DNA of 64,000 nt from Caldichromatium japonicum (GTDB taxonomy: Bacteria > Pseudomonadota > Gammaproteobacteria > Chromatiales > Chromatiaceae), in contig NZ_CP048029.1 in the NCBI RefSeq assembly GCF_011290485.1, positions 2,242,501 to 2,306,500 on the forward strand, read 5' to 3'. Positions 1 to 64,000 of this stretch are shown in pieces; position 1 is the first letter of the stretch; each line of letters begins with the position of its first letter. Below the pieces are notes generated by a model that made no database searches, had not been told where the DNA came from, and saw only the letters and a program-made list of their open reading frames with translations. A program made the position numbers and the translations under genes.

Positions 1-58
1 GGGGCTCTTGCCTGCCTTGCGGGAGCGCTGGGCGCCCCCGGGCGATCACTGATGTGGA

Positions 59-2158
59 TTACTCGTCAGGTCCCACCGCCTTCATGCTTAGCCGGATACG
101 GCCCTGTTTGTCGATCTCGAGCACCTTGACCCGCACGATATCGCCCTCCTTGAGCTTATCGCTAACCGACTGGACGCGCTCCTCACAGATTTGTGAGATG
201 TGGACCAGACCATCGCGTCCGGGCAGGATGGTGACGAAAGCACCGAACTCCATCAGCCGTGAGACCCGTCCCTCATAGACCTTGCCGACCTCCACATCAG
301 CAGTGATGAGCTGGATACGCCGTTTGGCCTCCTCGCCCGCCGCCTTGATGACCGAAAAGATCTTGACCAGTCCATCGTCGCTGATGTCGATGGTAGCGCC
401 GGTCTCCTCGGTGATGGCCCGGATCACCGAGCCACCCTTGCCGATGACATCGCGGATCTTTTCGGGATGGATCTTGAACTCGATGATCCGCGGTGCATGC
501 TCAGACATCTCGGGGCGGTGTGAAGGCATCACCTTGTTCATCTCGGCAAGGATATGGAGCCTGGCCTCGCGCGCCTGGGCGAGTGCAATCTCCATGATCT
601 CGCGGGTGATCCCCTCGATCTTGATGTCCATCTGGAGGGCATTGACACCCTCAGCAGTACCTGCGACCTTGAAGTCCATGTCGCCGAGATGATCCTCATC
701 GCCCATGATGTCGGTCAGGACCGCGAACCGGTTGTCTTCCTTGATCAGACCCATTGCCACCCCAGCGACAGGGGCCTTGATCGGCACCCCTGCATCCATG
801 AGCGCCAAACTGGTCCCACAGACGCTCGCCATCGAGCTTGAGCCGTTGGACTCGGTGATCTCCGAAACCACGCGCACTGAATAGGGGAATTCCTCGATGC
901 TGGGCATGACCGCGAGAACTCCGCGCTTGGCCAGCCGCCCATGACCGATCTCGCGACGCTTAGGGCTGCCGACCCGTCCGATCTCGCCGACACAAAAGGG
1001 CGGGAAGTTGTAATGGAGCATGAAATGCTCCTTCCGCTCTCCTTCCAGTGCGTCGACGATCTGCGAATCGCGCTCGGTGCCCAGGGTAGTCACCACCAGC
1101 GCCTGGGTCTCGCCGCGGGTAAATAAGGCCGAGCCATGGGTACGAGGCAGGACGCTGGTGCGGATACTGATCGGGCGCACGGTCTTAGTATCGCGCCCAT
1201 CGATGCGCGGCTGCCCCATGAGGATGGCATCGCGCACCGTGCGCGCCTCGAGCGCCTCGATGACCTGGCGCACCTGCGCCTCGGGCCAGGCAGGGTTTTC
1301 ACCGCCACAGAGCTGCTCGACGATGGCGTTGCGTGCGTTGTCGAGCGCGGCATGGCGGGCCTGTTTTTCCTTGATCCGATAGGCGGCAGCGATGGATTCA
1401 GCCCCGAGCTCATACACCGCCTGGGTCAGGGCCGGATCGATGACATGCGGCGTCCAGGGGATGGGCGGTCTGCCGACCTCGGCGGCCAGTTCGCGGATCG
1501 CCTGAATCACCACCTGCATCTGCTCATGCCCGAACATCACCGCCCCGAGCATGACTTCCTCGGACAGCTCGCGCGCCTCCGACTCAACCATCAAGACGGC
1601 CTTGTCGGTGCCGGCGACGACCAGGTCTAGATCTGAATCAAGGTTGAGGCCGATCATCGGCGGGTTCAGGATATAGCGCCCGTCTTTGTAGCCGACGCGG
1701 GCGGCGCCAATCGGCCCGTTGAACGGCACGCCCGAGATCATCAGGGCTGCCGAGGCGCCGATCATCGCCGGGACCTCGGGGTTGACCGCCGGATTCAACG
1801 ACTTGACCGTGGCGATGACCTGTACCTCGTTGCAGAACCCCTTGGCAAAGAGGGGGCGCAAGGGGCGATCGATCAGACGCGCGGCCAGGATCTCGCCCTC
1901 GCTCGGGCGGCCTTCACGCCGGAAGAAGCCGCCTGGGATGCGCCCGGCAGCATAGGTCTTTTCCTGATACTCGACGGTCAGCGGCAGGAAATCCTGCGCA
2001 GCACCCGGGCTTTTATCCACGACGACCGTGACCAAGACGACGGTATCATCCATGTTGACCATGACCGCGCCATCGGCCTGGCGGGCGATCTCCCCCGTCT
2101 CCAGCCTGACGGTTTGGGTTCCGTATTGGAATTGCTTCACAATGGGCTTAGGAATCAC
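59..2158 (-). CDS. pnp: polyribonucleotide nucleotidyltransferase (PNPase)
   Basis: Phosphorolytic 3'-5' exoribonuclease, trimeric, a cytoplasmic RNA-turnover enzyme. The 699-residue product has the full family order: two RNase PH cores joined by a helical linker, a KH domain at about 550-610 with its GKGG loop near 573, and an S1 domain at about 620-690. The segment [15 protein letters not shown] near 486 holds the metal-binding/catalytic aspartates. The start is a GTG at 2156-2158; the family N-terminal pattern (P-I-V-K-x-F-x-Y-G) follows at once. It sits 144 bp downstream of rpsO, the usual pairing, and closes the rimP-nusA-infB-rbfA-truB-rpsO-pnp string. No convincing terminator is visible in the 58 bp left in the window. 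Confidence 0.97.
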
Positions 2159-2302
2159 AGATAACTCCTCGGCATAGTTTGGGCCAGCGGCACACGGTGG
2201 GTCTGGGATGCAGCCTGGATCCCGGAATCAAGCAGGCAAACGGACCAGGCCGGCTGCGGTCTGGTCCAGAGGCCCATCAGCCCTGTTGCCAGCCGCATAC
2301 CT

Positions 2303-2572
2303 TCAGCGGCGCAGACCCAGGCGGGCAATGAGCTCGCGGTAGCGGTCGAGATCCTTGCGCTTGAGATAGTCGAGCAGCTTGCGCCGTGCATTGACCATGC
2401 GCACCAGGCCCCGGCGTGAATGATGATCTTGGGTATGGGTCTTGAAATGCTCGGTCAACTGTTGAATGCGCGCCGTCAACAGGGCTACCTGGACCTCTGG
2501 CGAACCGGTATCGCGTTCGCCGCGCGCATATTCATCGATGATCTTCTTTTTATCCGCAGCAGTCATCGTCAT
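2303..2572 (-). CDS. rpsO: 30S ribosomal protein S15
   Basis: Primary 16S rRNA-binding protein of the small-subunit platform; 89 residues, the normal length. The family signatures are present: [14 protein letters not shown] near 22, then [15 protein letters not shown] and the basic tail [14 protein letters not shown]. It lies between truB (194 bp upstream) and pnp (144 bp downstream). In enterobacteria S15 represses its own mRNA by binding the leader; the 194-bp leader here (2573-2766) could host such control, but I could not fold it. Confidence 0.97.
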
Positions 2573-2766
2573 TGGATGCTTTCTCCAGTCGTTGTCAGTG
2601 TTTTACATCAGGCCGCATGCTTGGCGGCACTTCTTCGGGATGCCTGGGCGATCTGTTTGCGCCTTGGCATCGGCCCCCGCCCCCGGCAATGACCCCAGGG
2701 ACTGGCAGGCACCGCCATCCTGGCGGCATTTTTTAAGGGTGCTGGCTAGAAACCCGCACCCCAGAC

Positions 2767-3681
2767 TCACAGAAGTCGCTTGGGCTGAACACGGCCATCG
2801 TCGCTGATCTCGCCGACACCGATAAAGCGGGCGTTGGGATCATATAATCGCACCCAGCCCTCGGCGGGCGCCTGGGGCACCAGCACCGCTTGCCCCTGTT
2901 GCAGATAAAAGGCGGCATCCGGGGAAAGCCGCAGGGCCGGGTAGTGCCCGAGTGCAGTATCGAGGGGCAGGAGCAGGGCGTCGAGGGCGTTGAAATCGCC
3001 CTGTTCAGCAAGGGCGGCGATCCGCTCGCTCGTGATAAAGGACGCCCCTGGTTCGATATAGGGTCCCACACCCATTCGGCGCAGGGCACTGACATGGGCG
3101 CCGCAGCCCAGCGCCCGACCGATATCCTCGGCGAGGGTGCGTATATAGGTCCCTTTAGAGCAGTGCACATCGACCTCGATCTCAGGCAGCTTGAGCGCCA
3201 CCAGAGACAGCGCATGGATGTGAATCCGGCGCGGCTGGCGATCGACCTCGATCCCCTGACGCGCGAGACGATACAGCCGCTCGCCTTGATGTTTGACCGC
3301 CGAATACATGGGAGGCAATTGATCGAGCGGGCCGATGAAACGGTCGAGGACAGCGCGGATCTGGTCTGCGCTCAGGTCGCCGACCGGCGCTGTAGCCAAC
3401 ACCTCACCCTCGGCGTCGCCGGTCGCGGTGGTCACCCCCAAATGGATGCGCACCCGATAACGCTTATCGGCGTCTAGTAAAAAGGCCGAGAACTTGGTCG
3501 CATCGCCTAGACAGCAGGGCAGGAGACCAGTGGCTAAGGGGTCGAGGCTGCCAGTATGCCCTGCCTTGCGCGCACGATAATGGCTCTTGATCTGTTGCAG
3601 GGCGGCGTTCGAGGTCAGACCTGCTGGCTTGTCCAGCAAGAGGATCCCAGTGATTGGGCGTCCAGGCGGACGACGTCCCAT
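2767..3681 (-). CDS. truB: tRNA pseudouridine(55) synthase
   Basis: Makes pseudouridine 55 in the T-loop of tRNAs. 304 residues from the ATG at 3679-3681. An open frame extends 30 codons further upstream, but it overlaps rbfA, and the family start M-G-R-R-P then [10 protein letters not shown] fits the internal ATG. The catalytic aspartate lies in [12 protein letters not shown] at about residues 41-52. A PUA-like C-terminal region contains the typical P-D-A-A-x-Y-L-x-x-G-Q segment. The start is one base beyond the rbfA stop, so the two are probably translationally coupled. Confidence 0.95.
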
Positions 3682-3682
3682 T

Positions 3683-4066
3683 TCACTCCACCTCGTGATG
3701 CTTGGAGCGGTCCTGACCGACCGCTTGTTCGATGAGCGAGACCAGGCGCTCACCGCGGGCGATGGATTCATCGTGGACGAAATGGAGCTGTGGCATGGTG
3801 CGCAGACGGATCTCTTGAGCCAACCGGCGGCGCAGGAATCCGCTGAGACGCCCGTTTAATAGGCGTTCTTGCTCCTTGGCGCCCTCATCATCGGGGAAAC
3901 AGGTGAAATAGACCTTGGCATGGGCGAGATCACGCGTCACCTGCACCTCATGGATCGTCAAGTTGGCCAGACGCGGATCCTTGACCTCATCGCGAATCAG
4001 TATGGCTAACAGGCGCTGGATCTCGGCACCGATGCGCTCGGTGCGTTCAAAGGTATGCTCGCTCAC
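3683..4066 (-). CDS. rbfA: 30S ribosome-binding factor A
   Basis: Late 30S maturation and cold-adaptation factor that binds the 5' end region of 16S rRNA. 127 residues, usual length, single KH-like domain. Family marks: R-I[12 protein letters not shown] near the N-terminus, [21 protein letters not shown] at about 30-50, and [13 protein letters not shown] near 90. The gene overlaps the infB stop by 4 bases (ATGA) and is followed directly by truB, so it is part of one operon. Confidence 0.95.
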
Positions 4067-6840
4067 AGGACGCGCGCCCGCTCCGTGCGCTCAAAGACCT
4101 CGATCTGGTCTCCGGGGCGCACATCGGTATAGTTGCGTACACCGATCCCACACTCGAAGCCCTGTTTGACCTCGCTGACATCGTCCTTGAAGCGGCGCAG
4201 CGACTCCAGGGTCCCCTCATAGATCACGACATTGTTGCGTAAGACGCGGATGGGGTTGTTGCGTTTGATCACGCCCTCGACCACCATGCAACCGGCCACC
4301 GTCCCGAACTTGGACGAACGGAAGACCTCGCGCACCTCGGCCAGACCGATGATCTCCTCGGTGACCACTGGGCGGAGGAGACCGGCGATCGCCTTCTTGA
4401 CATCATCGATCAGCTCATAGATCACGCTGTAATAGCGCAGATCCAGGCCCCGCTCCTCGATCACCCGGCGTGCCGCGGCATCGGCGCGCACATTGAAGCC
4501 CAGCAGGATGGCATTGGAGGTCACCGCCAGGTTGGCATCGGACTCGGTGATCCCGCCGATGCCAGCAGCAACGATGGCGACCTTGACCTCATCGGTGCTG
4601 AGTTTCAGCAGGCTTTCCTTGAGCGCTTCCAGACTACCCTGGACATCGGCCTTCAGGATGATATTGACCGACTTCTGCTCGCCCTCCTTGAGCTGGGTAA
4701 AGAGCTGATCCAGGCTAACTCCGCGCTGTTCATCGAGTCGGCTCTGGCGGGAACGGGCAGCACGCAGTTCAGCGACCTCACGGGCACGGCGTTCGTCGCT
4801 CACGACTACGACATCATCGCTTGCATTCGGGGTGCCGGAAAGACCCAGGACCTGCACTGGGATCGAGGGCCCAGCCGCCTCGACCGTACGTCCCGACTCA
4901 TCAAACATGGCGCGCACCCGGCCATATTCGGTTCCCGAAACGATGATATCGCCGCGTTTGAGCGTCCCTGCCTGGACCAGGACGGTGGCCACCGGCCCCC
5001 GCCCTTTGTCTAGGCTGGATTCGATGATGGTGCCGCGCGCTGGGCCCTCGATGGGGGCCTTGAGCTCTAACACCTCGGCCTGAAGGAGGATGGCCTCCAG
5101 GAGGTCATCGATCCCCGCACCGGTCTTGGCCGAGACCTTCACCATCATGGTATCACCGCCCCATTCCTCGGCCAGGACCTCGTGCTGGGTCAATTCCTGC
5201 ATCACCCGATCCGGATTGGCCTCGTGCTTGTCGATCTTGTTGATCGCCACGATCAGCGGCACACCAGCGGCGCGGGCATGTTGAATGGCCTCGGCTGTCT
5301 GGGGCATGACGCCATCATCGGCAGCGACGACCAGGACCACAATGTCGGTGACCTTGGCGCCGCGCGCACGCATCGCCGAAAATGCAGCATGGCCTGGGGT
5401 ATCGAGGAAGGTCACGGTGCCACGTGGGGTCTCGACATGATAGGCGCCGATGTGCTGGGTGATACCACCGGCCTCGGCAGAGGCCACACGGGTGCGCCGG
5501 ATATAATCGAGGAGCGAGGTCTTGCCGTGGTCGACATGCCCCATGATGGTGACGACCGGCGGGCGTGGATACGCCTCGAACTGACCCTCTTGTTCCTCGA
5601 GTTCTTCTTGTAAGGCCACCTCGGCATCGCGCTCCTCGGCGAGGACCGCCTTGTGTCCCATCTCTTCGACAACCAGGACGGCGGTATCTCGATCGAGGAC
5701 CTGGTTGATGGTCACCATCATCCCCTGCTTAAAGAGTTCTTTGATCACCTCAGACGCCTTGACCGACATGCGGCTGGCGAGCTCGGCCACGGTGATAGTC
5801 TCTGGGATCTCGACCTCGCGCACCACGGGCGCGGTCGGTTTTTGGAAGGCGTGTTTGTCCTGGAGCTGGGGTTTGGTGGGCTTTTTACGGCGACGCGGCG
5901 CACGTTCGTTCAGGGCGCCATCAAGATCTTCATAATCGCCGGGACCCACGTCCAAGGCCCGCAGACGGATCGGCGCTGCCTCCTTGCGGACGGCCTTTTT
6001 GGGCACGCGTCCCTTTTCCTTCTCCTTATCGACCTCGACCTCAACCCGCTCGGCGGCCTTTTTGACCACCTTTTTCGGCTTGGAGGTGTCAGCGCGGCGG
6101 GCCGCGGACTGGTCGGGAGGCCCAGATGGGGGATGGGTGCTGGACAGCTCGGATGTCTCGGCCTTGCTGCCTTCTTCTTGTTGCAGCGCCTGTGCCGCCT
6201 GCTCGGCCTCAAGACGCGCCTTCTCCTCGGCGCGGTGACGTTCCTCTTCCTCCTCAGTGCGACGACGGGCCTCAACCGATTGACGGCGTGCCTCCTCGGC
6301 CTCGCGCGCTCGCCGTTCCTGCTCTTCCTGTTCGGCCAGACGGCGCGCCTCTTGCTCGGCACGCAGGGCCTCCAAGGCTGCGCGGCGGCGCATATCATCG
6401 ATGGCCGATCCAGAGCCGGTATGCTCGCGCTCGCCAGAACCGCCTTCGCTGGTGGGACGGCGGGCGGAGGGGACGGGCGGAGGCGCGGTCTCATCGCGGT
6501 TGAGGGGGCGTTTGTGCCGGACCTCGACGCTGACCGTCTTGCCGCTGCGCCCTGCCAGCGCTGGGCGCGAACCCGCCGTACTGCGCGGTGACGTTGCTGG
6601 CGAGATTCGCAGTTCGCTGACTGATTTGCGCTTGACGGTGATCTGAGCACCAAGCTCGCCCTCGGTTTGGTCCTTGCCGTGGCTGCGCCGCAGATAAACG
6701 AGGAGTTGCAGCTTCTCCTTTTCCGTAAGGGTCGAATCGGCGTCGCTGGCACTGATGCCGGCCTCCTTCAACTGGCTCAGAAGCCGTTCGACCGGGATGC
6801 CGACTGTGGAGGCGAGTTGCTTGACCGTGACTTCGCTCAT
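4063..6840 (-). CDS. infB: translation initiation factor IF-2
   Basis: GTPase that brings initiator tRNA to the 30S subunit. 925 residues. An N-terminal IF2_N helical domain ([11 protein letters not shown]) is followed by a long Arg/Glu/Ala-rich charged linker (about 60-330), a second IF2_N-like segment ([19 protein letters not shown]), and the G domain: G1 GHVDHGKT near 432, G3 DTPGH near 479, G4 NKID near 533. Domains II-IV follow and end in the conserved GDQIEVFE. The start is the ATG at 6838-6840, 19 bases after the nusA stop. Gammaproteobacterial genes often have an internal start giving a short form; I did not assign one. Confidence 0.97.
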
Positions 6841-6859
6841 GGACTGACCTTTTTAACCT

Positions 6860-8350
6860 CTATTCCCCCGGCGCATTCGCAAAGAGCGGCGCCCGCGCTT
6901 GCATGATCAACCGGGCGGCGCGTTGCTCGTCCATGCCCTCTAACTCCATAAGGTCATCGACCGCCAGGTCGGCGAGATCCGCGATGGTCTTGATCCCGCG
7001 CTCGGCGAGCATGGTAGCAAGCCGCTGGTCCATACCCTCGAGGGTCAACAACTCCTGTGCGCCGACCTCGGCGATCTCTTCGGCAGCCAGCGCGCGCATC
7101 AGAAGCACATCATGAGCGCGCGCACGCAGGATCTTAATGATCTCCTCATCCAAACCCTCGATGGCGCTCAGTTCCTCGATCGGCACATAGGCGAGATCCT
7201 CGATGTCCAGGAAGCCCTCGTCCACCAACAGCCGGGCCAACTCCTCTTCGATACCGAGTTGCGCCTTAAAGTGCTCGACCAGATGGCGGGTCTCCTGATC
7301 CTTTTTGGCAGCCGCCTCTTGTTCGTTCATGACATTGAGCTCCCACCCAGTCAGACGGGTGGCAAGCTTCACATTCTGGCCGAGGCGCCCGATGGCCTGG
7401 GCCTGATTTTCCTCCTTGACCACTACATCCATACTATGGGTCTCCTCATCCAGGATCACCGAGACGACCTCCGCCGGTGCCATCGCCTTCATCACGAAGT
7501 GCACTGGGTTCTCGTCCCACAGGATGATATCAACCCGCTCGCCATTGAGTTCGTTGGACACGGCCTGGACGCGCGAGCCGCGCATGCCGACACAGGCGCC
7601 CACTGGATCGATACGGGGATCACGGCTGCGCACCGCGATCTTAGCGCGCGACCCCGGATCGCGTGCCGCTCCCAGGATCTCGATCAGCCCCTCGCCGACC
7701 TCCGGTACCTCGAGCTTAAACAATTCGATGAGCAGCTCGGGCATGGTACGGCTGACGAAGAGCTGGGGGCCCTTCTGCTCGGGGCGCACGTCGTAGAGAT
7801 AACCACGCAGCCGATCGCCCGAACGCACCGACTCACGTGGGATGACATGTTCGCGCGGGATGATCGCCTCGGCGTTGTTGCCGAGATCCAGGATGATGGC
7901 CCCGCGCTCGACCTTTTTGACGATGCCGGTCACCAGTTGTCCCTTGCGTGCATTGAATGCCTCGATGACCTTGGCCCGCTCGGCGTCGCGCACCCGCTGC
8001 ATGATCGCCTGCTTGGCGCTCTGCACTGCGATGCGCCCAAAGGACTCGGACTCGATCTCTTCCTCGATGAAATCGCCAATCTTCAGATGAGGCTCCAGGA
8101 GGGCTGCCGCCGAGGCGGTGATCTGGCGCGCCGGGGTGTCTAACGCGTCATCAGGGACGATCTGCCAGCGCCTGAAGGTGCGGTATTGCCCAGTCTTACG
8201 GTCGATGGAAACGCGCACGTCGATGTTGCCGCCATGCTTTTTGCGGGTCGCAGAGACAAGCGCAGATTCGATCGCTTCGAAGATGACGCTCTCGGGGATG
8301 TCTTTTTCGTTAGAGACAGCTTCAACGACATTTAGGATTTCTTTGCTCAT
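6860..8350 (-). CDS. nusA: transcription termination/antitermination factor NusA
   Basis: Binds RNA polymerase and nascent RNA, modulating pausing, termination and antitermination. 496 residues from the ATG at 8348-8350, where the family N-terminus M-S-K-E-I-L[10 protein letters not shown] begins; a longer open frame upstream runs towards rimP and is not needed. In order: N-terminal polymerase-binding domain, S1 domain (about 135-200), two KH domains ([14 protein letters not shown] and [15 protein letters not shown] regions), and two acidic helix-hairpin-helix repeats at the C-terminus. The C-terminal repeats match proteobacterial long-form NusA. Confidence 0.96.
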
Positions 8351-8427
8351 TCCATCCAATATCCCAGTCAAGGCGGGGTAGGCATGCAGAAGGTCGGGAC
8401 TTGCGAATAGCAAGCAGACCGCAGCGC

Positions 8428-8883
8428 TCAGAGCTCGGGGACCAAGCGCGCCGAGTCGATGCTCGTCAAGGGGATCTCCCAATCGCGCTCATCGGCCCTC
8501 AGCCTGACGCCGCCAGGCGCAAGACCTAGCAATACGCCATCGAGTCGTCGCCGCCCCTCGATCTTTTCATGAAGACGCAGCCGAACGCGATGACCGGCAA
8601 AGCGCTCGAAATGTTCGGCGAAGACCAGAGGGCGATCCAGCCCCGGCGATGAAACCTCTAGGTCATACTGACCGGGGATCGGGTCCTCAACGTCTAAAAC
8701 CCCGCTGAGTTGATGACTGACTGTAGCGCAATCATCCAGCGTGATGCCTTGCGCATGGTCGATATAGACGCGTAAACGGGCCGTATGGCGCGCCTTGAGA
8801 TAGTCCACACCGACCAGCTCATAGCCCATAGCCTCGACTACGCCGCGCACCAGGCATGTCAGTTGGCTGTCAGCCGGCAGCAT
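8428..8883 (-). CDS. rimP: ribosome maturation factor RimP
   Basis: 30S assembly factor. 151 residues from the ATG at 8881-8883, which places the family N-terminus (L[18 protein letters not shown]) at the expected distance. An open frame continues 32 codons upstream without family features. The motif [10 protein letters not shown] near 92 is diagnostic. It is the first gene of the nusA operon here; the tRNA-Met gene that often precedes it in enterobacteria was not found in the 240 bp upstream. Confidence 0.94.
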
Positions 8884-8980
8884 GATTGATACCCGCAAAT
8901 AAAAATTGGGCCCTTGGCCCAACGCAACACACTGCCCCGCATCATGGATGACTGTCCGGCACATGCACTCAGATAGCAAA

Positions 8981-9001
8981 AGACCCCATCATAGGGGCCT
9001 T
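8981..9001 (-). terminator. probable intrinsic terminator after the 9.1-10.0 kb gene
   Basis: Read on the minus strand, a 7-bp stem with one mismatch (AGGCCCC/GGGGTCT) and a 6-base loop is followed by TTTTG. It lies about 125 bp past the stop of the Pro-rich membrane protein gene and before rimP, so it would separate that gene from the nusA operon. The stem is short, hence moderate confidence. Confidence 0.45.
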
Positions 9002-9124
9002 GGCGACAAGGATATTATAACCACGCTCCTTGCAATTTTTAGACTATACGCACTGCATTCTACGATTGCAAGGGCCACGCGCGCGGCGGCTGGAGCGCCA
9101 CGCGCGCGAGCCTGGGCTTAAGCG

Positions 9125-10015
9125 CTAGCGCCCTGGGCCATATACCCCAGGCGCATAACCCGGCCAATAAGCGGGGCCATAGCCCGGATACGGATAGGGG
9201 GGATAGACCGGAGGCATGGCCTGGCGATGTTCTTCCCACTGCCGGCGCATCCGTTCCTCGGCTTCGCGGCGCATGGCCTCGTAGCGCGCCATCATCTCGG
9301 CACGGCGCTGCTGATGCAGGGACGCCCACTCATCCTGCGACCCCGAAGCGCCGGGCCGCGAAACGAGAGGCATCTGCTCGGGCATCGGGACCGGTGCGCT
9401 GGGCGCTGGCGCGGATGGCACAGGGGCAGCGGCAGCCCCCAAGGATTCGGGCTTGGGCTGGGGAGCCTCGGTAACCGGCACCTGCTGCACTGCAGCGGGT
9501 GGCGCCTGGACCGCAGGGGCAATAGAGGGCGACGGGGCAGCGGCGGCAGTCTGCTGTTCGACTGGTTTGGGTGCTGGCTTGACCGCCAGCGCCTCATAGC
9601 TGATCGGCGGCGGCAATGGCCGAGGCGAACTCTCGGCAGGTGGCACTGAAGTCTTGGATGAAGCGCTCGTCTCGGATGGTGCAGAGGTTTTGGTAGGCTC
9701 GACCGAACCTGCGGCCCCACCCGTCTCGGTCTTTGCCGCCTCAGTCTTTGCGATTGGCTGAGATGCGGCTGGCGCCTGGGTTTGGGCAGTACCGGTCTGC
9801 TCTTCCTGTTTGGCTGCAAAACCCAGAGAGTCCAGCGAGACCGGGCTCAGCTTGGCGAGCGTGTCGAGCATGGAACCCTCGCGGATACCACCGTCCTCGC
9901 GATCAACCGAACTGAGATAGACATAACCGAAGGCGAAGACCGCCGCCCAGAGGATGAGCTTGGGGAACCAACCGAGACCCTTGTGGGGAGTGGATTTTTC
10001 GTCCGAGCTAGACAT
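9125..10015 (-). CDS. single-pass membrane protein, Pro/Ala-rich, unknown function
   Basis: I do not recognise this 296-residue protein. It has a short charged N-terminus (SSSDEKSTPHKG), one hydrophobic segment at about 15-35 (inside-out topology predicted), then a long low-complexity Ala/Pro/Ser/Thr/Val region (about 70-225) that is probably disordered and spans the periplasm. A charged helical stretch rich in Arg/Glu/Met follows (about 228-262, with RRAEMMARYEAMRREAEER), and a Pro-Tyr-Gly tail (PPYPYPGYGPAYWPGY). The layout resembles TonB-like or envelope-spanning linkers in general but has no TonB C-terminal motif. The Tyr/Gly/Pro tail also recalls sulfur-globule proteins, though those are small and fully secreted. 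Probably monocistronic, with a candidate terminator at 8981-9001. Confidence 0.7.
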   Translation of the reverse strand: MSSSDEKSTPHKGLGWFPKLILWAAVFAFGYVYLSSVDREDGGIREGSMLDTLAKLSPVSLDSLGFAAKQEEQTGTAQTQAPAASQPIAKTEAAKTETGGAAGSVEPTKTSAPSETSASSKTSVPPAESSPRPLPPPISYEALAVKPAPKPVEQQTAAAAPSPSIAPAVQAPPAAVQQVPVTEAPQPKPESLGAAAAPVPSAPAPSAPVPMPEQMPLVSRPGASGSQDEWASLHQQRRAEMMARYEAMRREAEERMRRQWEEHRQAMPPVYPPYPYPGYGPAYWPGYAPGVYGPGR

Positions 10016-10081
10016 AGGGGTGACTCCAGCGGAGATGACAATGGGTTAGGACATTACAAACAGAGATCGCCGAGCTGTATT

Positions 10082-10822
10082 TTAAACCCTCGCAGCCACG
10101 GCCTTCAGGATCGAGAGCACCCGCTCGACACACAGGCCCAGATTCTCCTCGATCTCCTTCATGGTGATCACACTGCCGCTCTTACCGGCGGCCCAATTGA
10201 CGACAAAGGCGAGGCAGGCATAACACAGACCCAATTCGCGTGCGAGCGCAGCCTCTGGCATCCCGGTCATCCCAACCATATCGCAGCCATCCTGTTCGCA
10301 GCGCAGGATCTCGGCGGCGCTCTCAAGCCGCGGCCCTTGGGTCGCGCCATAGGTCCCGCGCGGGATCAGGGGCTCGTCCAATCTTGCCGCAGTCTGGATC
10401 AATGCTTGGCGCAATGACTCGCAATAGGGCTCGGTGAAATCGACGTGCTCAACCCCCTCGCTCGTCCCATCATAGAAGGTATGGGCGCGCCCGTAGGTAT
10501 AGTCGATGATCTGATCAGGGACCGCCAAGACCTGCGGGGCAAAGAGCGGCGTGATTCCACCGACCGCCGCCAGGCCGATGACCCACTCGGCACCCGCGGC
10601 GCGCAAGGCCCAGAGGTTAGCGCGATAGTTGATACCGTGCGGCGGTAGCCGATGGTCTGCCCCATGACGCGGTAGAAAGAGGATCTCACCCCTCCCCAGC
10701 TCACCCCGAATCAGTGATGCCGAGGTCGCACCATAGGGCGTCTCCACCGCCAAGGTTTCAAGCGGCACCAACCCTGGCAGGCTTGTGAACCCGGAACCGC
10801 CGATGATCGCTAACAAACCCAT
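10082..10822 (-). CDS. mtnP: S-methyl-5'-thioinosine / S-methyl-5'-thioadenosine phosphorylase
   Basis: Phosphorolytic cleavage of a 5'-methylthio nucleoside, the first salvage step for the by-product of polyamine synthesis. 246 residues, a PNP/MTAP-family trimer subunit. Visible motifs: N-terminal IIGGSGFTSLPGL, RHGADHRLPPHGINYRANLWAL near 52-73, AVGGI, DFTEPYC near 132, GATQGPRLES, and the substrate-loop segment VGMTGMPEAALARELGLCYA. Overall it is closest in style to pseudomonad methylthioinosine phosphorylases (which need an adenosine deaminase first) rather than strict MTA phosphorylases. Substrate choice cannot be settled by eye, so the gene symbol is by family. Confidence 0.88.
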   Translation of the reverse strand: MGLLAIIGGSGFTSLPGLVPLETLAVETPYGATSASLIRGELGRGEILFLPRHGADHRLPPHGINYRANLWALRAAGAEWVIGLAAVGGITPLFAPQVLAVPDQIIDYTYGRAHTFYDGTSEGVEHVDFTEPYCESLRQALIQTAARLDEPLIPRGTYGATQGPRLESAAEILRCEQDGCDMVGMTGMPEAALARELGLCYACLAFVVNWAAGKSGSVITMKEIEENLGLCVERVLSILKAVAARV

Positions 10823-11054
10823 GACCCCCCTCGTTGGATTATTTTAGATTTTACTTGAATACCTATACTGAAGCCATTGGAAAACAGCTACAACCTTAAG
10901 GCCTATCCTGTTTTCGTAGAAAGGTATCGCCATGGCCCCAAGCGGGGGCCTTGTGCTTGCTGCACTCGGTCCTCCTGGGGATCGCCCCTAAAAAGATACC
11001 CGCCACCCGCATCCCTGGCTGGTTGATCGAGGGTTCAAGCGGCTGGTTTTTTGC

Positions 11055-11804
11055 TCAGGCCGACTCGCCCAGGCATATAGGACAAGCAGGATCGGGAGGC
11101 AAACGCACCTGTCGCCAATCGAGTCGCAAGGCATCAAACAGGATCAGCCGACCGAAGAGCGGCTCTCCGATGCCGGTCAGGATCTTGATCGCTTCGATCG
11201 CCTGGAGGCTGCCGATGACCCCAAGCAGCGGGCCCAGCACGCCGTTTGCGGTACAGGTCTCATCGAGTGCCCCCTCCTCGGGATAGAGACAGCGATAACA
11301 GGGACCACCGGGTCTGCCGCTGAAGGCCGTGAGCTGACCCTCGAAGCGGATGGCCGCACCCGAGATGAGGGGGATGGTCGCGCGATAACAGGCGGCATTG
11401 AGAGCAAAGCGGGTCGGAAAGTTGTCGCTGCAATCCAGGACGAGATCCACCCCGCTCACCAACTCAGGCAGGCTGTCCGCCCCAACCCGCCCCTCATGGA
11501 CCTCAAGCTCGACTGTGGGATTGAGCGCCGCAAGACTTCGTCGCGCTGATGCGGTCTTGGGCATGCCGATGCGCTCGGCGGTATGCAGGATCTGGCGCTG
11601 TAGATTCGAAAGCTCCACCCGATCCCCATCAACTAACACCAGACGGCCTACCCCTGCCGCGGTAAGATAGCATGCGGCCGCCGATCCTAGACCACCGAGC
11701 CCGACGATGAGCACCCGCGCCGCGCGCAGGCGTTTCTGCCCCTCGACCCCAAACTGCGGCAAGAGGATTTGGCGGCTATAGCGGATGAGTTCGTCGTCGG
11801 TCAT
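11055..11804 (-). CDS. moeB: MoeB/ThiF-family sulfur-carrier adenylyltransferase
   Basis: E1-like enzyme that adenylates the C-terminal glycine of a ubiquitin-fold sulfur carrier (MoaD or ThiS) for molybdopterin or thiamine synthesis. 249 residues. The Rossmann ATP site is GLGGLGSAAACYL at about 35-47. The following D-G-D-x-V-E-x-S-N-L-x-R-Q motif, the D-C-S-D-N loop and the two zinc cysteine pairs (CYRCL and CPIC) are all present. No rhodanese tail is attached, so it is the MoeB/ThiF short form. The molybdoenzyme SoeA in this window would need the cofactor. It is flanked downstream by 230 bp without a gene and upstream by a decayed transposase. Confidence 0.92.
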   Translation of the reverse strand: MTDDELIRYSRQILLPQFGVEGQKRLRAARVLIVGLGGLGSAAACYLTAAGVGRLVLVDGDRVELSNLQRQILHTAERIGMPKTASARRSLAALNPTVELEVHEGRVGADSLPELVSGVDLVLDCSDNFPTRFALNAACYRATIPLISGAAIRFEGQLTAFSGRPGGPCYRCLYPEEGALDETCTANGVLGPLLGVIGSLQAIEAIKILTGIGEPLFGRLILFDALRLDWRQVRLPPDPACPICLGESA

Positions 11805-11845
11805 GGTCTAGCGCCCTCAATTGGTTGGACAGAGCTTTGTAGTTC

Positions 11846-12517
11846 ATGCGGCTTCTCGCGGCACAAGCCTGCCCGGCTTCGAGGGGTGACATGAAACCTA
11901 GTTTCTCGAGATGCCAATGGGGATTGGAACGATCCCTGAACTCGCTAACGGCCTGCCGCACCGCTTCGAGGTTGCGCAAGAGACGGCCATGGATGGCCTG
12001 CTCCTTCACTGTCCGCCTCAAGCGCTCGCCGACAGTATTGGTCTGGGGCTCGGCAACCAAGGCAAAACGCCCCTCGCTCCCCCAGAGCTCGATCTGTTTC
12101 AAGCATAGGCCAAGCATAGGCCCCCATACTGGCGAACTCGCCCTGGAGCCCTTGGGCAATCGGCGGCAAGGCCGCGAAACGATTGCCGATCTTCGAGATT
12201 ATGGATAGCGATGCCGTCGGCATCGAAAGGATCGACAGCAGAAGACACCCACACCCAACCGCCTTCCAAGGTCTGGATCGAATACCGTCGCTGCCCCACC
12301 TCCATCACCCCCTCGCCGGCATCACCAGTGGTTTCCCGAGCGGATCACTCTCGCGTTCCTCGAGGCCAGCAGCCATGCCCGCCAAGGCACAATCACACCA
12401 CTGCCCAGACGACCAGCGCTTGACTGCCACCGCCGCGCAGGGTGCGCGTCCAGTCGCTCTACGCACACCAAGCAGCCCCTCCACTACCACCTCCCCAACC
12501 CCACTCTCATCGACCAT
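11846..12517 (-). pseudogene. decayed IS3-type integrase-core transposase
   Basis: Fragments of an IS3-family (rve core) transposase are spread over different minus-strand frames. About 12200-12300 encodes GGWVWVSSAVDPFDADGIAIH; about 12100-12190 NRFAALPPIAQGLQ; about 11960-12070 ALVAEPQTNTVGERLRRTVKEQ; about 11870-11930 NPHWHLEKLGFMSPLEAGQ. The order and spacing match the C-terminal half of such transposases, but the usual M-D-H-G-S-Q-Y segment has degenerated and at least two frameshifts separate the pieces. No inverted repeats were found, so the outer limits are approximate. The 250 bp between this remnant and the next gene hold no recognisable feature. Confidence 0.7.
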
Positions 12518-12771
12518 CTCCCGCTCCTTCCCCAGAGATGTCTATTTATCCCAATTTCGTGTCCAAAAGAATTGCGGGCAGGGCACAATGAGGGCTTCTA
12601 AAACAAGCAACTCCACTCTATACAGCGTTGGTCTGTATGCTTTAAGATCTGACCGCAATGAAAATTATCAATTGCCGTTCGCCAACATGAATCCTAAAGG
12701 GTGCTGCGGCAATCACTCTGTGAAAAATAAATAATAATAAGGCTAGCCGCATAGATCGGGGAGGAGTGTAC

Positions 12772-13329
12772 ATGTCGGAGTCCGAGTCTTCAGTGCGCAA
12801 GCGCCTTCCCTGGTTGATACCTATCGTGCTGTTTCTGGGAGGCGTGGTCTTCGTTTGGGCCTTGGACTTCGGGATCAAGGTGACCAATACCCTCGAGTTC
12901 TGCACCTCATGTCACACGATGCAGACCAACTTCGAGGAGTACAAGGAATCCCGTCACTACAAAAACCGCTCAGGCGTCCAGGCCACCTGCGCCGACTGTC
13001 ATGTCCCCAAGGTGCTTGGGCCCAAGCTGGTCACCAAGTTCGTGGCGGCCAAGGATGTCTATCACGAAATCATGGGGACCATCGACACCCCCGAGAAGTT
13101 TGAGGCCAGGCGCTGGTATCTGGCCAACCTGGTCTGGAAACGCATGGAGGCGAGCGACTCGCGCGAGTGCCGTTCCTGCCACGATTACGGCGACATGGAC
13201 CTTTCTGAGCAAAACCGCTCGGCGCGCAGCCGGCATGCGGCGGCCCAGGACAAGGGCCAGACCTGTATCGAGTGTCACAAAGGGGTCGTGCACCAGCTGC
13301 CGACCGAGCCTGAGACGAGCGCACCTTGA
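12772..13329 (+). CDS. NapC/NirT-type tetraheme cytochrome c
   Basis: Membrane-anchored cytochrome that in this family oxidises quinol and passes electrons to periplasmic partners. 185 residues from the ATG at 12772, preceded by a strong GGGGAGG ribosome site; a GTG six bases earlier is less likely. One N-terminal membrane helix (about 10-35) precedes four CXXCH haem sites: CTSCH near 44, CADCH near 73, CRSCH near 133 and CIECH near 165. The spacing and the second-ligand histidines ([17 protein letters not shown]) fit the NapC/NirT family. It precedes an ankyrin protein and fccAB on the same strand, so it may link the quinone pool with sulfide oxidation; this is inference from position. Confidence 0.9.
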
Positions 13330-13349
13330 TCAAAATCGCTGAGGTCGCT

Positions 13350-14321
13350 ATGGACCCGCGCCCGCCTAGTCTTAAGCTGCTTTTGTTGATCGGGGGCCTT
13401 TTGGCTGCGGTTATCCTGCCTTCGGGTGCCGCCGAAAAGGACCTGGATACCGAGCTGCGTCTGACCGTCATGGTCGGCGATACCGAGACCGCCGCCAGAT
13501 TGCTCGATCAAGGGGCGCATGTCGATGCGCCCAACCCATTCGGCAAGACAGCGCTCATGTTTGCGGTCGAGGGAGGAGATCTCGCGACCGTATCCCTCCT
13601 CCTGAGCCGTGGAGCCGATGTCAATGCGCGGACGGTCGCTGGCTGCACGCCCCTGACCTTTGCAGCCGAGGCCGGACATATGGGGATCAGTGCCTTGCTG
13701 CTGGAGCGCGGCGCCCATCTCCATGACCGTACCCGCGCCGGCTGGGATGCCTTGATGATCGCAGCGCGCAACGGCTATCCCGAGATCGTCGAGCAGTTGT
13801 TGTTCAAGGGCGCAGACCCCAAGGCCGCCGATCGCGATGGCCGCACCGCCCTGATGCAGGCCGCGGCCAAGGGTCAGATTGCTGTCTTGCCCCTCTTGGT
13901 CAAGGGCGGCGCGGAGCTTGAGGCGCGCGACAAACAAGGGGCCACGGCGTTTCTCATCGCCGCCGATCAGGGACAGGTGGATGCCATCTCGACCCTGACC
14001 GAGCTCGGGGCCCGCCTGGATGCTCAGGATGGGATGGGCTCGACCGCCTTACACCTGGCGATCGGGCACAGTCACGCCGCAGCGGTGGAGCGCTTGCTCG
14101 CCCTGGGTGCCGACCCCAACCAGGCCGATCAGGAAGGAGTGACTCCATTGATGGAGGCAGTTGCCGCCGGTCACCTGGAGATGATCGATTGGCTGCTCGC
14201 AGCGGGGGCCCGCGTCGATCTCAAGGACAAGGCCGGGCGCACCGCTGCCGACATCGCTGCCCACATGGGCAAGACGCAGGTCCTGGAGCGTCTAGCGTTT
14301 CCCCCTGCCAACCCCCTGTGA
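13350..14321 (+). CDS. exported ankyrin-repeat protein
   Basis: 323 residues from the ATG at 13350, which has GAGGT upstream; a TTG at 13326 would overlap the cytochrome gene. A signal peptide (hydrophobic [14 protein letters not shown], cleavage near PSGAAEKD) is followed by about eight to nine ankyrin repeats of 33 residues (recurring [40 protein letters not shown]), ending at [12 protein letters not shown]. Ankyrin arrays bind protein partners, so this is probably a periplasmic scaffold or assembly factor. It is directly downstream of the tetraheme cytochrome and 126 bp upstream of fccA. The partner is unknown. Confidence 0.88.
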
Positions 14322-14447
14322 AAGGACCCCACTCTGATGCCGATTAACCTGCGGCTATTCATCAATAACAACCCCATTGGGTCAGCGGATGGGATGCCTT
14401 GATCCTTGTCATAAAACCTGAATACCAAAAAGGAGAGGAGCTACACC

Positions 14448-15047
14448 ATGACACAGCACCCTGTGCGACTTTTATTCGCAACCTGTCTGATTGCACTTGG
14501 AGGCATCTCCAAGGCTGGAGCCGAGCCGAGCCCTGAGATACTGGCCAACAATTGCGCTGGCTGTCACGGGACCTACGGCAATAGCCTAGGCCCGGCCTCG
14601 CCGTCCATTGCGGCCATGGACCCCAAGGTCTTCGTCGAGGTCATGGAGGGGTTCAAGAGTGGCGAGATCGCCTCGACCATCATGGGGCGCATCGCCAAGG
14701 GCTATACCAAGGAAGACTTCGAAAAGATGGCCGGTTATTTCAAGCAGCAGACCTATCAGCCAGCCAAGCAGGACTTTGACAAGGCCCTTGCCAAGAAAGG
14801 GGCTAAGCTCCACGAAAAGTATTGCGAGAAGTGCCATACCGAGGGCGGAAAGCCGCTGGCCGAGGAGGAAGACTATCACATCCTCGCCGGTCAATGGACG
14901 CCCTATCTGCGCTATACCATGTCTGACTTTCGCGCCGACCGCAGACCGATCGAAAAAAAGATGAAGACCAAGCTCGATGAGCTGCTCAAGGCCGAGGGCG
15001 AGAAAGGGCTCGATGCGCTATTCGCCTTCTATGCCAGCCAGCAATAA
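14448..15047 (+). CDS. fccA: flavocytochrome c sulfide dehydrogenase, dihaem cytochrome subunit
   Basis: Periplasmic dihaem cytochrome that accepts electrons from the FccB flavin during sulfide oxidation. 199 residues. A signal peptide ([18 protein letters not shown]) precedes two CXXCH sites, CAGCH near 36 and CEKCH near 126, one in each of two tandem cytochrome folds; candidate Met ligands lie downstream of each (e.g. [10 protein letters not shown] and [12 protein letters not shown]). The start has a strong upstream AGGAGAGGAG. fccB begins 18 bases after the stop, the standard operon order. Confidence 0.93.
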
Positions 15048-15065
15048 CCCCGGAGGTCAGATACC

Positions 15066-16358
15066 ATGGCTTTGAACAGACGCGACTTTTTGAAGGTCTC
15101 TGGCGCCCTAGCCGCGGGTGGGCTGTTGGGCTTTCCCTATCTTGCGCTTGGCGCTGAGCGTCGGGTCGTGGTCGTCGGCGGCGGCACCGGGGGGGCGACT
15201 GCAGCAAAATATCTCAAGCTCGCCGATCCTGACCTCGATGTCACTCTGATCGAACCCAACCCCTTCTACTACACCTGTTACATGAGTAACGAGGTGATCG
15301 GCGGCGAACGCAGCCTCGAATCGCTCAAGGTCGGCTATGATGGGCTTAAGGCCCGCGGCGTCCAAGTCGTGCAAGATACCGCGGTGGCGATCGACCCAGA
15401 GAACAAGGTCGTCAAGACCGCAGGCGGCGCTGAGTTCAGCTATGACCGCTGCGTGGTCTCGCCCGGTATCGAGCTCATCCATCACAAGATCGTGGGGCAT
15501 AGCGAAGAGAACTTGCAAAAGATGCCCCACGCTTGGAAGGCGGGTGAGCAGACCGAGCTTCTGCGCAAACAAATCGAGGCCATGCCCGACGGCGGGGTGG
15601 TGATCATCGCCCCGCCTGCCGCTCCCTTCCGCTGCCCGCCCGGGCCCTATGAGCGCGCCAGCCAGATCGCCCATTATCTGAAGGCCCACAAACCCAAGTC
15701 GAAGGTCATCATCCTTGATGCCAGCGATAAGTTTTCCAAACAGGCCCAATTCATCAAGGGCTGGGAGCGGCTCTATGGCTATGGCAGCGAAAACGCCCTG
15801 ATCGAATGGCGCCCGGGGCCGGATTCTGCGGTCACCAAGGTTGATCCAAATGAGATGACGGTCGAGACCGCTTTCGGTGACACCGTCAAAGGCGATGTGA
15901 TCAATCTCATCTGTCCGCAGCGCGCCGGTGCGATCGCCCAGGCCGCAGGATTGACCAACGAGGCGGGCTGGTGTCCAGTCGATGTGCGGACCTTCGAGTC
16001 CAAGATCCATAAGGACATCCATGTCATCGGCGATGCCTGTGCTGCTGTCCCCATGCCTAAATCCGGCTATTCTGCCAATAGCCAGGCCAAGGTCGCAGCG
16101 GCGGCGATCGTCGCCATGCTCAAGGGTGAAGAACCTGGGACACCGTCATATCTCAATACCTGCTATTCGATCCTGGCCCCGAACTATGGGATCTCGATTG
16201 CGGCTATCTATCGCCTGAACGCCGAAGGCTCAGCGATCGAGGCCGTACCCGACTCGGGCGGCATCACCCCCGTCGATGCCCCCGATTGGGTGCTCGAACG
16301 CGAGGCCCAGTATGCCCATAGCTGGTATCACAACATCGTGCACGACTCCTTCGGTTGA
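15066..16358 (+). CDS. fccB: flavocytochrome c sulfide dehydrogenase, flavoprotein subunit
   Basis: FAD-containing subunit that oxidises sulfide in the periplasm. 430 residues. The N-terminus carries a Tat signal ([16 protein letters not shown]), consistent with export of a folded FAD protein that could carry FccA along. The dinucleotide fold starts at [19 protein letters not shown] near 35. Two conserved cysteines expected to form the redox-active disulfide near FAD are in [11 protein letters not shown] (near 188) and NLICPQRAG (near 283). A second FAD contact is HVIGDAC near 320. The C-terminal flavocytochrome-binding domain is complete. A clear terminator follows at 16390-16413. Confidence 0.95.
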
Positions 16359-16389
16359 TCGCCGTCGGATGTGCATCGTCTCAACTGCA

Positions 16390-16413
16390 AAGGGGCCGCA
16401 AGGCCCCTTTTTT
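16390..16413 (+). terminator. rho-independent terminator of the fccAB operon
   Basis: An 8-bp perfect stem (AAGGGGCC/GGCCCCTT) with a GCAA tetraloop is followed by a run of six T. It lies 31 bp past the fccB stop. Confidence 0.9.
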
Positions 16414-16486
16414 GTTCCCTGCCCCGAGGAGGGCATGACAGACCCTGATGCCCTAGCGCGGGCGTTATCCTGTATGGAAGATCGGC

Positions 16487-17251
16487 ATGACCAAGAGATT
16501 TCACACCTCTCTCCAAGCCCTCATCTATTTGATCCTGACCGGCGCTGCCTTGTTTGCGGTGCGACCAGGTGCAGCGGAGGATACTATGGCGGACCAACGC
16601 AACCGTTTGGTGAACCTGATCCAGCTTGAGGTGCGGGCGACGGCCCAAGAGCTCGGATTCGACCGACTCAATCCCGAGGTCGAGCGGGCACTGCGCACCG
16701 TACCACGCGAGCGCTTCGTCCCCGAGTCCGAGCGCGCCCTGGCCTATATCAACTCGCCCTTGCCCATCGGTCAGGGCCAGACCATCTCCCAGCCCTATAT
16801 CGTCGCTATCATGACCCAATTGCTCGGCATCAAGGCCGGTGACCGGGTCTATGAGCTGGGCACGGGCTCGGGCTATCAGGCAGCGGTGTTGGCCGAGATG
16901 GGGGTTGAGGTCTATACGGTAGAGATCGTCCCTGAGCTTGCCGAGCGCGCAGCCAAGACCCTGGAGTCCCTGGGTCATGGCGACCGCGTCCAGGTACGCG
17001 CTGGCGATGGCTGGCTCGGTTGGCCAGAGGCCGCCCCTTTTGATGGGATCATTGTCACTGCAGCGGCACCGCGCATCCCCCGCCAGCTCGTCGAACAGCT
17101 CAAGCCCAATGGCCGCCTGGTGATCCCCATGGGACCTGCCGAGCGGACCCAGGAGCTGGTGGTCTATACGCGCAATGAACAGGGGGATTTGGTGCGGCGC
17201 GATATCTTGCCAGTGCGCTTCGTGCCGGTCACCGGGCCGATTGCGCCATAA
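16487..17251 (+). CDS. pcm: exported protein-L-isoaspartate O-methyltransferase
   Basis: Methylates isoaspartyl residues of aged proteins using S-adenosylmethionine. 254 residues. The catalytic fold is complete: RERFVPESERALAYINSPLPIG near 77, the pre-motif QTISQPYIVAIM, the SAM loop ELGTGSGYQAAVL near 123, and DGIIVTAAAP near 186. It differs from ordinary Pcm by a clear N-terminal signal-like segment (ALIYLILTGAALFAVRPGAAE), predicting export or membrane attachment, where SAM is not expected to be available. Either the helix only anchors the enzyme or the protein has another periplasmic role. It is separated from fccAB by a terminator, so it is transcribed independently. Confidence 0.85.
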   Translation: MTKRFHTSLQALIYLILTGAALFAVRPGAAEDTMADQRNRLVNLIQLEVRATAQELGFDRLNPEVERALRTVPRERFVPESERALAYINSPLPIGQGQTISQPYIVAIMTQLLGIKAGDRVYELGTGSGYQAAVLAEMGVEVYTVEIVPELAERAAKTLESLGHGDRVQVRAGDGWLGWPEAAPFDGIIVTAAAPRIPRQLVEQLKPNGRLVIPMGPAERTQELVVYTRNEQGDLVRRDILPVRFVPVTGPIAP

Positions 17252-17275
17252 AAAAGGCCCGGCGGGCGCCGGGCC
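17250..17275. terminator. bidirectional terminator between pcm and ubiX
   Basis: An 8-bp GC-rich perfect stem (GGCCCGGC/GCCGGGCC, 4-base loop) overlaps the pcm stop codon and is preceded by six A. On the minus strand this gives a stem followed by TTTTTT, a good terminator for the mpl-ubiX transcript. On the plus strand the tail (AAATT) is weak. Confidence 0.75.
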
Positions 17276-17341
17276 AAATTACCACCAAAGGAGGATGGAG
17301 GAGTGCACTGGAGCCGAGAGCTTCAGTACATCACCAGTTTC

Positions 17342-18013
17342 TTATTTAGCCAGGCCTTTGTCAACCCCAATTTTTTGCTCCTCCCCCGAATCCTCATCGC
17401 CCCAGCGCTGGATCAGGGCGTGTGGAACATGCAGATGATCCAAGACCCGTGCGACCACAAAATCGACCAGGTCCTCAATGCGTTGCGGCCGGTGATAAAA
17501 GCCTGGGTTGGCCGGCAGGATGGTCGCACCGGCCTGGGCGAGGGAGAGCATGTTGTGGAGATGGATCAGCGACAATGGGGTCTCGCGTACCACTAGGATC
17601 AGAGGCCGGCGTTCCTTGAGCGCAACATCTGCGGCGCGTTCGATCAATGAGTTCGATAGCCCGGCGGCCAGGCGCCCGAGGGTACCTGTGGTGCAAGGGC
17701 AGATCGCCATCGCCTCTGGGGGGTGGCTGCCGCTGGCCACCGGAGCCGTCCAGTCCTGACGCCCGAAGACCCGTAAGCGCTCTGGTGCAACGCCCAGGTA
17801 TTCGCGCAAAAAGGCCTCCGCCTCCTTGGGGCGGGCAGGGAGATTGAGCCCGGTCTCCATACGGATAACCATCTGGGCGGCGCTCGAGACCATGAGATAG
17901 ACCCGGCTGTCTGCCTGGATCAGGCATTCGAGCAGCCGCAATCCATAACAGGCACCCGAGGCGCCAGTCATGGCGAGGGCGATGGTGCGCGGGGCGCTCG
18001 GCTCAGTTGGCAT
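17342..18013 (-). CDS. ubiX: flavin prenyltransferase UbiX
   Basis: Attaches a dimethylallyl unit to FMN to make the prenyl-FMN cofactor for UbiD in ubiquinone synthesis. 223 residues from the ATG at 18011-18013. The FMN site [17 protein letters not shown] is near the N-terminus, followed by the VSSAAQMV segment, [26 protein letters not shown] near 105, and [22 protein letters not shown] near 133. The start overlaps the mpl stop by 11 bases. A bidirectional terminator lies 67 bp downstream. Confidence 0.95.
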
Positions 18014-19367
18014 CGAGGGCGCGCAGTGCATCAAGCAGACGCTGATGGATACCGCCGAAGCCGCCGTTGCTCATGATCAGGATCTGATCCCCCGGCCGGC
18101 TATCGGCGACGAGCTGTTCGACGAGGGCAGCGATAGACACATGGACCCGAAGCCGCTCCCCAAGCCGAGCGAGGACCTGCGCCGCATCCCAGCCTAAGTC
18201 CGGCGGGGCATAGAAATAGACCCGATCGGCAGTGCTCAAGGCATCAGCAAGGGTGGCGTTATGAATACCCGAACGCATGGTATTAGAGCGCGGCTCGAGC
18301 ACGGCGATGAGACGCCGCTCGCCCACCCGCTGGCGCAGGGCGGCGAGGGTCACAGCGATCGCGGTCGGGTGATGGGCGAAGTCATCAAAGACGCGGATAC
18401 CCGAGACCTCGCCGCGCAGCTCCAGGCGCCGCTTGACCCCCTGGAAGCGGCTAAGTGCCTGGCACACAACCTCTGGCTCGATCCCAACATGGGCAGCCCC
18501 TGCCAGGACCGCCAGCGCATTGCGCATATTGTGCTCGCCGAGCAGCCCCCACCCCACGGTTCCGACCGCCCTACCCTGATGCAACATCCGAAAGCGCGCG
18601 CCATCGGCGGTCAGGGGTTCGGCTTGCCAGTCGCCGCCCGGCCCGAAGGTCGTCTGCGGCGTCCAGCAGCCCTGGGTGAGCACTGCCGTGATCGCTGGGT
18701 CTCGGGCGGGATGGATGATCAGACCGCTGCCTGGGACGGTGCGGACCAGATGATGGAACTGATGCTGGATCTGCCCAAGATCCTTGAAGATGTCTGCATG
18801 ATCGAACTCAAGATTGTTGATGATCAGGGTCTTGGGGCCGTAATGCACGAACTTGGAGCGCTTATCGAAGAAGGCAGTGTCATATTCATCTGCCTCGACG
18901 ACGAAATGCCGCCCCTCTCCCAAGCGCGTCGAGACGCCAAAGTCCTGAGGGACGCCGCCGATCAAAAAGCCCGGAGCAAGCCCTGCCTGATCCAAGATCC
19001 AGGCGAGCATGCTCGCGGTTGTGGTCTTGCCGTGGGTCCCGGAAACCGCCAAGACCCAGCGCCCTTGCAATACGAAGTTGCGCAGCCATTCTGGACCCGA
19101 GCAATAGGACAATCCGCGATCGAGAAGCGCCTCGACCACCGGCTGACCGCGCCTCATGGCGTTGCCGACGACGACCAGATCGGGTGTGGGATCGAGCTGT
19201 ACAGCGTCATAGCCCTCGTGCAGCGCGATCCCAGCCGCAGCAAGCTGATCGCTCATCGGCGGATAGACATTGGCGTCCGAGCCTGTGACCCGATGGCCAA
19301 GCGCGCGCGCCAAGAGCGCGATCCCACCCATGAAGGTGCCGCAGATACCGAGGATATGGATATGCAT
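18003..19367 (-). CDS. mpl: UDP-MurNAc:L-Ala-gamma-D-Glu-meso-DAP ligase
   Basis: Murein-tripeptide recycling ligase, cytoplasmic, Mur-ligase family. 454 residues. [20 protein letters not shown] opens the N-terminal Rossmann domain; the ATP site is [13 protein letters not shown] near 111; the Mpl-typical [17 protein letters not shown] lies near 160, the N-N-L-E-F-D-H-A-D motif near 187 and the C-terminal [10 protein letters not shown] near 330. These marks separate it from MurC. It overlaps ubiX. Confidence 0.95.
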
Positions 19368-19392
19368 ACGAGGATCCGAAGAGGACTGGGGC

Positions 19393-19908
19393 CTAAGCGG
19401 TGCCGAACAGCCCGGTGATCACGGTGACGACGAGGATCTGAAAGGCCAGCGCAATGGCGGTGCCCTGACCCAGGGTGATCGAGAAGGTATGCCGCAAGAT
19501 GTGTCCAGTCACCAGGATCCCCCAGACCAAGAGACCAAGCAATATAAAGGCGCCGAGTGCTACCAAGGCGCTCCCCCGCCCACCGACCAGATTGAGTAGC
19601 AGCGGCGGGATCGCAGTCAGACCAATGACCACCCGGCTGCCTAGCAGCGCTGTGGATGCCTGTAAGAAACGCGCAGGATGCTTGAGCAAAACGAGCGCAG
19701 CGTAGAGCCCAGCGAGTAGGAGCGCGAGCTCGGCGCCGCTTTGCAATAGGCTAACCAATCCGGGGACACCAGCTGTAATCCCCACCAGGGTGCCCACGAC
19801 GAGATCGACGACCATGATAAGGATCAGAAGCGCATCTGAGGGGGGAATCTCTTGCGGTCGGCGGCGCAATAAGCAAAGCTCAACAAAGAATTGGATCAGT
19901 ACCCACAC
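19393..19908 (-). CDS. integral membrane protein, unknown function
   Basis: 171 residues with four to five predicted membrane helices: about 25-47, 55-75, 82-104, 108-130 and 145-168. No catalytic motif is visible and I do not recognise the family; a Yip1-like fold is possible from the helix pattern but unsupported. It lies 25 bp upstream of mpl on the same strand and may be co-transcribed with mpl-ubiX. Confidence 0.7.
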   Translation of the reverse strand: MWVLIQFFVELCLLRRRPQEIPPSDALLILIMVVDLVVGTLVGITAGVPGLVSLLQSGAELALLLAGLYAALVLLKHPARFLQASTALLGSRVVIGLTAIPPLLLNLVGGRGSALVALGAFILLGLLVWGILVTGHILRHTFSITLGQGTAIALAFQILVVTVITGLFGTA

Positions 19909-20084
19909 ACCTGGGTTCTCGATGTCATCAGCATGGGCTTAATGATAACCCCAGTGCCTGCAAATACCGAGTGTAGTTATAGCCTTTGCCGGCCCTCAGT
20001 GGATAGAATGGTTCCATCCTTGTCGAGAGGCACTGGCCCACCCGAGCCAGGCCCTCTCCTTGAGCCTTGCCGAAAAGATCCGCG

Positions 20085-21440
20085 ATGACGCCCCCATTCC
20101 TTCTGCGCGCCAAGATGCTGCTTTGTTGCGCCCTGCTGCCGGTTGTGCTTGCGGCCTGTGCGAGCAACCCTAGTCGCTCCTCCATTCCTACTGGTGCCCC
20201 TCCAGCCCAAGCGCCGATCGATATAGCCAACCTTCCACGCCTATTGCTTCCGGGGGCTGACCCCGCCGAGGTCAAGGCATTGGCGATGGGTGCCGCCCGT
20301 GCACGCGGCTGGTCGATCCTGCCATCAGAGGCCGGCGATGGCCGCTTGATCGTCGGGCGCCCTGCCGACCCTGAGACCCTTTATCAGGTCGCACCGCAGA
20401 TGGCTCAGGTGCCTGGTTCAAATCTAGAGGTCACGACCTTTTTCAACGAGACGGCTGAGGGGCTTGAGGTCGCGATGCGTGCCGACCTGGTGATCCCTGC
20501 GTCGGGGGGCGGTCTGCCGACGCGGATCGACTATACCGACGCCTTTAGCCCCGCTCTGATGCAATCGCTTGAGGCGTTGCGCAAGCGTTGGATCCAGGAT
20601 CGCGAGCGTCTAGCACGCGCTGCGCCCCCACCCGAGGGCTGGAGAAGCGCATGGGACGAATCTGCGGACCCGATCGCACCCCAGACCGAGCGCCCACAGA
20701 GGGGAGCCATAGGTTCTAACTCGCAGCCAGCAACGCTGGTGGCTACCACGGCGGCGAACGCAAGCGCTGCCGACACCCAACCCCAGACCCGTCCGGCGAC
20801 GCCCTTGGCCGCGAGCGTCCCGCTGCCGCGCTATGACCGCCAGGCTGCGGCGTCCTCACGCCCGCAAGTCCCCGCTACGGCGACGAGCAGCGGTCCCGCT
20901 AGACCGACACAGGTCGCGGCGGTAAGCCAGAGCAAGCCCCCAGCGGCGAACCCGCGAGCGGTACCGGTCATCAACGCCAACAGACCGGCGTCCTCGGCGA
21001 CCGCCGCCCAAACCAGGCAGAGGGTACCTCAGGCGCCGGCGGCATCGGCTATGCGCCCGACTCCAAGCGCAACGCCAGCCACCAGGACGACAACACCGGC
21101 GACACCCGCAGCCCGACCTGGACCGATGACGGTCGCAGGCAAGCGCTCTGCCCAAACCACCCAGGCAGTGCGCCCGGCAACACCCGCTGCCGCCTCAACG
21201 ACCCGCCCCGCCCAGACCCCGGCACCCCCTGCTGTACGCAGCACTGCATCGACCACAGCGGCGGCCAATCGCACCCCACCTGCCAAAGCCGAGCAATATG
21301 CCAAACAGCGCGGCTGTCGGGCGGGCGGGGCCCAACTGATCGAGTCGCGGCGCGACGGCGAGGTCTATCGCGTCCCCTGCCAAGGCAGCGACAGCCTGCT
21401 CGTCCATTGTCGGAGTGACAGCTGCAAGAGCCTTTTATAG
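20085..21440 (+). CDS. lipoprotein with long Pro/Ala/Thr-rich linker, unknown function
   Basis: 451 residues from the ATG at 20085. The signal peptide ends in a clear lipobox (VVLAAC), so it is a lipoprotein. A folded N-terminal domain (about 45-180) contains PGADPAEVKALAMGAARARGW and the pattern VTTFFNETAEGLEVAMRADL. It is followed by about 200 residues of Pro/Ala/Thr/Ser/Gln low complexity, then a compact C-terminal domain of about 50 residues with four cysteines (QRGCRAGGAQL, YRVPCQGSD, VHCRSDSCKSLL), perhaps two disulfides. It resembles peptidoglycan-spanning adaptor lipoproteins in layout only; no function is assigned. Confidence 0.75.
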   Translation: MTPPFLLRAKMLLCCALLPVVLAACASNPSRSSIPTGAPPAQAPIDIANLPRLLLPGADPAEVKALAMGAARARGWSILPSEAGDGRLIVGRPADPETLYQVAPQMAQVPGSNLEVTTFFNETAEGLEVAMRADLVIPASGGGLPTRIDYTDAFSPALMQSLEALRKRWIQDRERLARAAPPPEGWRSAWDESADPIAPQTERPQRGAIGSNSQPATLVATTAANASAADTQPQTRPATPLAASVPLPRYDRQAAASSRPQVPATATSSGPARPTQVAAVSQSKPPAANPRAVPVINANRPASSATAAQTRQRVPQAPAASAMRPTPSATPATRTTTPATPAARPGPMTVAGKRSAQTTQAVRPATPAAASTTRPAQTPAPPAVRSTASTTAAANRTPPAKAEQYAKQRGCRAGGAQLIESRRDGEVYRVPCQGSDSLLVHCRSDSCKSLL

Positions 21441-21482
21441 TCCAGGGGGGTGCGCGCCCTCGGCTACAGGTTCCACCCCGTT

Positions 21483-21504
21483 TAGGGTGCACACTGCGCA
21501 CCCT
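21483..21504. repeat. REP-like palindrome (TAGGGTGC type)
   Basis: Inverted repeat TAGGGTGC-(spacer)-GCGCACCCTA in the 120-bp gap between the lipoprotein gene and the convergent cbiB gene. It is one of several dispersed copies (see also 33219, 38431, 48791, 49973, 51834). Confidence 0.7.
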
Positions 21505-21562
21505 ACGGCCTTGTTGAGATGGCAAGGCAAGCCCCCGTTTAATCCGCGCGGTTTCGCCCTCT

Positions 21563-22516
21563 CTACATCCCAGCGGCCGCAGCGCTTAGCCCGAGCCCGA
21601 GCGGGATGGCGAGCAAGGCAGCGGTCGCAATCAAGCGCAGGCCGCGCCTGAGATCCTTGACATCGAGCTCGACCGGCCAAGCGGGATCGCCTAGATAGCC
21701 CATCTCGACCCGCCGCCCCTTGCGCCAAAGCGGCCCTACAAGGCGCACCCTGAGCGCCCCCGCACAGGCTGCCTCGCCCCAACCCGAGTTGGGGCTGGGC
21801 AAGACCCTATGATCGCGCCAGGCAGTGCGGATCGCCAGCCAAGGATGCCCTCCCGTCAAGGTCGCAGCCAAGGCGATGAGCAGGACGGACAAGCGCGCCG
21901 GCAGCCAATGGATCAGATCATCGCTACGCGCCGCTAGCCAGCCATAGCGCCCATAGCGGGCATTGCGATAACCAACCATAGAATCCAGGGTCGAGATCAC
22001 CTTGACCGCAATTAGACCCGGCAGCCCGAATAGGCACAGTGCCCATAGAGGGGTCAGCACCCCATCGGTGAGGTTTTCAGATAGGCTCTCGAGGGTTGCG
22101 CGCACCACCCCGGCGCGATCCAGGCGCTCGACATCTCGCCCAACGAGATGCGAGACCTCAAGACGCGCTGCCGCCAGGTCATCGAGGTTTTTGAGCACCC
22201 GCCAGCCCTGCTCAAGCAATGAACGGGTACAAAGAAGACCGGCGGCGAGGCCAAGGTCCCAACCCCAGGCGAGCGCCGAATGGATCATCCCCAGGGCCCG
22301 ATGCGGGCCAAACCAGACACCTAAGGCGGTAGTGATGACCAGAAACCACTGGATAACCCCGCCGGCTCGGCCATCGAGCCCCAGGGCAAACAGCCGCTGT
22401 TCGCACCACAAGGCCCAGCCGCCGATCAGGCGCACCGGGTGCAAGGGAGATACAGGATCGCCGATCAGCGCATCGAGCAGACAGGCGCCCAAGACCAGTG
22501 CCAGGTGCTCGGTCAT
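21563..22516 (-). CDS. cbiB: adenosylcobinamide-phosphate synthase
   Basis: Membrane enzyme that attaches the aminopropanol arm in cobalamin synthesis (CbiB/CobD family). 317 residues with four to five membrane helices. Family marks: the N-terminal DALIGDPVSPLHPVRLIGGW near 15, SHLVGRDVERLDRAGVVRATLESLSENLTDGV near 125, and STLDSMVGYRNARYGRYGWLAARSDDL near 178. It lies downstream of cobM on the same strand, with a DUF29 remnant between them. Confidence 0.94.
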   Translation of the reverse strand: MTEHLALVLGACLLDALIGDPVSPLHPVRLIGGWALWCEQRLFALGLDGRAGGVIQWFLVITTALGVWFGPHRALGMIHSALAWGWDLGLAAGLLCTRSLLEQGWRVLKNLDDLAAARLEVSHLVGRDVERLDRAGVVRATLESLSENLTDGVLTPLWALCLFGLPGLIAVKVISTLDSMVGYRNARYGRYGWLAARSDDLIHWLPARLSVLLIALAATLTGGHPWLAIRTAWRDHRVLPSPNSGWGEAACAGALRVRLVGPLWRKGRRVEMGYLGDPAWPVELDVKDLRRGLRLIATAALLAIPLGLGLSAAAAGM

Positions 22517-22528
22517 GCGCTGTGGGGC

Positions 22529-22788
22529 TTAGCCTGACCCATCGGGATAGAAATCGGCTGCGAGGATCTGCTCAAGCGAATAAGGACAGGCGGCAGGGCA
22601 GTCGTCCTCGTCCAGGCCAGTCTCAAGGGCGCGGCGTTCGCTTCGACCCATGGCCTCAAGCTCCTCGGCCAGGTGTTCTCGCTCGATCGCCTCTCTCGGT
22701 CGATCGCCTCGAAGCAACCGGCGCGGATCAGCGCAACGGTCTCCAGCGTCCAGCGATAGACATCGCCTTGTTCGCTCGCTGCCGCCAT
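22529..22788 (-). pseudogene. DUF29-family remnant (frameshifted, internally deleted)
   Basis: Two minus-strand frames hold pieces of one DUF29 protein. The first frame gives GDVYRWTLETVALIRAGCFEAIDRE; the second continues with EHLAEELEAMGRSERRALE and, after an abrupt jump, CPYSLEQILAADFYPDG. Intact DUF29 proteins are about 140-150 residues; here the start, part of the centre and the C-terminal motif survive in 260 bp. The frameshift is near the junction of IDRE and EHLAEE. A second remnant of the same family is at 37137-37405. Confidence 0.75.
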
Positions 22789-22814
22789 TCCTTACCCTCT
22801 TGCCTTGAACTGAT

Positions 22815-23633
22815 CTAGCGATTCACTCCATCCCGCGCTGGACGAAAGCGGCGCGGGAAGCTGTGGTCATAGAGCTTGGAGGGCCTAAGCTCCCCCCAGC
22901 GGCGCGCGCCTAGGGCCGGTCCGACCAGAATCATGGCCTGGCGCTCGATCCCGGATGCGCGACACAGGGCAGCGATATCGCTCAAGGGCGCGCGCAAGAT
23001 CCGTTCATCCGGCCAGGTCGCTTTATAGACCACTGTGACCGGCGCAGCGGTAGACCAACCGGCAGCCAGAAGCTGTTCGACGACCCCCTCGATCCGGTCG
23101 ATCGAAAGGAAGATACACAGGGTACAACCATGCCTGGCGAGCTCGACCAACGACTCGCGCTCAGGCATCTGGGTGCGATCGGCCAGGCGGGTGAAGATCA
23201 CCGTCTGGGTGACCTCAGGCAGGGTCAGGCACTCGCCAGCTGCAGCCGCCGAGGCCATGGCCGAGGAGACCCCAGGCACGATCCCGATGGGGATGCCGGC
23301 GGCATCCAAAGGCTGGGCAAGCTCAGCAAGCACGCCATAGAGGGTCGGATCGCCCGTCTGCAGCCGCACGACGGTCCGATGGCGGCGGGCGCGTTCGATC
23401 AACCAAGCGACCACCTGCTCGTGATCCATGGACTTGGAATCGGCGATCTCGCAATCTGGGAGCGCCCATTGCAAGACCGTCTCGGCCACCAGCGAGCCCG
23501 TATATAGGATGGCATCCGCCTCGGCGAGTAGGCGGCTGCCGCGCACCGTGATCAGATCGGGTGCGCCGGGACCTGCCCCGACGAACCAGACCGTGCCTGG
23601 CTGAGGAGAACAAGGAGATGAGTCTGTTGTCAT
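22815..23633 (-). CDS. cobM: precorrin-4 C11-methyltransferase
   Basis: SAM-dependent methyltransferase of corrin-ring synthesis (CobM/CbiF). 272 residues. The SAM-binding N-terminus VWFVGAGPGAPDLITVRG is near 15, followed by the ADAILYTGSLV motif, TGDPTLYGVLAE near 95, GIVPGVSSAMA near 115 and the C-terminal RQAMILVGPALG. CobM (aerobic) and CbiF (anaerobic) cannot be told apart by eye; an anaerobe would probably use it as CbiF. It is the upstream neighbour of cbiB. No cobalamin riboswitch was recognised in the 135 bp upstream. Confidence 0.93.
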   Translation of the reverse strand: MTTDSSPCSPQPGTVWFVGAGPGAPDLITVRGSRLLAEADAILYTGSLVAETVLQWALPDCEIADSKSMDHEQVVAWLIERARRHRTVVRLQTGDPTLYGVLAELAQPLDAAGIPIGIVPGVSSAMASAAAAGECLTLPEVTQTVIFTRLADRTQMPERESLVELARHGCTLCIFLSIDRIEGVVEQLLAAGWSTAAPVTVVYKATWPDERILRAPLSDIAALCRASGIERQAMILVGPALGARRWGELRPSKLYDHSFPRRFRPARDGVNR

Positions 23634-23768
23634 GCTGAAGATACCAATGGGTCAGTCCCAATCTTTGATGCTCAAATATCCCGGCTTCTGGTTTGTATTG
23701 GCCGGAAACATCAGGGGCTGTTGTAAAATCTTTAGATGCGCTCTACCAAAAGGCTGGCAGCGCGGGGG

Positions 23769-24533
23769 TCAGACTCCAGCGGTTGCAGCCGTACGCAGCT
23801 CATGCGCCAATTCGGGTCCGAGATAGCGTTCGATCGCGGCATGTCCCAGATAGATCAAGGGGGTTAAGGCGATAGCAACGACAAACTTATAGACATAGTT
23901 GACCGTACCAACAGCGAGAAACAAGTCGATCGGCCAGTGCTGGGGACCGATGACAAAAGCGATATAGAGGACTACAAAGCTGTCGATCAGTTGCGAGATC
24001 AGGGTCGAACCCGTCGCCCGCGCCCAGACATGCTGCTGACCCGTGAACCGACGGATGCGATGAAAGATGGTGACATCGACGAGCTGGCCGATAAGAAAGG
24101 CGATCACCGAACCGACAATGATCCACATCCCTTGGCCGAAAATGGCGGAAAAGGCGGCCTGCATATCTGGCACGCCCTGCTCAGCCTGAATGCTGATCCA
24201 CCAATCGGCAGGGGCTAAGGCGATCGCGAGATAGGCAAAGGCAAAGGCGTACAGGATCAAGCCGACGGTGAGATAAGACAGAAACTGCACCCCGCGTCGG
24301 CCATAATATTCATTGATGATGTCGGTCATGATAAAGACCACTGGCCAGAGCAAAACGCCAGCGGTAAAGCTCAGAGAGCCGGATTGACCAAAGAGATCCC
24401 AGTTGAAAGGCTCAAGACCCAGTGTTTCTTCGAGTGCAAAGATCTTGACCCCGAGAAACTCAGCGATCAGGGCATTGCAGATAAAAAAGCCCCCAAGGAT
24501 GATGAACAACTTGGTTGAGCGATCAAAACACAT
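23769..24533 (-). CDS. yhhQ: queuosine precursor transporter (YhhQ/DUF165)
   Basis: Inner-membrane importer for queuosine precursors such as preQ0/preQ1 (QPTR family). 254 residues from the ATG at 24531-24533; a TTG six codons upstream is also open. Six predicted membrane helices. Family marks: N-A-L-I-A-E-F-L-G-V-K near 20, WPVVFIMTDIINEYYGRRG near 62 with the conserved Asp and Glu, and LISQLIDSFVVLYIAF near 180. The left end of IS630 copy A lies about 37 bp upstream, and no Shine-Dalgarno is visible, so the native promoter may have been displaced. Confidence 0.9.
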   Translation of the reverse strand: MCFDRSTKLFIILGGFFICNALIAEFLGVKIFALEETLGLEPFNWDLFGQSGSLSFTAGVLLWPVVFIMTDIINEYYGRRGVQFLSYLTVGLILYAFAFAYLAIALAPADWWISIQAEQGVPDMQAAFSAIFGQGMWIIVGSVIAFLIGQLVDVTIFHRIRRFTGQQHVWARATGSTLISQLIDSFVVLYIAFVIGPQHWPIDLFLAVGTVNYVYKFVVAIALTPLIYLGHAAIERYLGPELAHELRTAATAGV

Positions 24534-24569
24534 AGAGATGGAGGGAAACAAAAAATGAAAACAAGAGAT

Positions 24570-25634
24570 AATGAACTTAAATGTTACGCGGCATCATGGA
24601 GCTTGGGATGCTGGAAGTAGCGCATGATGCGTTGGGGGGAATTGAGAAGGCGGCGCAGGTGGCTGACGGTCGCCTTCTTCAGATCGCCCTTGGCGCGGGA
24701 GGGCGCCTGCGCGGTGATGGTGGCCTTGAGCATCTCGTTGGGGTTCAGTGCCGGGCTGTAGGGGGGGAGGGAGGAGGCCTCGATTTGATTGGCGCATGCA
24801 GCCAGCCAGGCTTTGACCGGCTTGGTGTGATGCACGCGCAGGTTGTCGAGGATGAGGAAGATCTTCTTGCCCCTGGCGTCCTTGACGAGCCGCTTCATGA
24901 AGTCGATCAGGATGTCGGCGTTCATCGCCCCCGCGAACGCCTTCCGACGCACCTTGCCGCGGTTGGTCAGCGTCGAGATCACCGACAGGCCTTCGCGACG
25001 GTGCGTGACGCGAATCTCGGGCGTCTTGATCGCCGGCGCATAAGAGCGCCCGCGCACCTCGTCCGAGCGCAACCCCGTTTCATCGCCCCAGTGGATTTCG
25101 GCGCCCTCGGCCTTGGCGCGCCGGGCAATGTCCGGGTAGGTCTCCTCAAGCCACGTCTTGCCCGCCGGCGGGCTTTGCTCATAGGCGCGCCGAATCGGTT
25201 TCTGGGGCGTCAATCCCCAGCGCGCCATGTACTTGCCCTCCCCCTGCGGCCTGAGCTCGATGCCAAAACGGCCGAGGATCAACTGCCGCACCGCCTGCCG
25301 GCTCCACAGCGCAAACGGCAGCTTCAGCTGATCCGGTGTCCCGTCGCACATGAGCTTGCGTATCTGGGCGTCCTGCTCCGCCAACAGCGCCCGCTTCTCA
25401 CCCACCTTGCGCCTACCCCGCTTGCCCTTGGGCCCCTTCGCGCCCATAGCCTTTGCAGATGTCGAACACCCCTGCGCCCAACAATCCCCTCTGCGCGCCT
25501 ATCGCTTCATACGTCCAGCTACGCCGCCGCTCTTCGCGCGCCGCAAACGACAGCAATCTCATGTCTCGTCTTTCCATGCCCACGACATCAGGACAGCTCA
25601 CTCAATTTCAAAAGCATGTGTTTCTTATCAAGAA
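24570..25634 (-). mobile_element. IS630-family insertion sequence, copy A
   Basis: About 1.06 kb, transposase on the minus strand. The right end carries the terminal repeat (CATGTGTTTCTTATCAAGAA). The left end lacks the outer roughly 16 bp seen in copies B-D and begins at AATGAACTT. Compared with copies B and C it is internally complete. Confidence 0.9.
24584..25601 (-). pseudogene. IS630 transposase, copy A, frameshifted
   Basis: The N-terminal DNA-binding part (start M-E-R-R-D-M-R-L-L, ending in frame at [12 protein letters not shown]) occupies 25413-25601. The rest continues in another frame from 25447 to 24584. The catalytic DDE set is present in the second part: IHWGDETGLRS, LILDNLRVHHTK and LNPNEML. 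The switch lies around 25420-25440, where other copies have a different sequence, so this is more likely a lesion than a programmed shift. The VRRKAFAG variant groups copy A with copy B. Confidence 0.85.
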
Positions 25635-25695
25635 GCCTATCAAATGGGGGTATGAGGCTGCTATGATCGATCGCATCCAGTGCGAGGGAGTCCCT

Positions 25696-26211
25696 ATGAA
25701 GCCTTTGCCCGCTGATCCGTGTGGCCTGCTCACAACCCCACTCGGCAACCTGGGGGTACGCTGGCGGGGGGAGGCGCTGGTCGCCATCGATCTCGCCCCA
25801 TATCCAAATAGTTATGGGGTCGAGCCAGCGCAACCACCAACGGCGATCTTGCATCAATTAACCGACTATTTTTGCAACCCGCAGAAGCGCTTTACTCTTC
25901 CCCTCCAGCTCGCTGGAACCCCTTTTCGGCAACGTTTATGGGCCATACTACAAACCATTCCCGTAGGCGAGACCCGCAGCTATGGCGAGCTGGCGCGCTT
26001 GCTGGGGACCTCGGCCCGCGCCGTGGGTCAGGCATGTCGCGCCAATCCCTGTCCGATCGTGATCCCCTGTCATCGGGTCGTGGGGTGCGATGGATTGGGC
26101 GGATTTGCCGGGGCGCGCGATGGACTGCGTCTGGCGATCAAACGCTGGTTATTGCAACACGAAGGCGCCCTGAGCGGCGGCCCCAGTCCCACTGGTATTC
26201 TACCGCTTTAG
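25696..26211 (+). CDS. ogt: methylated-DNA-protein cysteine methyltransferase
   Basis: Suicide repair enzyme that removes O6-alkyl groups from guanine. 171 residues from the ATG at 25696, which has GAGGGAG upstream; an earlier in-frame ATG at 25663 is possible. The active site PCHRV is in [20 protein letters not shown] near 118, preceded by the DNA-binding helix region [16 protein letters not shown] and [11 protein letters not shown]. xerD begins 7 bp after the stop, so they are probably co-transcribed. Confidence 0.94.
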
Positions 26212-26218
26212 CGAACGG

Positions 26219-27112
26219 ATGGATGACCAGCCGCTGATTGAGGGCTTTGCCGATGCACTCTGGATGGAGCGCGGTCTAAGCCAAAACACCCTTGCCGCCT
26301 ATCAAGCCGATCTACGTGATCTTGCCCGATGGTTGCAGAAAACACGCGGGCGCGGTCTACTCGCCGCTGAACGTGCCGATCTGCTCGATTATCTGGCAAC
26401 GCTTGCCGGTCAGGGCTATCGGGCACGCTCCAGCGCCAGACGGCTGTCTTGTCTGCGCCAGTTTTATCAATATCTCTATCGCCGCGGTATGATCAGTGTC
26501 GATCCCACCGCTCGCATCGCTGCCCCTAAGCTGGGGCGCCAGCTCCCAGATACCCTGACTGAATCCGAGGTCGAGGCCTTATTGCAGGCCCCTGATGTCA
26601 CTGAGGCCGAAGGTCAGCGCGACCGTACCATGCTCGAGGTCCTCTATGCTACCGGCCTTCGGGTCAGCGAGCTGGTCAATTTAAGGCCCGAGCAAGTCAG
26701 TCTGACCCAGGGCGTCGTGCGCGTCATCGGCAAGGGCGGGCGCGAGCGTTTAGTGCCGCTCGGCGAGGAGGCATTGCGCTGGCTGGCCGCCTATCTGCGG
26801 TTCCCCCGTCAGGAGATCCTCGCTGGGCGGCTGAGCGATTTTTTGTTTCCAACCCGCCGCTGCGACCGGATGACCCGTCAGGCATTCTGGTTGCTGATCA
26901 AACGCTATGCGTTACAGGCGGGGATCGTGAAACCGCTCTCCCCCCATACCCTCCGTCATGCCTTTGCTACCCATCTGCTCAACCACGGCGCGGATCTGCG
27001 GGTCGTGCAGCTTTTGCTAGGTCACAGCGATCTTTCAACCACCCAGATCTATACCCATGTCGCCCGCGAACGTCTCAAATCGCTCCATGCCCAGCATCAT
27101 CCGCGAGGTTAA
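26219..27112 (+). CDS. xerD: site-specific tyrosine recombinase XerD
   Basis: Resolves chromosome dimers at dif together with XerC and FtsK. 297 residues. An N-terminal SAM-like core-binding domain (LSQNTLAAYQADLRDLARWL) is followed by the catalytic domain: first Arg in LYATGLRVSEL near 147, then Lys in GKGGRERLVPL, H-x-x-R in HTLRHAFATHLLNHGADLR near 243, and the nucleophilic Tyr in TTQIYTHV near 279. The neighbouring dsbC downstream is the common gammaproteobacterial arrangement and favours XerD over XerC. Confidence 0.94.
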   Translation: MDDQPLIEGFADALWMERGLSQNTLAAYQADLRDLARWLQKTRGRGLLAAERADLLDYLATLAGQGYRARSSARRLSCLRQFYQYLYRRGMISVDPTARIAAPKLGRQLPDTLTESEVEALLQAPDVTEAEGQRDRTMLEVLYATGLRVSELVNLRPEQVSLTQGVVRVIGKGGRERLVPLGEEALRWLAAYLRFPRQEILAGRLSDFLFPTRRCDRMTRQAFWLLIKRYALQAGIVKPLSPHTLRHAFATHLLNHGADLRVVQLLLGHSDLSTTQIYTHVARERLKSLHAQHHPRG

Positions 27113-27231
27113 CAGGCGATGCCTGTACCCCAGATGTCTGATGAATGGGTTAAGATTGAATCTGATGCACTGGTCGCCTAGGCGGAAGTGCCTGCTTCAT
27201 GCTCAATAGCCGCCCTTTAGGTCCAATCGTT

Positions 27232-27969
27232 ATGCCAAAGATCCATCGTCTCCTCCCATTTTTCTTGCTGAGCTTAACGTTTGTCGCTGTGCCGGCTCTA
27301 GCCGCCCCCGAAGACACGATTCGCGCGGCGCTGAAAGAGATCGCACCTGATCTTAAGGTCACCAGTATCACCCCCTCGCCGATCAAGGGGCTGTATGAGG
27401 TCATGGCCGGGGCCGAGGTGCTATATATCACCGCCGATGGCCGTCATTTCATCAGTGGGCACATCGTGGACCTGAAAACCCGCACCGATCTCACCGAACC
27501 GCGTGTCTCTGAAGCCCGCAAACGCCTGATCGACGCCGTCAGTGAGGATCGAATGGTGATCTTCGGTGATCAGAACGCCAAACATACCATCACCGTATTT
27601 ACCGATATCGAATGCGGCTATTGTCGCAAGTTGCATCGTCAGATCGACGATTATCTCAAGGAGGGGATTCGAGTACGCTATCTCTTCTTCCCCCGTGCTG
27701 GTAAAGGAAGTCAAGCATTCGATGAGGCAGTCTCGGTGTGGTGTGCCGGTGACGCTGAGGCGCGCCGCATTGCTCTGACCCGCGCCAAGGCCGGCGAGAC
27801 GATCGACTCCAAGACCTGTGACAACCCTGTTGAGGCACACATGCTGCTGGGCATGGATCTCGGTTTGAGCGGTACCCCAGCGATCATCACTGAATCCGGC
27901 GAACTGATCCCCGGGTATGTCGAGCCGCGGCGCCTGGCAGCACGGCTCAATGCGCAAAGCGGTGGTTAG
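27232..27969 (+). CDS. dsbC: thiol:disulfide isomerase DsbC
   Basis: Periplasmic disulfide isomerase. 245 residues from the ATG at 27232 (M-P-K-I-H, signal peptide LLPFFLLSLTFVAVPALA). The N-terminal dimerisation domain includes SPIKGLYEVMAGAEVLYITADG. The thioredoxin fold has the CGYC active site in IECGYCRKLHRQI near 122, a second Cys pair (VWCAGDAEAR and SKTCDN) and the cis-Pro SGTPAII near 213. An upstream in-frame ATG at 27199 would spoil the signal peptide. Confidence 0.95.
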   Translation: MPKIHRLLPFFLLSLTFVAVPALAAPEDTIRAALKEIAPDLKVTSITPSPIKGLYEVMAGAEVLYITADGRHFISGHIVDLKTRTDLTEPRVSEARKRLIDAVSEDRMVIFGDQNAKHTITVFTDIECGYCRKLHRQIDDYLKEGIRVRYLFFPRAGKGSQAFDEAVSVWCAGDAEARRIALTRAKAGETIDSKTCDNPVEAHMLLGMDLGLSGTPAIITESGELIPGYVEPRRLAARLNAQSGG

Positions 27970-28011
27970 CGCTGTATCATAGCGCTGTATCATCGATAGT
28001 CCGAGCGCACC

Positions 28012-28821
28012 ATGACACAATCCAAACCATTTAGCGCCTTTGTCCTCGAATTCGTCTGGCGGACGGATCAAGGTCGCATGCGCCAGCGCAACGAGGATGC
28101 CATCGTCGTGCGACCCGATTGGGGGGTAGTGGTCGTCGCAGATGGCATCGGTGGCTCGACGGCTGGTCATGTCGCCAGCCGGCTGGCGACAGAGACCATT
28201 GCCGAGCGTCTCGGACGTAGCTCCGATCCTCGCTCGGATGCGGAACGATGGCGTCTCTATCTCCAGGCCACGGTAGAAGAGGCCAATATCGCCATCCTGC
28301 GCTATGCGAAGGAGCACAGCGATTGCTCAGGCATGGGCACCACTGTGGTAACCGGGGTAGTGGGTTGGGATTGGCTGGCCTTTGCCTATGTCGGCGACTC
28401 CCGCCTCTACCGGTTGCACGGCGAAACCCTGACCCAGCTCTCGCGCGATCACTCATTCATCCAAAAGGTCGTGGATCAAGGATTTTTCGATACGCGCGAG
28501 GATGCCAGACGCTATGGGATCAGCGACAACATCCTGACCCGTGCTTTGGGTTCCCTGCCGAGCGTGACTGTCTCAGCCGATACGGTCGAGATTGCGACGG
28601 GGGATGTGTTCCTGTTTTGTACTGATGGGCTCAGCGGCATGGTTCCTGATGACTGGCTGCGGCAGATCCTCCTGGCTGCTAAGTCTGAGACGCTCGAGGT
28701 GGCTGCTGATGCCTTGGTGCAACTGGCCAATGAGCGCGGCGGGACGGATAACATCACTCTTGCCTTGGTGCGCGTCGGCGAGTGTCTCCGGAACTCATCT
28801 GCTACGGACGCCCCTGCCTGA
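28012..28821 (+). CDS. PP2C-family serine/threonine phosphatase
   Basis: Metal-dependent protein phosphatase, cytoplasmic. 269 residues, no membrane segment. PP2C motifs in order: RQRNEDAI near 24, VVVADGIGGSTAGH near 41, FAYVGDSRLYRLHG near 124, LTRALGS, FLFCTDGLSGMVPDDWL near 201 and GGTDNITLALV near 246. Such stand-alone enzymes usually oppose a Hanks-type kinase, but none lies nearby. The 3' end overlaps the convergent cytochrome gene by 20 bp. Confidence 0.93.
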   Translation: MTQSKPFSAFVLEFVWRTDQGRMRQRNEDAIVVRPDWGVVVVADGIGGSTAGHVASRLATETIAERLGRSSDPRSDAERWRLYLQATVEEANIAILRYAKEHSDCSGMGTTVVTGVVGWDWLAFAYVGDSRLYRLHGETLTQLSRDHSFIQKVVDQGFFDTREDARRYGISDNILTRALGSLPSVTVSADTVEIATGDVFLFCTDGLSGMVPDDWLRQILLAAKSETLEVAADALVQLANERGGTDNITLALVRVGECLRNSSATDAPA

Positions 28822-29116
28822 TCTGCATATGTAGATACTGGGCGATGGCCTCGATCTGATCGCGCTGCATCTGGTCGAAGATCGGCATCTTGGTGTCAGG
28901 TGCACGCCGATGCCCTTGGATAAGATCAACAAAGACAGTCAGTTCCAGATTTTCATACCTCAGGGGTGGAACCCCTTTGAGGAAATTGCCTTGTGCCAGG
29001 TCGCGATGACAGCCGGCGCAGTGATGTTCATAGAGCGCCTTGCCAGATGTAAACGCTGGATAATCCTGACCACTTGGTCCACAACCCATCAGTAGGGCAC
29101 TGATTATTGAGAGGAA
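28802..29116 (-). pseudogene. cytochrome c lipoprotein, start lost at foreign-DNA junction
   Basis: The haem domain is intact: HHCAGCHRD and the Met ligand region DTKMPIFDQM, a class I cytochrome of about 90 residues. Reading upstream of the first ATG (29087-29089), the frame continues as S-S-F-L-S-I-I-S-A-L-L-M-G-C-G, which is the hydrophobic core and lipobox of a lipoprotein signal. The frame then enters the neighbouring foreign block and meets a stop at about 29153-29155 without any ATG, GTG or TTG. The start codon and basic N-terminus are therefore missing. The first ATG within the lipobox would give a cytosolic, non-functional product. A candidate lost start is discussed at 32757-32759. 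Confidence 0.7.
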
Positions 29117-29118
29117 CG

Positions 29119-30015
29119 ATGATGGAAGAACGCAAGGATGACGTCGCCGTCTTTATCGATTTTGAGAACATCTATATCTCCGTACGCGAAAAGTACAAGA
29201 CCAACCCCAACTTTGAGTATATTACCGACCATTGCGCCAAGTACGGGCGGGTGGTAATCGCCCGGGCCTATGCCGACTGGTACCAGTTCTCGCGGGTCAC
29301 TAACGCCCTCTATGCCAACGGCATCGAGCCCCGTTACGTGCCGACCTATTACTACAGCGACGAGCGCGATCCTTCCCCCGGCTCGGCCATCAAGAACAGC
29401 GTCGATATCCACCTCGTCATCGACGCCATGCGCACGCTCTACAACAACCCCAATATCCAGGTGTACGTCCTGGTCACCGGCGATCGCGATCGCGATCGCG
29501 ATTTTATCCCCCTGCTCAACACCATCCGCCGGCACGGCAAGCGCGTCGTGGTGATCGGCGTGGCCAAAGCGGCCTCCTCCCACCTGGCCCAGAGCGCCGA
29601 CGAGTTCGTCTTTTACCACCAACTGGCCGAGGATATTGTCCCGCAGGAGGTCAAGACGAAGGATGTCTACGATGTGCTGGTGGAAGCCGTGCACGTCGCC
29701 CGCAAGCGCAAGAACCCCGTCACCCTGTCCACGCTCAAGTCGCTGATGAAAGAACTGTTGGGCGACTTTGACGAGGGGAAATACACCCATGCCCAAGGGA
29801 AGCACTTTTCCCGCTTTAAGGACTTTGTGCGCGAGGCCGAGCGTCGAGGCAAGGTGCAGATGTTGACCACCGGCACGGTGAACGAGGTTTTTCTCCCCGC
29901 TGAAAACCCCTACGAACTCAGCTCCTTTGCCCTGCCGCCCCTGGAGGCCAAAGCGGAAGCCAAGCCCAAGGAGGAAAAACGCCAGGTCTCAGCCAAGGGG
30001 ACGGCCGAAGCCTAG
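29119..30015 (+). CDS. NYN-domain (LabA/PIN-like) putative ribonuclease
   Basis: 298 residues from the ATG at 29119 (ATG at 29122 equally possible; GAGAGGA upstream). An N-terminal NYN/PIN-like nuclease domain has acidic residues in VAVFIDFENIYI near 9-20, the NSVDIHLVIDAMRTL segment near 96, and the acidic motif VTGDRDRDRDFIPLL near 120, which contains an in-frame expansion of Asp-Arg. A C-terminal OST-HTH/LOTUS-like domain follows (VTLSTLKSLMKELLGDFDEG... FSRFKDFVREAERRGKVQ), then a charged Lys/Glu tail. NYN-LOTUS proteins are thought to act on RNA. In wording and codon use it looks like a Chloroflexota protein rather than its neighbours; this is judgement, not a search. Confidence 0.85.
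   Translation: MMEERKDDVAVFIDFENIYISVREKYKTNPNFEYITDHCAKYGRVVIARAYADWYQFSRVTNALYANGIEPRYVPTYYYSDERDPSPGSAIKNSVDIHLVIDAMRTLYNNPNIQVYVLVTGDRDRDRDFIPLLNTIRRHGKRVVVIGVAKAASSHLAQSADEFVFYHQLAEDIVPQEVKTKDVYDVLVEAVHVARKRKNPVTLSTLKSLMKELLGDFDEGKYTHAQGKHFSRFKDFVREAERRGKVQMLTTGTVNEVFLPAENPYELSSFALPPLEAKAEAKPKEEKRQVSAKGTAEA
29482..29502 (+). repeat. in-frame GATCGC tandem repeat in the NYN motif
   Basis: Three consecutive GATCGC units plus GAT encode D-R-D-R-D-R-D at the acidic nuclease motif, where family members normally have a single G-D-x-D. It probably arose by slippage; copy number may vary. Confidence 0.85.
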
Positions 30016-30045
30016 GTGTGCTGGGCCTCTACATTGGGGTTCCCC

Positions 30046-31808
30046 ATGGTCAATTCTCCCCATCACCAGACGACCGGCTGCGTCCCCAGCCTGCTCATCG
30101 CCCTCATGCTGGGATGGGCCGGAGCCGTTCCGCTCGTGTCGGGCCTTATCTTCCTGGCAGGCCGGGAAGTCCTGACCTGGGCCTTCCTGACCAGAACAGC
30201 CGTAGCCCTGGTGGCCCCACTGCTGGCTGTGGCTTTGCTTTCCCGCCGCCGACCAGCCTGGCGCGCCGTAGCCGCTACGGCCTCGGCGCTGCTCGCTATG
30301 GCCGGCTTTCTGCTCCTCAGCCTGCCGGACCTGGTCTGGGTAACAGCCGACCCGGTCCTGGGGTCGCTATTGCGCCTGGGGCTGCTCGGCGGCTACGCCG
30401 TGCTGGCCGCGGTGTGGGCTCCGCGCCTGGCCGGCCTGGGGGGCAGCGCCTGGGCACCGTGCTGGGCCTCGACCGCCTGCGTCTGGGCCCGCTTCTCCTG
30501 GCGCTGGTCCTGGCCGCTTTGCTCACCTTGCCCTGGCTACTCGTCGGTGCCCTGGGGGATCGCTTCACCAGCCTGCAACAGGCCCTGCAGGCGCTGGCCA
30601 GGGCGTTGCCGGAGATCTTGCTCTTCTGGGGGCTTGTCTACTTCCTCTTCCGCTCCACCTGGGTGCGCCTCTGGCCGGCCGTATTGTCCCTCTTGTTGTC
30701 CTATGGGCTGTTTTTTGTCGCCGCCCATCTCACATCCCCCATCGAAACGGCCCTCCAGGATGTCCTGATCCTCCTTCCGCTGGTCCCGCTCCTGGCCGAA
30801 CTGCGGGCACGCGGCAGTGGCATCTACCCCTCCCTGGTCCTGGCCTGGCCGGCCTATGCCGTTCCCATCCTCTTTGTGGATCCCCGCAATATGCTCCCCA
30901 ACAACGAGCCGGAGCCGCTCCACCTAGCTGCCTATGCCGGTGTTGCGGCTACCGCCCTGAGCCTGGCGCTTTTTCTGTGGACGGAGCGACACTTGCGCCG
31001 TGTCCTTTGGCAGGAACGCCCGCGCCCGCTACTTCCCGGACGGTTCGTCGCCGCCCTCGGCGTGGTGGCCGCCCTGGGCGTGCTCCTGCTCTGGGGCACG
31101 CTCTACCGGCAGGCCGGCGTCCCCGGCTTTGCCGATGATGGGCTGCTCATCATCCTGCGCGAGCAGGCCGATCTGAGCCCGGCGCAGCAGATCGCCGGCC
31201 GTGCGGCACGGCTGCAATTCGTCTACCGAACCCTTGTGGAGACGGCCGAACGTACCCAACCTCCTCTGCGGGCCGAACTGGAGCAGCTCGGGGTACGCTA
31301 CCGTCCCTACTATCTCGTCAACATGATCCGTGTGGAGGGGCGGCGCGACCTGTACGGCCGCTTCGCCGGCCGGCCGGAGGTGGCGAATGTCCTCGTCAAC
31401 CCCAACGTGCGTCGGTACCCGCGCCATCTCTCGCTCACCGGGTTGGTGGGAGATGTCCCTGCCGCGGAAACCGCGCCGAACCTGCTCGCGATCCATGTGG
31501 ACGAAGCCTGGGTCCTGGGGGCCTGGGGACAGGGCATCGTCGTGGCCGGCCAGGACACCGGCTACGATTGGACGCACCCGGCCCTGCAGAGCCGCTACCG
31601 CGGCTAGGATGGCCAACGTGCCGACCACGACTATAACTGGCACGATGCCTGGGGCGAGAGCGCCGTACCTTTTGACGAAGACGGGCACGGGACGCACACC
31701 ATGGGCATCATCCTGGGGCAGGATGCCAGCAACGACTACCGCATCGGCGTAGCCCCGGAGGCCCGCTGGATCGGCTGCCGCAACATGCGCCGCGGACTGG
31801 GCAATCCC
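30046..31808 (+). pseudogene. membrane-fused subtilase (S8) gene, three lesions
   Basis: Reconstructed across lesions, the protein starts near 30046 with about eleven hydrophobic helices. Next come a propeptide-like region (FADDGLLIILREQADLS, FVYRTLVETAERTQPPLRAEL, VRYRPYYLVNMIRVEG) and the start of a subtilisin domain with the catalytic Asp in VAGQDTGYDWTHPAL and His in DEDGHGTHTMGIILG. Lesions: a frameshift in a six-G run at 30438-30443; an in-frame TAG at 31605-31607, where related sequences would have Trp; and truncation at about 31808 by IS630 copy B, before the catalytic Ser. Style suggests Chloroflexota origin. The membrane N-terminus fused to S8 is unusual. Confidence 0.8.
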
Positions 31809-32739
31809 TAAGAAACACATGCTTTTGAAATTGAGTGAGCTGTCCTGATGTCGTGGGCATGGAAAGACGAGACATGAGATTGCTGTCGTTTGCGGCGCGC
31901 GAAGAGCGGCGGCGTAGCTGGACGTATGAAGCGATAGGCGCGCAGAGGGGATTGTTGGGCGCAGGGGTGTTCGACATCTGCAAAGGCTATGGGCGCGAAG
32001 GGGCCCAAGGGCTCAAGGAAAGGTGGGTGAGAAGCGGGCGCTGTTGGCGGAGCAGGACGCCCAGATACGCAAGCTCATGTGCGACGGGACACCGGATGAG
32101 CTGAAGCTGCCGTTTGCGCTGTGGAGCCGGCAGGCGGTGCGGCAGTTGATCCTCGACCGTTTTGGCATCGAGCTCAGGCCGCAGGGGGAAGGCAAGTACA
32201 TGGCGCGCTGGGGATTGACGCCCCAGAAACCGATTCGGCGCGCCTATGAGCAAAGCCCGCAGGCGATCAAGACGCCCGAGATTCGCGTCACGCACCGTCG
32301 CGAAGGCCTGTCGGTGATCTCGACGCTGACCAACCGCGGCAAGGTGCGTCGGAAGGCGTTCGCGGGGGCGATGAACGCCGACATCCTGATCGACTTCATG
32401 AAGCGGCTCGTCAAGGACGCCAGGGGCAAGAAGATCTTCCTCATCCTCGACAACCTGCGCGTGCATCACACCAAGCCAGTCAAGGCCTGGCTGGCTGCAT
32501 GCGCCAATCAAATCGAGGCCTCCTCCCTCCCCCCCTACAGCCCAGCACTGAACCCCAACGAGATGCTCAAGGCCACCATCACCGCGCAGGCGCCCTCCCG
32601 CGCCAAGGACGATCTGAAGAAGGCGACCGTCAGCCACCTGCGCCGCCTTCTCAATTCCCCCCAACGCGTCATGCGCTACTTCCAGCATCCCAAGCTCCAT
32701 GATGCCGCGTAATATAAGTTCATTGGTTTCGGATCAATA
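31809..32739 (+). mobile_element. IS630-family insertion sequence, copy B, internally deleted
   Basis: About 930 bp. The left end starts at TAAGAAACACATGC and lacks the outer TTCTTGA seen in copies A and C. The right end is complete (GGTTTCGGATCAATA). It abuts the foreign block on the left and ycgN on the right. Confidence 0.88.
31835..32712 (+). pseudogene. IS630 transposase, copy B, frameshifted and catalytically deleted
   Basis: The N-terminal frame (31835-32104) runs into the same frameshift region as copy D (GAQGLKERWVR). The main frame continues from about 32023 to 32712. About 132 bp are missing after QSPQ (near 32268), removing the segment with the first catalytic Asp (IHWGDE in other copies). 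In copy A the deletion end points coincide with short CGCCGGCG repeats, suggesting slipped-strand loss. Confidence 0.88.
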
Positions 32740-32768
32740 ATTTTCCACCAATCACCCATCTGCCGGCC

Positions 32769-33203
32769 ATGAACCCCGCCTTTTGGGAAACCATTCCGCT
32801 GCATGAATTGACGCCTGAGCAATGGGAGCTACTCTGCGATGGCTGCGGCAAATGCTGCCTCGAAAAGTTCGAGGATGAAGAGACGGGTCGGATCATCTAT
32901 TCGCGCGTGGCCTGTGCCCTGCTAGATCCGGCGACTGCCCGCTGCCGCCATTATGCCGAGCGGCGCGCCCTGATGCCCGATTGCATGCCGCTCGACCTTA
33001 AAGCGCTCGCCCGTCCCCAATGGCTGCCTGAAAGCTGCGCTTATCGCCGCCTGGCTGAGAGAAGATCCCTACCCCCTTGGCACCCCCTGATTACCGGCGA
33101 TCCCGAAAGCGTGGCGCGCGCAGGAGAGAGCGTACGCGGGCGGGTGATCGGTCCTGAGAAGGGCGCCGAGCCGATTTACAATCTGATCGATTGGATTCGG
33201 TAA
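32769..33203 (+). CDS. ycgN: YcgN-family cysteine-cluster protein
   Basis: 144 residues, UPF0260/YcgN family of unknown function. The N-terminal Cys cluster CDGCGKCCLEKFED near 24, the later RVACALLDPATARCRHYAERR, MPDCMPLD, LPESCAYR and the P-x-W-H-P-L-I-T-G motif near 105 all match. The cysteines suggest a metal or Fe-S site. The start M-N-P-A-F-W-E matches the family N-terminus. It begins only 29 bp from the end of IS630 copy B, so its promoter may now lie in the insertion sequence. Confidence 0.92.
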   Translation: MNPAFWETIPLHELTPEQWELLCDGCGKCCLEKFEDEETGRIIYSRVACALLDPATARCRHYAERRALMPDCMPLDLKALARPQWLPESCAYRRLAERRSLPPWHPLITGDPESVARAGESVRGRVIGPEKGAEPIYNLIDWIR

Positions 33204-33218
33204 GCGGCCTCAGATCGC

Positions 33219-33243
33219 GTAGGGCGCACACCGCGCGCCGATA
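33219..33243. repeat. REP-like palindrome, degenerate copy
   Basis: GTAGGGCGCAC-ACC-GCGCGCCgATAG, a diverged member of the GTAGGGTGCGCA family, in the 55-bp gap between the convergent ycgN and ChaN-PDZ genes. Confidence 0.5.
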
Positions 33244-33258
33244 GCGCCTTGCCCTGCG

Positions 33259-34464
33259 CTACTCCCGCAGCTCGACCTCGAGGGCCAGGCTTTCTTCAGG
33301 GCCGAGGAGCGGCGAACGGGCGATCTCGATCTCAACCCGCTGGCCTGGGCGGGCGTCGAGGAGCGCCAGGCGGATATCGGTATAGTCGCCGATCCTGTGC
33401 CCAGCGATCTTCAGCAACCGATCGCCGGCCTTGAGACCCGCCATGTCCGCCCCGCTCCCCTCGGCAACCCCCTTGATCGCCATCCCGCCCTTGGGATCGG
33501 GGCGGTCGGCAAGCTCTACCCCCAGCCTTCCCGCGGGCGGCAGAGTGGCGGCTTCGGGATAGACAAAGACATCGGCGGCCCGGGGGTCTAGATTGCGCCC
33601 TGTGCCGTTAAGCAGGATCGCCGTGGCCACCGGCAGGCGCCGCCCTAGGCGTTTCGGGATCCCCTGGCCGAACTCGAGATGACCACTGCCGCTCAGTATC
33701 ACCAGGAGATGCTCGGGATGCTCGGCGAGATAACGCGCCGCGCGCTCTGCCATCCCTTCATCCCAAAGGAGCTGGACCTCGAGAAAATGTTCAAAGTCGC
33801 GTCGCTGCTCGGGCGGATGGTGCTGAAAGACCGCCGCGATGCGGGCCCGATACTCCTGATCCGAGCGGTCGATCTCGGGTAGACGGGTGCGCTCCTCTGG
33901 GCTTAGGCCGGCAATCCCCCCGTCGCCCACCTTGCGGGTGAGTTCAGATGGTAGATTGAGCGCGATCACCGGGATACCGTACTTGCGGGCAAGCGCCAGG
34001 ATCGGGCGATACAGCCGATAATCGAAGCGCCAGCGCTCGAAATATTCGGTACGACGCAGAAGCTCTACCTCATCGATCCGCCCGGCGATGTAATCGTCAA
34101 GCGCCGCTTGATAGGGCTGCTGGAACATCTCCATCCCGATCGCGACGGGCCGCCCGCAACGCAGAAGACCCTCGATGATCGAGGCCTGGGTCAGGTGGTC
34201 CTCATAGCGGTCGTGTTGTTCGCCGATGAAGACCACCTGCCGGTCGCATAGCCGCGGGATCAGGTCGGCGAGCGGGTTCAATTGGGCGCTCTCGACCGCC
34301 CAGATAGGCTGCGTAGCGGTCTGAAGCTCAGTTGGGGATGGTGGCTCGACCTGGGCGCAGACCAGGGCGTTTAGACCGACAAGGACGGCGGCCATGGGGC
34401 CTTGCCAGGCTGAGCGCCGGCCTCTTGCCGGCAACAGGATACCTTTGCGGGAGAGCTGCGGCAT
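33259..34464 (-). CDS. ChaN-family haem-binding-like protein with PDZ domain
   Basis: 401 residues. An N-terminal signal-like segment (MAAVLVGLNALVCA) is followed by a ChaN/Cofac_haem_bdg domain: VVFIGEQHDRYEDHLTQ near 76, GMEMFQQPYQ near 108, LNLPSELTRKVGDGGI near 170 and the SGSGHLEFGQGIPKRL segment near 263, whose GH is typical. A C-terminal PDZ domain (about 310-395) includes IKGVAEGSGADMAGLKAGDRLLKI and RPGQRVEIEI. The family includes iron/haem-linked lipoproteins in E. coli and Campylobacter. Fusion to PDZ suggests a periplasmic protein-binding role; the substrate is unknown. Confidence 0.85.
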   Translation of the reverse strand: MPQLSRKGILLPARGRRSAWQGPMAAVLVGLNALVCAQVEPPSPTELQTATQPIWAVESAQLNPLADLIPRLCDRQVVFIGEQHDRYEDHLTQASIIEGLLRCGRPVAIGMEMFQQPYQAALDDYIAGRIDEVELLRRTEYFERWRFDYRLYRPILALARKYGIPVIALNLPSELTRKVGDGGIAGLSPEERTRLPEIDRSDQEYRARIAAVFQHHPPEQRRDFEHFLEVQLLWDEGMAERAARYLAEHPEHLLVILSGSGHLEFGQGIPKRLGRRLPVATAILLNGTGRNLDPRAADVFVYPEAATLPPAGRLGVELADRPDPKGGMAIKGVAEGSGADMAGLKAGDRLLKIAGHRIGDYTDIRLALLDARPGQRVEIEIARSPLLGPEESLALEVELRE

Positions 34465-34617
34465 GATCTCTGTCTCACGTTAAACTCGGCTTGCGTGCAC
34501 CTGATCATGACCGAAAGATGGGGCCGATACCTCGGTTTTTTGATGTGATGGCGAACAATAGTCGCTCGGCCAGGATCAGCGTTGGTGCGACGCCGACTGC
34601 CGCGACGACTGGCAGCG

Positions 34618-34989
34618 CTACCAGTCTTTTGGCAGCTGCCACCACCAGTGAGACGGCGGGATCGGAACCGGCTTCCCGTCGTCATCATCCACCCAGCCGG
34701 CAAGCGCGGCCTTTGCGTCGATCGAGCCGATCGCGCGCCGGAACATGTGCGCAAAGGCCTGTGGATGAGCCCGGAACTGCGCATCCGCAGCCGCTATCAT
34801 CGCCAGCGCCGCATCCGGCAGCCGATCGCGCAAAAACTCCAGCGCCGAGCGCGCGAGCAACACCTCGTGATCGACCACAGCCCAGCCCCAGTCATCAAAG
34901 GCCTTGATGTTTTCATCGGTCACGAAGTCATACCACTGCAACCGCTCCATAAAAAACGCGATATCGTCATCGGTCACCATGACATCCAC
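34618..34989 (-). CDS. hypothetical protein, 123 residues
   Basis: I do not recognise this family. It is a soluble acidic protein with no signal or membrane helix; notable segments are ERLQWYDFVTDENIKAFDDWGW, FLRDRLPDAALAMIAAADAQF and the Trp-rich end PPSHWWWQLPKDW. The coding frame has neighbour-like composition and ends at 34618. It lies divergently from the M1 peptidase gene. The 150 bp between its stop and the ChaN-PDZ start hold nothing I recognise. Confidence 0.65.
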   Translation of the reverse strand: MDVMVTDDDIAFFMERLQWYDFVTDENIKAFDDWGWAVVDHEVLLARSALEFLRDRLPDAALAMIAAADAQFRAHPQAFAHMFRRAIGSIDAKAALAGWVDDDDGKPVPIPPSHWWWQLPKDW

Positions 34990-35035
34990 CCCTTGACGAT
35001 GCGCTCAGATCTTGGCTACATGGCTACACAACAGT

Positions 35036-37123
35036 ATGATGAGATCCCTATTATTTGCCCTCTGTCTCCTGCTCCTCCGGTTCGATCCGGCGGCGGCCAC
35101 CACTCTGATCGGTCATGAGCTTCGGGTCCGGCTCGATCCAGCGAGCGCTCTGATCGAGGCAGAGGACCGCCTGCGCCTCCCCCCTGAGCGAACTGATTGG
35201 ACCCTGGTGTTGCATACAGGTCTTGCGCCGCGGGTCACCTCGGGTCAGGCGACCCTCGTCCCCATCTCGACCCAGGGCCATCTCACCGCCTATCGCCTGT
35301 CGCTGCGCGCCCCGGGAGAGGTTGGGCTCGCCTATCGCGGGGTGATTCGCCATGCGCTTAAAGAGACCCAAGAGGGCCTAGGACGCACCGCACAGAGCTC
35401 GGTCGGGACCATCGCGCCCGATGGGGTGTTTTTGGATGGCGCTAGCGGCTGGTATCCGCGTGTCCCAGAGACCTTGCAGATCCTGGACCTGAGCGTCGAG
35501 TTGCCCAAGGGTTGGGCTGCGGTCTCCCAGGGTACGGGGACAGCCGACCCCGAGACGGGGCGGGCGCACTGGCGCGAGGCCCAGCCTCAGGAGGACCTCT
35601 ATCTCGTCGCCGGACGGTTTGCGATCTATCGCCGCACCGCGCCGGGGGTGAGCGCCGAGGTCTATCTGCGCACCCCAGACCCAGGGCTCGCCGAGCGCTA
35701 TCTCGCTGCGACCCTCAGGTATCTCGCGTTCTATTCTGAGCTGATCGGCCCCTATCCTTATGCCAAGTTCGCCCTGGTCGAGAACCTCTGGGAGTCCGGC
35801 TATGGGATGCCGTCGTTGACCCTGCTCGGGCCCAAGGTCATCCGTCTACCTTTCATCCTGGAGACCTCTTATCCCCATGAGATCCTGCACAACTGGTGGG
35901 GCAATGGGGTCTATGTGGACTATGGCTCAGGGAATTGGAGCGAGGGGCTCACCCATTATCTGGCCGACTATTGGCTTGCCGAGCGCGCCGGGCGCGTGCG
36001 TGAACTGCGCTGCGGGATATTGAAGGACTATGCCGATTACATACGACAGGCTCAGGACCTGCCCCTCGAGCAGTTTACCCAGCGCCACAGCCCAGCAACC
36101 CAGGCGATCGGCTACGGCAAGGGTTCTATCCTTTGGCACATGCTGCGCCGCCGGCTGGGTGATGAGCCGTTCTTGGCGGGGCTTAGGCGCTTTTATGCAG
36201 CGCATCGCTTTCAGATCGCGAGCTACCGCGATCTCGAGCGGTCATTCGTCGAGACGACCGGCCAGGACCTCGGCGCCTTCTTCGAGGCCTGGATCAAACG
36301 CCCGGGGGCCCCGCAGTTGGCGCTGGCCGAGGTGCGGCTTGAATCCCTGGATGGGACCTACCGCCTCAGTGCGCGGATTGATCAGACCCAAGCCGACCCG
36401 CCCTTTCCTCTGCGCATCCCGATTGCGATCGAGTTCGCATCTGGAGAGCGGTTGATGCAATGGGTCGAAGGCGACACCAGGACGATCGAGTTTGAACTGA
36501 CGCTTACCCAGGCACCAACGCACCTTGCCCTCGACCCCGACTGCGAGCTCTTTCGGACGCTTGCCCCGGGCGAATGGCCGGCGACCTTGAGCGCCATCTT
36601 GGGCGCCGAAGACGGCCTGATCCTCATCCCCGCTGCGGCGCCTGAGCCCCTGAAGTCCCAGTATCGCGCCCTGGCCGAATTCTGGGGAGCGACCCATCCG
36701 GGTTGGCAGGTCGGCGAGGATGACTCGCTCGAACGCCTGCCTCCTGAGCCGGCGGTATGGCTCCTCGGCTGGGAAAACAGATATCTGTCGGTCTTTGCCG
36801 AGGGCGATGAAGGCCTGGCGCTGGATGCAGGGGCTAGACGCTTGCGCCTACCGGAGGGGACGGTCGATCCAGAAGGAGACAGCCTTGTCTTGACCCGTAT
36901 GCATCGGGGTCAGCCCATCGCCTGGCTTGCCACCCGTCTGCCCGAGGCGCTTCCGGCACTTGCGCGCAAGGTCCCGCATTACGGGCGCTATAGCTATCTG
37001 GTCTTTGCCGGGCCGCAGGCAACCAACCGGATCAAGGGCCTGTGGCCCCCAGGTGAATCCCCGCTCGGCCATTGTCTGCAACCCGAGGGCTGTGCGCCCC
37101 AAAGACCCAATGCCAATGATTAA
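35036..37123 (+). CDS. exported M1-type zinc aminopeptidase-like protein
   Basis: 695 residues from the ATG at 35036 (another ATG at 35039), each giving a signal peptide (MRSLLFALCLLLLRFDPAAA). The zinc site is HEILHNWWGN near 281 with the third ligand in NWSEGLTHYLADYW about 20 residues on, the M1 (gluzincin) arrangement. The exopeptidase GAMEN motif is replaced by ESGYGMPSLTLLG near 263, so aminopeptidase activity is uncertain. A C-terminal region (about 430-690) of beta-type and unknown character follows. Probably periplasmic; the role is unknown. Confidence 0.85.
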   Translation: MMRSLLFALCLLLLRFDPAAATTLIGHELRVRLDPASALIEAEDRLRLPPERTDWTLVLHTGLAPRVTSGQATLVPISTQGHLTAYRLSLRAPGEVGLAYRGVIRHALKETQEGLGRTAQSSVGTIAPDGVFLDGASGWYPRVPETLQILDLSVELPKGWAAVSQGTGTADPETGRAHWREAQPQEDLYLVAGRFAIYRRTAPGVSAEVYLRTPDPGLAERYLAATLRYLAFYSELIGPYPYAKFALVENLWESGYGMPSLTLLGPKVIRLPFILETSYPHEILHNWWGNGVYVDYGSGNWSEGLTHYLADYWLAERAGRVRELRCGILKDYADYIRQAQDLPLEQFTQRHSPATQAIGYGKGSILWHMLRRRLGDEPFLAGLRRFYAAHRFQIASYRDLERSFVETTGQDLGAFFEAWIKRPGAPQLALAEVRLESLDGTYRLSARIDQTQADPPFPLRIPIAIEFASGERLMQWVEGDTRTIEFELTLTQAPTHLALDPDCELFRTLAPGEWPATLSAILGAEDGLILIPAAAPEPLKSQYRALAEFWGATHPGWQVGEDDSLERLPPEPAVWLLGWENRYLSVFAEGDEGLALDAGARRLRLPEGTVDPEGDSLVLTRMHRGQPIAWLATRLPEALPALARKVPHYGRYSYLVFAGPQATNRIKGLWPPGESPLGHCLQPEGCAPQRPNAND

Positions 37124-37136
37124 GGGAGGGTGACCG

Positions 37137-37405
37137 TGGATGAACTCGCCAAGCTGTATGAGACCGGCTACCGCGCTTGGGCCAAGCGGATGGCCGAGCT
37201 ATTACGGGAACGGCGTTTTGATGAACTCGATCTCGACCGCCTGATCGAGGAGCTTAAGGACATGCGAACTCCATAGCCGGCTGGAGTTCGGCTCGCCCAC
37301 AAAGAGACCGCTCTTGCAGCTGCAACCTTTTCCAAGGCCTGCCCTTTTGCTCCCGAGCAGGTCTGGGCCGATGATTTTTATCCCCAGGCGGTCAAAGCGT
37401 CTTAA
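37137..37405 (+). pseudogene. DUF29-family remnant, second copy
   Basis: A GTG start with GGGAGGGTGACC upstream leads into a typical DUF29 N-terminus (L-A-K-L-Y-E-T-G-Y-R-A-W-A-K-R-M, then RRFDELDLDRLIEELKDM). The frame ends within four codons at a TAG. The C-terminal piece CPFAPEQVWADDFYPQ follows in another frame near 37340-37390. The central helical part is missing. The state is very like the remnant at 22529-22788. Confidence 0.75.
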
Positions 37406-37423
37406 GCATGTAGGCCTTTTGGC

Positions 37424-38401
37424 TCAAGAGACCGATTGGTAATACAGGTTTTGCGGATGACGCGCCTCAGCAAAAAAGGCCCAGCGCTCGATCATCAGGC
37501 CCAAAAATTGAAGACAAAAGGCGACGATCGGCAGGCGCGGCGAGGTGATGACATAAGAAAGCCCGATCAAGAGCACGGGGATCGGAAGGATCAGGGTCAG
37601 ATAGACATAACGCGACACCTGCACCAAACGTTGATCCCGGCCATGAAAGAACTCCCGGGTATTAAAACTCCCACCGGTCGCGCCCTGGGCCTTTTGGACG
37701 ATCTGGGTATGACGGATACCGATCGCGGTTTGCAAGGTGCTCTTAGGTTTTAATCGATCATTGCGCCGTAGATGCATAAAACGCGAAATAGATCCGATCG
37801 CAGTCAGGATCACTGCCCAGGTGCCATAAAAGGTCACCAGCGGATTGCCGAGATAGGCCGAATAGGCCGCAGCGAGCATAAATCCCGAGGCGGTGCCCAA
37901 AAACAAAAAATTGCTGACCGTCAAGGGCGTATGCCATTCCTGTAAGAAGCGTACCGCGGCATAGATCATGGCGGTACAGACGAACAGGGCAAGGGTGGCG
38001 ACCGTCCCCGAGATCCCCAACAGCAGGGTCAGATCGACCTGGAGGGCATCACCGATCTGGAACAATGGGCGCGTCCAACTGAAGGCATGGGCGACGCCAT
38101 AGACAAAGGCTAAGGCCATGACCAGGGGCAGTACGATCACCTCGCGCGACAACCAAGAGGTCCGCCACATGGCGATCGCACGCCAGGCGCGCTCTGGGTG
38201 CCCCAGGTGAAAAAAGGACGCCCCCAACCCAGCGAGTAAAAAGGCAAGCGCCAAGAGGCTCCCAAAGGCATAGAACTGGCCCTCCTGCACCGGCAGGAAA
38301 TGGGCGATGGCATAGAGCTGGCCGGTGATCATCGCCAGAAACAACCCCTGGCCGGCGCCGATCGCAGTTGTCAACAGGATCACGGATAAGGCTGGATGCA
38401 T
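37424..38401 (-). CDS. soeC: sulfite dehydrogenase membrane anchor SoeC (DmsC/NrfD type)
   Basis: 325 residues, about eight membrane helices, DmsC-like. It anchors the SoeAB catalytic dimer to the cytoplasmic face and exchanges electrons with quinone. Marks: the N-terminal HPALSVILLTTAIGAGQGLFL, FHLGHPERAWRAIAMWRTSWLSREV near 63 and SGFMLAAAYSAYLG near 188. It is the third gene of soeABC, 134 bp after soeB with a REP-like palindrome in the gap. Confidence 0.9.
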   Translation of the reverse strand: MHPALSVILLTTAIGAGQGLFLAMITGQLYAIAHFLPVQEGQFYAFGSLLALAFLLAGLGASFFHLGHPERAWRAIAMWRTSWLSREVIVLPLVMALAFVYGVAHAFSWTRPLFQIGDALQVDLTLLLGISGTVATLALFVCTAMIYAAVRFLQEWHTPLTVSNFLFLGTASGFMLAAAYSAYLGNPLVTFYGTWAVILTAIGSISRFMHLRRNDRLKPKSTLQTAIGIRHTQIVQKAQGATGGSFNTREFFHGRDQRLVQVSRYVYLTLILPIPVLLIGLSYVITSPRLPIVAFCLQFLGLMIERWAFFAEARHPQNLYYQSVS

Positions 38402-38430
38402 ATCTAGAATCCATCAAAGATTGCGAAGAC

Positions 38431-38462
38431 CGTAGGGTGCGCAATGCGCAGCGCACCCTACG
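38431..38462. repeat. REP-like palindrome, best copy in window
   Basis: Perfect 12-bp arms CGTAGGGTGCGC / GCGCACCCTACG around an 8-base centre (AATGCGCA), lying between soeB and soeC. It could form a strong hairpin in the soe mRNA and alter soeC expression or protect the soeAB message. Confidence 0.85.
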
Positions 38463-38535
38463 ACCCTTACCCCGCTGACCGCCCCACCCAGACAGTTGCG
38501 AGAGCGCAAAAGGGGGGCAGAGCACAAGGGCAACC

Positions 38536-39267
38536 TCAGCTCCCCACCCAGGCCATATCATCGATGGTCTCCTCGCCTGTGTAGGGGGTGATGTCCTCCT
38601 TGCGCCAGGGATTATCGACCCGGGTCAGCTCGTCGGGGCGGATATGGAACTGAGTCCTGCGCCGCGGCAGATAGTGATTGGCCGGTTTGGTACCCCATTC
38701 GGGCATCAATTGATAGCCGCCACGTTCGCGGATCGCTACCGAGACCTCGGAGTCTGGGTCATGGATATCGCCGAACAGACGCGCATTGGTCGGGCAGGCG
38801 AGGACGCAGGCGGGCTTGCGGTCGCGTTCGGGTAGGGTCTCATCGCTGATGCGGTCGATACACAGGGTGCATTTCTTCATCACCTTCTGTTGCTCGTCGA
38901 GCTCGCGGGCACCATAGGGACAGGCCCAAGAACAATATTTGCAACCGATGCATTTTTCGTAATCGACGAGCACCACCCCGTTGTCTGGGCGCTTATATGA
39001 AGCACCCGTGGGACATACGGGGACACAGGGCGGCTCCTCGCAATGCAGACAGCTCTTGGGGAAGTGGATGGTCTCGGCATTGGGGAAGGTCCCCACCTCG
39101 AAGGTCTGGACCCGATTGAAAAAGGTCCCGCGCGGCGAGCTCTCATAAGGGTTGTAATCCGTCAAGGGCCCGGCCCAGCCCGAGGTGTTCCACTCTTTGC
39201 ACGAGGTCACGCAGGCATGACAACCTACGCAGACATTGAGATCGATCACAAGCGCAAGCTGGGTCAT
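38536..39267 (-). CDS. soeB: sulfite dehydrogenase iron-sulfur subunit SoeB
   Basis: 243 residues from the ATG at 39265-39267, which overlaps the soeA stop by 4 bases; the longer open frame adds an unneeded 13 codons. Four ferredoxin-type cysteine sets are visible: CVGCHACVTSC near 13, CLHCEEPPCVPVCP near 70, CIGCKYCSWACP near 103, and CTLCIDR with CVLACP near 130-155. It carries electrons from the molybdenum site of SoeA to SoeC. Confidence 0.93.
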   Translation of the reverse strand: MTQLALVIDLNVCVGCHACVTSCKEWNTSGWAGPLTDYNPYESSPRGTFFNRVQTFEVGTFPNAETIHFPKSCLHCEEPPCVPVCPTGASYKRPDNGVVLVDYEKCIGCKYCSWACPYGARELDEQQKVMKKCTLCIDRISDETLPERDRKPACVLACPTNARLFGDIHDPDSEVSVAIRERGGYQLMPEWGTKPANHYLPRRRTQFHIRPDELTRVDNPWRKEDITPYTGEETIDDMAWVGS

Positions 39268-42152
39268 GATTGCTTCCCGAACAGACCGGCGATATAGGCC
39301 TGCCACTTGCCGCGCCTGGACTCTTGTCCCGGCAGGCGCGGCATGGGCCTAAACTGGGGATCGGTCAGCTTGGGCTCCCTGGGATCGGCCTTCTCGATCC
39401 GCACCCGCAGGTCGAACCAGGCCGCCTGGCCGGTGATGGGGTCGCCGTTGGAGAGATGCTCGCCCGCCTCGTGCGGCGGCAGCTCCTCTTTGATCAGATG
39501 GTTCAACAAAAAACCTTTGCGCGACTCATCGGCATCGGGCGCCAACCCCCAGGCGCCCGCCGCCTTGCCGATGGCGTTCCAGGTCCAGACCGTCCCCGGC
39601 TCCACCGATTCGGAAAACCGGCACATACAGCGCACCCGGCCCCAGGGCGACTCGACCCAGATCCAATCGCCGTCCGCCAGTCCATGGGTGCGCGCCGTCT
39701 TGGGATTCAGGAAGAGATAGTTGCAGCTGTGGATCTGTCTCAGCCAGGCGTTTTGGCTGTCCCAGGAATGATACATGGCCATGGGGCGCTGGGTGAGGGC
39801 ACGAAGCGGATAGCTCTGGGTGTCGATCAACTGCCATTCTAAGGGCTCGTAATAAAACGGCAGGGGGTCGCAATAGGTCTCGACCCGTTTACGCAAGCGC
39901 TCAGGCGGCTTGCGACCCGGCCATTTGCCTTGAGCCGCCAAGCGGAAGCGCTGGAGGACCTCGGAATAGAGATGGATATTGATCGGCTCGGTATAGCGGA
40001 TCAGACCATGCGCCCGCGCCCAATGGAGATAGCCCTGGTTCCAATTGCGCATGTATTGGTAGCTCGGCGGCAGCTCATGGTGGAAGAAACAGCCGTTTTG
40101 GGCATACATCTCCCATTGGCGGGGATTGGGTTCGCCCTTGAGCACCTGATCGCCGTTTTTGCCCCGCCAACCGGCCAGAAAGCCGATCCCCGAGCCCGGT
40201 GAGGTCTCGTAGTTGACGATGAAATCCGGATAGTCGCGATATTTGCGGCTGCCATCCGGATGGGTGAATGCAGGCAGCCGCAGGCGCCAACCGAGTTCAA
40301 GCAAGACTTCTTGGAATGGCCGACATTCGCCCTTAGGCGGCAGGACCGGAATGCGCACGGCATCGACCGGGCCGTCGAACTCAGAGATCGGGCGATCGAG
40401 CATCGAGAGTACGTCGTGGCGCTCGAGATAGGTGGTATCCGGCAACACCAGGTCGGCAAAGGCCACAGTCTCCGAAGCGAAGGCATCGCAGACCACGATG
40501 AAGGGGATCTTGTATTCTCCGTTCGGGTGCTGATCGACGAGCATCTTGCGCACCTCGACCGTGTTCATGGTCGAGTTCCAGGCCATATTGGCCATGAACA
40601 AAAACAGGGTATCGATCGGATAGGGATCGCCGCGCCAGGCATTGGTGATGACATTGTGCATCAGCCCATGCACGGCGAGCGGATACTCCCAAGAGAAGGC
40701 CTTGTCGATACGCAGCGCCTCTCCCTGTTCATCGATGAAAAGGTGCTCGGGGCGCGCCGGCCACCCCAACGGCATGCCGTCCAAGTGCGTATTGGGCTGG
40801 ACCGCCTCAGGACCGCTCGGCGGCTTGGGACAAGGGGGGATCGGGCGAGGAAAGGGGGCGCGATGGCGAAATCCACCCGGCCGGTCGATGGTCCCCAAGA
40901 GGGTCATCAAAACACCGAGTGCGCGGATAGTCTGAAAACCGTTGGAATGCGCCGCCAGGCCACGCATAGCATGAAAGGAGACCGGATTGCCGGTAACCGA
41001 CTCGTGCTCCTCGTCCCAGCAGTCGGTCCATTTGATCGGCAGCTCGATCCGATGGTCGCGGGCGACGATGCCCATCTCATAGGCCAGACGGCGGATGGTC
41101 TCTGCCGGAATTCCGGTAATCCGCTCGGCCCACTCCGGGGGATATTGATCCAGGCGCTCTTTGAGCAACTGAAATGCGGGCTTGACCGGCGTGCCATTGG
41201 GTAGGATGTAACGTCCAGTCAGGCGCGGTTCGGCCCCCGGTGTATGGGTACTGATCGGGCCGTTGATCGCGCGATCCCACCAGAGCTTGTTTTGTGGATC
41301 GACACAGTCGTTTTCGACATGCATCTCGGCGCGATAAAAGAGCCCGTGATCCTCGCGGCTCGGGTCATCGATGACCAGCTCGGCGGCATTGGTATAGCGG
41401 ATCAAGAAATCCCGATCGAAGAGCCCCTTGGCCAGGAGCTCATGGGCGATAGCCAAAAGCAGCGCACCATCCGTACCTGGTTTGATCGGCACCCATTCGT
41501 CGGCGATTGCAGCGTATCCGGTGCGGATCGGATTGATCGCGATGAAGCGCCCGCCGCGGCGCTTGAACTTGGAGATCGCGATCTTCAAGGGGTTGGAATG
41601 ATGGTCTTCGGCAGTCCCGATCATCACGAAGAGCTTAGCATGTTCGAGATCCGGTCCCCCGAACTCCCAGAACGACCCGCCGATCGTATAGATCAGCCCC
41701 GCGGCCATATTGACCGAGCAAAACCCCCCGTGCGCAGCATAGTTAGGCGTGCCGAATTGCTTGGCAAACAGGCCGGTGAGCGCCTGCATCTGGTCGCGCC
41801 CGGTAAAGAGTGCGAATTTCTTGGGGTCCTCGGCGCGGATGCGGCCTAGGCGCTCCGCCAGGATGGCAAAGGCCTCATCCCAGGAGATCGGATCGAAGGC
41901 CCCTTCCCCCCGCTTGGCGCCTGGCTTGCGCAGAAGCGGGCGTGTCAGGCGCGCTGGGGAGTATTCCTTCATGATCCCCGAGCTACCCTTGGCGCAGATG
42001 ACCCCTTGATTTAAAGGGTGTTTGGGGTTGCCGTCGATATAGCGCACCTCGCCATCGCGCAGGTGCACGCGGATGCCGCACCGACAGGCGCACATGTAAC
42101 AGGTGGTCTCCTTGATCTCGGTATGGCTATCCAGATGAACAGGGTCCTGCAT
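39264..42152 (-). CDS. soeA: sulfite dehydrogenase molybdopterin subunit SoeA
   Basis: 962 residues from the ATG at 42150-42152. Bis-molybdopterin oxidoreductase with an N-terminal 4Fe-4S site (CYMCACRCGIRV near 16), then NPKHPLNQGVICAKG, the ENDCVDPQNKLWWDRAINGP segment, and the C-terminal cofactor-binding domain (LNPKTARTHGLADGDWIWVESPWG). No Tat signal is present, consistent with the cytoplasmic SoeABC enzyme that oxidises sulfite to sulfate in purple sulfur bacteria; close relatives are thiosulfate/polysulfide reductases. Function follows from the gene set soeA-soeB-soeC and the sulfur-oxidiser context; PSR/PHS activity cannot be excluded. Confidence 0.88.
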   Translation of the reverse strand: MQDPVHLDSHTEIKETTCYMCACRCGIRVHLRDGEVRYIDGNPKHPLNQGVICAKGSSGIMKEYSPARLTRPLLRKPGAKRGEGAFDPISWDEAFAILAERLGRIRAEDPKKFALFTGRDQMQALTGLFAKQFGTPNYAAHGGFCSVNMAAGLIYTIGGSFWEFGGPDLEHAKLFVMIGTAEDHHSNPLKIAISKFKRRGGRFIAINPIRTGYAAIADEWVPIKPGTDGALLLAIAHELLAKGLFDRDFLIRYTNAAELVIDDPSREDHGLFYRAEMHVENDCVDPQNKLWWDRAINGPISTHTPGAEPRLTGRYILPNGTPVKPAFQLLKERLDQYPPEWAERITGIPAETIRRLAYEMGIVARDHRIELPIKWTDCWDEEHESVTGNPVSFHAMRGLAAHSNGFQTIRALGVLMTLLGTIDRPGGFRHRAPFPRPIPPCPKPPSGPEAVQPNTHLDGMPLGWPARPEHLFIDEQGEALRIDKAFSWEYPLAVHGLMHNVITNAWRGDPYPIDTLFLFMANMAWNSTMNTVEVRKMLVDQHPNGEYKIPFIVVCDAFASETVAFADLVLPDTTYLERHDVLSMLDRPISEFDGPVDAVRIPVLPPKGECRPFQEVLLELGWRLRLPAFTHPDGSRKYRDYPDFIVNYETSPGSGIGFLAGWRGKNGDQVLKGEPNPRQWEMYAQNGCFFHHELPPSYQYMRNWNQGYLHWARAHGLIRYTEPINIHLYSEVLQRFRLAAQGKWPGRKPPERLRKRVETYCDPLPFYYEPLEWQLIDTQSYPLRALTQRPMAMYHSWDSQNAWLRQIHSCNYLFLNPKTARTHGLADGDWIWVESPWGRVRCMCRFSESVEPGTVWTWNAIGKAAGAWGLAPDADESRKGFLLNHLIKEELPPHEAGEHLSNGDPITGQAAWFDLRVRIEKADPREPKLTDPQFRPMPRLPGQESRRGKWQAYIAGLFGKQS

Positions 42153-42252
42153 GGGGCAACCTGAATTATAAGCTGAAGATATCAGGTGATTGTAATCGCC
42201 AGCCCGCGCCCACTTCAAACCGATTCAATCCAATGGATTTATAAAGCGCCCT

Positions 42253-42283
42253 GACAACAAAAACCCCCGCCACGGCGGGGGTT
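42253..42283 (-). terminator. rho-independent terminator of groESL
   Basis: On the minus strand: stem AACCCCCGCC/GGCGGGGGTT with a very short loop, followed by TTTTGTTGT. It starts 32 bp past the groL stop. Confidence 0.9.
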
Positions 42284-42314
42284 GAGCACTGGCTTGGCCA
42301 GTCGTTTGTCGGGA

Positions 42315-43958
<1,644 letters not shown>

Positions 43959-44001
43959 TCAGTCAATTCTGTTTAAGGGTTATGGGTCATACAACTCGGC
44001 C

Positions 44002-44292
44002 TTAGCCCTCGATGATGGCCATGATGTCGTCTTCACGCATCACCAGGAGCTTCTCATCACCGACCTTGACCTCGGTGCCGGAGTACTTGCCAAACAGCAC
44101 CTTGTCACCCACCTTGACATCCAGCGGGCGCACATCCCCATTGTCGAGTAGCTTGCCTTTACCCACGGCCAGCACCTCACCCTGGATCGGCTTCTCGGCA
44201 GCACTGTCCGGGATCACAATCCCGCCCGCGCTTACCCGTTCCTCTTCTAACCGGCGAATCACCACGCGATCATGCAATGGACGGAGGTTCAT
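44002..44292 (-). CDS. groS: co-chaperonin GroES (10 kDa)
   Basis: 96 residues from the ATG at 44290-44292 ([11 protein letters not shown]), preceded by GAGGAG; the open frame extends 11 codons upstream but would include the SD region. The mobile loop [20 protein letters not shown] is near 22, and the C-terminus [16 protein letters not shown] is standard. Confidence 0.97.
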
Positions 44293-44318
44293 GGATGGCT
44301 CCTCAAACAACCAGAGTA

Positions 44319-44345
44319 TTAGCACTCGACATTATCGAGTGCTAA
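44319..44345 (-). promoter_or_regulatory. CIRCE operator (HrcA site) upstream of groES
   Basis: Perfect inverted repeat TTAGCACTC-N9-GAGTGCTAA, exactly the consensus. It overlaps the -10 region and start site of the groES promoter, so HrcA binding would block transcription until heat shock. hrcA itself is not in the window. Confidence 0.96.
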
Positions 44346-44372
44346 TAGTAGAGCGAAATCTTGGGCTGTCAA
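44345..44372 (-). promoter_or_regulatory. sigma70-type promoter of groESL
   Basis: On the minus strand: TTGACA (44367-44372), 16-base spacer, TACTAT (44345-44350). The -10 box abuts the CIRCE repeat. No sigma32-type -35/-10 pair was apparent, so regulation is mainly by repression. Confidence 0.85.
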
Positions 44373-44499
44373 GTACAAGACTGAGTTCTTGAGGTACTTG
44401 AGGTAAGTGAGACGGAGGGTTCGCAACAGCGATATGGCGGATGGTGCAGGCTACACTTAATGTAAGGTGCTTCGACATGTCTAGAGAGGAGGTGTAGAG

Positions 44500-44754
44500 A
44501 TGACGAAGATCCTTCCATCCATGTTGCTTGCGACCGGAGTGGCCACTGGTTCACTCTTGATCCCAACCGAGATGGCCACGGCCTATTATTGGTGGGGGGA
44601 TGGACCTCTGGCCGGTCCCTGGCGTCACGCCTATATCTATGACCCGAATTATCGCTGGGGGCCGCCGCAGATGCGTAACTATATCCGCGATCTCTATCTG
44701 TATGGCCCCTCTTATGCCCAGTGGCGGCAAGCGCGGCGCTGGGGCTGGTGGTAA
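44500..44754 (+). CDS. secreted Tyr/Trp-rich small protein, sulfur-globule-protein-like
   Basis: 84 residues. A signal peptide (ILPSMLLATGVATGSLLI, cleavage near EMATA) leaves a mature protein of about 55-58 residues very rich in Tyr, Trp, Arg, Pro and Gly (AYYWWGDGPLAGPWRHAYIY, YGPSYAQWRQARRWGWW). This composition matches the structural sulfur-globule proteins of purple sulfur bacteria, which coat periplasmic sulfur deposits. It has no cysteine. The upstream AGAGAGGAGGTG is a strong ribosome site, suggesting high expression. Assignment rests on composition, size and context; a different small envelope protein is possible. Confidence 0.6.
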   Translation: MTKILPSMLLATGVATGSLLIPTEMATAYYWWGDGPLAGPWRHAYIYDPNYRWGPPQMRNYIRDLYLYGPSYAQWRQARRWGWW

Positions 44755-44890
44755 AGACCACTTAACCGGTCATGGACCGCCCATCCCGGTGAAGGGAGTC
44801 ACCAGCGACGATAGAAAACGGTAACCGCCTCTGCGTCCCAAAGGCCGCGAGGCGGGGGCCTGTTCTGCTCACCCATGTTGACTGCTCGCC

Positions 44891-46345
44891 CTAGATCCCA
44901 TATTTCTCGCTCACCATCCGGTCGAGCCACTCCATCACCCCTTGGCTACCTGATTCCATCTCGCGCAGGGCCTGCATGATTGCCATCTGGGTGTGGGTGT
45001 TGCGTTCCCAGTCGCCGGCCAGATGGCCGAGCAGCTGGTGGGCGCCGGCATGGACTTGGCGATGCGGCGCCTCCAGCGCCCGATAGGCGGCGGTGTTGCC
45101 GAAAAGCGCCCGCCCTTCACCGAGATACCATCTGCCGAGTCGGCAGCCTTCATGGTTGATGCTCACCGCGCGGATATGTTGTTCGTCACCGCCGCTGCTG
45201 AGCGACAGATACGCCCGCTGTTTATAGATCATGTGGTCCATCTTGACCAGGGTGATGAAGCTCTTGTCATGTATCAGCAAGGCGGCACGCTCGGTCTCAG
45301 CAACAGAGGTGGCAAAACGCCCAAAGGCCTCGGCAAGCGCATTGACCACCCGCGCTGAATTCTGTGCCATCCCTTGCATCTGGGTCGCATTGCCCTGCAT
45401 GCGCTGATTATCCTGGAGCAGTAGGTGCATGATCTGACCGATCGATTGGGAGGCATTGCGGCTCTTTTCCGCAAGCTTGCGCACCTCATCGGCGACTACC
45501 GCAAACCCCCGCCCTTGTTCACCGGCGCGCGCGGCCTCGATCGCGGCATTGAGCGCCAGCAGGTTGGTCTGATCGGCGATCTCGGTGATCAGGGCTACGG
45601 CCCGATTGATCTCTTGGCTGCGTGCATTGAGCTCGCCGATCGCTTCGACCACTTGATGGATACGCTTGGCGATCTCGGAGAGATGTGACTCGACCTCAGC
45701 GACCGCGGTCTGGTTGCAGGTCGCCTCCTGTGCAGTCTGGGTGGCGGCCTCGGCGACCTGTCGCATGCGCCCGGTGATTTCTACTAGATCCGACTGGGTG
45801 CCGGCCATATTATCGATCAGGTTGGATGAATTGAGCTGACCAGCCTGCGAAAGCAGAAAGTTTTTCATCTGCGAACGGGTAGAGGCGGCCATATGCCCGA
45901 GCAGGGCATTGTGCGACTCCATGGCCGTGCGAAATCCACCACGCAACCCCTGCACCTGAGCGACGCGCTCATAACGGCCATCCATCTGGGCGCAGAATGC
46001 GCTTTCAGCCTCGCGAAACCAGGTCTCGAGCTGATCAAGCATGTCATTAAGCGCCCAAAAGAGGCGGGCGACCTCGTCGCTGTCGTTTGCGATCCCCGTG
46101 ATCCGGCTATGGAATTGCCCGGCAGCGACCTTGGCCGCAAGCCGTTCGGCTTGCCCAAGCGCCCGCAACAAGCGCTCGATCTCCCGCTGCCCATAGACCG
46201 CAACCCCACCGACCATGAGCAAAAAACCCAGGAGCAAGGGATGAAAACCGGCAGTGACTGTGACCAGGATGAGCCCGATCGCCACCAAGACAGACTGTGC
46301 CCAAAACAACAGTCCAAACTTAAAGCGTAAGGACAAATTGCTCAT
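44891..46345 (-). CDS. methyl-accepting chemotaxis protein with C-terminal CZB domain
   Basis: 484 residues from the ATG at 46343-46345. Two adjacent membrane helices ([19 protein letters not shown] and [16 protein letters not shown]) leave no real periplasmic domain. Then come a HAMP-like region and a short MCP signalling domain with the conserved hairpin tip [27 protein letters not shown]-type sequence (near 290). The C-terminus is a chemoreceptor zinc-binding (CZB) domain: [24 protein letters not shown] and [13 protein letters not shown] provide the His3Cys set. The start overlaps the PAS gene by 26 bases. Together they resemble an Aer receptor split in two. CZB domains bind zinc and respond to redox stress. 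Confidence 0.9.
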
Positions 46346-46832
46346 AGCTTTTTCCGTTGATCGCCCGTTCCAAAACGGTCTGGCCAGCAGCGATGGCATC
46401 GCGCACCCCTGCCGCTCGTTCGGCAGCCAGCATCTGAGCATATAACTCGCTGATCGCTCGCACTGCCTCCAGGCTGGGTTTGCGCCGCACCGAGGTATAA
46501 CCGATGATCGTCCCTGCCGGGTCCTTGTCCGGCGTTACGGTCGCAAAGACCCAATAATGGCTGCCATCTTTAGCCATGTTCTTGATATAACCAAAAAACT
46601 CCTGACCGGCATTGATCGTGTCCCACAGGCGCTTAAAAACCGCGCGCGGCATGTCTGGATGGCGGATGATATTGTGTTGCCGGCCCAGAAGCTCGGCTTC
46701 GGTGTAGCCTGACAGGGCAATAAAGATCCGGTTGGCATAAAGAATACGTCCTTGGGGGTCGGTCTTGCTGACGATGAAGTCCTCATCGCCCAGTGCGCGT
46801 TCGATACCGGTTGGTGTGATCTTGGGTTTCAT
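46320..46832 (-). CDS. PAS-domain sensor protein, Aer-like N-terminal half
   Basis: 170 residues. One PAS domain close to the FAD-binding PAS of aerotaxis receptors: [51 protein letters not shown] near 42-71, [17 protein letters not shown] and [13 protein letters not shown] helical linker ends at SYEQFVLTL, exactly where Aer would enter its membrane anchor. The stop lies 26 bases inside the chemoreceptor gene. It probably signals aerobic/redox state to that receptor by direct contact. Confidence 0.88.
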
Positions 46833-46960
46833 GGGTCTTTGGTGGTTTTAGGTTTTATCTCGAACAGCCATTGCCCATTGCGCATCCGCAAACCCGCGCC
46901 AGGCAAGGACGGTTTGGGCGATCGTGTTTTGGGTCCGGCATGGCGGGGCGGCATTGCCAA
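46829..46960 (-). pseudogene. 3' tail of a gene cut by IS630 copy C
   Basis: A minus-strand frame emerging from IS630 copy C reads about 43 residues of host-like sequence (ending [19 protein letters not shown]). It stops with TGA overlapping the PAS start codon as ATGA, the usual sign of coupled genes. It is probably the C-terminus of a gene that once preceded the PAS protein and was truncated by the insertion. The family is not recognised. Confidence 0.5.
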
Positions 46961-47807
46961 TTCTTGATAAGAAACACATGCTTTTGAAATTGAGTGAGCT
47001 GTCCTGATGTCGTGGGCATGGAAAGACGAGACATGAGATTGCTGCCGTTTGCGCTGTGGAGCCGGCAGGCGGTGCGGCAGTTGATCCTCGACCGTTTTGG
47101 CATCGAGCTCAGGCCGCAGGGGGAGGGCAAGTACATGGCGCGCTGGGGATTGACGCCCCAGAAACCGATTCGGCGCGCCTATGAGCAAAGCCCGCCGGCG
47201 GGCAAGACATGGCTTGAGGAGACCTACCCGGACATTGCCCGGCGCGCCAAGGCCGAGGGCGCCGAAATCCACTGGGGCGATGAAACGGGGCTGCGCTCGG
47301 ACGAGGTGCGCGGGCGCTCTTATGCGCCGGCGATCAAGACGTCCGAGATTCGCATCACGCACCGTCGCGAAGGCCTGTCGGTGATCTCGACGCTGACCAA
47401 CCGCGGCAAGGTGCCTTGGAAGGCGTTCGCGGGGGCGATGAACGCCGACATCCTGATCGACTTCATGAAGCGGCTCGTCAAGGACGCCAGGGGCAAGAAG
47501 ATCTTCCTCATCCTCGACAACCTGCGCGTGCATCACACCAAGCCAGTCAAGGCCTGGCTGGCTGCATGCGCCAATCAAATCGAGGCGTCCTCCCTCCCCT
47601 CCTACAGCCCAGCACTGAACCCCAACGAGATGCTCAAGGCCACCATCACCGCGCAGGCGCCCTCCCGCGCCAAGGACGATCTGAAGAAGGCGACCGTCAG
47701 CCACCTGCGCCGCCTTCTCAATTCCCCCCAACGCATCATGCGCTACTTCCAGCATCCCAAGCTCCATGATGCCGCGTAATACAAGTTCAGTGGCTTCGGA
47801 TCAATAA
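46961..47807 (+). mobile_element. IS630-family insertion sequence, copy C, 5' deleted
   Basis: About 847 bp with both ends: TTCTTGATAAGAAACACATG at left and GGCTTCGGATCAATAA at right. These form imperfect inverted repeats sharing TT-TTGAT--GAAAC--ATG. About 220 bp are missing near the left end. Confidence 0.9.
47024..47779 (+). pseudogene. IS630 transposase, copy C, N-terminal domain deleted
   Basis: The start ERRDMRLL jumps directly to P-F-A-L-W-S-R-Q, losing most of the DNA-binding domain. The breakpoint sits in CGTTTGCG, which occurs at both deletion ends in complete copies, so the loss was probably by short-repeat recombination. The catalytic DDE part is intact (IHWGDE, LILDNLRVHH, LNPNEM). 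The VPWKAFAG variant groups it with copy D. Confidence 0.88.
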
Positions 47808-47860
47808 GCACCAAGATTTTGACTCTTTATGATCAATTTTTATCCGCTTAGGCCCGCATC

Positions 47861-48793
47861 ATGCATCTAATCCGCGGTTTGCACAATCTGCGCCCCGAGG
47901 ACCGCGGCTGCGTGGCGACCATCGGCAACTTCGATGGGGTGCATCGCGGCCATCGCGCCGTCTTTCAGCGCCTTCTGGCCGAGGGCCGAGCGTATGGCCT
48001 GCCGGCGACCGTGATCACCTTCGAGCCCCAGCCGCTCGAGTTCTTCGCCCCGCATGCTGCCCCCGCGCGTCTGACCCGGCTGCGCGAAAAGCTCAAAGCC
48101 CTGCGCGCCTGTGGCATCGAGCGGGTCATGGTACTCGAGTTCGGGGCACGGTTGGCAGCGATGGAGGCCGACACCTTTGTCGAGCGTCTGCTGATCGAGG
48201 GACTAGGGGTACGTTTTCTCTTGGTTGGGGATGACTTTCGCTTTGGCCGCAAACGGCGCGGGGATGTTGCGCTATTGCACGCGATGGGCCAGACCGCCGG
48301 CTTTGCGGTCGCCAGCCTCCCCACCATCCATGATGCAGGTGAGCGGATCAGCAGTACCCGCATCCGCGAGCTCTTGGCGCGGGGGGATCTCGCTCAGGCC
48401 AGGCAACTTCTTGGCCGACCCTATAGCCTTGAGGGGCGGGTGATACACGGTGACAAACGCGGGCGCGCGCTCGGCTTTCCTACCGCTAATATCGCGCTGC
48501 ATCGGCGGGTGAGCCCGGTGCAAGGGGTCTTTGCCGTCTGGGTGCATGGGGTGGGGACGCGGCCCTGGCCTGGGGTCGCCAATATCGGTACCCGCCCTAC
48601 TCTTAGCGGTAGCATAGCGCGGCTCGAGGTCCATCTCTTCGACCTCGACCGAATCCTCTATGGCCGGCATCTCGAGGTCGAGCTGGCACTGCGCCTGCGT
48701 GATGAGCAGCGGTTCGATTCGCTGGAGACGCTCAAAGACCAGATCCGGCGCGATGTCCAGACGGCGCGGGCGTTTTTGTCAGGGCTCAGATAG
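47861..48793 (+). CDS. ribF: bifunctional riboflavin kinase / FMN adenylyltransferase
   Basis: Makes FMN and FAD from riboflavin. 310 residues. The N-terminal adenylyltransferase domain has ATIGNFDGVHRGHRAVFQ near 19 and SSTRIRELLARGDL near 162. The C-terminal kinase domain has GRVIHGDKRGRALGFPTANI near 188 and GVANIGTRPTL near 238. It lies between inverted IS630 copies C and D, cut off from its usual murJ/ileS neighbours. Confidence 0.96.
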   Translation: MHLIRGLHNLRPEDRGCVATIGNFDGVHRGHRAVFQRLLAEGRAYGLPATVITFEPQPLEFFAPHAAPARLTRLREKLKALRACGIERVMVLEFGARLAAMEADTFVERLLIEGLGVRFLLVGDDFRFGRKRRGDVALLHAMGQTAGFAVASLPTIHDAGERISSTRIRELLARGDLAQARQLLGRPYSLEGRVIHGDKRGRALGFPTANIALHRRVSPVQGVFAVWVHGVGTRPWPGVANIGTRPTLSGSIARLEVHLFDLDRILYGRHLEVELALRLRDEQRFDSLETLKDQIRRDVQTARAFLSGLR

Positions 48794-48811
48794 GGTGCAT
48801 AGCGCGCACCG
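48791..48811. repeat. REP-like palindrome, partial copy
   Basis: TAGGGTGCATAGCGCGCACCG, a shortened member of the GTAGGGTGCGCA family, overlapping the ribF stop codon. Confidence 0.5.
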
Positions 48812-48859
48812 CGCTCATCGCGTATCCCGAGATGGAGCGGTGACGTCTCGGCGGCATAA

Positions 48860-49931
48860 TTATTGATCCGAAACCAATGAACTTGTATTACGCGGCATCA
48901 TGAAGCTTGGGATGCTGGAAGTAGCGCATGATGCGTTGGGGGGAATTGAGAAGGCGGCGCAGGTGGCTGACGGTCGCCTTCTTCAGATCGCCCTTGGCGC
49001 GGGAGGGCGCCTGCGCGGTGATGATGGCCTTGAGCATCTCGTTGGGGTTCAGTGCTGGGCTGTAGGGGGGGAGGGAGGAGGCCTCGATTTGATTGGCGCA
49101 TGCAGCCAGCCACGCCTTGACCGGCTTGGTGTGATGCACGTGCAGGTTGTCGAGGATGAGGAAGATCTTCTTGCCCCTGGCGTCCTTGACGAGCCGCTTC
49201 ATGAAGTCGATCAGGATGTCGGCGTTCATCGCCCCCGCGAACGCCTTCCAAGGCACCTTGCCGCGGTTGGTCAGCGTCGAGATCACCGACAGGCCTTCGC
49301 GACGGTGCGTGACGCGAATCTCGGGCGTCTTGATCGCCGGCGCATAAGAGCGCCCGCGCACCTCGTCCGAGCGCAACCCCGTTTCATCGCCCCAGTGGAT
49401 TTCGGCGCCCTCGGCCTTGGCGCGCCGGGCAATGTCCGGGTAGGTCTCCTCAAGCCATGTCTTGCCCGCCGGCGGGCTTTGCTCATAGGCGCGCCGAATC
49501 GGTTTCTGGGGCGTCAATCCCCAGCGCGCCATGTACTTGCCCTCCCCCTGCGGCCTGAGCTCGATGCCAAAACAGCCGAGGATCAACTGCCGCACCGCCT
49601 GCCGGCTCCACAGCGCAAACGGCAGCTTCAGCTCATCCGGTGTCCCGTCGCACATGAGCTTGCGTATCTGGGCGTCCTGCTCCGCCAACAGCGCCCGCTT
49701 CTCACCCACCTTTCCTTGAGCCCTTGGGCCCCTTCGCGCCCATAGCCTTTGCAGATGTCGAACACCCCTGCGCCCAACAATCCCCTCTGCGCGCCTATCG
49801 CTTCATACCTCCAGCCACGCCGCCGCTCTTCGCGTGCCGCAAACGACAGCAATCTCATGTCTCGTCTTTCCATGCCCACGACATCAGGACAGCTCACTCA
49901 ATTTCAAAAGCATGTGTTTCTTAATCAATAA
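48860..49931 (-). mobile_element. IS630-family insertion sequence, copy D
   Basis: About 1.07 kb, the longest copy. Inverted ends TTATTGATCCGAAACCAATG and, at the right, CATGTGTTTCTTAATCAATAA. TA flanks both TTGAT termini, as expected of IS630 (TA target duplication). Orientation is opposite to copy C. Confidence 0.92.
48888..49897 (-). pseudogene. IS630 transposase, copy D, frameshifted
   Basis: The N-terminal part (49628-49897; M-E-R-R-D-M-R-L-L start, reading into GAQGLKERWVR) and the main catalytic part (48888-49709) are in different frames. The frameshift position matches copy B, implying that B and D descend from an already frameshifted element or use a programmed shift. DDE motifs are complete. 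Apart from the frame change it is the most intact copy. Confidence 0.85.
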
Positions 49932-49972
49932 GCCGGCGAGATACCGGCGCTCCAAACGACGGTAAGGCGTTT

Positions 49973-49993
49973 GGGGTGCGCAATGCGCACCCC
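49973..49993. repeat. REP-like palindrome
   Basis: GGGGTGCGCA-A-TGCGCACCCC: perfect 10-bp arms, in the 80-bp gap between IS630 copy D and the lipase maturation factor gene. Confidence 0.75.
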
Positions 49994-50010
49994 TATAGGC
50001 TTTTTTACCG

Positions 50011-51822
50011 ATGGCGATGCCTGCAGAGGTCGTGCTTTCCAAAGCTCATGCATCCGGCAGTTACCAGCTCGTCGCCTGGGCTTTTTTGCGCGCGCTGGGT
50101 CTTATCTATACCGCAGCATTCGTCTCGCTCGCTGTCCAGATCCTTGGGCTTGCGGGCAGCCAGGGGATCTATCCCCTGACCGAGCAGCTCCAATGGGCCA
50201 GGGCACAATATGGCGAGCTGGGTTGGCTTGCCTATCCTTCGTTATTTTGGTTGGCCGCGGGCGATTGGCCCTTGTGTATCGTCGCCTGGGGCGGCGTGGT
50301 CTGTGGTCTGTTATTGACGGCCTGGCCTTGGATCAGCGAGCCCAATAGGGTAGGCAACCTGGCGGTTGCCCACGGATCAGCGGGCGCCAGTAAGCACGAT
50401 GTGTCCGCCCTCCCATCTTCGCTTTCCATTCCGGCGAAGACCGGAATCCAGAAACATCACGCAGAACGTGTCCCACCGACCCTTTTAACATGGGTCCTCC
50501 TGCGGCTCAGGCGCTCAGGATCCTGGGGCGAACGGGCGTTATTGGGATTGCTCTATCTCGGTTATCTCAGCCTGGTCCAGGCGGGGCAGGTGTTCACCAA
50601 TTTCCAGTGGGACTTTTTGCTGCTCGAGGCAGGGTTCTTGGCCCTCTTCCTGCCAGGGGCAAGGCTGGTCCCTCGATCCGACGGGGTTCCAGGGTGCAAT
50701 GCAGACAGTGCGCCGGCCCACCCCGTGCCAGCACTGCCTGATCCGAGCGGGCGGGTCTTTGGATGGCCCAACCTATCCGCTGCCGTAGGCCATGCAATGC
50801 GTGCCCTCCAAGGCACCCCGCTGATCGTCTGGCTTTTTCGCTGGCTGCTCTTTCGCCTGCGGTTTGAATCTGGGCTTGCCAAGTTATTTTCAGGCGATCC
50901 CAGTTGGCGCGATCTGACTGCGGTCGAGCATTATCTCGAGACCCAGCCGCTACCCCACATCGGGGCCTGGTATGCGCATCAGCTCCCCGATTGGGCATTG
51001 CGGCTAGGAACTGCAGGGACCATCCTGGTCGAGATGATTTTGCCTATTTTCATCCTGATGCCTCGCCCTTGGCGCCTGACCGCAGCCTGGGCCACTATCC
51101 TCTGGCAGGTCCTGATCATCGCCACCAGCAACCACAATTTCTTTAATCTGCTCACCATCGTCCTGTGCTTGTTTCTGTTCGAGGATCGGGACCTGGCATG
51201 GCTGGACCGCAGTCTGAGTGTAGTGGGGTGTGCATTGCGCAGCCTACGCCCTTCGGCGGCTGCTGCAGGAGGGCACACAATGCGCTGGTCCTTGTTACCC
51301 GCATTGACGTTTCTGGCCGCCCTGGTCCTGGTCCCCTTGAGCCTCATCCATGCCGCCGAGCTTATCTGGCGGCGCCCGCTTGAGCCGCTGAGCGGTTGGA
51401 CGGTTTGGCTCGATCGGTTTTATATCGCCAACCGTTATCACGTCTTTGCCGAGGTCCCTAAGGTTCGCCTCGAGGTCCAGGTCGAGGTCAGCGCAGACGG
51501 AAAAGACTGGGAGGAGCTCGATTTTCGCTATCGGCCAGACCGCCTAGATCAGCCCCCGCGTTGGGCCATCCCGCACCAGCCGCGCCTGGATTGGCTGATC
51601 TGGTTTGTGCCCCAGCACCCACTGTTTCTAGAGCCATACGCGCGGTTTGTCGAGCGGCTGCAAGTGGGTTCAGGGCCGGTGATTCGCCTGCTCGCCCGCC
51701 CGCCTTTGGGAGGTGGACCAGTGCGTTTTGTGCGCCTAAAGCTCTGGCGCTATCGATTCACGGGCCCCGAGGAACAGGGGGCGACGGGTCAATGGTGGCG
51801 GCGCGAGTCTCTAGGACCCTGA
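50011..51822 (+). CDS. lipase maturation factor family membrane protein
   Basis: 603 residues, LMF1 family, several membrane helices. Marks: YQLVAWAFLRALGLIYTAAFVSL near the N-terminus, GQVFTNFQWDFLLLEAGFLALFLP near 195, RFESGLAKLFSGDPSWRDLTAVEHYLETQPLP near 285, ATSNHNFFNLLT near 371 and, in the C-terminal soluble part, FVPQHPLFLEPYARFVERL. In animals LMF1 matures lipases in the ER; the bacterial role is unknown. Two hydrophilic loops (about 115-150 and 405-430) are encoded by palindromic repeat DNA in frame (50350-50447 and near 51220-51250). They lengthen the protein without stops. Confidence 0.88.
   Translation: MAMPAEVVLSKAHASGSYQLVAWAFLRALGLIYTAAFVSLAVQILGLAGSQGIYPLTEQLQWARAQYGELGWLAYPSLFWLAAGDWPLCIVAWGGVVCGLLLTAWPWISEPNRVGNLAVAHGSAGASKHDVSALPSSLSIPAKTGIQKHHAERVPPTLLTWVLLRLRRSGSWGERALLGLLYLGYLSLVQAGQVFTNFQWDFLLLEAGFLALFLPGARLVPRSDGVPGCNADSAPAHPVPALPDPSGRVFGWPNLSAAVGHAMRALQGTPLIVWLFRWLLFRLRFESGLAKLFSGDPSWRDLTAVEHYLETQPLPHIGAWYAHQLPDWALRLGTAGTILVEMILPIFILMPRPWRLTAAWATILWQVLIIATSNHNFFNLLTIVLCLFLFEDRDLAWLDRSLSVVGCALRSLRPSAAAAGGHTMRWSLLPALTFLAALVLVPLSLIHAAELIWRRPLEPLSGWTVWLDRFYIANRYHVFAEVPKVRLEVQVEVSADGKDWEELDFRYRPDRLDQPPRWAIPHQPRLDWLIWFVPQHPLFLEPYARFVERLQVGSGPVIRLLARPPLGGGPVRFVRLKLWRYRFTGPEEQGATGQWWRRESLGP
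50350..50373. repeat. palindrome inside the LMF coding sequence
   Basis: GTAGGCAACC-tggc-GGTTGCCCAC, 10-bp arms with one mismatch, translated within a loop not needed by the family alignment. Confidence 0.6.
50428..50447. repeat. IPAKTGIQ-type palindrome inside the LMF coding sequence
   Basis: ATTCCGG-cgaaga-CCGGAAT. Read in frame it gives S-I-P-A-K-T-G-I-Q, the familiar peptide signature of a widespread proteobacterial repetitive palindrome when it lands in a gene. Confidence 0.75.
51220..51250. repeat. REP-like (GTAGGGTGCGCA family) copy inside the LMF gene
   Basis: GTAGtgGGGTGTGCATTGCGCAGCCTACG in frame in the LMF gene, encoding part of a Cys/Arg/Ser/Pro loop (VVGCALRSLRPS) between two membrane segments. 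Confidence 0.55.
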
Positions 51823-51833
51823 ATGTTGTAGGT

Positions 51834-51859
51834 GTAAGGTGCGTACCGCGCACCCTATG
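51834..51859. repeat. REP-like palindrome
   Basis: GTAAGGTGCGTACCGCGCACCCTATG, in the 97-bp gap between the convergent LMF and FNR genes. Confidence 0.65.
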
Positions 51860-51919
51860 TTGCGGCGCGCACCACCCCCACCTACGCCCTTAGTCATAGA
51901 TCATCTCGGACCAGCGCCC

Positions 51920-52750
51920 CTATTCGATCATGCGCTGTTTGAGTTGTTTCCAATCGTCTTCGCTTCCAGCCTGTTTAGTCATCACCCGCTCGAAGGCCGG
52001 GATGACTTTGCTTAGGCCCGACAGAAAGACATGGGTGTTGGGCTCCTGCATCAGGCGCCAGGCCTCGGCGGCGTGTTTCCGCAGACCCATTTCGAGCGCC
52101 TGAGATGAGGTCATCAGCGGGCGGGTCCCCAGGGCACGGAAGGCGCGGAAGGTCTTTTGGTCGTAATAATTGGCGAGGTCCGTCTGCTCGTCATTGGCAT
52201 ACATGAGGTCCAGGCCGCTGTGACCGCCATAGAATAGGCGTACCTGACCCTTCCAGTCGCCGCGCCGTTCATAGATCAATTGCACGAAGGCGCGGAAGGG
52301 CGCAATCCCCGTGCCGGTGCCGATCATGAGCAGGTTGGCGCGATTGTCGAGCGGGATGCGGAAGGGGCTCGGATAAGGGCCGCTGATGGTGATCTGATCG
52401 CCGACCTTGGCGTCGCAAAGATAATTGGAAGCGATGCCGGGGTAGCGTTCACCGCTGACCTCATCGAGATAGAAACAGCGCCGCACCAGGATCTCGAGAT
52501 GCACCCCGCTGCCGACAGGGACGTTGCGCGCATTGGCGATCGAATAGCGGCGGATATGGAGGTCATTGCCGAAGGGATGCGGCCCTGGGACAAAGACCCC
52601 GATGGACTGGCCTTCGACAAACTGAAAGGCGGGGTCCAAGACCTCCAAGGTGATGTGGCGCACCTCATCGGTGGTCTCTGGGGTGATGCGTTGGGTGGCC
52701 TTGATGACCGCAGGGGCCGTCGGACCGAGATAGGTGATTTCTTGAGCCAT
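51920..52750 (-). CDS. ferredoxin-NADP(+) reductase
   Basis: FAD enzyme exchanging electrons between ferredoxin/flavodoxin and NADP(H). 276 residues from the ATG at 52748-52750, which overlaps the upstream small gene's stop (ATGA). The FAD motif IRRYSIANA is near 83, the second flavin loop near 140 and the NADP-binding MIGTGTGIAPFRAFV near 150; the C-terminal FLSGLSKVIPAFERVMTKQAG follows. It is the last gene of the rnf-nifJ operon, suggesting that it links NADPH to the same ferredoxin pool used by Rnf and NifJ. Confidence 0.9.
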   Translation of the reverse strand: MAQEITYLGPTAPAVIKATQRITPETTDEVRHITLEVLDPAFQFVEGQSIGVFVPGPHPFGNDLHIRRYSIANARNVPVGSGVHLEILVRRCFYLDEVSGERYPGIASNYLCDAKVGDQITISGPYPSPFRIPLDNRANLLMIGTGTGIAPFRAFVQLIYERRGDWKGQVRLFYGGHSGLDLMYANDEQTDLANYYDQKTFRAFRALGTRPLMTSSQALEMGLRKHAAEAWRLMQEPNTHVFLSGLSKVIPAFERVMTKQAGSEDDWKQLKQRMIE

Positions 52751-53040
52751 CAGTTCATTCCTGTCAAGGAAACGCCGCCCAGTCGGTGGGCTTGTTCGGG
52801 GGATTGCGGGCCTATACCTGCCTTGGCCACAGCATGAGCGAGTGGAGCCGGCTCGCCAGCGTTGGGTTGAGGGCAGCCGCCGGCGGGGGATTGCCGACAG
52901 CATGCGCAACCGCCCTCGGGATTGCGGAAGGGCCCGAGCTGGGGGTAACGGGCCTGAAAACGGGCGTAGAGCGACTCGATCCAGACCCAGCCGGCGAGCA
53001 CCGCGAAGACAACCAAGGGGGCCAGCAGCAGCTTAACCAT
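52750..53040 (-). CDS. small membrane protein with Cys cluster, NqrM/DUF539-like
   Basis: 96 residues from the ATG at 53038-53040 (M-V-K-L-L-L-A-P). One N-terminal membrane helix (LLLAPLVVFAVLAGWVWI) is followed by a cysteine cluster (GGCACCRQSPAGGCPQ) and a loose polar tail. The layout resembles NqrM, which inserts the membrane Fe site of Na+-NQR; Rnf has a related Fe site between RnfA and RnfE. It overlaps rnfA upstream and FNR downstream. The role in Rnf maturation is inference from layout and position; sequence similarity to NqrM is only in the Cys cluster. Confidence 0.6.
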   Translation of the reverse strand: MVKLLLAPLVVFAVLAGWVWIESLYARFQARYPQLGPFRNPEGGCACCRQSPAGGCPQPNAGEPAPLAHAVAKAGIGPQSPEQAHRLGGVSLTGMN

Positions 53041-53623
53041 GGCTGCTCCCCAGACCCGCAAACCCCATGAAGGCTAGAGACAAAAGACCGGCCAACATCA
53101 ATGTCAGGGCCGCGCCCTGGCTGACCTCAGGCAGGCGGGCAAGCGCCAGCCGCTCGCGCAGGCCGGCCATCAGCATCAGCGCTAAGGTAAAGCCTGCGCC
53201 TGCGCCTGCTGTATAGACCAGGCTCTGGATCAGGTTGTATTCCTTGGTGGTCTGAAAGAGTGCGACCCCCAGGATGGCGCAATTGGTGGTGATGAGCGGC
53301 AAGAAGATGCCCAGCGAGTGAAAGAGCGCGGGGCTCGTCTTTTTGATGAACATCTCCACAAGCTGGACAACCGAGGCGATGACCGCGATGTAGCAGATGA
53401 GCCTTAGGAACTCGAGCTCGAGGGTGGTGAGCACCCAATTGATCCCATGGGCGGAGAGCGAGCTCACCAGCATCACGAACATGGTCGCCAGCCCCATGTT
53501 CCAGGCCATCTCCTTCTTGGCCGAGACCCCGAGAAACGGACAGATCCCGAGGAACATGGCGAGCACGAAGTTATTGACCAGGGCGGCATTGAGAAAGATG
53601 AGCGGCAAGGGCTCAGCGTGCAT
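53033..53623 (-). CDS. rnfA: electron transport complex subunit RnfA
   Basis: 196 residues, six membrane helices. Marks: LVNNFVLAMFLGICPFLGVS near 16, IASVVQLVEMFIKKTSPALFHSLGIFLPLITTNCAILG near 82-119. The conserved Cys in GICPF and TNCAI provide, with RnfE, the membrane iron site. It overlaps rnfE by 11 bases. Confidence 0.96.
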   Translation of the reverse strand: MHAEPLPLIFLNAALVNNFVLAMFLGICPFLGVSAKKEMAWNMGLATMFVMLVSSLSAHGINWVLTTLELEFLRLICYIAVIASVVQLVEMFIKKTSPALFHSLGIFLPLITTNCAILGVALFQTTKEYNLIQSLVYTAGAGAGFTLALMLMAGLRERLALARLPEVSQGAALTLMLAGLLSLAFMGFAGLGSSHG

Positions 53624-54284
53624 GGGCGGCGGCTCCGTTTGTCACGGCTACCTGACGTGCACGGCGCAGATGCAGCCAGTTGAACAACAACAGCCAACCT
53701 CCGAGCACAAAGAATCCGCCCGGCGGCAAGGCCATGATCACCCAGGGCTGAAAACCCTCGGGAAAGAGTGCAATACCCAACAGGGTCCCCTGGCCCAAGA
53801 CCTCGCGCACCGTACCGAGCGCAAGAAGCGCCAAGGTGAACCCTAGCCCCATCCCCAGGCTGTTGACCAGGGTGGTATGCAGTCGTTGCTTGGAGGCATA
53901 GGCCTCGGCGCGCCCGAGGATCACACAATTGACCACGATGAGCTGGATGAAAGCCCCTAGCGCCGCATAGAGCTCGAGGCTGATCGCCTGGATCGCATAA
54001 TCGACCAGGGTGACGAAGGTGGCGATGATGACGATATAGCTCGCGATCCGCACCTGTTTTGGGATCAAATGGCGCAGCATCGAGACCAATAGGCTCGAGC
54101 AGACCAGGACGAAGGTGGTCGCCAGACCCATAGCGAGCGCATTGAGGGTAGTGTTGGTCACCGCGAGTACCGGACACATCCCAAGCAGCATGGCAAAGAC
54201 AGGATTTTCCTGCCACAGCCCGCGCAGAAAGGTATCCGGAGTGAGCCTTTCATAAGTCGGTGGGGACAAGATGGAGTCTGACAT
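53613..54284 (-). CDS. rnfE: electron transport complex subunit RnfE
   Basis: 223 residues from the ATG at 54282-54284, six membrane helices, paralogue of RnfA. Marks: WQENPVFAMLLGMCPVLAVTNTTLNALAMGLATTFVL near 28 and LIVVNCVILGRAEAYASK near 117, with the Cys in GMCP and VNCV. Confidence 0.96.
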   Translation of the reverse strand: MSDSILSPPTYERLTPDTFLRGLWQENPVFAMLLGMCPVLAVTNTTLNALAMGLATTFVLVCSSLLVSMLRHLIPKQVRIASYIVIIATFVTLVDYAIQAISLELYAALGAFIQLIVVNCVILGRAEAYASKQRLHTTLVNSLGMGLGFTLALLALGTVREVLGQGTLLGIALFPEGFQPWVIMALPPGGFFVLGGWLLLFNWLHLRRARQVAVTNGAAAHAR

Positions 54285-54326
54285 GTCTATCAAAACTTGC
54301 TGTACAGGTTAGGGCTGTGTACCCAA

Positions 54327-55064
54327 CTAGAAACCAGTCCCCGGCTGACCGTTCCTCGCCCCTACTAGAGATGCATCTAGGGTCAGGCGGTCGAGATGAC
54401 GTTCGATTGCAGGTACGGCGCGGTTGGCCGCGCTATCCGCGGCGCGGGCCAGGGCGCGCGAGGAGATGGTCGCCCCCGCGATGGCGTCGATCTGCCAGGG
54501 TTCGGTCTTGGTACCGTGCCGCACGGCGACGATCGGATGGGCGAGCGCCGTGCCCTCGGCGTTCAGACGTGCATCGAGCGATTTGAAATTCTCCAGAAAC
54601 TCAGGGTCGAAGCCGAGCTTGTCGCCAAACCCCGGGGTCTCATTGGAACGCAAGATCCGACTGGCCGTAATGCACCGGCAGGCGGGGCGATAGGCAAACA
54701 TCGCCTGCACCGGCCCAGCATAGCCTGGACCTGAACCGATGATCGCCACCCCCACCAGTTCTCCGGCAGCGTCATAGGCGGCATAGAGAGAGTCAGCGCC
54801 TGGACCCGAAGGTGCCTCCTCGAGACCGTTGCTGGTCAGACGCAGGGTGCGAAAGCCTGTAGCCCCAGGCAAGACCTCGAAGACCGCCCGTTCGGTGCGC
54901 AAGCGCTGTTGTTCGGCGATGAGCGGAGCGGTGAATTGATCAACCAGGGCCACCGCGAGTCCTGCCAAAAGCGCCACCCCGCCGAGCGCCAGCAGCATGC
55001 GCAGGAAGAGGGTATCCTGGGGGGCAGCGCCATCCGGGTGGCCTTCAGTCGAAATTGCGCTCAT
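54327..55064 (-). CDS. rnfG: electron transport complex subunit RnfG
   Basis: 245 residues from the ATG at 55062-55064, overlapping the rnfD stop by 4 bases. One N-terminal helix (MLLALGGVALLAGLAVALV) anchors a periplasmic FMN-binding domain. The covalent FMN threonine is in the motif AIAGATISSRAL near 200, and SNETPGFGDKLG near 149 is typical. Confidence 0.94.
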   Translation of the reverse strand: MSAISTEGHPDGAAPQDTLFLRMLLALGGVALLAGLAVALVDQFTAPLIAEQQRLRTERAVFEVLPGATGFRTLRLTSNGLEEAPSGPGADSLYAAYDAAGELVGVAIIGSGPGYAGPVQAMFAYRPACRCITASRILRSNETPGFGDKLGFDPEFLENFKSLDARLNAEGTALAHPIVAVRHGTKTEPWQIDAIAGATISSRALARAADSAANRAVPAIERHLDRLTLDASLVGARNGQPGTGF

Positions 55065-56110
55065 CGGCCTTGCCTCGATTGTTTTGCTCCATACACCCGT
55101 GGTTGGGTCCAATCCGAGATCAAGGGGCCTAGGGCATTGGCGAGCAGGATGGCATACATCACCCCCTCGACGAGTCCCCCAAACAGCCGGATGATCACTG
55201 TGAGGATCCCGATCAATAGCCCATAGATCACCACCCCCCAGGTCGTCACTGGCGAGGCCACCATATCGCTGGCCATGAACCAGGCCCCCAGCATCAGCCC
55301 GCCCGCACAGAGGACGAACCAGGGGCTAGGATAGAGGGTCGGATCGATCAGCCAAAAAGGCAGCGCGCTCAGGATTGCCCCCGCCATGACGCTGACCGGG
55401 ATGCGCCAATCGAGCATCCGCTGCCAAGCCAGCCACAGCCCGCAGAGCAGGATCAAGAGGGCTGAGGTCTCGCCCGCTGAGCCGGTGACCGTGCCCGCAA
55501 AGAGGTCCCAGACGGGGGTCTCCACATGCTGGAATCGTTGCAATGCCAATGGGGTCGCGCCGCTCCAGCCATCGAATCCAAGACCCGCCACCCACTGATC
55601 GACAGGGATGGGTTGCATGAAGGGCGGGGTCAGGGTTGAGGGGATAGGCTCGACAAACCGCCCAGGGGCGAAGGGTGGGGTCCAGGTGGTGATGGCCGTG
55701 GGGAAGGCTGCCTGAACGAAGGCGCGCCCGATCAGGGCGGGGTTCATGACGTTATAGCCCAACCCGCCAAACAGCCACTTGCCAAGCGCCACGCCAATGA
55801 ATGCCGCCACCGCCGCCATCCACAGCGGAAAACCGGGGGGCAGGGTCAAGGCGAGCAAGATCCCGGTGATGATCACAGACCCATCGCGCAGGCTGTTGCC
55901 CTTGCCTGCGGCACGCGCCAGCGCCCATTCTGTCAGGACCGATACGGCGGTGGTGGTGACAAGCAGCAATAGGGCGCTCAGGCCAAACTGCCAGACCGAC
56001 CAACCGGCGATCGGCAGCAGGGCCAGGATCACGCCGCGCATGATCTGCTCGACGGTCAGTACCCGGTTGAGATGCGGGGAGGTACGGATCGCGATGCCTC
56101 GATTCGCCAT
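55061..56110 (-). CDS. rnfD: electron transport complex subunit RnfD
   Basis: 349 residues from the ATG at 56108-56110, about nine to ten membrane helices. The covalent FMN site is DGWSGATPLALQRF near 182. Other marks: SPHLNRVLTVEQIMRGVILALLP near the N-terminus, GGLGYNVMNPALIGRAF near 119 and DMVASPVTTWGVVIYG near 283. Confidence 0.95.
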   Translation of the reverse strand: MANRGIAIRTSPHLNRVLTVEQIMRGVILALLPIAGWSVWQFGLSALLLLVTTTAVSVLTEWALARAAGKGNSLRDGSVIITGILLALTLPPGFPLWMAAVAAFIGVALGKWLFGGLGYNVMNPALIGRAFVQAAFPTAITTWTPPFAPGRFVEPIPSTLTPPFMQPIPVDQWVAGLGFDGWSGATPLALQRFQHVETPVWDLFAGTVTGSAGETSALLILLCGLWLAWQRMLDWRIPVSVMAGAILSALPFWLIDPTLYPSPWFVLCAGGLMLGAWFMASDMVASPVTTWGVVIYGLLIGILTVIIRLFGGLVEGVMYAILLANALGPLISDWTQPRVYGAKQSRQGR

Positions 56111-56123
56111 GTCGCACCTTGCC

Positions 56124-57635
56124 TCAATGAGACCCTTTGCCAGCGCGCCGGCGTTCGGCATCGCGGTTGATCGACTTGGCGATGCGGAAATATTGGGTCA
56201 AGGGGATATTGGCCGGACAGACAAAGGCACAGCAGCCGCATTCAAAGCATTGCTCCAGATACTGTTCAGCCATCGCCTGATATTGACGCGCCATGGCCAA
56301 CTCGCCCAACAGCGAGGGGTTGAGCGACACCGGACAGGCGCGAACGCATTCACCGCAATGGATACAGGGATAGACCGGGCGCGCTGCCAGCGCCGGGTCT
56401 TCGGGATGGAGGGCAACGACCCCCGAGACCCCCTTGGTGATCGGCACATCGAGCGAGGCGACCGCCATCCCCATCATCGGCCCGCCGAGGATCACCTCCC
56501 CCAGATCGCCCGTGATGCCGATCCGTTCAAGCAAGAACCGCACTGGCGTCCCGATGGGGACCAAGAAATTGCCGGGGTGCTTGACCGCTGGGCCGCTGAC
56601 CGTGATCACCCGCTCGATCAGCCCCTGACCCTTGGGCAGGAGCTCGCCCATCTGTGCCAGGGTGCCGACATTGAAGACCGCCACCCCGAGATCCGCCGGA
56701 ATCCCCCCGATCGGGACCTCCTGATCGAGCAGGGCCTTGATCAGCATCTTTTCGGCCCCTTGCGGGTATTTGGCTTGGACTGCCGCGACGCTGATCGGCC
56801 CGTCTGGGTCCGTCTGCCGGAGATGGGCGCGCAGATGGGCGATCGCATCGAGCTTGTTGTCCTCGACCCCGATGATGGCGCGCCGAGCACCTGCGGCCTT
56901 GAGCGCGATCCGGATGCCGCGGATCAACGACTCGGCCTGCTCCAACATGATGCGGTGATCGCAAGTCAGATAAGGCTCGCACTCGCAGCCATTGACCAAA
57001 AGGGTATGGATGCTGCGCCCTGCCTGCGGCCTCAGCTTGACATAGCTGGGGAAAGCCGCTCCACCCAGGCCAACGAGCCCCGCCTCCTGGACCGCCTGGA
57101 TGATCTCCTCTGGGCTGAGCTGTTCAGGGTCACACCTCTTGCCAAGCAGGGCGTCCTGGCTGGCAGCCTGATAGACCTTCAAGAAGATCGCCGGGGCCTT
57201 GGGCCCATCAGCGGTCGGGGCCAGACCGATGGCGCGGATGACGCCGGTCGCCGGGGCGTGGAGGGGCACCGACATCACCTCATTGGCCCGCGCGATTGGC
57301 TCACCGCGCATCACCTCTTGCCCGACCTTGACGATCGGAACCGCTGGCGCCCCCTTATGTTGCTGCAAGGGGATGATCAGCTCATCGGCAAATGGCAGGC
57401 GGCGGATCGGCTTGCCGGCGGTGAGCTCCTTATGCTCTACCGGATAGACCCCGTGGGCAAAGGTCTTGTGCCAACCGAGCCAGCGCTTGAAGGCCAGATC
57501 CAGGTGGGCGAACAGACCCTCGTGAGATGGCGTCTGAGGCGCATCCTTCGGGCGCATGCCCTGTCGATCGCCCTGAGGCCGGGCGGTAGAGCCGCTCATC
57601 AGCCCCCAAGGTGCGCTGATCTGGTTTGCCTTCAT
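56124..57635 (-). CDS. rnfC: electron transport complex subunit RnfC
   Basis: 503 residues. Peripheral NADH-interacting subunit with FMN and two 4Fe-4S clusters. Marks: GLVGLGGAAFPSYVKL near 173, NGCECEPYLTCDH near 213, and the cluster motifs CIHCGECVRACP near 424 and CFECGCCAFVCP near 463. It lies between nifJ (24 bp) and rnfD (13 bp). RnfC of enterobacteria has a long Ala/Lys-rich tail; this one does not. Confidence 0.95.
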   Translation of the reverse strand: MKANQISAPWGLMSGSTARPQGDRQGMRPKDAPQTPSHEGLFAHLDLAFKRWLGWHKTFAHGVYPVEHKELTAGKPIRRLPFADELIIPLQQHKGAPAVPIVKVGQEVMRGEPIARANEVMSVPLHAPATGVIRAIGLAPTADGPKAPAIFLKVYQAASQDALLGKRCDPEQLSPEEIIQAVQEAGLVGLGGAAFPSYVKLRPQAGRSIHTLLVNGCECEPYLTCDHRIMLEQAESLIRGIRIALKAAGARRAIIGVEDNKLDAIAHLRAHLRQTDPDGPISVAAVQAKYPQGAEKMLIKALLDQEVPIGGIPADLGVAVFNVGTLAQMGELLPKGQGLIERVITVSGPAVKHPGNFLVPIGTPVRFLLERIGITGDLGEVILGGPMMGMAVASLDVPITKGVSGVVALHPEDPALAARPVYPCIHCGECVRACPVSLNPSLLGELAMARQYQAMAEQYLEQCFECGCCAFVCPANIPLTQYFRIAKSINRDAERRRAGKGSH

Positions 57636-57659
57636 CCTCGATTCCTCGCCACTGTCTGT

Positions 57660-60600
57660 TTACTGGTATTTGGTCGCGCGCTTGACCCATTGCTCGATCC
57701 CAGGCTCGCGGGGGTTCCAGGGCAGGCCCGGATGGATACAGCCCGCGGGGCATTTTTCGGCGGCCTTGACGATGTCCTTGTAGGAACCGCCCTTGGGGTC
57801 GGCGATCTCGACCCTTTTGTTGGCGTTATAGCGAAAGATCTTAGGATTGATCTGGATGCACTCGTTACAACCAGTACAGGCGGGCGAATCTACCCAAACA
57901 GGCTCCCAGTCGACAGCGAAGGAGAGAGCGGCATCTCCCTGGCCCGGTGCATGGGCGCCATTGCCGCCCGAGCCGTTGCTACGACTGGTTGCGGGGAGCG
58001 CCGCCGTCTCGGCGGCAGGAGAGGCGCTCCACATGATGCCAGCGCTCCCCTCCCCTGCCAGGGCCAGTAGGGTCTGAGTCAGACGCTGGGCGATCTCGAC
58101 CTTGGCCTGGTTGCGCACCGCCTCGACATCGAGACGGTTGAGCAGACCGCACAGATCCCGCAACTGCCGCCAGAAATTTCGGCGTTCCTCGCAGCTTTCC
58201 ACGAGTTCAGGTGAGACCATCACCCGCATCAGGCGGTTATTGTGGTCGACGCCCCAGAGATAGGGATGCAGGCCCTCGCGCGCCTCCGTGGGGAGGTCGA
58301 TGAACTCATGGAGCGGCACCAGGGTATCGTTCCAGGCGTCCTCGGGGATCTTGCGGAAGTGTTTGCGGAAGCGCCCCTCGGTCATCGCAAAGTCGGCGAA
58401 GGTGAAGGGGACCTCCAGACTCGCCGGCTTGCCTTGCGCATCAACATATTGGAGCGTCCAGGTGATCCAGTCGGTATCCAAGGCCGGATTGCCTTCGAGC
58501 GAACAGCATTCCTCGAAGGTCGTCCCCGCATCCGGATCAAAGCGGAATAGCGGATAGGCGCGAGATTCGACGGCCATCCGTGCCTGGCGGTGAGACATCT
58601 CATCCCCGATCCCATGCTCGGGCTGACAGGGGCTATAGATGTTGAACAAGGCCGGGCGCCTGGAGTTGAGGCCGTCGATAAAGCCTTCCAACAGGTGGGT
58701 CAGATGCGAGGTGGCGCTCGAGAGTACGAAGGCTGAGCGATGCGCCATGCCGATCAGACCCATCTCCTTGCGGATCTCGTTCTTGCCCTTCCAGGTCTGG
58801 CCATAGGGGGCCATGTCGGCGACCTGCCCCAGGAAGCCAGAGGTGCACGACTGACCGCCGGTATTGGAGTAGCTCTGGGTGTCGAGCACCAGGACCTTGA
58901 TCGGCAGCCCTGACATCAAGGCGCGCGAGAGGTTCTGGAAGCCGATGTCATACATGGCCCCATCTCCACCCGCCGCTACCACCGGCGGACATAGGCGCCA
59001 TTCCTCCTCGCTGAAGTCACGCCAGGTGAAGTGATCGAGCCTACAGGCCGGATCGGCGGGCTTGAATCGGCCCTCGAGCTCCAGCCGCGCCTGACGGATC
59101 GCCTTGAACCCCTCGGCCATCTTGCGCATGTGCCCTTCGAACAACCCCAGGGCTACCGAGGGCGAATCCTGGAAGAGATTGTTCGACCAAGGGAAGGGAT
59201 AGGGGTTGTAAGGAAAGGTCCCGCCCCAAACGGAGCTGCAACCCGTAGCATTGACAAAGCCCATGTATGCGCGCGGCTGCGGGGCGATGTATTGGTCGCG
59301 CAGCTGACGCAGCTTGGCCAAGAGACCCGTGACCCATTTCAGCCAGTCCGGATCGACCGGATCGGCGGCCCGACTGACCAGCTCGGACGAGAGCTCGGCG
59401 AGGGTCAGATCGGTCTCCTGATGGGCATCGAGCACCCGCTGGATAGCGGTCGGGTTGGTGAGATCCATCGCCGAGGCGAGTTTCAGCCGGACATGGGTCT
59501 CAAGACGGGCGATGAGGTCTTCGAGCTCAGCGACATGTCTCTTCACCCGTGGCTGCATGAGGGCAGTGACGGTGGCGGTAAAGAGATGCGCCGCAGTCTT
59601 CTCGCCGCAGCCCATGCAGGAGCCATCGCCGGCAATGATCGAGAGATAGTTGCTCTTATCGAGGAGCAGGGTCTCGAGCGCCCCGATCTTGTCATCGAGC
59701 GACTCGATGCGGAAGAACTCAGGGGCGGTATTGGGTAGATCCAGCCAGACCTCCCAGCGGGCGCGCAGGTGTTGAACGGCCTCTTCGGTCTGGGGCTCGG
59801 CGGCCAGGGCGCCGTCCTTGCAGACCTCGACGCACTCCATGCACCCCTTGCAGGTGTAAGGATTGACCGTGACGCTGAACAGCCCACCGCTGCCGGGTTG
59901 CTGTTTTTCGCGGTTGGTCCAATAGGGGCGGGTGATGGCGAATGGATAATCGCTGAGCGCCTCGAGCATCAGGGTAAATTCGCGCTCGGCCTGCGCCTTC
60001 TCTTCGGCATCACCCGCGAATGCTGCCAGGGTCTCCAAGGCTGCCTGATCGAGCAGCGCACGTACATCGGCCCCTTCGCCATGAGATTCGATCAGGGCAC
60101 GCAGGCGTTTTTCGATGGCGTGCGACTCGCGCCGCAGATACTGGGTCGGTATGCCGCGCTCGACCCGCTGGATGGCGGTCGCCAAGACATCCCCGATCCG
60201 GTTGACCAGACCTGGGATGGCACTATCCGGACAGACTGCAAAACAGCTCCCGCAGGCAGTGCAGCGCTCGGGGATAAAGCGCGGATACTCGAAGCGGATC
60301 TGGGTCATGTCGCGATAGACCCCAGTAGCCGCTGGGACCAGCGACAGGGCCATGTGGGGATCGGCCAGGTTGTCGTTGCCGCGACCACTGGCATAGAGGA
60401 TCCCCGTCTGCTCCCAGAAGCGATGGGCATCGCCGATTCGCCCGCCGCCCTCAGGCAGGGTCTTGACCATGAGCGGAAGTTTTAGGGTACGCATCAGGTG
60501 CCCGACATCGGTCAATGGCTTATCGGTGATCTCGACGAGCTCATCGAAGCCGCGACGCACCACGCGCAGGTTGTCCTGGACCACCCGCTCGCCCTTGGCC

Positions 60601-62618
60601 CCAAACTTGGCGCGCAATTGTTCCTCGATGGCGGCAAAGAGATCCATCTCGGTCAGCCCCAGACGCTCCATGACGTTGGAGGCGGCAAAGAAGGCCCCCT
60701 GGAAGGCCGCCCCCTGCATCCTGAATTGCAGCTCGGGGTTGGTCGCCTCCTCGCGCGCGATCTTAAAGCCATCCAGGTAATAGACCCGGATCCCCTGCTC
60801 GACGATGAAGCGGCGTGCTGCAGGCGGGAAGCTCATCCAAACCTTCTCTGGGCCGTCCAGCGTCGACTGGATGATGAAACAGCCCCCGGGCTTTAGACCG
60901 GTCAAGGGATTGGAGTGGGTAAAGACATTGGGGTCGGGGCTTAAGACCACATCGACATGGGTATATTCGCAATTCAGGCGGATCGGCTCAGGCGCTGCCG
61001 ACAAGAAATAGGTCGTCGGCTGGCCCTTCTTCTCCGAACCGTATTTGGGGTTGGCGCGGATGTTCCAGCCGAGGAGCTCATAGAGGGTCAGCGCCAGGTT
61101 CTTGCCAGTGGTCACCGCTCCCCAACCGCCGACCGAATGCATGCGCACCGTGATCGCCCCTTTAGGCAAGAGGTTGGGGTTTTCGCTCCCACGCAGCGCC
61201 AACCGCTCGATCTCGGGATAGGCCTCCTTGAGCGCCTGGATGCGGATCTCATCCTTGGGGTCGGTCGGCGGGCGGACGAAGTCGATCGAGAGATAAAAGA
61301 ACCGCCGCTGCGCCCCGCTGGGCAGCATGTTCTCGACCGCGGCGATCAGGCCCTCGGGTTGGAGATCGCGCGATCCCAGGCCACAGCAGCCGGAATAGAG
61401 CCTCGGCATCTCACCGGGTTTATAGACAGGGTATTCGGGGTAAGGCAGGGGCTCATGTTTGCCTGCCATGCCGTTTTCCAGACACTTGCAAAGCGCCGCG
61501 CGCAGCTCGCACAGGATCGGCAGGTCCTCAGCCAGCGGCTGATCGACGCGCTCGAGCACCGCCACCCCCTTTTTGCCCTGGAGCATGCGGGCCAAGCAAT
61601 CACCGGGAAAGGGACGGAACATGGTGAGATTGATCACCCCGACCTTGAGCTTACGGCGCTCGCGCAGATCATCGGCCACCGCCTCGGCCTGGACGGTCAT
61701 GCTGCCTTGGCCGAGGATCAGGTACTCGGCGTCCTCCCAGCGATAGCCCGAGACCCGAGCGTAGTGCCGGCCTGTCAGCTCGGCGTATTCGGCCATTACC
61801 CGATCGGCAAGCTCAGGGATATGGTCGAAGAAATAGGGCCGCTGGGCCGCGACTGATTGCATATAGGCATCTTGATTCTGCACCGTGCCCGAGCTGACCG
61901 GTTCATCGACATCCCAGATCGCCGGCACCCGCCGGCGTGTAGGGCCAAAGAGCAGGCGCTGCGCCGGGGTCGGGCATTCGATAATGTCGTCTGGGCGCCC
62001 GCAAAAGGCCTCGATCAGCGCTCGTTCAGGGACCTGGAGCGGCTCGATCAAATGGGTGGTCAGGAATCCATCCTGCGCCACTGCCGCCGGGGTAAGGCTG
62101 AGCTCGGCGAGTTTACGGGCGATGAGATTGAGATCCGCCACTTCCTGGGCATTGCGGGCGAAGACTTGGATGAAGCCGGTATCGTCGATGCAGTGATAGT
62201 CGTCGTGCGCGCAATGGACGTTGAGGCTGGCTTTGGTGATGGCGCGCGCCCCGATGTTGAGCACATAGGGGAGCCGCTTACCAACTGCGGCATAGAGCGA
62301 CTCATGCATAAAGGCCACGCCCTGGGCCGAGGAGAAATTGCTCGCCCGCAGGCCCGCCATCGCCATGCCCGCCGTTACCCCCGCTGCAGCATGTTCGGAC
62401 TCGGGTTCGATGAAGATCAGGGGCCGGCCCGAGATGTTGAGATGCCCATTGGCCACCTCCTCGGCCCAGCCTTCGCCCATCGGTGTGGATGGCGTGATCG
62501 GATAGGCGCCGGCGGCATCGGAGGCCTCGCGTTCGCAGAGGACCACCGCGGTATTGCCATCCGTCGCCATGCGGATACCAGGGTATTTCGGTGTCTTTTC
62601 GTCTTTCTTTCCGAACAT
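57660..62618 (-). CDS. nifJ: pyruvate:ferredoxin (flavodoxin) oxidoreductase, enlarged
   Basis: Oxidises pyruvate to acetyl-CoA and CO2, reducing ferredoxin/flavodoxin for nitrogenase. 1652 residues from the ATG at 62616-62618 (a TTG 14 codons earlier is also open) against about 1170-1230 for the family. In order: alpha domain (DAAGAYPITPSTPMGEGWAE), gamma domain (ITVRMHSVGGWGAVTTGKN near 488), 4Fe-4S motifs CTACGSCFAVCP near 786 and CKGCMECVEVC near 926, proximal-cluster Cys GDGSCMGCGEK near 996 and the TPP motif AAGGDGAMYDIGFQNLSRAL near 1216. Extra material: about 90 residues between the two clusters, about 110 helical residues before NATGCSSVWGGTFPYNP, and a C-terminal ferredoxin-like domain (CTGCNECIQINP near 1581). 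It sits inside the rnf operon. Confidence 0.93.
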   Translation of the reverse strand: MFGKKDEKTPKYPGIRMATDGNTAVVLCEREASDAAGAYPITPSTPMGEGWAEEVANGHLNISGRPLIFIEPESEHAAAGVTAGMAMAGLRASNFSSAQGVAFMHESLYAAVGKRLPYVLNIGARAITKASLNVHCAHDDYHCIDDTGFIQVFARNAQEVADLNLIARKLAELSLTPAAVAQDGFLTTHLIEPLQVPERALIEAFCGRPDDIIECPTPAQRLLFGPTRRRVPAIWDVDEPVSSGTVQNQDAYMQSVAAQRPYFFDHIPELADRVMAEYAELTGRHYARVSGYRWEDAEYLILGQGSMTVQAEAVADDLRERRKLKVGVINLTMFRPFPGDCLARMLQGKKGVAVLERVDQPLAEDLPILCELRAALCKCLENGMAGKHEPLPYPEYPVYKPGEMPRLYSGCCGLGSRDLQPEGLIAAVENMLPSGAQRRFFYLSIDFVRPPTDPKDEIRIQALKEAYPEIERLALRGSENPNLLPKGAITVRMHSVGGWGAVTTGKNLALTLYELLGWNIRANPKYGSEKKGQPTTYFLSAAPEPIRLNCEYTHVDVVLSPDPNVFTHSNPLTGLKPGGCFIIQSTLDGPEKVWMSFPPAARRFIVEQGIRVYYLDGFKIAREEATNPELQFRMQGAAFQGAFFAASNVMERLGLTEMDLFAAIEEQLRAKFGAKGERVVQDNLRVVRRGFDELVEITDKPLTDVGHLMRTLKLPLMVKTLPEGGGRIGDAHRFWEQTGILYASGRGNDNLADPHMALSLVPAATGVYRDMTQIRFEYPRFIPERCTACGSCFAVCPDSAIPGLVNRIGDVLATAIQRVERGIPTQYLRRESHAIEKRLRALIESHGEGADVRALLDQAALETLAAFAGDAEEKAQAEREFTLMLEALSDYPFAITRPYWTNREKQQPGSGGLFSVTVNPYTCKGCMECVEVCKDGALAAEPQTEEAVQHLRARWEVWLDLPNTAPEFFRIESLDDKIGALETLLLDKSNYLSIIAGDGSCMGCGEKTAAHLFTATVTALMQPRVKRHVAELEDLIARLETHVRLKLASAMDLTNPTAIQRVLDAHQETDLTLAELSSELVSRAADPVDPDWLKWVTGLLAKLRQLRDQYIAPQPRAYMGFVNATGCSSVWGGTFPYNPYPFPWSNNLFQDSPSVALGLFEGHMRKMAEGFKAIRQARLELEGRFKPADPACRLDHFTWRDFSEEEWRLCPPVVAAGGDGAMYDIGFQNLSRALMSGLPIKVLVLDTQSYSNTGGQSCTSGFLGQVADMAPYGQTWKGKNEIRKEMGLIGMAHRSAFVLSSATSHLTHLLEGFIDGLNSRRPALFNIYSPCQPEHGIGDEMSHRQARMAVESRAYPLFRFDPDAGTTFEECCSLEGNPALDTDWITWTLQYVDAQGKPASLEVPFTFADFAMTEGRFRKHFRKIPEDAWNDTLVPLHEFIDLPTEAREGLHPYLWGVDHNNRLMRVMVSPELVESCEERRNFWRQLRDLCGLLNRLDVEAVRNQAKVEIAQRLTQTLLALAGEGSAGIMWSASPAAETAALPATSRSNGSGGNGAHAPGQGDAALSFAVDWEPVWVDSPACTGCNECIQINPKIFRYNANKRVEIADPKGGSYKDIVKAAEKCPAGCIHPGLPWNPREPGIEQWVKRATKYQ

Positions 62619-62661
62619 GGGCCTGCTCGATTGCTGAAAGAAGTTGTCTATGTTGCCCAAC

Positions 62662-63537
62662 CTATATCGCCGGCAATGCAGCCTTGGCGCCCTTGCGGAT
62701 TACCTTACGTGCCTCTCGCCCCTTGACGGCTCTACCGTCAGGCTCGAACCAGACGATCGCGCCGGTTGGGCAGCGTTCGATCGCCACCTTAGAGGCGAGT
62801 ACATTCTTGTCGTAGTCGATGACCGCCAGGTTGTTTCGGATCTGGATCAGACCCTCGGGCGAATCCTGGGCACAGCGCCCGCAGCCGGTACAGGCGACCT
62901 CGCAGTGTTCCTCTGCCTGTTCGCCTGGATCAAGGCTCATGCAGGCGACCCACAGCCGGTGGCTGGCCGGATGCAGACTAAAGAGCCCTTTGGGACAAAG
63001 GGTCACGCAGTCGCCGCAGGCGGTGCAGCGCTCCTCGTTGACCACCGGCAGCCCCTGGCGGTTGAGCGACAGCGCCCCGAAGCGACAGACGGTCACACAA
63101 TCGCCGAAGCCGAGGCATCCCCAGGCGCAGCTTCGCCCGCCGCCCGAGACCAAGGCCGCAGCGCGACAAGAAGGGATGCCGTGATAGTAGGCGCGCACTG
63201 CGGCCACATTGCCCCCGCCGGCGCAGGCCAGGCGCGCCACCCAGCGTTCGCGGGCCTGTAGTTCAACGCCCAGCAGCTCAGCGATGCGCTGGTTCATGGT
63301 CTTGGCATTTACCGTACAGCGCGCCGGTTCGGCCTCGCCCTTGACCAGCTTTTCGGCAAAGGGCCGGCAGCCAGGCTCGCCGCAGGCCCCGCAGTTGGCC
63401 TTGGGCAGGAGATCCTCGACCTGATCGATCCGCGGGTCTTCAAAGACATAAAACCGCCTGTTGGCAATGGCCAAGAGCAGGGCGAGCAGCATGCCTAGAG
63501 CAGTCATAAACCCAGCAGCGGTGAGGATGATGTTCAT
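62662..63537 (-). CDS. rnfB: electron transport complex subunit RnfB
   Basis: 291 residues. The N-terminal helix (ALGMLLALLLAIANRRFYVF) anchors a cytoplasmic arm. The 4Fe-4S motif LPKANCGACGEPGCRPFAEKL is near 44-64, followed by several ferredoxin motifs: CLGFGDCVTVCRFGA near 145, CTACGDCVTLCPKGLF near 170 and CTGCGRCAQDSPEG near 219. The last set lacks its fourth cysteine at the usual position, where Ser replaces it in CAQDSPEG. It is the first gene of the operon rnfB-nifJ-rnfCDGEA, and its stop is 43 bp before the nifJ ATG. Confidence 0.94.
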   Translation of the reverse strand: MNIILTAAGFMTALGMLLALLLAIANRRFYVFEDPRIDQVEDLLPKANCGACGEPGCRPFAEKLVKGEAEPARCTVNAKTMNQRIAELLGVELQARERWVARLACAGGGNVAAVRAYYHGIPSCRAAALVSGGGRSCAWGCLGFGDCVTVCRFGALSLNRQGLPVVNEERCTACGDCVTLCPKGLFSLHPASHRLWVACMSLDPGEQAEEHCEVACTGCGRCAQDSPEGLIQIRNNLAVIDYDKNVLASKVAIERCPTGAIVWFEPDGRAVKGREARKVIRKGAKAALPAI

Positions 63538-63770
63538 CGCGACAGATATTCGGTCCCAGGATAGTCTGGCGGCTGGGCCAGTGGCTCAGGATCTCGGATC
63601 TTAGGGAACGGAAAGGCCGCGCCGCCAAGGCGCGCCTGCATGGCGGATGGGCCCGCATGCAGATGAAGTTTACGAGATCGTTATCTATTGATATGACAAA
63701 TTATGTAAATCGTCAGTATTAAGGACGTCTCGATACGGCGGACGGGCCGTAAAGGCGGTAGGGGTATGCG
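63538..63770. other. intergenic region upstream of rnfB
   Basis: 233 bp holding the presumed promoter of the rnfB-nifJ operon. I looked for a NifA upstream site (TGT-N10-ACA) and a sigma54 box (GG-N10-GC) on the minus strand and found none that convinced me. An AT-rich stretch at about 63670-63720 is the likeliest promoter region. Confidence 0.4.
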
Positions 63771-64000
63771 CTAGAGTGTGGGGAAACGCTCGACCAGGCT
63801 GGTGATCAAACCGGCAGCCAGCGCATCGGTAAGCGGGATCAGCAGGACGCGGTTATTGGGAACGGCAGCAGCGGCGATGGCGACATCGGCAGCAACGCCC
63901 ATCTCGCGCAGATACAAAAAGGCATCGGCGACATAGAGCTGCCCGCCCTCGTGGCTGCTATAGCGGCGGGGGACGCGGCTTTGGTGGACACCGAGCCTGG
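63771..64000 (-). CDS. unknown protein, C-terminal part (runs off window)
   Basis: The minus-strand frame from the window edge to TAG at 63771-63773 gives about 75 residues, including VPRRYSSHEGGQLYVADAF, LYLREMGVAADVAIAAAAVP and RVLLIPLTDALAAGLITSL. Codon use matches the neighbours and the frame is clean to the edge, so it is probably a real gene. I do not recognise the family. Confidence 0.6.
   Translation of the reverse strand, partial: RLGVHQSRVPRRYSSHEGGQLYVADAFLYLREMGVAADVAIAAAAVPNNRVLLIPLTDALAAGLITSLVERFPTL

Follow-up and report, generated by a model that had tools for sequence, protein, structure and literature searches.

The chromosome of Caldichromatium japonicum carries a real and foreign block of 2.7 kb (~29120-31808), composed of one NYN-domain gene with an open frame and one broken S8 peptidase (subtilase) gene, both of Chloroflexota origin. 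As read from its junctions, this foreign DNA, together with a piece of an IS630 element, is located inside a host cytochrome c gene, within the codons of the signal peptide. The complete reading, according to which a Chloroflexota fragment joined to an IS630 piece split the cytochrome gene and an inversion between two IS630 copies followed later, is in our opinion highly probable. The coordinates of the features (Table 1) refer to the window, i.e. the whole stretch of 64,000 nucleotides that was analysed. The neighbors of the block are a cytochrome c gene without its start on one side and IS630 copy B on the other; a reading of the sequence alone (hereafter the sequence-only reading) had placed a block at 29116-31808 between these two features, and all four elements that it named were found in place. 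The block is a fossil of horizontal transfer, ordinary in kind and unusually legible, and the titles and abstracts listed by literature searches contained no earlier report of this transfer from Chloroflexota to a purple sulfur bacterium.

Table 1. Features of the analysed locus, in window coordinates
Feature	Position	Strand	Remarks
Host gene B	23772-24593	-	Flanks the inverted segment on the outside; identity of 79-88% in the 7 same-genus genomes
Cytochrome head	24555-24569	+	ATG AAA ACA AGA GAT = MKTRD; adjoins IS630 copy A at its truncated right end
IS630 copy A	24570-25634	-	Left end (25634 side) intact; right end (24570 side) lacks the last ~14 bp
Inverted host segment	25635-29119	+	Gene A, XerD-like recombinase, DsbC-like, PP2C, cytochrome body; opposite orientation in G003
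XerD-like recombinase gene	26219-27112		In the inverted segment
DsbC-like gene	27199-27969		In the inverted segment
PP2C gene	28012-28821		In the inverted segment
Body of the cytochrome c lipoprotein gene	28802-29119	-	Pfam Cytochrome_CBB3, 8e-10; homologs in G003 and G006
TTATTGA	29104-29110	+	Native signal-peptide codons or outermost bases of the left end of an IS630
NYN-domain gene, Chloroflexota origin	29122-30015	+	297 aa from 29122; alternative ATG at 29119; identified by Pfam, species scan, tree and fold match
GCGATC repeat expansion in NYN	29480-29502	+	12 bp in frame; GDRDF -> GDRDRDRDF
Membrane-anchored S8 subtilase pseudogene, Chloroflexota origin	30046-31808	+	Frameshift, TAG, cut end
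IS630 copy B	31809-32740	+	Left end without TTMTTGA, starting at TAAGAAAC; complete right end; ~116 bp deleted internally
YcgN-like (CxxCxxCC) gene	32769-33203	+	Outer flank; 83% in G003; present in 7/7 same-genus genomes

The product of the first foreign gene matches the Pfam NYN domain with an E-value of 9e-32, above the gathering score, and its predicted model exhibits a confident NYN core with fold matches to 2qip and to the NYN domain of MARF1, which bears out its earlier recognition as a NYN protein. When 84,980 species were scanned, each represented by one genome, the best match (75% identity) came from the MAG 'Chloroflexia bacterium Zod_Metabat.323' (L009); those ranking next (44-65%) come from Chloroflexota with the exception of one unclassified MAG, and those in other phyla have about 34% identity or less. 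In the maximum-likelihood tree the window protein forms a pair with that of L009 (support 97/97) among the Chloroflexota, and both proteins end without the C-terminal extension that most of their other close relatives possess. No match to the gene was found in the 7 same-genus genomes, the own genome has this single NYN match, and elsewhere in the class the better matches have ~30% identity and cover the NYN domain alone. For the C-terminal domain, which the sequence-only reading had called LOTUS, there is no Pfam LOTUS match even at an E-value of 1; the predicted model displays a winged-helix-like arrangement in residues 182-257, which makes the LOTUS identity plausible.

The catalytic (T/S)GDRDF motif is not intact in the window protein, owing to the four extra residues. 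The lengthened GDRDRDRDF form occurs in the window copy only: the expansion is absent from 14 aligned Chloroflexota relatives and from all other homologs listed. With its catalytic motif split in this manner, the protein is probably inactive. The hexamer repeat lies in frame within the active-site motif, and slippage at this position could alter both its length and the motif. The NYN frame is open over 0.9 kb, in comparison with two lesions in the 1.76-kb piece of the subtilase; at this lesion rate an open frame would persist by chance about 1 time in 3 (our own estimate), so it cannot be taken as evidence of selection. A sequence resembling a ribosome site, GAGAGG, is supplied by host bases in front of the NYN start, and expression by read-through from the PP2C operon seems possible from this arrangement.

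The second foreign gene matches Pfam Peptidase_S8 (E-value 1e-6) within its last 67 codons. It carries one frameshift (approximately at 30320-30533) and one in-frame TAG (31605-31607), and it breaks off at 31808, ahead of the catalytic Ser. Of the S8 triad, the Asp (DTGYD) and His (HGTHT) motifs are there with a stop between them, and the Ser region is missing; judging from these lesions the subtilase is dead, in agreement with the decay noticed earlier. In Chloroflexota, S8 subtilases that carry a membrane region at the N-terminus are common. The best relative of the window copy (55% identity over 450 aa) is an intact gene of 848 aa from the MAG that also provided the best NYN match. Among 400 Chloroflexota genomes, 70 contain a match at an E-value of 1e-30 or better, the second best having 44% identity, and among 328 genomes of other Pseudomonadota only one does, with a partial match (38%) restricted to the C-terminal half.

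Each gene, taken independently, leads to the same MAG, and a donor from the Zod_Metabat.323 lineage is therefore strongly supported; the actual donor is unsampled, because the identities amount only to 75% and 55%. This confirms the Chloroflexota origin proposed from the protein style, and the search for best matches of both genes in Chromatiaceae in the same order returned none. In the best donor MAG the NYN and subtilase orthologues are located on different contigs with other neighbors, and no adjoining NYN-subtilase pair, as a shared donor operon would have given, was found in any Chloroflexota genome examined; the operon reading was rejected on this ground. Since the two genes were never found side by side, either the gene order in the donor differs or two donor pieces were joined, the latter being possible.

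The composition of the block is unlike that of the host and like that of the donor, and the codon and tetranucleotide comparison suggested by the sequence-only reading sets the block apart from its neighbors. Its tetranucleotide usage is 3.6 SD off the window mean, and the sole more deviant among 123 sub-windows overlaps the block itself. On a codon score that contrasts the Chloroflexota MAG with the host, with the donor-side table built from 16 ORFs only, 32 host genes have a mean of -0.062 and a largest value of +0.005 per codon; both foreign genes score above all of them, NYN at +0.079 and the subtilase, by a small margin, at +0.012. The GC content of each gene is close to that of its own donor orthologue (0.59 vs 0.56 for NYN; 0.68 vs 0.70 for the subtilase).

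The host cytochrome gene bordering the block had been described as decapitated; its start is indeed missing beside the block, but the gene is split, and its head (MKTRD, ATGAAAACAAGAGAT) was found next to IS630 copy A, 4.2 kb from the body. The head joined to the body yields an open frame, MKTRDSFLSIISALLMGCGPSG... (MKTRDSFLSIISALLMGCGPSGQDYPAF...), with a normal lipoprotein signal of 18 aa, equal in length to that of the nearest relative (G003). In this relative the cytochrome gene is independently frameshifted (L138 12600-12990), and in the same-genus species other than G003 and G006 no match to it was found, which indicates that the cytochrome is dispensable in the genus. A general caution follows: where a gene next to an IS seems to lack its head, the missing half may be present in another place.

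Analysis of the gene order in the genus explains how the halves came to be separated. In the nearest relative the genes follow each other as YcgN-like - gene A - XerD - DsbC - PP2C - cytochrome - gene B, and in the 7 same-genus genomes gene B (which we take to be of the YhhQ-like/queuosine-precursor-transporter type) has either the cytochrome or the PP2C gene as its neighbor. Compared with this order, the stretch that begins with gene A and ends with the cytochrome is turned around in the window, where gene B and the YcgN-like gene flank it and an IS630 occupies each breakpoint; the NYN and subtilase genes are absent from the syntenic place in the sister species. If the inversion is undone, one complete IS lies between the YcgN-like gene and gene A, one IS with both ends truncated lies between the subtilase and gene B, and NYN, the subtilase piece and the IS630 piece form a single insertion inside the signal-peptide codons of the cytochrome. 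Copies A and B are in opposite orientation and each has one truncated end, copy B lacking 7 terminal bp at the left; once the inversion is undone these are the outer ends of one element, as predicted by recombination between two IS copies, which would be the cause of the inversion.

The IS630 transposase matched its NCBIfam model above the cut-off, and the ends of the element are mostly flanked by TA, with TC at some left ends. The own genome harbors ~40 copies, mostly 94-99% identical, an expansion seen in this species only. About 18 of the 30 copies fetched (e.g. 31809-32740, L056-L072) share the same internal deletion of ~116 bp, which removes the WGDETG stretch of the transposase with the first catalytic Asp of the DDE triad, and the deleted form resembles a non-autonomous element that complete copies have multiplied in trans. 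Searches with the IS630 DNA gave no substantial match in 400 Chloroflexota genomes (short chance-like stretches only), none in the best donor MAG, and no match of appreciable length in 37 relatives. With these results we rejected IS630 as a vehicle from Chloroflexota; not found in either set of genomes, its DNA shows no transfer route.

The history that we infer would begin with a fragment from a Chloroflexota species, kin of the source of Zod_Metabat.323, on which the NYN gene was accompanied by a membrane-anchored subtilase gene cut off after two thirds of its length. Attached to part of a resident IS630, this fragment would have entered the Chromatiaceae chromosome and split the cytochrome within its signal-peptide codons. 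A second IS630 in the opposite orientation would have come to lie between the YcgN-like gene and gene A, and recombination between the two copies could then have inverted the 6-kb segment, carrying the head of the cytochrome 4.2 kb away from its body. What would have remained afterwards is a dead subtilase and a NYN gene whose frame is open and which could be reached by read-through of the PP2C operon, its product being probably inactive.

The sequence-only reading had worried about an assembly chimera, in which Chloroflexota DNA (or contamination) is wrongly joined to a host contig. The donor group is ecologically plausible for such an error, and on one side the block abuts an IS630 with ~40 copies, where assemblers can fail. 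However, the left junction is located outside any repeat, the other piece of the host cytochrome lies beyond the IS, and the foreign genes carry lesions of the kind expected in a host that has no need of them. The genome itself is a single 2.99-Mb contig (99.97% complete, 0.08% contamination). Once the inversion is undone, the foreign DNA has a half of the same host gene on either side, so that a chimera is very unlikely and the worry is largely removed. An error confined to the order is a less remote prospect, although still an improbable one: the two IS copies are ~1 kb long and nearly identical, so that their orientation is beyond short reads, and the true order could be cytochrome body - block - IS630 - cytochrome head. 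Against it stands the orientation given by the single-contig assembly, and such an error would leave the foreign origin untouched. The bracketing of the region by two inverted IS630 copies is also reminiscent of a composite transposon moved as a unit, which we regard as scarcely credible and have rejected: the DNA between the copies is mostly native to the host and inverted, the outer ends are truncated after undoing the inversion (copy B by 7 bp at the left, copy A by ~14 bp at the right), no target duplication bounds the block, and the own genome contains one NYN match only.

Two courses are conceivable for the joining of the fragment to the chromosome. The Pfam Ku domain is absent from the own genome and from the 7 same-genus genomes, while the control search detected it in Bacillus subtilis; the classical bacterial route of end joining is thus not available, and we rejected insertion by Ku/LigD. 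The exact left boundary is uncertain within 29104-29120, and the junctions are ambiguous by several bases. The perfect signal peptide obtained by joining the halves suggests a clean insertion of the chimeric fragment at codon 5/6, but a frame-restoring join alone does not prove it, since the junctions are ambiguous. Alternatively, the cytochrome could already have harbored an IS630 at a TA, and the Chloroflexota fragment could have filled a break four bases in from the left terminus of this element, so that TTGA would have been left at 29107-29110, within the TTATTGA at 29104-29110, with the block between this TTGA and the IS end TAAGAAAC. We consider this second course a serious though not a favored candidate. 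A form of the TTATTGA motif is present at 35 of 37 IS630 left ends, and copy B lacks exactly these bases; here the motif appears in the right orientation within ~10 bp of the NYN start. By chance 6.9 occurrences are expected in 64 kb on both strands, and the coincidence, noticed after the fact, has a probability of ~0.1% per 20 bp at the shuffle rate of the window. Only two of the 37 left ends are cut, that of copy B and that of L078, both at the same base, and the DNA directly upstream of NYN weakly resembles that upstream of the donor orthologue (p ~0.06). Taken as host sequence, however, these bases give SFLSII, part of a normal 18-aa lipoprotein signal as long as in the relative; furthermore, the IS-end break requires that host bases also went missing next to the head, since in our reading of the sequence the two flanks without those bases break the frame. 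The two courses differ in what an uninterrupted cytochrome gene would contain around codons 5-10, namely TTATTGAGAGGAACGA if the insertion was clean and no TTATTGAGAGGAACGA if the IS end was broken. The choice concerns the entry step alone; foreign origin, splitting of the cytochrome gene and inversion are unaffected.

The other cut copy, L078 (L196 around 3872; G000:C1:1644871), also begins at TAAGAAAC and is located beside CRISPR-associated-looking genes. We speculate, as a long shot, that a transposase break a few bases inside the left end of IS630 itself captured the foreign fragment without detectable Ku, which would make the end of the transposon a point of entry for DNA from another phylum, with the second cut at the same base hinting at recurrence. 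Capture at an IS end, if it holds, would link transposase cutting to the uptake of foreign DNA.

The locus offers a worked example of the entry of distant DNA without homology, in which the insertion point, the split gene, the rearrangement and the decay are all readable. With other relics of interphylum transfer it shares foreign best matches and phylogeny, atypical composition, absence from sister species and decay of the passengers; it differs in that the insertion point inside a host gene is readable to ~16 bases and in that the two pieces of this gene have since been parted by an inversion. The inversion resembles those mediated by inverted IS copies elsewhere, with a 6-kb segment reversed relative to the relatives, but here one of the recombining copies would be an end-truncated fragment beside foreign DNA. 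As for the passengers, the window NYN protein has the fold and the conserved acidic motif in common with MARF1 and VPA0982 (PDB 5yaa, 2qip), whereas its GDRDF is lengthened by four residues. The subtilase has the hydrophobic N-terminus, the propeptide-like stretch and the Asp and His motifs of the Chloroflexota S8 subtilases that have a membrane region at the N-terminus, from which it differs as a pseudogene without the Ser region.
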